Of a DNA stretch of 28,498 bases, positions 1 to 28,498 are shown one piece after another. The position numbers and the translations under genes were made by a program. Numbering within the stretch: position 1 is the first letter of the stretch; the number at the start of each line of letters is the position of its first letter. The DNA is from a virus, in IMG/VR virus record IMGVR_UViG_3300001533_002507, positions 1 through 28,498 of that record. The stretch is one strand, 5' to 3'. The notes under the pieces were generated by a model, which saw only the letters and a program-made list of their open reading frames with translations, did not search any database and was not told where the DNA came from.

Positions 1-144
1 ACCGAACCCCCTGAGGCCGGCCAAGCCTACCGTATACTTGAACTCATCGATGTAGCCGTACCACACATTGTCGATGCCGTAAATTCCTGACGGCCCAATG
101 ATGCGTTCTTTAACCTTGAGAAGTGGAGAGATAATAGTTGACAT
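1..144 (-). CDS. N-terminal part of an unknown protein, cut by the window edge
   Basis: The reading frame opens with ATG at 144 and runs off the left edge, giving 48 residues beginning MSTIISPLLKVKERIIGPSG. It lies 14 nt after the 123-residue gene upstream, so it is probably in the same transcript. The short piece contains YGIDNVWYGYIDEF, which does not match a family I can name. The neighbouring structural genes suggest a virion protein, but that is only inferred from context. Confidence 0.6.
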   Translation of the reverse strand, partial: MSTIISPLLKVKERIIGPSGIYGIDNVWYGYIDEFKYTVGLAGLRGFG

Positions 145-158
145 GGTTAATTCTGTGT

Positions 159-530
159 TCAAATCCACGCCTCATTGACATCGGGCGTAGTCGGGTCGTC
201 GGCGATATACCTGCCCTGGTCGTCGCGGGCACGAATAGGAGAGTGTGATGTTTCGTAGAAAGGATATGGAAAAGAGGTTACGGGGTTGGGTAGCTCGGTG
301 TAACTTATCCTCACCAGGATACTATTAGACTCCTCCCAATCATCGAGAAGAGAAGACTCCTCCGTATACGCTCCCCAGTAATCATACCCTGTGTGATTGT
401 TGGCATCAGGGTCTTCGGTCCGCTCTAGGCAGACCGCAGCGATTAGAGGGTTTCCCTCCTCGTCAGAATCTGGGGGTTGAACGGCAGGACCGAGGTGTTC
501 TGGCAACGCCTTGTAGTACCTAATTTCCAT
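159..530 (-). CDS. Hypothetical protein, 123 aa, probably virion-associated
   Basis: The gene starts at ATG 530, exactly 33 nt after the first base of a GTTGAAAG motif (556-563), the spacing seen before other genes here. No Shine-Dalgarno sequence precedes the ATG. The product is acidic and rich in Asp, Glu, Pro and Tyr, with no membrane segment or signal peptide. I do not recognise the family. It is followed 14 nt later by the gene cut at the window edge. Its place beside tail and capsid genes suggests a small structural or assembly protein, but nothing in the sequence proves this. Confidence 0.6.
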   Translation of the reverse strand: MEIRYYKALPEHLGPAVQPPDSDEEGNPLIAAVCLERTEDPDANNHTGYDYWGAYTEESSLLDDWEESNSILVRISYTELPNPVTSFPYPFYETSHSPIRARDDQGRYIADDPTTPDVNEAWI

Positions 531-555
531 GACAGTTAAAGTTTCTACTGTCTAG

Positions 556-563
556 CTTTCAAC
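556..563 (-). promoter_or_regulatory. GTTGAAAG-type motif before the 123-aa gene
   Basis: On the minus strand this reads GTTGAAAGCTAGACAG. Its first G is 33 nt before ATG 530. It overlaps the TGA stop of the preceding gene. It is one of 13 copies of the phage-wide motif. Confidence 0.6.
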
Positions 564-825
564 AGAAACTACCAGATCTGATCGTAGATGTCACAGGCCC
601 GACACCGAAGGGTACGGTTCCAGGTACTCCTATACTATAACTTCCCTGAACCCTAATAGATTCGGCTTCAGCGAGACCTTTAAGTAGGGTGTTTAGGTTA
701 AATACTGCGCCGTTTAGGGATATAGAGACAGTACTCGATGTACTATCGTAACTAAGGCCAGTTGTCCCCGATAACTTACCCCCCCGAAGAGTCCGTAGAC
801 TCTTCGAGTAAATTACTGGATACAT
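559..825 (-). CDS. 3' part of a frame-split structural protein (88 aa as read)
   Basis: The frame can start at ATG 825, but the first 16 residues read poorly. The part after the G run at 779-785 (KLSGTTGLSYDSTSS...) reads like an ordinary phage structural or fibre protein rich in Ser, Thr and Gly. The frame ending at 776 stops just after the same G run with ...ESTDSSGG. The simplest reading is that the two frames are one gene, joined by a +1 (or -2) shift at the G7 homopolymer. The cause could be programmed slippage, a real mutation or a homopolymer sequencing error. The product contains no recognised catalytic motif. Confidence 0.5.
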   Translation of the reverse strand: MYPVIYSKSLRTLRGGKLSGTTGLSYDSTSSTVSISLNGAVFNLNTLLKGLAEAESIRVQGSYSIGVPGTVPFGVGPVTSTIRSGSFC

Positions 826-1000
826 CGGAAGATGTGAGGTACTCCTCAGTCTGCGTCCACTGCTGCCAACCCCAGATTTCTTCGTTACAGGGTGTATGGG
901 GCTCTTGAGACACTGAATCAGCAGCGCGAGCGCGGAGATTTCGTGACGGCCCCGGGTTTACCCTGTTGCTGCGCAACAGGTATTCGGGTTGCCTGAGCAT
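776..1000 (-). CDS. 5' part of the frame-split structural protein (74 aa from ATG 1000)
   Basis: The frame reads MLRQPEYLLRSNRVNPGPSR and ends ...ESTDSSGG at a G7 run, overlapping the downstream frame by 50 nt. It stays open upstream of ATG 1000 to about 1108, through GITGLGETQASALTRQ, which also looks like coding sequence, and through the C16 tract at 1064-1079. There is no ATG, GTG or TTG in that upstream part. The true start may have been where the C16 tract now lies, since the upstream GTTGAAAG motif (1106-1113) predicts a start near 1080. I cannot assign a family; a virion protein is likely from context. Confidence 0.45.
   Translation of the reverse strand: MLRQPEYLLRSNRVNPGPSRNLRARAADSVSQEPHTPCNEEIWGWQQWTQTEEYLTSSDVSSNLLEESTDSSGG
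962..980. repeat. Perfect 8-bp inverted repeat with 3-nt loop
   Basis: CCTGTTGC-TGC-GCAACAGG is a perfect hairpin inside the 74-residue frame. It is not followed by a T run on either strand, so it is not a typical terminator. Its role is unknown. Confidence 0.5.
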
Positions 1001-1063
1001 CTGTCGCGTAAGCGCACTAGCTTGAGTTTCACCGAGACCGGTAATCCCACACTCGCCGCGCCG

Positions 1064-1079
1064 CCCCCCCCCCCCCCCC
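1064..1079. repeat. Run of 16 C (16 G on the minus strand)
   Basis: This homopolymer is much longer than any other in the window. It sits in a GC-rich pocket (CGCCGCG before, GGCGCC after) at the point where the upstream motif predicts the start of the minus-strand gene. Such a run could be a length-variable tract, or an assembly or sequencing artefact. Confidence 0.8.
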
Positions 1080-1105
1080 GGCGCCTCCGCGTTTTCTTTA
1101 CCCTG

Positions 1106-1113
1106 CTTTCAAC
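1106..1113 (-). promoter_or_regulatory. GTTGAAAG-type motif, divergent copy
   Basis: The minus strand reads GCGTTGAAAGCAGGG. It faces left, back to back with the plus-strand copy at 1132. A spacing of 33-35 nt predicts a start near 1080-1078, which is the edge of the C16 tract. Confidence 0.55.
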
Positions 1114-1131
1114 GCAAAATGGCAAAAAACC

Positions 1132-1139
1132 GTTGAAAG
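1132..1139 (+). promoter_or_regulatory. GTTGAAAG-type motif before the tail chaperone gene
   Basis: CCGTTGAAAGTTAATAG has its first G 35 nt before ATG 1167. A TATAAC lies at 1157-1162, 18 nt after TTGAAA, so a -35/-10 reading is possible here and would place the transcript start almost at the ATG. No Shine-Dalgarno sequence is present. Confidence 0.6.
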
Positions 1140-1166
1140 TTAATAGTACGTGATTGTATAACCAGT

Positions 1167-1535
1167 ATGCCACTAACATCTAAATCGACTAGAGAGCTGG
1201 AGTCTCTGGCCAAAAACTCCCCCGATGAATTCGACTTCGGAGATCCGGAGATCGTCACTGTAGAGATTTACCCTGGTAAATTTCTCTCCCTCAAAGAACC
1301 AAGTGCCGACGAGCTGATCGCGATTGAAGAGATCTCCTCTGACGAATCGCTCGATGATATCGAAGCGACGCTCAAGATCATTTGTATCTTACACAGTCCC
1401 GACAGCGGTGGTCGTAAACTCACCTTAAAGGATGCCAAGAGGCTCAGGGGCAAGCAGATCAAGAAACTAGGGGAGGCTATGGGTCCTCTGCTTAAGGGGG
1501 GGGATGAAACCTCTGATATGAAAAGTAACGACTAA
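1167..1535 (+). CDS. Probable tail assembly chaperone, upstream (non-shifted) product
   Basis: This 122-residue acidic protein has the build of phage tail assembly chaperones: an N-terminal strand region (VTVEIYPGKFLSLKEPSADE) and a helical C-terminal half with LTLKDAKRLRGKQIKKL. It resembles the Mu gp41-like group. It starts at ATG 1167 behind a GTTGAAAG motif. A second frame, open just before this stop codon, continues into the next gene without its own good start. That is the usual arrangement of chaperone pairs made by ribosomal frameshifting. Such proteins coat the tape measure protein during tail assembly. The family call rests on composition, size and context, not on a conserved catalytic motif. 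Confidence 0.6.
   Translation: MPLTSKSTRELESLAKNSPDEFDFGDPEIVTVEIYPGKFLSLKEPSADELIAIEEISSDESLDDIEATLKIICILHSPDSGGRKLTLKDAKRLRGKQIKKLGEAMGPLLKGGDETSDMKSND
1521..1535 (+). promoter_or_regulatory. Candidate +1 ribosomal frameshift window
   Basis: The zero frame reads ATG AAA AGT AAC GAC TAA. The frame used downstream is closed by TGA at 1519-1521 and open from 1522, so a switch can occur only within these 15 nt. At AAA-A (1521-1524), a P-site Lys tRNA can slip forward one base and re-pair perfectly. The read-through product would continue VTTKRNSDYTISCYDSSGRC. Confidence 0.45.
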
Positions 1536-1584
1536 GAGAAATTCTGACTACACCATATCGTGCTACGATTCCTCCGGCCGTTGC

Positions 1585-1959
1585 GTGTCATTTCGCGATA
1601 TGAAAGGCGGCGACCTTGAGTATTTTGACATGATATTTACAGAAGACGAGGAGGAAGTTATCTCTGGTCAACAGGTCACCGAGATACTCTCTTACCTCTG
1701 TACTAATGAGTCTGTCAATTTCTCTCGTTTCCTTCCTCGGTCTATAAAATCTCTTTATTCCGAGGTCAGAGAACACATACTGTGTAACTATATGTCGAAG
1801 GAAATTTGGCTACGTCAGTGCTACTCAGTGCAGAACGGGTCCTTTGAGAATTTAATAGCCATGGAGTCAGTACCGATGTCAAAGTTTGTCGTTTTATGCA
1901 AGATACACAAAGATGCAATGGACCAGATAGGGAACAGTGATGCCGGAACCACACCTTAA
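1585..1959 (+). CDS. Tail assembly chaperone extension, probably made by frameshift
   Basis: Read alone, the frame would start at GTG 1585 with no ribosome binding site. The frame is already open from 1522, and the residues before the GTG (NSDYTISCYDSSGRC) read like protein, so the product is probably a fusion to the preceding chaperone through a +1 or -2 shift. The C-terminal half contains LCNYMSKEIWLRQCYSVQNG and MSKFVVLCKIHKDAMD. It is helical, with several Cys residues. It ends overlapping the next gene by about 20 nt. This fits the long form of a tail chaperone, analogous in layout to lambda gpGT. Function is inferred from gene position and frame relation. Confidence 0.55.
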   Translation: MSFRDMKGGDLEYFDMIFTEDEEEVISGQQVTEILSYLCTNESVNFSRFLPRSIKSLYSEVREHILCNYMSKEIWLRQCYSVQNGSFENLIAMESVPMSKFVVLCKIHKDAMDQIGNSDAGTTP

Positions 1960-2218
1960 ACACTTCAGCAATGAGATCGATACTCGCGATGTATTAAAAT
2001 ACATGGTAGTTTTGTATGAAATTTCCCTGAACCGGGACCATGAGGAGTTGAAAAGATTTGTAAAGCTTATCTCCCATGTCATCGATCCGGAAGATTTTAA
2101 TAAACTCCTGCGTAGGACTATAAGAATGATGGGAAATTCGAAGTGTGGCAGAGATCTGTGCTCGGATTGGATCATGACGAGATTGTATGATCAGTACACT
2201 TCGGCGGGTGCCGTGTAA
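1940..2218 (+). CDS. Hypothetical helical protein in the tail cluster, 92 aa
   Basis: The start is ATG 1940, with GTG 1937 directly before it as an alternative. The gene overlaps the end of the chaperone extension, suggesting coupled translation. The product begins MPEPHLKHFSNEIDTRDVLK and is predicted mostly helical, with basic patches (RFVKLISHVIDPEDFNKLLRRTIR). I do not recognise a family. Its position between tail chaperones and tail sheath suggests a tail assembly factor or small structural protein. Confidence 0.6.
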   Translation: MPEPHLKHFSNEIDTRDVLKYMVVLYEISLNRDHEELKRFVKLISHVIDPEDFNKLLRRTIRMMGNSKCGRDLCSDWIMTRLYDQYTSAGAV

Positions 2219-2234
2219 ATTCTAATATTTTCTA

Positions 2235-2242
2235 GTTGAAAG
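2235..2242 (+). promoter_or_regulatory. GTTGAAAG-type motif before the tail sheath gene
   Basis: TAGTTGAAAGCTTATTG lies 44 nt before the TTG start at 2279, a longer spacing than most copies. Here a GGAG ribosome binding site is present 8 nt before the start. Confidence 0.55.
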
Positions 2243-2278
2243 CTTATTGAAAGGACTATCGCATATGGAGAGTTTTCC

Positions 2279-5089
2279 TTGGCTACTTCCATCACAACTA
2301 ATGTGAGTTCACTGAATCGTCCCGGGGTTTTTATTTCCCAAGCCGCGACGGGTGGACTTCCACAGCCTCTTGCTAGTCACGCTGTAGGATATTTGTTCGG
2401 TACTACGCCGGCCGACGAATACTATGGTAGTGATAGTGACAGGGTTTATTCAGAATTTTTACCATACACACCGACTCAGGTCGCATCGGCCGATGATTTT
2501 CTTCGCAAGATCGGCGGCTCGGCCCCTAACACCAGTGTCGGTGCGTTGACAACTTACGATTCGGTAAAAGGGTTTTTCGATAACGTAGGTGTAAATGGCA
2601 TTCTATATTTTACCCGTGTAACTCCGACTCCCGAGACCGTCATCGATATTAGCGCAAGCTCTGCGGGAGCGGGATATAATGCGTTCGCTATTAAGGTTAA
2701 CGGTCGTTACTTCGGTACCCCTATCAACGTACCCGATGCAGACGGTGATGAGATTAAGGTTATTACTACTACGGGAATCGATCAGCTCGATAATGCCCGC
2801 GACCTCTTTAACTATCTCTCCTCTGCCGACTCTGACGGCTTCTCTGACTTCTACGCCGTAGAACAAACAGCGACCGAGGCGACGCAGGGTAAGTTCCGCA
2901 TCTTTTCGCGTGACAATAGCTACCTCCCTCAGGTCGATCGGTTTGTCGCGTATAACTTCAGCGACACCGGATATGCATCTCCTGTGGATATCAATACTGC
3001 CGGTGTAGTACGGCTTTACACCTCGGTAAAAGATATCAGCTTCCGCTGCAACAGTAGGGAGATTGCTACTGGCGAGCCTATTCTCTACGTCGATGGCTCG
3101 GCTGTCAGCCTGTTCATCGCCGCTGCTAATGCCGCGTCAGCGGGTACCTATGACCCGGACACTGACCAGTCAGATATTCTGAAGGCTTATCTAGATTCCA
3201 AGTCCATCACCTATGTGGATGACAAGCTTGTGGCTGTCTCGAAAGATTATAGCTCCGGCGTAGGTGCTGGCGACAAGTGGGCAGATTCCGACGCGGCGTA
3301 TTGGCGTTACGATTTGGGGACTACTTCGTTTGTTAAAGAGTCCAACGTCCCCACGGGAACCATCAGCGCTGACGGCCTTACTAGAACCGGCTATGTCCCC
3401 GACTCGGTCCAGGTATTTTACGTCTCCGTTGCGGGTGAGAATCGTGCCATCATAGTCAATGGCGCGACGCCTGACGAGTTGACAAATAGCCTACGGGACG
3501 AACTGATCTCGATCCTCGCTGAAAAAGAACTTGATAAATACTACACGGTAGAGTCGGCCACTGTCGATGCTAACTACAGCGGAACTAACTACGCGCCGAA
3601 TAACGGCTATGTTGTAAGCAACGTCCTCAGCGAAGCAGGAACACCGTTTATCCGTTCTGACCTCGAAGACATCGATCTCACTGGCACGTTGGCAATCAGT
3701 GCAGGTGCGGTGACCGGTACGAGCACGTTGTTCACACAAGAGCTCGGTGTTGGATATAAATTCGTAGCCAACGGAACCCGATTCACTGTTACCGCCATTG
3801 CCGATGATACCAGCGCTACGGTAACTCCGGCAGATGTGACTGTCGCTGCAGGGACTTCAGCTAAGCTGGAAAAATCCCTGGCCAATGGCTTCTCATCCTT
3901 CGACTATGTCCTGCGGATCCGCATCACTGCGAAGAACGGCCTAGTAAGTCCCGTGCTGCCCGGTACTAATCGCCAGGGTCTTATCGACAGCAACGTGGTC
4001 AAGCTGACCTCCGAGTCTGAAGACATTGCTTATGAATCCTACAAGCTTACTTCCCCTGCTCGGGCCCAAGACTTTGTCTATGCCATCGAGAAAGGAATGG
4101 GAGATGAATACTACGCTCCTGGCTTCCTAATGGCGCCAGAAGCTTATGCGACCCTGACCTACTCTGCCAGTTCCGACCTGGCCTCCCGTAGCGAAGCGGT
4201 AGCTGAGAGACTTAAGGTGACTCAGACCCTAGTCGCTGCGGCCGAAGGCCGGTTCGGTACGACTGAAGGGATTACTAACACCCAGCACGTCGCCCTGATC
4301 GATTGTGGCGGTGATGTGGAAAACCTCTCCCAAGCTCAGGACGAACTGAACACTATTAAGCAGACTGTTGGTTCGTTCTACGGCCACGCTTCCTTCTACG
4401 CACCGTATGTGAAGAATCTGGACGATCGTTTCGTCCCTCCCAGCTCATTTGTCGCTGGCACTGCCTGCGGTCGCTACATTAATGAGGGATTCCAGCAGCC
4501 GCCCGCCGGATCGAGATATCCGCTACGCGGTGTGACGGGCCTGAAGTTCACCATTAGTGCGCAGCAGCAGGAAGTTACTTACGCTCTCGGCCTAAACCCG
4601 ATCAGATCGCTGCCCAACCGTGGCATTGTGGTCTGGGGTGCACGGACTCTGTCCAGCAGCCCGCTGTTCCGGTTTACGAATACCAGGGTGATCCTGAACG
4701 TCCTAATCGATATCATGAACCGTAGCTTCGACGACGTTCTGTTCGAATCTATTGACAGTAGTAATACTGTTTTCTCTAGAGTTAAGTCTATCGCTACTCA
4801 GGTCCTTAACCAGTTCTACCGTCAGGGCGCCCTATTCGGTAACCGTCCGGAACAGGCTTACCTCGTCGTATGTGATACATCCAACAACGATGCCGCTCTA
4901 CTCGAGCAGGGTACGGTGAGAATGGATGCCTACGTTGCCACTTCTCCAACCCTAGAGCGTCTGGCAGTAACTATTGTCCGCACTCCAGTTGGACAAGTAT
5001 CCCTGCTAAGTGATAGCTTTAGTAGGAATGAAGAAAGATTTACTTCGTTCCTTAATGCTACCAACCTTAACGTAAGGGAAACCCTCTGA
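2279..5089 (+). CDS. Tail sheath protein, large, with inserted domain
   Basis: This 936-residue protein forms the contractile outer sheath of the tail. The N-terminus has the sheath signature NRPGVFISQAATGG. The C-terminal part has NRGIVVWGARTLSSSPLFRF, then a region around FRQGALFGN-like text and LERLAVTIVRTPVGQVSLL, as expected for sheath proteins that bind neighbouring subunits. It is nearly twice the usual length of about 500 residues; the excess is in the middle. Residues about 467-531 (LTGTLAISAGAVTGTSTLF...) are a small beta module that also occurs in the decoration protein at 6821-7534. The start is TTG 2279, chosen because GGAG lies 8 nt upstream; an ATG at 2265 is in another frame. 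The protease gene follows 4 nt after the stop. Confidence 0.93.
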   Translation: MATSITTNVSSLNRPGVFISQAATGGLPQPLASHAVGYLFGTTPADEYYGSDSDRVYSEFLPYTPTQVASADDFLRKIGGSAPNTSVGALTTYDSVKGFFDNVGVNGILYFTRVTPTPETVIDISASSAGAGYNAFAIKVNGRYFGTPINVPDADGDEIKVITTTGIDQLDNARDLFNYLSSADSDGFSDFYAVEQTATEATQGKFRIFSRDNSYLPQVDRFVAYNFSDTGYASPVDINTAGVVRLYTSVKDISFRCNSREIATGEPILYVDGSAVSLFIAAANAASAGTYDPDTDQSDILKAYLDSKSITYVDDKLVAVSKDYSSGVGAGDKWADSDAAYWRYDLGTTSFVKESNVPTGTISADGLTRTGYVPDSVQVFYVSVAGENRAIIVNGATPDELTNSLRDELISILAEKELDKYYTVESATVDANYSGTNYAPNNGYVVSNVLSEAGTPFIRSDLEDIDLTGTLAISAGAVTGTSTLFTQELGVGYKFVANGTRFTVTAIADDTSATVTPADVTVAAGTSAKLEKSLANGFSSFDYVLRIRITAKNGLVSPVLPGTNRQGLIDSNVVKLTSESEDIAYESYKLTSPARAQDFVYAIEKGMGDEYYAPGFLMAPEAYATLTYSASSDLASRSEAVAERLKVTQTLVAAAEGRFGTTEGITNTQHVALIDCGGDVENLSQAQDELNTIKQTVGSFYGHASFYAPYVKNLDDRFVPPSSFVAGTACGRYINEGFQQPPAGSRYPLRGVTGLKFTISAQQQEVTYALGLNPIRSLPNRGIVVWGARTLSSSPLFRFTNTRVILNVLIDIMNRSFDDVLFESIDSSNTVFSRVKSIATQVLNQFYRQGALFGNRPEQAYLVVCDTSNNDAALLEQGTVRMDAYVATSPTLERLAVTIVRTPVGQVSLLSDSFSRNEERFTSFLNATNLNVRETL

Positions 5090-5093
5090 TTAA

Positions 5094-6695
5094 ATGGCCA
5101 GAAGACAGCGGTACAGCGAAGAAGTAGTCCTGAACGGTGATAAGCCGATCACTGAACAACAGCCCAAACGGACTGTTTACATCGAGCTATTTCGTTCAGG
5201 ACCACAGATCAGCTCTAGCGGACAGAAAATGGTGTTCGAAGAGGGCGATCTGGATCAGGTTGTATCTAGCTACAACCCAGACAGTCACGAAGCACCGCTG
5301 ATCATCGGCCACGATCAGGACGATGGTACCCCGGCCCTAGGCTGGGTACGAGAGGTGTGGCGGAAAGGTAAATCTCTCTGGGGTAAGGTAGAACTTACCC
5401 CGAAGGCAGAAAGACTGATCCGTGACGGTGTCTTTAAGAAAGTAAGTAGCTCTTTCTATCTCCCCGACGCGGATACTAATCCGTCGCCGGGACAATTAGC
5501 ACTTCGCCATCTCGGCCTTGTGTCAATCCCTGCGGTAAAAGGTCTCACGGCCTTTGCCGAAAACCCAACCGAAGGCTCGATTACAATAACTCCAACGGAG
5601 TCTTCTATTTCATTTCAAGAAACTTTACCTACTATGGCTAAAAGAAAAACCGAAGCCCCCGCTGAAGAAACTCAACAACAGGTTGTCGATCATGCCGACG
5701 GTCGGGGTATGACTATCAATGTCAACATTAATGGCATGAGGGCTACAGATGAAGAAGGAGAGCCGGTACAGGAGACCGGTTCGCCTGCTCCGTATGATAT
5801 GGAGTACGCGGATCAGATGGCTCCTGAGGCTCCGACACCGGGAATGGCTGACCCCAGCCTCATGCGCAATGAGCAGGAAGGGATGGCTTCACTCTCTATG
5901 GTTGAGGGTCCCGATGGCGAGGAGATGGGCGATGAGGACGCCGGTACCGCCCCTCCTGTAGACGAAGAAGGCGCTGGTCCTGACGGTATGGAAGGCGAAG
6001 GCGAAGCCGAGGAAGAGATGGCCCCTGCCGCCGAAGGCGAAGCCGAGGTCGAAGATATGTCCGGTGACGACGATGAGAAGGTAGCTTCAGAGCTGGCATC
6101 TCAGTACACCGAAGAGCAACTCATCATGGCTCTCTACCAGCTCGCACAGGGCTCACAGGAGATGGGTGAGGGCATGATGCCCGGCTACTCAGAGACATCT
6201 GACTCTGAGACCACCGACTTCTCGGAGACGCAGTCTCCGGACCCCCTCTCTATCAAAGTAGCTGAACTGGAAGAAGAATTGGCCGCACAGCGTCGGGCTA
6301 TGAGGCAAAAAGAAATCACTGATTTCTGCGAAGATCTGTACAGTGAAGGTAAGTTAACCGAACAGATCGTCCCCATCTCCGACCTTTCTCGGTTCATGGA
6401 GACTCTGAATCCCAAGAACAATGTGAACTTCAGCGAAGCTGGTAAAGCGACTCAGTTCGAGTTTATGAAGTCCATGCTGGAAAACCTTCCTGCGATGGTT
6501 AGCTTTAACGAAGTGGCTACCCCGGCTTCTGCACCGAGTAAAAAGGCTAAGGCCCCTCGTCCCAGCGCTGAAGGCTACGTCTACGATCAGCGTAATGCAG
6601 ACATCCACGCTAAGGCTGTGGAATACGCTGAGTCAGGCAAGGCGTCTGACTACATGTCTGCAATTAAACTCGTTTTAGAAGAACTTAGCGAGTGA
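5094..6695 (+). CDS. Prohead protease with C-terminal scaffold (Mu gpI-like)
   Basis: The first 150 residues resemble the Mu gpI protease family: GHDQDD at residues 72-77, VSSSFYLP around 117-124 and LRHLGLVSIPAVKGL around 137-151. Residues about 190-330 are very acidic, low-complexity sequence rich in Glu, Gly, Met and Pro. A coiled-coil segment (KVAELEEELAAQRRAMRQKE) and a helical C-terminus follow. This is the protease-scaffold layout: the C-terminal part guides capsid assembly and is later degraded by the N-terminal protease. The start is ATG 5094, 4 nt after the sheath stop. An in-frame ATG at 5634 may yield a separate scaffold. The catalytic residues cannot be fixed by eye; H73 and the Ser cluster near 118-120 are candidates. 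Confidence 0.85.
   Translation: MARRQRYSEEVVLNGDKPITEQQPKRTVYIELFRSGPQISSSGQKMVFEEGDLDQVVSSYNPDSHEAPLIIGHDQDDGTPALGWVREVWRKGKSLWGKVELTPKAERLIRDGVFKKVSSSFYLPDADTNPSPGQLALRHLGLVSIPAVKGLTAFAENPTEGSITITPTESSISFQETLPTMAKRKTEAPAEETQQQVVDHADGRGMTINVNINGMRATDEEGEPVQETGSPAPYDMEYADQMAPEAPTPGMADPSLMRNEQEGMASLSMVEGPDGEEMGDEDAGTAPPVDEEGAGPDGMEGEGEAEEEMAPAAEGEAEVEDMSGDDDEKVASELASQYTEEQLIMALYQLAQGSQEMGEGMMPGYSETSDSETTDFSETQSPDPLSIKVAELEEELAAQRRAMRQKEITDFCEDLYSEGKLTEQIVPISDLSRFMETLNPKNNVNFSEAGKATQFEFMKSMLENLPAMVSFNEVATPASAPSKKAKAPRPSAEGYVYDQRNADIHAKAVEYAESGKASDYMSAIKLVLEELSE
5634..6695 (+). CDS. Possible separate scaffold protein from an internal start
   Basis: Residue 181 of the protease-scaffold is Met, and the following sequence, MAKRKTEAPAEETQQQ, looks like a fresh N-terminus directly after the protease domain. 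In phage Mu the scaffold gpZ is the in-frame C-terminal part of gpI, so the same arrangement is likely. There is no strong Shine-Dalgarno sequence before ATG 5634, so this is inferred from layout and family precedent. Confidence 0.35.
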   Translation: MAKRKTEAPAEETQQQVVDHADGRGMTINVNINGMRATDEEGEPVQETGSPAPYDMEYADQMAPEAPTPGMADPSLMRNEQEGMASLSMVEGPDGEEMGDEDAGTAPPVDEEGAGPDGMEGEGEAEEEMAPAAEGEAEVEDMSGDDDEKVASELASQYTEEQLIMALYQLAQGSQEMGEGMMPGYSETSDSETTDFSETQSPDPLSIKVAELEEELAAQRRAMRQKEITDFCEDLYSEGKLTEQIVPISDLSRFMETLNPKNNVNFSEAGKATQFEFMKSMLENLPAMVSFNEVATPASAPSKKAKAPRPSAEGYVYDQRNADIHAKAVEYAESGKASDYMSAIKLVLEELSE

Positions 6696-6714
6696 AATAG
6701 TTCCTTGTAACAAC

Positions 6715-6753
6715 GGGGCGGCTTACCGCCCCGGCAGAAAGCCTAGCTTTCTG
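6715..6753 (+). terminator. Two tandem perfect hairpins between scaffold and capsid genes
   Basis: GGGGCGG-CTTA-CCGCCCC (6715-6732) is followed at once by CAGAAAGC-CTA-GCTTTCTG (6735-6753). Neither has a following T run, so strong rho-independent termination is doubtful. An RNA processing or stability element, or partial attenuation between scaffold and capsid, fits as well. Confidence 0.55.
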
Positions 6754-6820
6754 TTCTGGTTACATATAAAGGAAACGCTTCAACGGATCATTAACAACAA
6801 CCGATAATATAGGAGGCAAA

Positions 6821-7534
6821 ATGGCGACTGATCCTCGTTATATGTCGTTCGACCATAAGTATGTAGAGACGGTCACTGTGACCGACGCTACTGCACTTAC
6901 TAATGGCATCGAGCGCTGCCGCTTCGTCAAGAGAAGTGGCGCTTATCCTGGTGCTGGCGAATACGCCGCCGGGATTAATGTTTATAAGCTGTACGGTCAG
7001 GGCGAACTGACCGACAAGGGTTATCAGGTAGAAGACGCGTCTATGACCGCTCTTACCGGTACTCTGGCCATCAACACCAGTGGTGTTGTGACGGGTACCA
7101 CTACCAACTTTGACCCTGAACTCAACGTCGGCGACACCATCAAGATTGGTGCGCAACTATTTCGGGTTATGACCCGGACTAGCGATACCGCTGCCACCGT
7201 GCTGCCTGCGCCCGCTAACGCGATCTCTGGCGCTACCGCCTACATCTGGCCCGGTACGTATGAGGGTGAGAGCAATCCGAGCACCACTCCGCGCAAAGGA
7301 GAGGTTTTTGCTTATCAAAACCTACTGAGCATCGTGACCACCGGCATCGCTATTGCCGAAGTTGACTCTGGTTCGACTTTCGCCGTAGACGACGCTGTGT
7401 ACGCTGATGCGACTGGTAAAGCTAGCAGCACCTCTGGTGCTGCAGTTGTGCTTGGCCGTGCGATGGACGTGATTGGCACTGCTGGTGCCGGTCAGTTTAT
7501 TCGGGTGAAGCTTGGTAACGAAGCTGGAGCGTAA
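6821..7534 (+). CDS. Probable capsid decoration (head fibre/cement) protein
   Basis: This 237-residue protein lies directly before the major capsid gene. It has the Gly/Ala/Val-rich beta build of DUF2190-like decoration proteins (N-terminal YVETVTVTDATALTNG; C-terminal GAAVVLGRAMDVIGTAGAGQ). Residues about 78-145 are an inserted module, LTGTLAINTSGVVTGTTTNF, similar to one in the tail sheath. It has the best ribosome binding site in the window, AGGAGG 7 nt before ATG 6821, as expected for a protein made in large amounts. It follows two tandem hairpins. Decoration proteins bind the outside of the expanded capsid and stabilise it. Confidence 0.7.
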   Translation: MATDPRYMSFDHKYVETVTVTDATALTNGIERCRFVKRSGAYPGAGEYAAGINVYKLYGQGELTDKGYQVEDASMTALTGTLAINTSGVVTGTTTNFDPELNVGDTIKIGAQLFRVMTRTSDTAATVLPAPANAISGATAYIWPGTYEGESNPSTTPRKGEVFAYQNLLSIVTTGIAIAEVDSGSTFAVDDAVYADATGKASSTSGAAVVLGRAMDVIGTAGAGQFIRVKLGNEAGA

Positions 7535-7540
7535 TTAACT

Positions 7541-8530
7541 ATGATGAATCTAGATCAAGTCCGTGTAGTGGACCCTATCCTTACGCAGATTGCGCAAGGG
7601 TATAAAAATGCAGATGGTGTTGCTACTTTCTTTGCGCCATCCGTTAGTCTAAACGTACGCGCCGGGAGGACTCTTACCTTCGGTAAAGAGGCCTTCGCTG
7701 CGCAGTCATTCCTGCGCGCCCCTGGTACCAATATTCAGAAGATTCAAAACGATTTCGGAACTCGGAGCTTCTCGCTTCGCCAAGAAGCTATTAGCTGGGA
7801 GATTGCTGAGGAAGTTGCTGCTGAAGCTAAAAATGGTGCTGCTGCTATCGACCTTCGCGCTTATGCCGCTAAAGATGCCGCAAACCGCCTAATGCAGTCG
7901 TTCGAAGTATATGTGGCTGAGAGGGTACAGGACATTACCCAGTACGAATCTGGTAACGTTCTCGACCTTGCTACTTATAACTCTGGTGCTGATCAGTTCA
8001 ACAGCCCCACTTCTGACATTGAGGTACTTATTGATGACATGAGGGAGCAAGTTCGCTCCCAGTGCTCTGTGTACCCCAACAAGATGGTATTGAGCCCCGA
8101 TGCCTTTAACGCCCTCAAGCGTAATAAGCGCATTCGTGACTTCATGCAGCGCGGTGTGCTAATCAACGAACGCTCATTGGCCGAGATTTTCGGCCTCGAC
8201 GAGATTCGTGTTGCACGTCGTCTTAAGCTCAATCAGGAAACTGGTGGTCTAGAAAATATCTACGATAACGTAGCTATTCTCTTCTATCATCCTTCCTCTG
8301 CTACCGACGGATTTACCCCGGCTCTTGATGCCAACTATGGTAATCCGGCCTTTGCTTATACCTATCAGCTCAGCGGATTCCCTGTGAGCACGCCTGAAAG
8401 ATTCAACATGGATCGGAGAACCTTCACCGGAGACATTCTGGTCGAACGTGAATTCCAACTAGTTGGTTTGGGCGAGACAGGTAGAGCAGGTGCAGGTGCA
8501 GTGTTCCTCAATCCAGTAGGCTCTGCCTGA
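7541..8530 (+). CDS. Major capsid protein, HK97-fold type
   Basis: This 329-residue protein builds the icosahedral shell. Its position after protease/scaffold and decoration genes and before a strong terminator is typical. Sequence signs are an N-arm region, VDPILTQIAQGYKNADGVA, a long helix with ISWEIAEEVAAEAKNG and DAANRLMQSFEVYVAE (the spine helix), and a region with NKMVLSPDAFNALKRNKRIR typical of the peptidase-processed capsid families. Two adjacent ATGs (7541, 7544) could be the start; the gene begins 6 nt after the decoration gene ends. Homopolymers and rare codons are absent and the frame is clean. Confidence 0.88.
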   Translation: MMNLDQVRVVDPILTQIAQGYKNADGVATFFAPSVSLNVRAGRTLTFGKEAFAAQSFLRAPGTNIQKIQNDFGTRSFSLRQEAISWEIAEEVAAEAKNGAAAIDLRAYAAKDAANRLMQSFEVYVAERVQDITQYESGNVLDLATYNSGADQFNSPTSDIEVLIDDMREQVRSQCSVYPNKMVLSPDAFNALKRNKRIRDFMQRGVLINERSLAEIFGLDEIRVARRLKLNQETGGLENIYDNVAILFYHPSSATDGFTPALDANYGNPAFAYTYQLSGFPVSTPERFNMDRRTFTGDILVEREFQLVGLGETGRAGAGAVFLNPVGSA

Positions 8531-8557
8531 TAAATATAACCCTAAAGTTATAACTTT

Positions 8558-8583
8558 GCCCGCCAAATAGCGGGCTTTTTTTT
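8558..8583 (+). terminator. Rho-independent terminator after the major capsid gene
   Basis: GCCCGC-CAAATA-GCGGGC followed by eight T (8576-8583) is a textbook terminator. It lies 28 nt after the capsid stop codon and ends the plus-strand late block. Confidence 0.92.
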
Positions 8584-8596
8584 ACTCTGATGCAGT

Positions 8597-9228
8597 TCAC
8601 CCCTTGTGTTGTTTTACATTTCCTAAAGCTACCTGAGAAAGAGCACTTTTGCTTAATTTTTCTTCAGGAAACATTTTTTACTAAGTCGGATCCAGATATA
8701 CCTGTAATTTTTCCATGTTTAGGGTGAAACCAATCTCTAGGCTTATAGTTGTGATGTTTTTCTCCCACTCTAGATTCAGATATTTTTGCTTTAGACTCCT
8801 CAGTATGCTTTCTTCCATAATTAGGAGATAACTCTCCCCGTTTACCATATTGTGGATGATTTTCACCTGACATTCTCTCAGACAACTTTTGCTTAGTACT
8901 GTTTTTTAATGGTTTTCCGTAATTAGGGTGATTCTCTCCGCTCAAAGATTCTGAAATTTTTCTCCTGTGCTCCTCTGAAAAAGTTTTACCAAAATTTGGA
9001 GATAGCTCACCAGACTTTCCATGCATCGGATTATTATCTCCACTCATCCTTTCAGACATAGTTTTCGTGAAGTAAAACAATTCTTTCTCTGGGAGGAGTA
9101 CGACAGTATCTGCCACTATTTTGATAGGGCCTCTCAGGCCTCCCCTTCCCAATATAATACGGAGTACCATTTTTCCTCATATACGCATACACCGCGAAGT
9201 TCGTATCAACGGAAACGGCGTTGCTCAT
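8597..9228 (-). pseudogene. Decayed GIY-YIG homing endonuclease with NUMOD3 repeats
   Basis: Three frames together make one broken gene. From ATG 9228 the first 58 residues include the GIY-YIG start (VYAYMRKNGTPYYIGKG) and end LLHENYV at TGA 9052. The frame then changes and gives four to five NUMOD3 DNA-binding repeats (MSERMSGDNNPMHGK, ISESLSGENHPNYGK, LSERMSGENHPQYGK, ISESRVGEKHHNY) and a C-terminal domain with WFHPKHGKITG. A third frame after a run of six A continues MFPEEKLSKSALSQVALG to TGA 8597. The middle of the nuclease domain is missing, probably deleted. The gene opposes its neighbours and looks AT-richer, as is usual for mobile endonucleases. It should be inactive. Confidence 0.8.
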
Positions 9229-9279
9229 ACCAAAAGCCTCCTATTCTCACCGTCCTACCATATCTTTCACCTCCCCTGC

Positions 9280-9287
9280 GTTGAAAG
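9280..9287 (+). promoter_or_regulatory. GTTGAAAG-type motif before the gp36-like gene
   Basis: GCGTTGAAAGCTATATAGGAG begins 34 nt before ATG 9314. The AGGAG here is about 17 nt from the ATG, too far to be a normal ribosome binding site. Confidence 0.6.
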
Positions 9288-9313
9288 CTATATAGGAGAA
9301 GTATCATCGGCTT

Positions 9314-10096
9314 ATGCCATACACCCCGCCCCCTGACGCATATGGTGTCGCTAACAACTGCGACCCCGCTACAGTCGACTACTTCATTGAGGTGTTTGGC
9401 TTTAACGAAGCCCTAGAGCTATCTCGCATCGAAGACCCCACCGCAAATACCATCAACCATCAGCGCATCCAGGTAGCCCTTAACGATGCCGCGCAACTGG
9501 TAAACAACTTCATCGAGACTGCACCGCCGCAGGGGAAACTTCTCATTGCCGGCTCTTATCGTCGTACGCAAGCGACTCTGGCTCGGTGGTACCTCGATAC
9601 CCTCAGGCCCCGTCAACAGGTCGTAGACGCCGCAGAGGCGGCCCTGAAGCAACTCGACCTCTGGTCGAGCAAAGCATCGCCTTCAGCCGGACTTAAGTGG
9701 CAAGAAGCTTATCGGTATTGGTCTGGTGCCTGCGCAATGACCATGTCGAATACGCAGCGCGACCGGGCATTCACTCCTGCATCTCTGTCTCGCTGGGAGC
9801 AGCGCTGGGGCACCAACAACAGGTGGTCGCCATATGTTCGTAAGGGAGCGCTGGTGGCGGATAATGTGACTCCAAGACAACCCAGTGGTTCTCTGGATAG
9901 GCAGAACCCCACCCTGATCGGAGATAGCACGCTGGCCGTCAATAAACTCTTCGACGAGCTTGAAACCACCCGAGACGTCGCATCGTTCACTGATACCCAG
10001 AACGCGGCTACACCGGAGGAGGGGGATGTCCTGGTAGTGGAGAATACGGACGGCGATATTACTACCGGCGGCCTAGAAGAAGCCGACAGCTTCTGA
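9314..10096 (+). CDS. Head completion/connector protein, Mu gp36-like (DUF1320-type)
   Basis: The N-terminal 130 residues have the DUF1320 pattern. An FIEVFGFNEALELSRIED segment is followed by INHQRIQVALNDAAQLVNNFIE, then a helix with LIAGSYRRTQATLARWYLDT and an AEAALKQLDLWSSK helix. In Mu-like phages this protein sits between head and tail. The rest (to 260 residues) is longer than the usual 140 and ends in an acidic tail (ENTDGDITTGGLEEADSF); the extension may bind a partner. It is followed by a small structural gene and then a gp37-like gene, the Mu-type order. The start is ATG 9314 behind a GTTGAAAG motif. Confidence 0.7.
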   Translation: MPYTPPPDAYGVANNCDPATVDYFIEVFGFNEALELSRIEDPTANTINHQRIQVALNDAAQLVNNFIETAPPQGKLLIAGSYRRTQATLARWYLDTLRPRQQVVDAAEAALKQLDLWSSKASPSAGLKWQEAYRYWSGACAMTMSNTQRDRAFTPASLSRWEQRWGTNNRWSPYVRKGALVADNVTPRQPSGSLDRQNPTLIGDSTLAVNKLFDELETTRDVASFTDTQNAATPEEGDVLVVENTDGDITTGGLEEADSF

Positions 10097-10117
10097 CACG
10101 ATTAAGAGGATTGAACA

Positions 10118-10477
10118 ATGCTAAGTGGAGATGAAAACCAGACATACGGATACGACCCATTGAATCCCGGTTTACCGGGAGGATCGGGGTCGGTAGTGGT
10201 TATTCCGAGTAACGGAACTACGGAATGTGGCTATAATACAAGCGGTCTCCAAGGGCTGACACATAGCAGTTTTGGAGTGTTCCCCGATACAACGGCTTAT
10301 AAGCAATCTGCCAGCGAACTCAGGCAGTATATCATCAACCTCGAAGCGACTAGACGTCTTCGCGACCTTGCTGATATCAACTTTACTCGTTCTCCTATGC
10401 CCGGAGACATAATGGCGTATAATTATACCACCGGACTCTGGGAACTCCTGGATTTCGTATCAGGCGGGGAGTTCTAA
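10118..10477 (+). CDS. Small structural protein with a fibre-like C-terminus, 119 aa
   Basis: The gene begins at ATG 10118 with AAGAGGA upstream, 21 nt after the gp36-like gene. The N-terminal half is Gly/Ser/Asn-rich. The C-terminus has LADINFTRSPMPGDIMAYNY followed by TGLWELLDF. This resembles the common phage fibre and structural motif 'LxDVD...GDxLxYxxxTGxWxxx'. It has no membrane segment. It ends overlapping the convergent deaminase gene by 18 nt. It may be a head or neck fibre. The family is not certain. Confidence 0.65.
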   Translation: MLSGDENQTYGYDPLNPGLPGGSGSVVVIPSNGTTECGYNTSGLQGLTHSSFGVFPDTTAYKQSASELRQYIINLEATRRLRDLADINFTRSPMPGDIMAYNYTTGLWELLDFVSGGEF

Positions 10478-10849
10478 GGCCTCCCAAGAGCCATCGTCAG
10501 TAGAGTAATAGACACTCCGAATCTTTGATTCGCTGATGGCAAGTTGACACACTGCGCAGGGCTTAGAGAGACGGAATTTGCCAGACTTATCTAGTCTGCC
10601 AACAACAAGAGTGTCACAAGATTCCTTTGCCCTTAACAACGCCCTTATCTCGGCGTGTAAAGACCGGCGATAGGGTTCACCGGCCATATCCGCTAAGCGG
10701 GACTGGAGGGGATGTGTTTTCCCCTCCATATTCGATGCGCTGACAACGAGGCGGTTCTTGCGGAAGAGAAGGCAACCTACACGTCTTCTGCTCGTAGAAG
10801 ACAGGGCAACACTTCTTACTTGATCTTCAACCCTACTATCAATTTTCAA
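10460..10849 (-). CDS. Cytidine/deoxycytidylate deaminase-like protein
   Basis: The zinc-binding pattern of this superfamily is complete: H65-A66-E67 (LHAEIRAL) and P97-C98-x2-C101 (SKPCAVCQLAI). The His and two Cys bind zinc and the Glu shuttles protons. At 129 residues it is a short member, without the regulatory insert of phage dCMP deaminases. The substrate could be dCMP, cytidine or a guanine/RNA target. In a phage, feeding the dUMP/dTMP pool is most likely. The frame starts with TTG 10849 close behind AAGGAG, overlapping the upstream membrane protein gene by 11 nt, so the two are co-transcribed. Confidence 0.75.
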   Translation of the reverse strand: MKIDSRVEDQVRSVALSSTSRRRVGCLLFRKNRLVVSASNMEGKTHPLQSRLADMAGEPYRRSLHAEIRALLRAKESCDTLVVGRLDKSGKFRLSKPCAVCQLAISESKIRSVYYSTDDGSWEALELPA

Positions 10850-11180
10850 TCTCCTTAGCCTTCCTCATACAAGCTTCTCCCCAGCTTAACACATCTTGCT
10901 CCCTGAAGTACTTTGAGACCGGGACTTCCTGATCCAAAACCCTCTCGCCGCTGTCCAGACGCTCCATGCGTAGGTAACCATAGGTGTCCGTCTGCATAAG
11001 GACGTAGCAGCGATAGGCGTCGTCTAAAGTGTTTTCCCAGGTGATTTTGTTAGACATGGCGAGAAGAATAAGGTGTCTTAGGGCGTAAAACCCCATCACG
11101 AACCCTATCACTATAGCAAGAAAACCTAGCAGAAGCAAGGTTAAGAGAATCGATAGAATTATCGACGTTTCAAAGTTCAT
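10839..11180 (-). CDS. Small membrane protein, 113 aa
   Basis: The N-terminus is one or two membrane segments (about residues 6-42: IILSILLTLLLLGFLAIVIG, then FVMGFYALRHLILLAM). A soluble part with YRCYVLMQTDTYGYLRMERL follows. There is no signal peptidase site. It is the first gene of a two-gene minus-strand unit with the deaminase, placed between head-tail genes on the other strand. ATG 11180 is only 7 nt from the plus-strand motif at 11188. No family is recognised, and nothing links it to lysis beyond the membrane segment. Confidence 0.6.
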   Translation of the reverse strand: MNFETSIILSILLTLLLLGFLAIVIGFVMGFYALRHLILLAMSNKITWENTLDDAYRCYVLMQTDTYGYLRMERLDSGERVLDQEVPVSKYFREQDVLSWGEACMRKAKEIEN

Positions 11181-11187
11181 GGAATGC

Positions 11188-11195
11188 GTTGAAAG
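11188..11195 (+). promoter_or_regulatory. GTTGAAAG-type motif before the gp37-like gene
   Basis: GCGTTGAAAGCTAATAAG begins 33 nt before ATG 11221. CATAAC at 11211-11216 is 16 nt after TTGAAA. There is no Shine-Dalgarno sequence between motif and ATG. Confidence 0.6.
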
Positions 11196-11220
11196 CTAAT
11201 AAGACGTTAACATAACCCTA

Positions 11221-12171
11221 ATGCTCCTCGAGATCGAGAATCAGCTCTATCGTCGTGTCCATGGGACTCTTGGCCAAAGCGCCGTGGTCCTTAGGCTCGC
11301 AGAGGAACTCGACCAATCGGGTCGAGTGGCTGAAGGGGCAATGATAATCGTCGCGTTTACAAACGGAAACACAGATAACCCCAATAAAGGGGCGTACATA
11401 CCTACTATACGTAAGAGATCATTAAACTATACTCTTACCCTTGTACAGAAGCAAGCACAGAGGGAAGGACACTCTTTCTGTCTTCCTATTCTCGATTTGT
11501 TAGCAGATTCTATAACAGGATGGGTACCTGAAATACCAGGTCTCGAGTTTCAAACCGGTTTCGAATTAGGACCAGAACGTTTTGTTCAAGTAACAAAAGA
11601 GGCGTCTCAGTTTATCTACGAGCAATCATATACCATCGAAGTGTTGATACCGGACGGTAGGTTTTACTCCCAGCCCTGCGCAGCATTCGATCCCATCGAA
11701 GTGGGTGATTTTCTTCCTATTCGTAAGTGCCTGGTTACTCCGGGCTCTGAGAGTCGGCAGACCGGCCTCGCTGTATGGCGACGGACGATAGGAGAGGGAG
11801 AGGTCCAGAAGTATGTAGTGGAAGACAACAGGTGTGGAAGGCTTACAGGGGACAACTTGAGCGTTCAGTGTACTGGCGAGGAGGGATCAGGCAACGCCAC
11901 CTACGAATTTGTCCCCATCACCGCTATTGGAACTGATGGCAGTGTGGACAACAGCAAGGTTGTGACTGGAACTCTCACTAATGTGTGGAAATGTAATAGA
12001 GAGGGTATAAAATCTAGGGAAGATATACCTCCGTGGTTTAAACTCAACATCGAAATGGGTCTGTGGAGAAATAGCATAGGAACCGTACCCAATACCGAGG
12101 CGGAAACAAGCGCTTATCAGGTTATAACACAAGATTTGAATAGAAAATATAATGAGGATACTGCCACGTAA
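11221..12171 (+). CDS. Mu gp37-like head-tail protein with C-terminal extension
   Basis: The first 150 residues match the gp37 pattern: MLLEIENQLYRRV at the N-terminus, GAMIIVAFTNGNTDNP in the core strand, and SLNYTLTLVQKQAQREGHSF followed by LLADSITGWVP. Family members are usually about 180 residues. This one has 316, with an extra C-terminal region containing six Cys (for example NRCGRLTGDNLSVQCTGEEG) that is not part of the core family. It follows the gp36-like and small structural genes, as in Mu-type phages, and probably acts in joining head and tail. The first 150 codons use a style like the capsid genes. The function of the extension is unknown. Confidence 0.7.
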   Translation: MLLEIENQLYRRVHGTLGQSAVVLRLAEELDQSGRVAEGAMIIVAFTNGNTDNPNKGAYIPTIRKRSLNYTLTLVQKQAQREGHSFCLPILDLLADSITGWVPEIPGLEFQTGFELGPERFVQVTKEASQFIYEQSYTIEVLIPDGRFYSQPCAAFDPIEVGDFLPIRKCLVTPGSESRQTGLAVWRRTIGEGEVQKYVVEDNRCGRLTGDNLSVQCTGEEGSGNATYEFVPITAIGTDGSVDNSKVVTGTLTNVWKCNREGIKSREDIPPWFKLNIEMGLWRNSIGTVPNTEAETSAYQVITQDLNRKYNEDTAT

Positions 12172-12194
12172 TCCTTTTCTACCCCCTCCCCGCC

Positions 12195-12608
12195 ATGGAA
12201 ACCGAATTTATCGACGCTCTCACAGCACAATACAATCTTGCCGGAGCAGCCCAGCTAGCTCACTGGAACTCAGTGGGCGAGAATTTTTACTCCTTCCATT
12301 TGTTGTTCATGAGAATCTACGAAATGGTAGAAGAAAAGATTGATGCACTTGCCGAGCAGGCAAGGGGTAAAGGTGTTGAAATTCCCGCTAAAATTTTTAA
12401 TAGTGTTCCTGAGATTGAGTGGGACGATTGTAGTGAATTGGCCAAAGAAATCCTCAAGGTGTGTGAAGAACTATGCGATGCTTTGGACAAACTGCACAAG
12501 AAGGCGGATGAAAAAGCTGAGTACGGTGTTCTCAATGTAATCGAGGACATCTTATCCGATTGCAACACGGTAAGATACCTGCTCAGCTCAGTCATCAACA
12601 AGATCTGA
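12195..12608 (+). CDS. Dps-like ferritin-fold protein
   Basis: The 137-residue four-helix protein carries the Dps ferroxidase pattern H23, H35, D50, E54 (LAHWNSVGEN ... SFHLLF ... KIDALAEQ). The intervals of 12, 15 and 4 residues are those of E. coli Dps H51, H63, D78 and E82. Dps proteins form 12-subunit shells that oxidise iron with hydrogen peroxide and protect DNA. It lacks the basic N-terminal DNA-binding tail of E. coli Dps. The gene follows a gp37-like gene by 23 nt. Its stop codon abuts the stop codon of the convergent DNA polymerase gene with no space and no visible terminator. A virion or protective role in a photosynthetic host is inferred. Confidence 0.75.
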   Translation: METEFIDALTAQYNLAGAAQLAHWNSVGENFYSFHLLFMRIYEMVEEKIDALAEQARGKGVEIPAKIFNSVPEIEWDDCSELAKEILKVCEELCDALDKLHKKADEKAEYGVLNVIEDILSDCNTVRYLLSSVINKI

Positions 12609-15600
12609 CTAGAGAATCGTATAACAGACGGGGATTAGCCCGGAGCTAGGAGAACCTATCCTGGTGAATGCGCCGTAGGACAAATCAAGGATTCGTCCGC
12701 CGCTATAAGGTCCCCTATCATTGACCCTTACAACCACGGATTTTTTACTCCTCCTATTGGTGACTCGGACCCTGGTGCCCATGGGCAACCTCTTGTGCGC
12801 CGTAGTCATCTTGCTGGGGCGCATAACCTCCCCAGAAGCAGTAATTTGGCCTGCAAATCCATCGCCTCTGCCATAATACGAGGCGATGCCGCACTGTGTC
12901 GCGGCGACAAGTTGCACAGGAACCAGGCTAGAGATCGTATGGGCACGGCCATCCGGCTCGGGGGTAGTCTGGGAGACGGTCACCGTACTCGCCGTAGCCG
13001 CCTTCCTAAAAATCTTATCGATCTCGATACTACTGAACCAGGCATTGGCATGTGGCATCTCGCAGATCCCGTAGTTGTACCGCAGCCATGCCCAAGACCA
13101 GAGGTGGGCGACTTGATACAGAGCGGCGACGACATCGGCGTCAGATTCTCGGCACATGTACAAAACACTGTCATGAACCGACATGCAGAACCTAGCTTTT
13201 ACACCATACCTCTGAGTCAAGTACTCCATCGCAGTCAAAAAGGCATGAAGCATCGCGCTTCCGGTAGACTGGATAACCCAGTTATTCCTCATAGTGAAGA
13301 AATCTTTCCCAACATTTTGAGGACGGAAAGCAGTAGACATTCTGGTGCCACTTAAAGGGTTTCTGGGAATTTCCGAGTTAGCGATCCTGGACATTTCATT
13401 GTAGGCAAAGGAGTCGCTGCCACCTATTAAATTGCCAGAGAAATCGCTGGCCTTCTTGCCCTTCTTCCTCTCAATTAGGGTTTTTCCCATCTCCTCTGCA
13501 TCTTTTAGACTAATAGTCTTATTTCCTTTCCTAATAGTAGCGGCTAGAGTTTTAACGCCGGAACCATAAAGCATGCCGTAGTTACACCCCTTAGCGATAG
13601 ACCTAGAGATACCGATAGTTTTCGCTGTCATCGTATGCATATCGGTGCCGTCTTCCTTCGATCCAGCAAGAACGCTATGGCCGAACTGCGTACTGCCAGC
13701 AATCTTGTGTTCCGAATCTGCAAAGATCGAAGCGACTACTGATTCTTGACCGTCATAGTCGGAAGATACAAAGGTCCAGGGAGAACTGACTTGAACCCTA
13801 GTCTTCACCTCAGTACCAATCTTGTCCGGCTTAGGATCGGGCACTGTGAGCCAGAGGTGTTCACCAGCCCGGTTAGTAGCGGTATTGTGAGGGATGGTCT
13901 GAGGGACCACTACGGTCAGATCGGAGTCTAGAGAAGGCAGTGGCAACTGCTCTTTCACCCTGCTACGGACAGAGGTCCAGTAAGACACCTTGACGGCCAA
14001 CTGGATTAGCTCTTGAGCCTGAGGCAGATCGCTAGATAACACGCCTGATTCGAAATCGTCAATGTAATCTTTACTAAGAACTCCCCCTACGTTAAGTCCT
14101 TCTCCGTTGGGATGGGGAACTCGCACATACTCGAACTTTTCAACATCGAGATAAGTCCAGCCCTTAGAGCTATCATAGACCATGGGTTGTCCGTTCCACT
14201 TCAATCTCAACAAGATGTGGCTAAGCCTACTTTTTGTGGTGATAGGCTCGAGGACGATTTTTCCCAACTCCCTGTCGTTCTTGGCATTTTTTCTGTACCA
14301 CATGGGAATCCCGTACCAGACCGACTTAGGCTGTCCGTTCTTTTTCAGAGAAAAATTAGCCTCCCAATCTAGCTGAGAGAGCCAAGGATCAGATTCCACG
14401 TCAATTGCGTCGTTCTTCCAGTCTTCAAGTAACTGCTCTGCCAAGCCACTAAGGAGTTCGTCTTGCCTGTCTACAGACTCGGACCAGATCTTTTCACATC
14501 CCTCGACCCAATCCTTCCAACCCGGAGTTACCGGGAGAATCGAAGATGTCTGAGCAAAATGCCCGTAGAGAGTCGTCAGAGACGGATTTGATTGGAGATA
14601 TTTGACGATGAGGATGGAATACAGCTCATGGGTGACTTTCACATCTCTTAAGGCGTAAGAGACGAGTTCTTCTCTGTCGGGGACAAAATCCGACATCGAG
14701 TCGGCTACAACGAAGAGGTTCCGGGTCTTCTTAGATTCTTTCTCCATCCTGACTACGGGACAGCAGTGAAAGTTATAAGCATCGACCAGATTGTTCATAG
14801 ACCCTTTATCCGCCCACTTAGGGGGAGTTTTACTCTCAAACCTGTTCATATCCGCACTCTGTCTAAACCAGAATCTCTGATCGGAAGCTAGTCCGGAGAC
14901 ATTGATATGGGCGGACAATGTGTCGAACCAAAGGTTTCCGAAGGGTTTGCTGGGATTAAACGGATCGTGCTCTAGGTAGTAAGCCTCCTCCGTCCTCTGC
15001 CTATCAAACCCCACATTGTGGGCGATTAGAATGGAATTAGTAGTACCAAGGGGTACGAGTTGTGGGACATAGGGTATCTCAGGGTCAACAAAAGACTCGT
15101 GCATCCAGATCCAGTAAGATCCGGGAGAGAATGCAGTAGCGAGAATCGGGTGCCCGAAGTCAGTCCCCTTTACGAAGGTTTCGCAGTCAAAAATAGCAAT
15201 GTCGACGCCGCTCAGGCCTTTGTCGCCCCTGACATCTACGTGCCATTCGCAGAGTTCATCGCACCAGGTATAGCGTACCCATCCAGATTCGTACACTATA
15301 TCTGAAGGGTCAGGTATATCTAGAGTATCGGTATCAGCAAAGTTGCGGAGAGTTTTTACTTTATCGCGCAACAGATCCTTGCTTATCTTGTCAAAATGCC
15401 TTGATACGTTCGAGTCTTCGAGACCGGGTAGGTAAAAGTCGGGGAGTTCTGTAAAAGACTTAGGATTTTTGATGGGGAATTCTACCCCAAACTTCTCCAT
15501 CTCATCGATGATAGGGTTTACCTCTGACCGGTCCAGGCAATAGGATTCCACAGCTTCTTTGCCGAACACCGTCTTAGTCATCTCAGGACTGAGGACGGAG

Positions 15601-15626
15601 TATCCGAGGGGATTAAGATGACCCAT
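12609..15626 (-). CDS. Family A DNA polymerase, Pol gamma-like, fused to an RlpA-like domain
   Basis: The 1005-residue product has a proofreading exonuclease: Exo I D147-C-E149, Exo II AHNVGFDRQ (202-210), Exo III Y324-xxx-D328. It also has a polymerase domain: motif A SSDYDGQE (621-628), motif B R675/K679/Y683 in ISRSIAKGCNYGMLYGSG, motif C SVHDSV (816-821). Motif wording is closest to mitochondrial Pol gamma (HNVSFDR, FNYGRIYGAG, SVHDEV); the Glu after HD is Ser here. After KIFRKA (871-876) a linker leads into a double-psi beta-barrel (about 912-1005) with E933, H944 and D970 at the spacing of RlpA lytic transglycosylases. The frame is open throughout. GTG 12983 could start the RlpA part alone. 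It is the last gene of the replication operon. Confidence 0.9.
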   Translation of the reverse strand: MGHLNPLGYSVLSPEMTKTVFGKEAVESYCLDRSEVNPIIDEMEKFGVEFPIKNPKSFTELPDFYLPGLEDSNVSRHFDKISKDLLRDKVKTLRNFADTDTLDIPDPSDIVYESGWVRYTWCDELCEWHVDVRGDKGLSGVDIAIFDCETFVKGTDFGHPILATAFSPGSYWIWMHESFVDPEIPYVPQLVPLGTTNSILIAHNVGFDRQRTEEAYYLEHDPFNPSKPFGNLWFDTLSAHINVSGLASDQRFWFRQSADMNRFESKTPPKWADKGSMNNLVDAYNFHCCPVVRMEKESKKTRNLFVVADSMSDFVPDREELVSYALRDVKVTHELYSILIVKYLQSNPSLTTLYGHFAQTSSILPVTPGWKDWVEGCEKIWSESVDRQDELLSGLAEQLLEDWKNDAIDVESDPWLSQLDWEANFSLKKNGQPKSVWYGIPMWYRKNAKNDRELGKIVLEPITTKSRLSHILLRLKWNGQPMVYDSSKGWTYLDVEKFEYVRVPHPNGEGLNVGGVLSKDYIDDFESGVLSSDLPQAQELIQLAVKVSYWTSVRSRVKEQLPLPSLDSDLTVVVPQTIPHNTATNRAGEHLWLTVPDPKPDKIGTEVKTRVQVSSPWTFVSSDYDGQESVVASIFADSEHKIAGSTQFGHSVLAGSKEDGTDMHTMTAKTIGISRSIAKGCNYGMLYGSGVKTLAATIRKGNKTISLKDAEEMGKTLIERKKGKKASDFSGNLIGGSDSFAYNEMSRIANSEIPRNPLSGTRMSTAFRPQNVGKDFFTMRNNWVIQSTGSAMLHAFLTAMEYLTQRYGVKARFCMSVHDSVLYMCRESDADVVAALYQVAHLWSWAWLRYNYGICEMPHANAWFSSIEIDKIFRKAATASTVTVSQTTPEPDGRAHTISSLVPVQLVAATQCGIASYYGRGDGFAGQITASGEVMRPSKMTTAHKRLPMGTRVRVTNRRSKKSVVVRVNDRGPYSGGRILDLSYGAFTRIGSPSSGLIPVCYTIL

Positions 15627-15647
15627 GAAGACCCATAGAGACCCAAG

Positions 15648-16295
15648 TTAGTAGTATATCACAGTCTCGTCCCGATCGCTGTAGTACACCGATGTGGTCT
15701 CGAGATTAGTCCCATCTAAGATGTGGACATTCCTGTGGTGGTATGGTATCCCGTAGTGCCCGAAGAAATACTGGTATGCCGGATGAATCATGTGTTTTGA
15801 TAAGTCCTCATCCCTGTACCAGGAGTAACCCGGACCAAAGATAACTGTATCCCTTGTTACATTTTGCCCGCTGTGGGGGTAGTAGGCATGAGCGAGCCTA
15901 AAGTTGCCGGGAAGTTCGAGACTAAGAGGTGCGCTGGAGAGCATAGAAATGTAGTGTAGTCTTTCCGACATCTCTAGGGATTTTAAGCACTCCAGGGTAT
16001 GGAGTAGCTCTTTTTTCTTTATCTTTTTCTCTGGCATTATGAGACTCTTTAACACATAATTTTCGTTATTTCCCAGTATAAGAGTCCCTCTTCCTCCTTC
16101 TATAAGGTTTGATACCATTCGAAGGATTTTAAGAGGAGAGCTGGGCTTATGTCTTTTGAAAAACGGTTTGTGGTGTAGTATGTCTCCCAATAAAACGTGG
16201 TGATACTTCTTGTTCTTGTCTCTGTCCAAAATGCCTTGCAGGAGCCTGTACCTGCCGTGCAGGTCTCCTACAAAGGCATAAGGACCTTCAGTCAC
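15648..16295 (-). CDS. Calcineurin-like metallophosphoesterase
   Basis: The 215-residue product contains the metal-binding motifs of the PP2A-like phosphoesterase fold in order: GDLHGR (D11, H13), LLGD (D38), GNNEN (N76/N77 in place of GNHE), LAHAYYPH and FFGHYG. Phage members of this fold include Ser/Thr/Tyr phosphatases such as lambda NinI; the substrate here is unknown. I chose GTG 16295 as the start because it overlaps the upstream stop codon in a GTGA junction, which implies translational coupling; an earlier GTG at 16325 is possible. The polymerase gene follows after 21 nt. The C-terminus (TSVYYSDRDETVIYY) is rich in Tyr and Asp. Confidence 0.8.
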   Translation of the reverse strand: MTEGPYAFVGDLHGRYRLLQGILDRDKNKKYHHVLLGDILHHKPFFKRHKPSSPLKILRMVSNLIEGGRGTLILGNNENYVLKSLIMPEKKIKKKELLHTLECLKSLEMSERLHYISMLSSAPLSLELPGNFRLAHAYYPHSGQNVTRDTVIFGPGYSWYRDEDLSKHMIHPAYQYFFGHYGIPYHHRNVHILDGTNLETTSVYYSDRDETVIYY

Positions 16296-16405
16296 ACCTC
16301 GTACATTCTCGCTTCCGGAGCCCACGGATTTTCCTCTAAGTACTTCTTAAATGCCATTGTAGGACAGTGATCGGGGCAGAACAAGGTTTTGAGAATGCGT
16401 AGCAT
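16292..16405 (-). CDS. Small hypothetical protein, 37 aa
   Basis: The frame runs from ATG 16405 to TGA 16292 and ends LEENPWAPEARMYEV. It overlaps the phosphoesterase start by 4 nt and begins 5 nt after the preceding small gene stops. This tight packing in a single operon is the main reason to call it. CPDHCP is a possible metal-binding pair of Cys. No family is known. Confidence 0.5.
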   Translation of the reverse strand: MLRILKTLFCPDHCPTMAFKKYLEENPWAPEARMYEV

Positions 16406-16410
16406 GAGAA

Positions 16411-16566
16411 TTAGTACAATGTGCACTGAGTAGAGCTTAGTACGGTAAACGAGTTTTGACCGCAAATATCTTGAGCCCACCATATTGCGTAGTGACCGGG
16501 AAAGTCGGCGATTATGTGTAGCACACGATACAGCTTATTGTTAGAAGTTACGATTCGGCCACGCAT
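16411..16566 (-). CDS. Small hypothetical protein, 51 aa
   Basis: From ATG 16566 the product begins MRGRIVTSNNKLYRVLHIIA and contains GHYAIWWAQDICGQ, which reads like a compact beta domain. It overlaps the end of the coiled-coil gene by 26 nt and is followed closely by the 37-residue gene. A longer form from 16617 is possible but would overlap more. Function unknown. Confidence 0.5.
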   Translation of the reverse strand: MRGRIVTSNNKLYRVLHIIADFPGHYAIWWAQDICGQNSFTVLSSTQCTLY

Positions 16567-16972
16567 GCTCGTACTGATAGGGTGCTCGGGAGGGGGGGTA
16601 AAAGAAAAAGTCAGCAAGTTCTATCTGACTCAGTAGCACTGAGCTCAGGGCGGCCATACCTAGTCCCATCCAGATAAATCTGTTGGTTCGACTGAAGTTA
16701 TCCGAAAGAGCTTTAATCTCTCCCTTAAGCTCTGTCTTAGTCTTTTCAATAGTTCTCAGTGAATCACTGCTGTCTTCAGCAGCTTTTTCAATCCTCTCGT
16801 CATGTCTGATCAGAATCTGAGAGATATTGTTGTTAGACTCTGATATCTTTTCTACAGCCTGCTCTAGCTTAGTGAGCATTTGCTTGCTTACCTCGTCGTA
16901 AGCAGATAATCTCTCTTCGAGAAGAGATACCCTTGTCTTAAAGGGTACCTCTTGAGAACCAAAAACAGACAT
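16541..16972 (-). CDS. Coiled-coil protein with a C-terminal membrane segment, 143 aa
   Basis: From ATG 16972 the product is MSVFGSQEVPFKTRVSLLEE..., a long coiled coil (about residues 12-98, heptads such as LEQAVEKISESNNNISQIL). One membrane segment follows (RFIWMGLGMAALSSVLLSQI), then a short tail. This matches the general build of XhlA-like or DUF-type phage membrane proteins, which are sometimes holin partners. A lysis role is a guess. The TTG at 17002 would add ten residues, but the ATG has better spacing to the GTTGAAAG motif (42 nt). It lies in the minus-strand operon after hli. Confidence 0.65.
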   Translation of the reverse strand: MSVFGSQEVPFKTRVSLLEERLSAYDEVSKQMLTKLEQAVEKISESNNNISQILIRHDERIEKAAEDSSDSLRTIEKTKTELKGEIKALSDNFSRTNRFIWMGLGMAALSSVLLSQIELADFFFYPPSRAPYQYEHAWPNRNF

Positions 16973-17006
16973 GGTGAGATCTAATTGAAAAAGTATTTCC
17001 AATTAG

Positions 17007-17014
17007 CTTTCAAC
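17007..17014 (-). promoter_or_regulatory. GTTGAAAG-type motif before the coiled-coil gene
   Basis: The minus strand reads TAGTTGAAAGCTAATTGG. It overlaps the TAG stop of hli at 17014-17016 and lies 42 nt before ATG 16972. Confidence 0.6.
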
Positions 17015-17127
17015 TACCAAAGGCCCGGAATTACCTGGCCAGTGACGGCATATGCACCGAGAGCTGCGATGAGGCCTAGTAGGGCTAGGCGTGAGTTCCA
17101 GAGTTCTACTGATTCGGGTGAGGGCAT
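17014..17127 (-). CDS. hli: High-light-inducible protein (Hli/small Cab-like)
   Basis: A 37-residue protein from ATG 17127: MPSPESVELWNSRLALLGLI, then AALGAYAVTGQVIPGLW. It has the chlorophyll-binding helix signature ExxNxRxA (E8, N11, R13) followed by the Gly/Ala-rich helix and TGQ typical of Hlips. It is close to the minimum size for the family. In cyanobacteria Hlips bind chlorophyll and carotenoid and protect photosystems and chlorophyll-binding proteins. Many cyanophages carry hli to keep photosynthesis working during infection. The gene lies between two GTTGAAAG motifs in the minus-strand operon. It is the clearest single sign of a cyanobacterial host. Confidence 0.88.
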   Translation of the reverse strand: MPSPESVELWNSRLALLGLIAALGAYAVTGQVIPGLW

Positions 17128-17169
17128 AGCGGTAAGGGGTAGGGTTAGCTAAGATTTAAAATCTTCTTA

Positions 17170-17268
17170 CTATCCTTTCAACGATTTTAGAGAATGCACG
17201 TATTCTTTCTTTTTCTTCTCCTGTTGTTTTTTCTTGGAGCAGTGGTAGATGATGAACGTAGGTTCCAT
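17170..17268 (-). CDS. Small basic peptide, 32 aa
   Basis: ATG 17268 lies exactly 33 nt after the first base of a GTTGAAAG motif, with no Shine-Dalgarno sequence. The product is MEPTFIIYHCSKKKQQEKKK followed by EYVHSLKSLKG, lysine-rich in the middle. The next motif copy (17175-17182) is inside its last codons. Short and unproven, but the motif spacing supports it. Confidence 0.4.
   Translation of the reverse strand: MEPTFIIYHCSKKKQQEKKKKEYVHSLKSLKG
17175..17182 (-). promoter_or_regulatory. GTTGAAAG-type motif upstream of hli
   Basis: The minus strand reads TCGTTGAAAGGATAGTAAG. Its first G is 55 nt before the hli ATG, longer than usual. It may simply be the coding sequence of the small peptide gene. 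Confidence 0.4.
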
Positions 17269-17293
17269 TAGAACAAAAGGTAATTACAATTAG

Positions 17294-17301
17294 CTTTCAA
17301 C
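17294..17301 (-). promoter_or_regulatory. GTTGAAAG-type motif before the 32-aa gene
   Basis: The minus strand reads CTGTTGAAAGCTAATTGT, 33 nt before ATG 17268. It lies just downstream of the tRNA-like remnant. Confidence 0.6.
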
Positions 17302-17307
17302 AGTGGA

Positions 17308-17360
17308 TAGGGACACTGTGATTCGAACCCAGACCTGTTCTGCCATTGAACTATGCCCCC
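17308..17360 (-). pseudogene. tRNA-like remnant lacking the anticodon arm
   Basis: On the minus strand the order is: acceptor GGGGGCA, TA, D-arm GTTC-AATGGCA-GAAC, a 4-nt linker AGGT, T-arm CTGGG-TTCGAAT-CACAG (one mismatch), acceptor TGTCCCT (two G-T pairs). All parts of a tRNA are present except the anticodon stem-loop and variable loop. It cannot decode. Its 5' part overlaps the stop codon of the Phd-like gene. It may be a deleted tRNA or a tRNA-like 3' structure. Confidence 0.65.
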
Positions 17361-17500
17361 ACAGGTACCATCACTGCTCTGTGCCCGGAGTCCTCGTCGT
17401 AAATCCCAACAACTTCTCCCTGCTCAACCCTATCAAAGAGCTCGTCCCAGTTTTCCTGCCAGTATTCGACAGAGTAGAACTCGATTTCTTCTTTGTCCAT
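17351..17500 (-). CDS. Small Phd/YefM-antitoxin-like protein, 49 aa
   Basis: From ATG 17500: MDKEEIEFYSVEYWQENWDE, then LFDRVEQGEVVGIYDEDSGHRAVMVPVGA. The pattern 'xxELxxRVExGExVxIxxxxGxxxAVMVP' resembles the N-terminal DNA-binding part of Phd/YefM antitoxins. No toxin gene of the Doc or RelE type is seen beside it. It might be an orphan antitoxin, an anti-defence protein or a small regulator. Its TAG stop is part of the tRNA-like sequence. It follows the SpeD gene by 24 nt. Confidence 0.55.
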   Translation of the reverse strand: MDKEEIEFYSVEYWQENWDELFDRVEQGEVVGIYDEDSGHRAVMVPVGA

Positions 17501-17524
17501 GGAAGTGATGGTGTATTGCCATCG

Positions 17525-17854
17525 TCATCTTAGCACATCTTGGCAGGTTGTGCGGCTGGCGGAGAAAAACTCGATCAAGGAGGATACGATGTTGTCGGTA
17601 TCCACATCGCCGCAGGTAAAGATGTCCACAGCCGCGCTCTGGTACTCTGGCCAGGTGTGGACAGAGAAATGTGAAGTGGTGAGGAGAGAGATTAAGGTGT
17701 ATCCTTGTGGCTGAAACTGATACTCCATGGTATCGACCACCTCGGCCCCCGAGGCAGCCAGTACGAGGCAGATGTGGTCCCTGAACTCTTTAACGGTCCT
17801 GAGACGCCCGACATTAGCGCAGTCGTATAGATTTAACAGGACATGATGTCCCAT
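17525..17854 (-). CDS. speD: S-adenosylmethionine decarboxylase-like pyruvoyl enzyme (SpeD family)
   Basis: The 109-residue product has the bacterial SpeD core: MGHHVLLNLYDC at the N-terminus, FQPQGYTLISLLTTSHFSVH, TWPEYQSAAVDIFTCGD. S61, H66 and C81 match the T. maritima residues S63 (pyruvoyl precursor), H68 and C83 in spacing. The residue before the cleavage serine, usually Glu, is Thr60. SpeD makes decarboxylated AdoMet for spermidine synthesis; some SpeD relatives decarboxylate arginine or ornithine instead, so the substrate is open. I chose ATG 17854, directly after the upstream TAG (TAGCATG). No partner SpeE is visible in the window. Confidence 0.85.
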   Translation of the reverse strand: MGHHVLLNLYDCANVGRLRTVKEFRDHICLVLAASGAEVVDTMEYQFQPQGYTLISLLTTSHFSVHTWPEYQSAAVDIFTCGDVDTDNIVSSLIEFFSASRTTCQDVLR

Positions 17855-17855
17855 G

Positions 17856-18683
17856 CTAAGTGTTGGGTTCAAGATTAGCAGCTAAGTAGACTTCAGTAAC
17901 CGAAGGATACCTACTTGCTTTCACCTTTTTGTAGGAGTAGTAGTGCGGACGGAACAAACTGCCATCGAATTGGTCTGTTAGCTCTGACGTCTTTCTGCCC
18001 CACTTTTCATAGAGCGAACTTACACAGATTTTATAGCCCATCTGTGCGAGCTCGGTTAAATCTTTTAAAAGGTGTTCGAATTTCTTTTTTGTCCAAAAGT
18101 AGCCGCAGCCATACGATGCGAATTGACTCGGGATATGAAAATATATGACAGAATTGTCTCCCAGGTCTGAGGTGGGAAAATTGTAAATACTCCGCTTCCT
18201 GTACTTAATGTTCTTATCCTTATGGAGGTCAGACCAGGACTTTATGGCTTCGTAATCCGGAGTAGTTGGATTGTGCTCGCCAATAACCTTCCATTTATCA
18301 TAATGAACATTAAAACTGCTCATTGCTAATATACAATAGTACCTAGACATGTCTTCCCAAGTATTTAACTGCTTGGGACGAGAATAATTATTATATGATG
18401 ATAACCAAGAACATCTTGTTTTCCAGTCTAAACCATTATCGAAGGTATTTTCCCACATATCCTTTATATATCCAAAAGCGGGAGGTACAGTTAGAAACTT
18501 ATGCAGCTCAAGGTGGTATCTCTCGGTAGAGCAGAAGATCAAGTTGTCCGATCCACTCGCATAGGGTAAATCTCCTGATCCCACGTCGAGGGTAAGGATA
18601 TTCATCTCAGAAAGAGAGCCAAAATCGGACAAAAATTGACCATGAGTCCTCGTACTTCGCCCGGGGCACAGTAATACGGTCAC
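17856..18683 (-). CDS. Hypothetical protein, possible Dam-like methyltransferase relative
   Basis: The 275-residue frame starts at GTG 18683, overlapping the upstream stop by 4 nt (GTGA). The C-terminal half has the spacing of D12-class adenine methyltransferases: SVIYFHIPSQFASYGCGYFW (where DPPY would be), then FEHLLKDLTELAQMGYKICV with SS, a strand-helix-strand order. The key DPPY is replaced by HIPS and no AdoMet-binding FxGxG is seen at the N-terminus. It is either a divergent or inactive relative, or unrelated. Tyr, Trp and Lys are unusually frequent. It is directly upstream of speD. Confidence 0.6.
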   Translation of the reverse strand: MTVLLCPGRSTRTHGQFLSDFGSLSEMNILTLDVGSGDLPYASGSDNLIFCSTERYHLELHKFLTVPPAFGYIKDMWENTFDNGLDWKTRCSWLSSYNNYSRPKQLNTWEDMSRYYCILAMSSFNVHYDKWKVIGEHNPTTPDYEAIKSWSDLHKDKNIKYRKRSIYNFPTSDLGDNSVIYFHIPSQFASYGCGYFWTKKKFEHLLKDLTELAQMGYKICVSSLYEKWGRKTSELTDQFDGSLFRPHYYSYKKVKASRYPSVTEVYLAANLEPNT

Positions 18684-19075
18684 TTTGTCTTAAATTTCCT
18701 CCAATTTTTGCCAGTATAGTAGCATATGAGCTCGTTTGAGAATATCCTTACTGTCCCGGGCTTAATCCCCAACCATCTCTTCTTATTTCCCTCTTCAAAC
18801 ATTCTTTTTAATTTATATTCCATATCTTCCCCCGAAGAAGCCACACATTTCTCTACTTTTTTGAGTATTTCTATCATATCACTGTTTTTTATCTTAACAA
18901 ACAACAAAGAGCTAGAGAATTCTAGAAAACTTCTCTTTTTAAAGGACAAATTTATGTAAGATGACGGGTCTAGGTTCGAATATAGCTCGAGTTCGTTCAA
19001 TTTCACTTCAAAGTACTCGTCCGAGCTAACACGGTGTCGTATAATGCGGGAAGAGGAACCCTCTAATGTACTCAT
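18680..19075 (-). CDS. Hypothetical protein, 131 aa
   Basis: From ATG 19075 (alternative 19081) the product begins MSTLEGSSSRIIRHRVSSDE and is rich in Lys and Ser, with a helical stretch around MIEILKKVEKCVASSGEDME. It overlaps the end of the bilin reductase by about 50 nt and ends in a GTGA overlap with the next gene, so it is part of the same operon. The start is uncertain because of the long overlap. No family is recognised. Confidence 0.55.
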   Translation of the reverse strand: MSTLEGSSSRIIRHRVSSDEYFEVKLNELELYSNLDPSSYINLSFKKRSFLEFSSSLLFVKIKNSDMIEILKKVEKCVASSGEDMEYKLKRMFEEGNKKRWLGIKPGTVRIFSNELICYYTGKNWRKFKTK

Positions 19076-19664
19076 TTGCAAAACCCGGCCCGAAGTACGA
19101 CTTCAGTATACCATGGGCCGGATCGTTATCGGCCATATACCGGTCAAAACCGGAAAATCGGTCGGGATTTGGGGCTGTGGACACGGGCATACCAGACAAA
19201 GCGGCGATATAAGCCGATACGCGCCTTTTACAATCTGTTACATAGTCGTTATAGAAGTTTTCTTTGTCCTTTTTGTGCCAAAGTTTACCAGAAAAGTACG
19301 TATCTAGGTCATAGTGTTTAGAATTCTCTACTATTCTGTCAGGTTCAGAGCTAAAAACCTCATTTACAAAGTCATGTTCGCCGTTTGTAGGGTGAAAATC
19401 AGTAGCACCAAAGTATCCCTTGGCCGTCATGATGTATTCAGAGCCAAAAATGGGGAAAATAGACTCTGTGCAAGGGTAAATAAGTGAGGTTTCGGCAAAA
19501 AACTTCCCTGGAACGTCGAGAATACACGTTCTCGCATATAAAATCCCCCTACTTCTGTCTTCAGACCACATTGACCGAAGAAGAGCAGGTTCTTTATAGC
19601 GAAGTTTGCTTGACCAGCTAAACCCCGTGGTGTTTTCTAGCCAGTTTTCTCTCTTAAAGGCCAT
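19026..19664 (-). CDS. Ferredoxin-dependent bilin reductase (HY2/PcyA/PebS family)
   Basis: The 212-residue product has the family hallmarks: FPIFGSEYIM (E76), FGATDFHP (D89, the central Asp that protonates the bilin), FDRYMADNDPAHG (D174) and the closing YFGPGFANEYIRGFLFP. Members reduce biliverdin IX-alpha to phycobilins with electrons from ferredoxin. Phages are known to carry PebS, PcyA and PcyX forms. The His found in PcyA (H88 there) is not evident at the matching place, so I cannot tell which bilin is made. At 212 residues it is short for the family. It begins 5 nt after a small gene and is the only bilin gene in the window; no heme oxygenase is seen. Confidence 0.85.
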   Translation of the reverse strand: MAFKRENWLENTTGFSWSSKLRYKEPALLRSMWSEDRSRGILYARTCILDVPGKFFAETSLIYPCTESIFPIFGSEYIMTAKGYFGATDFHPTNGEHDFVNEVFSSEPDRIVENSKHYDLDTYFSGKLWHKKDKENFYNDYVTDCKRRVSAYIAALSGMPVSTAPNPDRFSGFDRYMADNDPAHGILKSYFGPGFANEYIRGFLFPHYTTPC

Positions 19665-19669
19665 AATCT

Positions 19670-19786
19670 TTAAATCTTACCATACAATCTGCGAAATCTG
19701 GACCAACGAGTTATACTAGGTGTTATTCCCAGGCTCTTGCAGACCTCAAGATAGCTGTGGAATTCATACCATGGGGTCGATTCCAT
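19670..19786 (-). CDS. Small hypothetical protein, 38 aa
   Basis: From ATG 19786 the product is MESTPWYEFHSYLEVCKSLG, then ITPSITRWSRFRRLYGKI. It looks like a small helical protein with a basic C-terminus. It overlaps the previous gene by 23 nt and ends 5 nt before the bilin reductase. Real coding is likely from the composition and packing. Confidence 0.55.
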   Translation of the reverse strand: MESTPWYEFHSYLEVCKSLGITPSITRWSRFRRLYGKI

Positions 19787-20012
19787 CTCTGATTGACTTA
19801 GACATTTTGTAGAATTTACCTGGAACATGGCCTCTTTTCATCATAAAGGTGTCGTAACGCAGTCTAATAAGCAATCGCTGCTTCATCAGGAACATTTGAA
19901 CAAAAATCCACGGACTTTTTACCAGTTTTAGGTATAAATACTCAGAAACATTGGGGTCTACAGATACCATGTAAAGGAGTATGAGTAGTGGAAGCAGGTA
20001 AAGGTAGTCCAT
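19764..20012 (-). CDS. Small membrane protein, 82 aa
   Basis: From ATG 20012 the product has one N-terminal membrane segment (MDYLYLLPLLILLYMVSV) and a basic soluble part with FVQMFLMKQRLLIRLRYDTF and HVPGKFYKMSK. ATG 20027 is also in frame, but ATG 20012 lies 31 nt from the GTTGAAAG motif, near the usual spacing. It follows the nuclease gene. Family unknown. Confidence 0.55.
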   Translation of the reverse strand: MDYLYLLPLLILLYMVSVDPNVSEYLYLKLVKSPWIFVQMFLMKQRLLIRLRYDTFMMKRGHVPGKFYKMSKSIRDGIDPMV

Positions 20013-20027
20013 GGCGGGATAAAACAT

Positions 20028-20528
20028 CTACTCTGCTTTCAACAGCAGTTCTTGTATGTCTCTTAACTGATGTTTTGGGACAAAATACGCAGGTCTTCCT
20101 CCCGCCGGGTCGGCCCAAAATTCCTGTTTCATCATGTCACCCGCTACACACCAGCCGTGAATAAATACTTTTCCCTGCTCTATGGTAACGAGGACGAGAT
20201 TTTTTCTAGGATCCTCGTCTTTTTGAATAATTAGATCGTACTTATGCTTGCTCCTGGTCTTTACCTCGACATTCCCAGGCAAATCGCAGCTCCCTCGCTT
20301 AGGGGTTTTGTCCTTAAACAACTGATCTTTATAACCCATAAACGATGCTACTGCCACTTCTCCCATAGTTCCAAGCTCATGCATCTTTAAGGCTTTTTCG
20401 CCATACGCAGGAGCTCTATTCCTGCCCCTGTACCTTCTTGCTTCGTTTACGCTTTGGCGCCTCCGGGCTTCTTCCTGAGCTAGTTTTAGGAGTTCTGGAG
20501 ATAGATGTACCCTTACCGGTGTTGGCAT
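20028..20528 (-). CDS. PD-(D/E)XK superfamily nuclease
   Basis: The 166-residue product (from ATG 20528) has the fold's active-site layout: E57 in LGTMGEVAVASFMG, D82 in CDLPG, then E88-V-K90 in NVEVKTRSK, followed by LIIQKDED and VFIHGW strands. This pattern fits phage restriction-endonuclease-like or junction-type nucleases. The N-terminus VHLSPELLKLAQEEARRR also looks real, so the gene overlaps the 3' end of the topoisomerase gene by 113 nt in another frame. A start at 20561 is possible. It may process DNA during replication or recombination, or degrade host DNA; the substrate is unknown. Confidence 0.75.
   Translation of the reverse strand: MPTPVRVHLSPELLKLAQEEARRRQSVNEARRYRGRNRAPAYGEKALKMHELGTMGEVAVASFMGYKDQLFKDKTPKRGSCDLPGNVEVKTRSKHKYDLIIQKDEDPRKNLVLVTIEQGKVFIHGWCVAGDMMKQEFWADPAGGRPAYFVPKHQLRDIQELLLKAE
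20036..20043 (-). promoter_or_regulatory. GTTGAAAG-type motif before the 82-aa membrane gene
   Basis: The minus strand reads CTGTTGAAAGCAGAGTAG, which also encodes the last residues (LLKAE) of the nuclease. It lies 31 nt before ATG 20012. It lacks the CTAAT tail of the strongest copies. Confidence 0.4.
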
Positions 20529-22374
20529 TGATTTTTTGTAACCACTCGGAAAGTGTAGCACTTATCGCTGGGATTGGCAAGTCCCTGTTCTCCGATATAA
20601 ATGCGTTCCAGGCATTCTTACCCCGCTTAGGTAAGCCCCCCTGCTCAGCTTCAGCCCGTATCAGATCAAGTTGCTGCTTGTACTCTCTTCTTCCTTCCCT
20701 ACTCCTAATCCTTACCTCGTGCATATGCACAGCCCATTTTTCTTCGATTTTTTGTTGTCCCATATTCTCCTTTAACCATTTCCTTACATATCTGCTACTA
20801 AGTCCTATCTCCTTGCCCTGTTCGACCATTTTTTCCTCCCCGGTAAGGCCCCTCTGCCGAGAGGGGGTTTCTGGAATACTCTCGGTCATCCAGAGGGCCC
20901 TTGTAGGGCCTCCTAGGGGCCTTAGAGAAGCAATCTGAGCACAGATGGTATCATCAAGTTCTCGGCCGGTGTGGCATAGCGGTTTAAGTCCGTCTATATC
21001 GTTTTTTACATCGGCACATTCCTTCTCTACCGACTCCTTCTCCGTCCGTATCAGCGTCGACACGGGCACGCTAATCACATACTGAGCCATATCCTCACTC
21101 ATCTTCCAAGTCTTCGCCACCCTCCCAATAGCAGTCCCTTTATCCTTCGATCTCCTGAGTATATCAATAAACTTGTCAATATCATCAAGAACCTTTATAA
21201 TAGAAAGTAGACGCTCAAGTCTTTCTGAGAGTTTGTCAACCTCCGCGCTATATTTACTAATAAGGTACTTTTCCCTCTCCCGATACCACGTACTAATAGC
21301 CTCTTTGACCCCCACGGTGCGCGGCCTATTATCTAACCCCACAGCGACACAATTAACATTGTGAGTATATTTAAGTCCCGTATTTCCGTGCACCAAAGTT
21401 GTTATTAATTCATTTCTCTGCTCTTTCGTTTTCGTTACGAGTACGATTCTAACCCCCTCGCGGCTAGAATGATCGGCAGCGTCGAGTAAACCGGGCAGCT
21501 TATCTTCCTCGGCAAGAGCCCGTACCTTCTCTAGAAACTTCTCGGAAGAACCATTAGCGAGGCGGGTGATCACCAGGGCTGGCCTGGTCGATCTTTTACC
21601 CCACTTCATGTCGTCCTGAGTCTCCCACTCTCCAAGGACAGTGATTGATCCCCTACCCTCCCCAAGCGCATTGGCAAGGCCATCATCTCTTACGACTCTC
21701 CCCCCCTGCGGGAGTTCTGGTGGGTGGGAAAACTTAGCGAGAAGAGACTTATCGCTAATATCCTTGTTCTTTATCCACCCCCCCGTAGCGGCTATCACAT
21801 CGCTGAGGTTATAGGGCACGTAGTGGCATGCATATCCAGAGGCGATCCCTTGTGCACCCGTTAACAGCAGAGCGGGTAGCTTAGGGACATATCTGACCAG
21901 CTCGCTGCTGGTACCGTCATAGTTCGGCCTCCAATCTCCCAACCCCCTGGCGACTTCGTCCATGTACAATTTCTCTGCCACCTCTGTGGCCCGCACTTCC
22001 AGATACCGGGGCGCAGCAGGTGGGTCTTCTGACACCATCTGGCCAGCATACTCACCGGTCTGTATCGATCCTCCCGCATTGCCGTGAATATCTGTAAGCA
22101 CGTATCTCATGGTGCATTGCTGCCCCATGTTAATAATAGTCGATGAACAGTTACCTTGGGGGTGATACCTACCTAGAACATTTCCCTCCAGCTTTGTAAC
22201 TTTACAATATGCCGATGAGCTCTTGAGATTCAGATCACTCATCCCCATAAGAACCCGTCTCTGAGCGACTTTGAGCCCGTCTACGATGTCTGGTAGGGCC
22301 CGGTTATAAATCGCCGTAGAGTAGGATAAGAAGTCTCCTATCAACTCGTCGGTAATCGATACGCTGTTATTCAT
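20416..22374 (-). CDS. Type II DNA topoisomerase, A subunit (GyrA/ParC-like)
   Basis: The 652-residue product begins with the GyrA/ParC breakage-reunion core: SYSTAIYNRALPDIVDGLKV, QRRVLMGM, YHPQGNCSSTIINMGQ and active-site Y124 in APRYLEVR (GyrA Y122). A coiled-coil tower with a dimer gate follows (YLISKYSAEVDKLSERLERL). The GyrA beta-pinwheel is absent, as in phage T4 gp52. After it come a helical region with PKRGKNAWNAFISENRD (HMG-box-like spacing) and a Lys/Ser-rich tail to residue 652 that overlaps the nuclease gene. No B (ATPase) subunit is in this window, so it may be elsewhere in the phage genome or supplied by the host. Early operon; starts 8 nt inside the previous gene. Confidence 0.92.
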   Translation of the reverse strand: MNNSVSITDELIGDFLSYSTAIYNRALPDIVDGLKVAQRRVLMGMSDLNLKSSSAYCKVTKLEGNVLGRYHPQGNCSSTIINMGQQCTMRYVLTDIHGNAGGSIQTGEYAGQMVSEDPPAAPRYLEVRATEVAEKLYMDEVARGLGDWRPNYDGTSSELVRYVPKLPALLLTGAQGIASGYACHYVPYNLSDVIAATGGWIKNKDISDKSLLAKFSHPPELPQGGRVVRDDGLANALGEGRGSITVLGEWETQDDMKWGKRSTRPALVITRLANGSSEKFLEKVRALAEEDKLPGLLDAADHSSREGVRIVLVTKTKEQRNELITTLVHGNTGLKYTHNVNCVAVGLDNRPRTVGVKEAISTWYREREKYLISKYSAEVDKLSERLERLLSIIKVLDDIDKFIDILRRSKDKGTAIGRVAKTWKMSEDMAQYVISVPVSTLIRTEKESVEKECADVKNDIDGLKPLCHTGRELDDTICAQIASLRPLGGPTRALWMTESIPETPSRQRGLTGEEKMVEQGKEIGLSSRYVRKWLKENMGQQKIEEKWAVHMHEVRIRSREGRREYKQQLDLIRAEAEQGGLPKRGKNAWNAFISENRDLPIPAISATLSEWLQKINANTGKGTSISRTPKTSSGRSPEAPKRKRSKKVQGQE

Positions 22375-22726
22375 TTCCTACAGGATAAACACCGATATTT
22401 CGGGATAATAAGAAATACCCTATATCCTTGTTAAAATACTCGATATAGGTTTCTTGACCATTGAGTATGAAGTTGTTATAATAGTCTTTTACTATATCCA
22501 TCTCCTCCTCGCTTTGCATCTCTGAGGGGAAGATACTCCTTAGGCAGAGGGTGCCGTCTTCCGGGTCTAGTTCCATAATCTCTACCGTATCACCGAATAC
22601 GGGGTGTTCTATCCTGACTTTGAAAGTTGTCATATCAACCTGCACAACCTCCTTAATGATGTCTGTACGACCGGATAGATACTGCCCCTCCACGTAAATC
22701 TCGGGATATCGTTTTAACCTTTGCAT
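22367..22726 (-). CDS. Hypothetical protein, 119 aa, first gene of the long minus operon
   Basis: From ATG 22726 the product begins MQRLKRYPEIYVEGQYLSGR and is an acidic, mostly beta protein (VDMTTFKVRIEHPVFGDTVE) with an acidic helix (SEEEMDIVKDYYNNFI). It ends overlapping the topoisomerase ATG (AATGAATAA), so the two are translationally coupled. It is divergent to the ribbon-helix-helix gene, with the two starts about 47 nt apart. No known family. Confidence 0.65.
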   Translation of the reverse strand: MQRLKRYPEIYVEGQYLSGRTDIIKEVVQVDMTTFKVRIEHPVFGDTVEIMELDPEDGTLCLRSIFPSEMQSEEEMDIVKDYYNNFILNGQETYIEYFNKDIGYFLLSRNIGVYPVGNE

Positions 22727-22736
22727 GACTCCTCAG

Positions 22737-22745
22737 TGCTACAAT
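22737..22745 (+). promoter_or_regulatory. Extended -10 promoter before the ribbon-helix-helix gene
   Basis: TGCTACAAT fits an extended -10 box (TGn + TACAAT) with a predicted start near 22752, about 20 nt before ATG 22773. No good -35 is visible. Confidence 0.4.
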
Positions 22746-22772
22746 GCTATCAACTATACACCACAATATCCC

Positions 22773-23000
22773 ATGAATCCTGTTACTGAGCTGAAGAAGA
22801 TGCTAAAGGAGATGGAAGAGGCTGAGACGGGTAGGAAAAGCCCGAGGATGAAGGACATTAGGGTGAGGAGAGACGTGGCCGATAAACTCGAGGCATGGAA
22901 AAAAGCGTGGGGAGACAAGACTCTAACCGATGCTTTAGACCGAGCACTGACAATGGCCAAGGGAGAACTGCAGAGCCTTGTTGATGATCTGGAGGAATAG
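22773..23000 (+). CDS. Ribbon-helix-helix-type small DNA-binding protein, 75 aa
   Basis: From ATG 22773 the product begins MNPVTELKKMLKEMEEAETG. The segment DIRVRRDVADKLEAWKKAWG, then DKTLTDALDRALT, has the beta-helix-helix pattern of CopG/Arc proteins. The strand (IRVRRDV) binds DNA and the helices pair two subunits. A preceding helix (residues 5-18) is extra. Divergent from the long minus-strand operon, it may repress that operon or itself. It ends exactly at an extended -10 box for the next gene. Confidence 0.65.
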   Translation: MNPVTELKKMLKEMEEAETGRKSPRMKDIRVRRDVADKLEAWKKAWGDKTLTDALDRALTMAKGELQSLVDDLEE

Positions 23001-23009
23001 TGTTATACT
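23001..23009 (+). promoter_or_regulatory. Extended -10 promoter before the zinc-finger gene
   Basis: TGTTATACT (TGn + TATACT) follows directly after the stop codon of the ribbon-helix-helix gene. The predicted transcript start is about 23016, near ATG 23032. Confidence 0.45.
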
Positions 23010-23031
23010 CATAGAGTTGACGTCTACAACG

Positions 23032-23274
23032 ATGAAGCAAAAAACTACCTTCGGCCCCTTCGAACCCTTCGTTCACTGCCATGATGACACCTATAACCGG
23101 ATGGATAAGCCGGGCCGTTGCGGGGTATGCGGTAAACCGACCCATTACAAGTCCTTGTACTCTGCCGAGTTCTGCTGTAGTATAGAGTGCAGCAACGAGC
23201 TCTGGTGCGAAATCAGTGAAAAAGTTGCCACGACCTCTACCAGGAAGAAAAACTCCCATGGCAAAAGAAAATAA
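23032..23274 (+). CDS. Small zinc-finger protein, 80 aa
   Basis: From ATG 23032 the product has C30-x2-C33 (RCGVCGKPTHY) and C48-C49-x3-C53 (FCCSIECSNELW), a treble-clef-like zinc knuckle pair. A His/Asp-rich stretch (HCHDDTYNRM) precedes it and the C-terminus is basic (TRKKNSHGKRK). Such proteins in phages often bind nucleic acid. It overlaps the start of the next gene by 17 nt. The partner and target are unknown. Confidence 0.65.
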   Translation: MKQKTTFGPFEPFVHCHDDTYNRMDKPGRCGVCGKPTHYKSLYSAEFCCSIECSNELWCEISEKVATTSTRKKNSHGKRK

Positions 23275-24682
23275 AGTCGAAGAGCTTTACGCTATTGCCA
23301 CTGACCCCGGGTCAGGAGCCAAGAAACTCTCTTGGGCCTGGGGTCAGACTAAGTCGTCGAGAGTTAGGAAGGCTATTGCCAGTAATCCTAACTCCGACTC
23401 AAAAATCTTAGCCATGGCGGCGAGATTGTATATCAAAGAGGTTATTAATAACCCCTCCTTAGAGTTGATTAATCTGTTTAACGAGGATAAGTTCGTTAAG
23501 GAGATCTATGAGGCCTATATGGATCCCCGCAAATATACCCGGACTAATGTAATCTTTCACTCCAGTGAGAAGGAGAATATTGCCCGGGCGATCGTAGTTT
23601 CTCCAAATCTCCGGACCTACGAGCCCCTGAGCTCGGTAATTTCTTTTATCAATCAAACAGAATTTACCAGGGAGCTTAAAGACCCCGTTGTGAAGGAAAA
23701 TATACAAAAGATTGTAAAATCCAACCTAGAACTTATTAACCTCCCCACCGCCATCTTCTTCATGAAGTGCGATGTGATCGATATCAATGACTTCGAGTCT
23801 TCTCTAGATCAGAGAATGCCCGAGGCCAGGTCGTCCAACTGGGTGGGCAAATCTACCTACTGTAAGTTTTTCACTAACTTGTCTGAGAGTTCTGCGACCT
23901 ACGAGACCCTGCTGAAGTTTATTTACACGGCTACTCCGGGTAATGTCAGGGACTTTATCAAGGTGGTCAGGGAAGATGCCAACGCATCGTCTGATGAGCT
24001 GCTAGATTTGTATGCCAGCTTGTATAAAGACTCCCTCCACATCGATGTGAGGCTCAGGAGGCACCGAAGGATAGTTTCGAGAATGAGTTATAGCTATAAC
24101 TCTAGTAGTTTGAACGAAGATGACTGGAGCAGTCACCTCTGCGACTTGCTCTGGACCGCGATTATTTCCAGAAATAAAGATGCGGTGAGAAACTTCGACT
24201 TTGAATCCATCTACACAGACCTGAGCAGAGTCGGGCTTGTAGAGGAAATGGGCCCGTATCGGTGTCCGTTGAAGTTTGAATGCGGGGGGATTTCTAATAA
24301 GAACAAGATAATCGACAAGCTGTTGGCGCTGAAGGACGACAAGGTCCTGGAGTTTTTCCTGACCAGCGGAATGGTAATAGACCACTGGTTTGTTACTAAA
24401 GACCCCAATAGCGGGGAATTTAAACTCGTCGATCGAATTAACTCTATTAACGAGCGTAAATTTCGTAGCGGAGAGCGTTTACTCTACGGGTATTCAGACA
24501 TCGATTGTTCTCCGTGTCCCAGCATCGGTCTAAAGTTTCAAAACGGATTTGATTCGGACATGAAGAGGTTTAAGGTATCTACCACTTACAGAGAGTCTGA
24601 TGCCGATCTTCTGAAGCTGCCTCTGCCAGACGTATCTGGCAGGGCGGACTTCGGGGTTTTGGATAAGATCTCTAAGCCATGA
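23258..24682 (+). CDS. Hypothetical protein, 474 aa, with repeat-like N-terminus
   Basis: From ATG 23258 the product begins MAKENKVEELYAIATDPGSG. Residues about 8-75 look like short HEAT/LRV-type repeats (SSRVRKAIASNPNSDSKILA and similar 'VRxAIAxNP' spacing). The remainder is an alpha-helical protein with many charged residues, and I cannot name its family. The C-terminus has YGYSDIDCSPCPSIGLKFQN and an Asp/Leu-rich end. No signal or membrane segment is seen. It overlaps the convergent 248-residue gene by 11 nt. The start follows directly from the zinc-finger gene and is probably coupled to it. Confidence 0.6.
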   Translation: MAKENKVEELYAIATDPGSGAKKLSWAWGQTKSSRVRKAIASNPNSDSKILAMAARLYIKEVINNPSLELINLFNEDKFVKEIYEAYMDPRKYTRTNVIFHSSEKENIARAIVVSPNLRTYEPLSSVISFINQTEFTRELKDPVVKENIQKIVKSNLELINLPTAIFFMKCDVIDINDFESSLDQRMPEARSSNWVGKSTYCKFFTNLSESSATYETLLKFIYTATPGNVRDFIKVVREDANASSDELLDLYASLYKDSLHIDVRLRRHRRIVSRMSYSYNSSSLNEDDWSSHLCDLLWTAIISRNKDAVRNFDFESIYTDLSRVGLVEEMGPYRCPLKFECGGISNKNKIIDKLLALKDDKVLEFFLTSGMVIDHWFVTKDPNSGEFKLVDRINSINERKFRSGERLLYGYSDIDCSPCPSIGLKFQNGFDSDMKRFKVSTTYRESDADLLKLPLPDVSGRADFGVLDKISKP

Positions 24683-25418
24683 GGTCTTCCCAGAACTTCT
24701 TTATCTTGTCGTCGTAGAGCCGCTTCACCTTAATAGACTGATACTTCTGAGCTCCAGTCGGATTAGTGCCATCCCGATCGTATTCGATTCCGATAGGGGG
24801 GTACTTTGCCGATGTAATAGCAATAAGGGTTGATACCCCGTCCTCTCCGGCTTCCATCTTCTTCTTGACCACCTTGACCCGCTTTTCAAAGGAGTCGGGG
24901 TCTAGAGAATTGCCCAGCCAGGCCCGAACTACATCTTCAGCGGTAAGTGTTTTGCTAGGACTAGTGTTTACCACTGCTTTTGTTCCCATATTTTCTAAAT
25001 TTCTACGGAACCGGATGGGCAAGTAGCTGGACGCCCGGCCGGAATTTTTTGACTTTTCAATTTTATTACACAATCCGGAGATAAATGCTCGGCCTTTAGA
25101 TTTCAATACGTCCTCGTAAAACACGTTGACGTAGTCTTCTGGGCTGGACTCCATGCCCTCTTTGAACCCCTCTTCCCACTCACTGAGCTTTCTCAGAACA
25201 GTAGATGTCAGGTCGGGTTTCTTGTCCTCTCTGTTCCACCTCATGCCCTGAGCACGGGCTTCTAAGATTCTCTGGTCTAGCAGTCTTTTCTTTTCCAGGC
25301 CCCCACTCTTCATCTCAACAATCGCATCGATGAGGGTCTGCTTATTGAGAGTCTGAAGCCAGGTGGGGGAGACGGAGCTCTGTAGGACGATCTTGTCGAC
25401 GTCTAAAGGGTTGGACAT
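24672..25418 (-). CDS. Hypothetical protein beside the iterons, 248 aa
   Basis: From ATG 25418 the product begins MSNPLDVDKIVLQSSVSPTW. It is basic and helical, with many Lys and Arg (MKSGGLEKKRLLDQRILEAR, KKMEAGEDG, YQSIKVKRLYDDKIKKF), as expected for a nucleic-acid-binding protein. I cannot match a replication initiator family. It is transcribed away from the iteron array, with its start 39 nt from the first repeat (25457), so an initiator or iteron-binding role is attractive but unproven. It ends by overlapping the convergent 474-residue gene. Confidence 0.55.
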   Translation of the reverse strand: MSNPLDVDKIVLQSSVSPTWLQTLNKQTLIDAIVEMKSGGLEKKRLLDQRILEARAQGMRWNREDKKPDLTSTVLRKLSEWEEGFKEGMESSPEDYVNVFYEDVLKSKGRAFISGLCNKIEKSKNSGRASSYLPIRFRRNLENMGTKAVVNTSPSKTLTAEDVVRAWLGNSLDPDSFEKRVKVVKKKMEAGEDGVSTLIAITSAKYPPIGIEYDRDGTNPTGAQKYQSIKVKRLYDDKIKKFWEDLMA

Positions 25419-25456
25419 CGGGGGGGGGTGTTTACCGGGACATAATCAACTATACC

Positions 25457-25803
25457 ACATAAAACCCACATCGGTAGCCAGAGGGCGGGAAAAAATTATA
25501 TACATAAAAGTCACATTTACCTACATAAAAGTCACATCGGTCAAAAATTTTATATACACAAAAATCACATTTACCTACATAAAAGTCACATTTACCTACA
25601 TAAAAGTCACATCGGTCAAAAATTTTATATACATAAAAGTCACATTTACCTACATAAAAGTCACAGAAAAATTATATACATAAAAGTCACATTTACCTAC
25701 ATAAAAGTCACATCGGTCAGAAAAATTATATACATAAAAATCACATTTACCTACATAAAAGTCACATCGCCTGACTGGGAAATTACCCACATAAAAGCCA
25801 CAT
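25457..25803 (+). repeat. Iteron-like array: 13 copies of a 15-bp direct repeat
   Basis: The consensus is ACATAAAAGTCACAT. Copies start at 25457, 25502, 25523, 25556, 25577, 25598, 25631, 25652, 25678, 25699, 25732, 25753 and 25789. Most pairs are spaced exactly 21 bp, two helical turns, with TTACCT between. Groups are separated by AT-rich spacers (TTTTATATAC type, CGGTCAAAAA). Outer copies (first, last) have degenerate centres (AACCC, AGCCAC). Such arrays bind replication initiator proteins in plasmids and phages. There is no coding sequence across it. Confidence 0.9.
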
Positions 25804-25846
25804 TGCCGGTCTTCGGGGGCTATTTAGGGGGTTTTTACTCCCCAAA

Positions 25847-25862
25847 ACGCTATATATAGCGT
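25847..25862. repeat. 16-bp perfect palindrome
   Basis: ACGCTATATATAGCGT reads the same on both strands. It lies 44 nt after the last iteron and next to a G/C hairpin (GGGG...CCCC, about 25827-25843). It could be a binding site for a dimeric protein. Confidence 0.7.
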
Positions 25863-26000
25863 ACCTGCCCCCTCCTCCGGCCCTCTCTCCTCCTCTCTCT
25901 CTACTCTTATACTCTTTATATACCTATATACCCATATAGTATATATGTATTATATATACAGGAATAGAGAGAGAGAAGAGGGGAAGAGGTGAAAGGAGAG
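25863..26000. other. AT-rich segment flanked by pyrimidine and purine tracts
   Basis: A pyrimidine tract (about 25872-25915, CTCTCTCCTCCTCTCTCTCT) is followed by about 45 bp of nearly pure A/T with TATATA repeats (25916-25960). A purine tract then follows (GAGAGAGAGAAGAGGGGAAG). The two tracts are imperfect inverted copies, so a large hairpin could form with the AT-rich part in its loop. With the iterons this has the look of an unwinding element. No gene is visible in 25419-26000. Confidence 0.6.
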
Positions 26001-26240
26001 ATGGAGAGGAGCAGAACCCCGGCCATGGAATTTGAATTCAACGAGACCACGATCTCTTACGATTACGAGTCACAAGAGGTACACGTTTATACAACGCTCT
26101 CAGAGGTGGCTAGAAGCCTCTTGAAGGGGCCTAAACCCCCTCTCAGGTACAAACACCTTCAACCGGGGTACGAGCTCTCCTACAGGCTCTCAGAGTGCTT
26201 AGAGCCAATCAACCTGATTAGGACTAAGAAAAATGATTGA
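26001..26240 (+). CDS. Small hypothetical protein, 79 aa
   Basis: From ATG 26001 the product begins MERSRTPAMEFEFNETTISY and has the pattern SQEVHVYTTLSEVARSLL and LQPGYELSYRLSECLEPINL. I believe I have seen similar text in small phage proteins but cannot name a family. GGAG lies 2 nt before the ATG; GTG 25989 or ATG 26025 are alternative starts. It is the first gene rightward from the iteron region, with the next gene overlapping its stop codon (ATGATTGA). Confidence 0.55.
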   Translation: MERSRTPAMEFEFNETTISYDYESQEVHVYTTLSEVARSLLKGPKPPLRYKHLQPGYELSYRLSECLEPINLIRTKKND

Positions 26241-26412
26241 AATTTCACCCACAGACATCCACACTGCGCTATACTCCTTCATCGGGGTAATGTTCGCCGA
26301 GGTGGTAGTAAAGCCCATAGCCGTCCGCACAGGGCGGTATCTACTCCGTAAGCTGGACAATCAAATCAAGATTATTCCAGACTGGCTGAGTAAACCTAAA
26401 AACTCGCATTGA
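26233..26412 (+). CDS. Small hypothetical protein, 59 aa
   Basis: From ATG 26233 the product is MIEISPTDIHTALYSFIGVM, FAEVVVKPIAVRTGRYLLRK, LDNQIKIIPDWLSKPKNSH. A central hydrophobic stretch could be a short membrane or amphipathic helix. It overlaps the previous gene by 8 nt, so coupled translation is likely. It ends overlapping the convergent 72-residue gene by 17 nt. Confidence 0.55.
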   Translation: MIEISPTDIHTALYSFIGVMFAEVVVKPIAVRTGRYLLRKLDNQIKIIPDWLSKPKNSH

Positions 26413-26614
26413 GTATCCATCCCACTATCCTCTTCTCTAAGAGTCTCCATGGGACCAGCCCCATCTCTCTATACGTCAATGCGCCTATGCGCATATACTC
26501 CCAGACCGATATAGAGATGGCTATGTCAAACTCTTCCTTGTAGTCATTCCTTACCGCGACCAGGTCGTACTGCTTACACATAGCTTCAAGGTGTTCGCAG
26601 TTCTCCTCGTACAT
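26396..26614 (-). CDS. Small hypothetical protein, 72 aa
   Basis: From ATG 26614 the product begins MYEENCEHLEAMCKQYDLVA and is an acidic helical protein (WEYMRIGALTYREMGLVPWR). ATG 26665 would lengthen it by 17 residues but would overlap the start of the divergent plus-strand gene, so I prefer 26614. Family unknown. Confidence 0.5.
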   Translation of the reverse strand: MYEENCEHLEAMCKQYDLVAVRNDYKEEFDIAISISVWEYMRIGALTYREMGLVPWRLLEKRIVGWILNASF

Positions 26615-26657
26615 GTGGTAAGATGGCAGGGTACCCCTGTTGTGTATATCAACTAAG

Positions 26658-26846
26658 ATGGCCAACTACTTAGTGTTCCAGGTCGGGTGTATAGAGTGCG
26701 GTGTAAGCTCGTATCCGGTGTCCCTCTGGGATACCTTGGAGGAGGCTAAGCAGGCCCGGGATTCTCATCCCAGTACATGGGAGACGGAGGGAGGAGAGGG
26801 ATTCGTAACCATTGTGGACTTGCGCACCTGCGAGACGGTGGTATAG
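26658..26846 (+). CDS. Small hypothetical protein, 62 aa
   Basis: From ATG 26658 the product is MANYLVFQVGCIECGVSSYP, VSLWDTLEEAKQARDSHPST, WETEGGEGFVTIVDLRTCETVV. It is a compact acidic protein with a CIECG pair of Cys. The stop codon TAG is inside an extended -10 box (TGGTATAGT) for the downstream tRNA region. No family is recognised. Confidence 0.55.
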   Translation: MANYLVFQVGCIECGVSSYPVSLWDTLEEAKQARDSHPSTWETEGGEGFVTIVDLRTCETVV

Positions 26847-26847
26847 T
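26839..26847 (+). promoter_or_regulatory. Extended -10 promoter ahead of the tRNA pair
   Basis: TGGTATAGT followed by ATCT; the 13-nt string TGGTATAGTATCT occurs again before the CAU tRNA. The predicted start near 26854 gives a leader of about 100 nt before tRNA-Arg. Confidence 0.5.
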
Positions 26848-26951
26848 ATCTACGTGGCTGGTTCGGGGTCCTCTAACACCCCCGGTAACGACAGAAACGG
26901 TGAAAGCGTAATCCCCGCTATCCCAACTTTTCGTTCCCCAGCCTCATACAT

Positions 26952-27029
26952 TCCCGAGTAGCTCAGTCCGGAAAGAGCGGTTGCCTTCTAAGCAAACGGT
27001 CGGCGATTCAAATTCGTCCTCGGGAGCCA
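26952..27029 (+). tRNA. tRNA-Arg (anticodon TCT)
   Basis: Acceptor TCCCGAG pairs with CTCGGGA. D-arm GCTC...GAGC and anticodon loop CTTCTAA (TCT, reads AGA) in a TTGC/GCAA stem. T-arm GGCGA-TTCAAAT-TCGTC. The 3' CCA is encoded (27027-27029). The next tRNA begins at the following base. Confidence 0.85.
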
Positions 27030-27100
27030 GCGAGCATAGTGTAGTGGTAACACGGGATCTTTCCAAGTTCCAATCGCGGGATCGTACCCCGCTGCTCGCT
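27030..27100 (+). tRNA. tRNA-Gly (anticodon TCC)
   Basis: Acceptor GCGAGCA pairs with TGCTCGC. The anticodon loop TTTCCAA (TCC, reads GGA) is in a GGATC/GTTCC stem with one T-T mismatch. T-arm GCGGG-ATCGTAC-CCCGC has A in place of the usual first T of the loop. CCA is not encoded. Confidence 0.75.
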
Positions 27101-27115
27101 TTACTCTTTTTGACT

Positions 27116-27624
27116 TTATTCCATCAACTTCCACTCTTTGTGTAACTTTGCTTTACCATTAGCTACCCTATAAAGAGAGTTTAGATTTAACCCATCTCCT
27201 GGGGACATTTCAACTATTTCTTTTGCAGGAGTATCTCTAACCTCACCGTGGACTGGGTGAACCCAGTTTCTGGGTTTTCTCCCTTTCCTGACAGATTGAT
27301 TATTAGAACCAAGAGCTTTCCACTACTGTGGCGTAAAATCCCGGATCTTCTTTTAATTTTTGTTTAGTTTTTTCTCCACCTCTAAACGCTGCTATCTTTT
27401 GTTTCTCAAGAATAATTTCCCCCTTACCGACACTACCGGCTAAAGCTCTCCACGCCAACCTATCCTCCGGCTCCCCCCCCCCATAACTGGCAGTTACAGA
27501 AATGCCACATAGCATGCTGCACTACCGACACCTTCACGAGATTGGATGGATCATTAGACCCACCCCGGTACCTAGGTGTGATATGATGTTTATGCTTTAG
27601 AGGTGACTCAGGCTGACAGGTCAT
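27116..27624 (-). pseudogene. Decayed HNH homing endonuclease
   Basis: From ATG 27624 the first frame has the HNH start KHKHHITPRYRGGSNDPSNL, then VKVSVVQHAMWHFCNCQL. A run of ten C (ten G on this strand, about 27473-27482) shifts it into another frame (EDRLAWRALAGSVGKGEIIL, EKQKIAAFRG). A second shift near 27325 leads to WKALGSNNQSVRKGRK and a C-terminal domain with NWVHPVHGEVRDTPAKEIVE, ending at TAA 27116. The C-terminal domain is related to that of the GIY-YIG pseudogene (WFHPKHGKITG). With two frame breaks the protein should be inactive, unless the homopolymer count is a sequencing error. Confidence 0.8.
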
Positions 27625-27645
27625 GGTAATTATGCTTCTAATTAG

Positions 27646-27653
27646 CTTTCAGC
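27646..27653 (-). promoter_or_regulatory. GTTGAAAG-type motif before the HNH pseudogene
   Basis: The minus strand reads CCGCTGAAAGCTAATTAG (one change, T to C), with its first G 29 nt before ATG 27624. Even this decayed mobile gene carries the motif. Confidence 0.55.
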
Positions 27654-27703
27654 GGTTCGAAAGGAATCTTTATCTCTCTCGTGTCCGTTAATCACCCACT
27701 CCC

Positions 27704-27841
27704 ATGAAAAAGAAAAAGTTTCGAGAGATTATTCAAAGACCATTAAGATTCCACCACCAGGACATCCACGAGGAGCTGGAAGAGATTAAACTACTCTTGT
27801 ACTCCGTCTTAAAGAGGTTAGATGAACAACAACAACAGTGA
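27704..27841 (+). CDS. Small hypothetical protein, 45 aa
   Basis: From ATG 27704 the product is MKKKKFREIIQRPLRFHHQD, IHEELEEIKLLLYSVLKRLD, EQQQQ. It is a basic start followed by a helix that could form a coiled coil. It overlaps the next gene by 20 nt. Family unknown. Confidence 0.5.
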   Translation: MKKKKFREIIQRPLRFHHQDIHEELEEIKLLLYSVLKRLDEQQQQ

Positions 27842-27989
27842 CGTGCCAGGCCTCTTCACCGTCCTATGCGGCGGGGATTATATCACACTTTTGGCAAAAG
27901 GTAAACAGTCGGCATTGTCCGCTGCCATAGAGCTGTATCCGGGCAAAGCAGACTACAGACTAGTGTCTCCCGAGCCGATGTGGAAGTAG
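27822..27989 (+). CDS. Small hypothetical protein, 55 aa
   Basis: From ATG 27822 the product is MNNNNSDVPGLFTVLCGGDY, ITLLAKGKQSALSAAIELYP, GKADYRLVSPEPMWK. It looks like a small alpha-beta protein. It ends 4 nt before the extended -10 box of the CAU tRNA. Real coding is likely from composition and overlap with the previous gene. Family unknown. Confidence 0.5.
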   Translation: MNNNNSDVPGLFTVLCGGDYITLLAKGKQSALSAAIELYPGKADYRLVSPEPMWK

Positions 27990-27992
27990 CTC

Positions 27993-28001
27993 TGGTATAG
28001 T
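27993..28001 (+). promoter_or_regulatory. Extended -10 promoter at the CAU tRNA
   Basis: TGGTATAGT (27993-28001) predicts transcription starting near 28008, at the 5' end of the tRNA (28010). The same 13-nt string occurs at 26839. Confidence 0.5.
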
Positions 28002-28009
28002 ATCTGCAG

Positions 28010-28082
28010 GGGGGTTTAGCAATCTGGTGAATGCTCGAAACTCATAATTTCGCCGAGGCGAGTTCGATCCTCGCAGCCCCCA
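28010..28082 (+). tRNA. tRNA with anticodon CAT (Met, or Ile if lysidine-modified)
   Basis: Acceptor GGGGGTT pairs with AGCCCCC. Anticodon stem CGAAA/TTTCG with loop CTCATAA. T-arm GCGAG-TTCGATC-CTCGC is perfect. A six-G run begins one base before the tRNA. CCA is not encoded. Elongator Met and Ile(AUA) cannot be told apart by eye. Confidence 0.8.
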
Positions 28083-28126
28083 TTACTACTATTAAGACAC
28101 GATTATTTATCCAGTGCAATCTTTTC

Positions 28127-28156
28127 CGGCCGCAGGCCGCCTGGCCCGTCAGGGCC
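28127..28156. repeat. Two tandem GC-rich hairpins
   Basis: CGGCC-GCA-GGCCG (28127-28139) is followed by GGCCC-GTCA-GGGCC (28143-28156). They lie 45 nt after the CAU tRNA and may be transcript ends or RNA structure. Confidence 0.55.
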
Positions 28157-28204
28157 TAAAGCAGATATTTTTGGTCACACCAAACCGTCCTGATCAAAAA
28201 ATCA

Positions 28205-28212
28205 GTTGAAGG
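28205..28212 (+). promoter_or_regulatory. GTTGAAAG-type motif, plus strand, right end
   Basis: CAGTTGAAGGCTATATAGGGG (one change) begins 35 nt before ATG 28240, which opens only 8 codons. It has the same TATATAGG tail as the copy at 9280. Confidence 0.45.
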
Positions 28213-28265
28213 CTATATAGGGGTGTATCTGCTCTTAAGATGGCACTAGATATGCTCCTAATATG

Positions 28266-28298
28266 ACGCAGGATTTGTTTACGCATCTCCTGCGTTTT
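28266..28298 (+). terminator. Hairpin with T tail, possible terminator
   Basis: ACGCAGGA and TCCTGCGT pair around a 14-nt loop (TTTGTTTACGCATC) and are followed by TTTTC. It fits a rho-independent terminator on the plus strand, but its loop is long and the T run is short. Confidence 0.45.
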
Positions 28299-28306
28299 CA
28301 TTAAAG

Positions 28307-28314
28307 CTTTCAAC
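28307..28314 (-). promoter_or_regulatory. GTTGAAAG-type motif, minus strand, right end
   Basis: The minus strand reads CCGTTGAAAGCTTTAATG. ATG 28301 is only 13 nt and ATG 28286 is 28 nt downstream. The target gene is unclear. Confidence 0.45.
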
Positions 28315-28498
28315 GGAAAGTGTATCAACGCAACAGACTCCACACCCTGACCTCTCCCCTATACGATCACACTTTATGAGTATCCTACATGCCGCCCCAC
28401 CTCGATGTAACCCGCATAATAAAATAACCTAGCCCCCATAGCAACCCCGCTGTGTCTCTTCCCCTCTCGGTATCACCGCACAACGCTGTCCAAGGGGG

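Follow-up and report, generated by a model that had tools for sequence, protein, structure and literature searches.

A phased direct-repeat array upstream of a conserved orphan gene as a candidate iteron-type replication origin in S-TIM5-like cyanophages

RESULTS AND DISCUSSION

Main finding

In a 28,498-nucleotide viral DNA record (IMGVR_UViG_3300001533_002507; its whole length is called the window here), 13 direct repeats in helical phase lie upstream of a gene that belongs to a family conserved among S-TIM5-like cyanophages. We propose that this locus is an iteron-type DNA replication origin bound by a phage protein, and we consider the balance of probability for this proposal to be even. 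It is preferred over three other readings, which are, in decreasing order of probability, a divergent control region, a packaging or partition site, and repeats of neutral origin. The first-pass annotation had described the layout of a candidate iteron origin with an initiator gene. The layout is as described and the locus is conserved in relatives, whereas a recognizable initiator and, in S-TIM5, a switch in GC skew were not found. The features on which the argument rests are as follows.

24672..25418, minus strand: 248-codon gene assigned to the S-TIM5 gp003 family, directed away from the array (tblastn, synteny, and a 27-member alignment)
25449..25454, minus strand: -10-like hexamer TATAGT, adjoining the first, degenerate repeat (direct reading; putative function)
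25457..25803, plus strand: direct-repeat array, 13 copies of ACATAAAAGTCACAT in 21- and 33-bp steps (pattern search, spacing counts, shuffles, and control windows)
25827..25843, no strand: short inverted repeat GGGGGTTTTTACTCCCC (a similar inverted repeat occurs in a related contig)
25847..25862, no strand: 16-bp palindrome ACGCTATATATAGCGT (identical in a related contig)
25886..25902, plus strand: pyrimidine arm of an inverted repeat (fold z -4.1)
25903..25967, no strand: AT-rich segment between the arms, candidate unwinding element (AT content)
25968..25984, plus strand: purine arm, complementary to the pyrimidine arm (folding)
26024..26240, plus strand: small divergent gene (homologues on the same side in the related contigs L009, L036, and L037)

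Source phage

Gene content and synteny assign the window to an S-TIM5-like cyanomyovirus, of which it is a 28.5-kb fragment. It carries a gamma-like family-A DNA polymerase, a long tail sheath, topoisomerase II, and the gp003-gp004 synteny. Identity to S-TIM5 and its sister isolates is 57% for the DNA polymerase, 54% for the tail sheath, and 41% for topoisomerase II; no close DNA match to the window was found among annotated phages. The order gp003, gp004, topoisomerase II and the repeat-rich non-coding DNA upstream of gp003 are shared with S-TIM5 and its relatives (genus Aurunvirus). The repeats in S-TIM5 and these relatives lack the 21-bp phase, and the S-TIM5 record is broken at this region.

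The repeat array

When the 28,498-bp record was searched with ACATAAAAGTCACAT at up to two mismatches, 13 matches were obtained, eight of them exact, all on the plus strand and all within 25457 to 25803. The rest of the record gave no match at this threshold, and the reversed control pattern gave none anywhere in the record. The thirteen 15-bp repeats of the first-pass annotation were therefore recovered in full. Their start-to-start spacings are, in order, 45, 21, 33, 21, 21, 33, 21, 26, 21, 33, 21, and 36 bp. An interval of exactly 21 bp accounts for 6 of the 12, and one of 33 bp, or about three helical turns, for 3 more; the earlier description of copies mostly two turns apart holds for the former but not for the rest. 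Most copies follow directly on TTACCT or TTATAT, so that the working unit extends beyond ACATAAAAGTCACAT. The true unit of the array is about 21 bp, arranged head to tail in pairs and triplets with 12-bp spacers between the groups. Within a repeat pair, ACA returns every 10 to 11 bp and thus marks one helix face at each turn.

The array is genuine and far above chance expectation. In the 900 bp upstream of the 248-codon gene, there were 48 pairs of identical 8-mers spaced 20 to 22 bp apart, against 0.08 expected from dinucleotide shuffles, and at most one in each of 86 control windows of the same record. Iteron origins of plasmids and phage lambda combine helically phased direct repeats of about 15 to 22 bp with an AT-rich stretch to one side and a gene beside them. 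The array has the same multiple same-orientation repeats of about this length in helical phase, an AT-rich side, and an adjacent gene that may encode the binder. It differs from those origins in its greater number of copies, in a repeat word that varies between close relatives, and in the lack of a recognizable winged-helix initiator and of a consensus DnaA box. DnaA boxes are present in many iteron origins, though not in all, and are not strictly defining. No exact DnaA box (TTATNCACA) occurs in the window; TTATATACA, one mismatch away from it, opens five of the 21-bp units (at 25496, 25550, 25625, 25672, and 25726).

Flanking elements and a possible divergent control region

The 16-bp palindrome reported earlier to follow the array was located (ACGCTATATATAGCGT), and the pyrimidine and purine tracts said to enclose an AT-rich segment proved to be true inverted arms. 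Positions 25900 to 25964 are 77% AT, and the most AT-rich 60-mers of the window fall in the segment between the arms and inside the array. This module could act as an unwinding element, could form a leader hairpin in the divergent transcript, or could do both. The listed open reading frame of the small divergent gene opens at 25989, and its conserved start is probably 26024.

If the locus is an origin, a phage-encoded sequence-specific protein would bind the 21-bp units side by side on one helix face. The bound protein would bend or strain the DNA and open the adjoining AT-rich segment, and the opened segment would allow the phage helicase-primase and the family-A DNA polymerase to start. The binder may be the adjacent gp003-family product or the phage's own primase-helicase. 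The same binder might also control the 248-codon gene, as suggested by the degenerate repeat lying directly against that gene's -10-like element. TATACT stands at the matching place beside the array in L009, and the degenerate first repeat at a -10-like element in both the window and L009 is as expected if the origin binder regulates this gene.

These elements also bear on a second reading, in which the repeats serve as operators through which a phage or host regulator switches the 248-codon gene and the divergent small-gene cluster, with the AT-rich inverted-repeat segment supplying the promoters and the leader hairpin of the divergent transcript. We regard such an early control region as possible, although on the improbable side. 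It accords with the position between divergent genes, the -10-like hexamer abutting the first repeat in both the window and L009, the TATAAT-like sequence read directly after five of the units on the minus strand, the good folding of the arms as a leader hairpin, and the S-TIM5 gene block of 161.9 to 163.9 kb that lies on the other side in L079. However, 13 operators over 350 bp exceed the usual regulatory need, and a consensus scan of the region found no complete sigma-70-type site where 2.0 were expected by chance. Moreover, divergent transcription is not constant, because the other neighbor reads towards the array in L039 and L044. A search of the array for host regulator sites gave no full match to CRP, NtcA, or Pho-box sites. 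The origin and control readings are not mutually exclusive, since iteron origins commonly regulate the initiator gene.

Conservation of the locus in relatives

A topoisomerase-based search collected 51 loci. At most of those reaching far enough, a gp003-family gene stands in the same gene order, and its synteny with topoisomerase II is conserved in dozens of IMG/VR contigs. The window has two close relatives, one of which ends short of the array. In the nearest relative that includes the region (L009, contig 3300005512_000063), the gene is 80% identical and the 850 bp past the array are 89% identical. Its array comprises 13 good copies of ACAyArAAATCACAT together with degenerate ones, again in 21- and 33-bp steps. 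The repeat word is thus shifted between L009 and the window, and the repeats changed in concert despite a well-kept gene and flank; the 16-bp palindrome and much of both arms are conserved. When IMG/VR was searched for a repeat pair, the exact word of the window was found nowhere else, and a degenerate form in only this one related contig.

Related phages had been proposed as a check for conserved iterons, and phased arrays were indeed found at the same locus in L009 and, with other words, in distant relatives: CCTTCGTGTAGTTTT in L039, GGCCTAACTGTATTTT in L044, and AAAACACAAAACATT in L040. These words are concentrated upstream of the gp003-family gene, with few near-matches elsewhere in the L044 and L040 records. 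L034 has a weaker repeat of 20 bp, and the phase signal is weak in L037 and marginal in L036 (one pair, equalled by 3 of 45 control windows). In total, about six separate lineages show a clear phase signal, and 366 control windows of the same contigs gave almost exclusively zero for the 20- to 22-bp signal, with a maximum of 1.

Most of the relatives tested carry abundant repeats in the non-coding DNA upstream of gp003. Within the subclade that includes the window, repeats phased at 20 to 22 bp are nearly always present there, with a lineage-specific word. Repeats also abound at this locus in the S-TIM5 core clade, but they are of 98 to 99 bp or irregular, and a 22-bp signal occurs in L054 alone. 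S-TIM5 and S-TIM54 differ in their repeats at the gp003 locus, with flanks about 90% identical.

Beyond the array, the window, L009, L037, and L040 possess an AT-rich segment with complementary arms (fold z -2.5 to -4.2), which is weaker in L036 and L034 (fold z -1.5). In the first four, a pyrimidine-rich arm is followed by a purine-rich one, and the arm sequences differ. Divergent genes flank the site in the window, L009, L036, and L037, and also in L079, across the S-TIM5 record break.

Judged from these comparisons, the place is conserved group-wide and the phase across the subclade of the window, whereas the word changes. Such turnover at a fixed place and phase fits the co-evolution of a binding protein and its sites. 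The conserved phased locus thus speaks for a cis-acting site recognized by a sequence-specific protein.

Slippage or recombination in a fast-evolving region could also have produced an expansion without essential function, kept by chance. The lineage-specific words, the variable copy number, and the 98-bp tandem repeats of S-TIM54 where S-TIM5 carries others would suit this explanation. We consider it very unlikely, given that position and 20- to 22-bp phase recur in lineages with unrelated words and that the flanking palindrome and arms are conserved; neither a two-turn period nor a constant place upstream of the same gene is expected of neutral repeats.

As separate observations, the S-TIM54 tandem repeats at the gp003 locus (L027:264-557) contain runs of N. 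Palindromes resembling CCCTTGCGCTGCAAGGG are repeated in the array region of L039 (2251-2629) and L044 (3124-3523), and related CCCTTGC words occur in L034, L036, and L040.

Record ends, inversions, and skew

The S-TIM5 record begins in the array region, and many contigs end nearby. A physical genome end at this locus, which the stops of many contigs and four records had brought into consideration, was rejected, since L079 reads through. L079, which is 90% identical to S-TIM5 here, crosses the record start into S-TIM5 161.5 to 163.9 kb in reverse orientation. The last 11 kb of the S-TIM5 record (NC_019516, 161.5 to 172.5 kb) seem inverted relative to L079 (L079:1-3100), and S-TIM54 has a further inversion near its record end. 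Short inverted repeats are found at the inversion junctions of S-TIM5, L079, and S-TIM54, so that the inversions are either genuine or products of misassembly. This uncertainty weakens conclusions drawn from contig ends or from cumulative skew.

The same ends have to be weighed for a packaging or partition site, at which an oligomeric protein, for example a small terminase, would bind a pac-like or centromere-like array. Many long contigs do end near the locus, which also stands at the ends of the S-TIM5, S-TIM54, S-TIM61, and S-TIM66 records, and one gp003-family member weakly matches a small-terminase PHROG (E 0.039). However, most breaks look like assembly breaks, because L079 crosses the end of the S-TIM5 record without interruption and several S-TIM5-like contigs stop in GC-rich DNA. 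In addition, the window and L009 extend about 2 to 3 kb beyond the array, and the S-TIM5 large terminase is distant, at 111.5 kb. A packaging or partition role is thus unlikely.

A change of GC skew at the locus, which had been put forward as a sign of an origin, was not seen in S-TIM5, where cumulative skew mostly tracks gene direction. GC3 in S-TIM5 gave no replication-strand signal, and re-inverting 161.5 to 172.5 kb still gave no skew switch at the locus.

The adjacent gene and candidate binders

The 248-codon gene is weakly similar to S-TIM5 gp003, at positions 1310 to 1519 of S-TIM5 with 27% identity (tblastn, E 2e-4), and its synteny matches, and the alignment of 27 family members contains a conserved motif around WNxxNxxP. 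The gene had been described as encoding a basic protein and as directed outward. Both statements hold in the window (pI 9.3, minus strand), but the basic charge is not a family trait, as pI ranges from 4.9 to 9.6 and many members are acidic. The protein matched no family in Pfam, PHROGs, or NCBIfam and had no significant sequence match in the PDB. A structure model from three sequences was poor (pLDDT 45), and one from 27 sequences was all-helical and locally good (pLDDT 79, pTM 0.45). For the latter, Foldseek against the PDB returned no E value below 0.9, VIA-align 2 gave no Z above 2.9, and a viral structure library yielded only the S-TIM5 homologue. The view of this protein as a recognizable initiator was thus not supported: no likeness to one was detected in family, PDB sequence match, or modeled structure. 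With neither conserved charge nor a family or fold match, it is a candidate binder by position only.

The primase-helicases of other replicons, such as phage P4 alpha, bind origin repeats themselves. The S-TIM5 primase is annotated with a DUF5906 domain and is possibly a helicase-primase of this origin-recognizing kind; by this analogy, it would be an equally reasonable candidate. The likeness to P4 is limited by the position of the S-TIM5 primase gene, far from the array and outside the window, and by repeat binding that is putative. Confidence in the origin reading is kept moderate by the all-helical model with no known initiator fold, the non-conserved basicity, the lack of a GC-skew switch, and the missing consensus DnaA box.

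Relation to known systems

No mapped origin for S-TIM5-like cyanophages was found in the searchable open literature. The nearest described case is the PLE satellite of Vibrio cholerae, whose origin lies in a repeat-bearing non-coding region between divergent operons and is bound by RepA (PMC7145576). One repeat set of that region proved to be origin iterons and another did not (PMC7145576), which warns that repeats alone do not make an origin. An origin-directed phage nuclease is thought to have selected for changed and diversified PLE replication modules (PMC8263062), and similar selection is a possible cause of word turnover at the array. The two systems share non-coding repeats between divergent operons and variation of the repeats between variants (PMC7145576, PMC8263062). 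They differ in that PLE has three semi-palindromic repeats of about 30 bp and a RepA_N initiator, whereas the array has 13 non-palindromic repeats and an orphan protein.

If the origin reading is true, the origin could be placed in cultured S-TIM5 by a single sequencing experiment, a function would be given to an orphan gene family that this phage group conserves, and a naturally occurring series of jointly changed repeats and partners would be available. A bolder version, which we hold to be doubtful, is a new origin class in which gp003-family proteins are initiators of an undescribed fold and the iteron word is repeatedly replaced while phase and place stay fixed, perhaps under origin-directed nucleases or satellite competition.

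Two further observations concern the window itself. The DNA polymerase open reading frame (12609 to 15626) is fused in frame to an RlpA-like double-psi beta-barrel domain; as the two are separate genes in seven relatives, the fusion is either local to this record or an error. Three tRNA genes (Arg, Gly, and Met) lie past the array, at 26952 to 28082.
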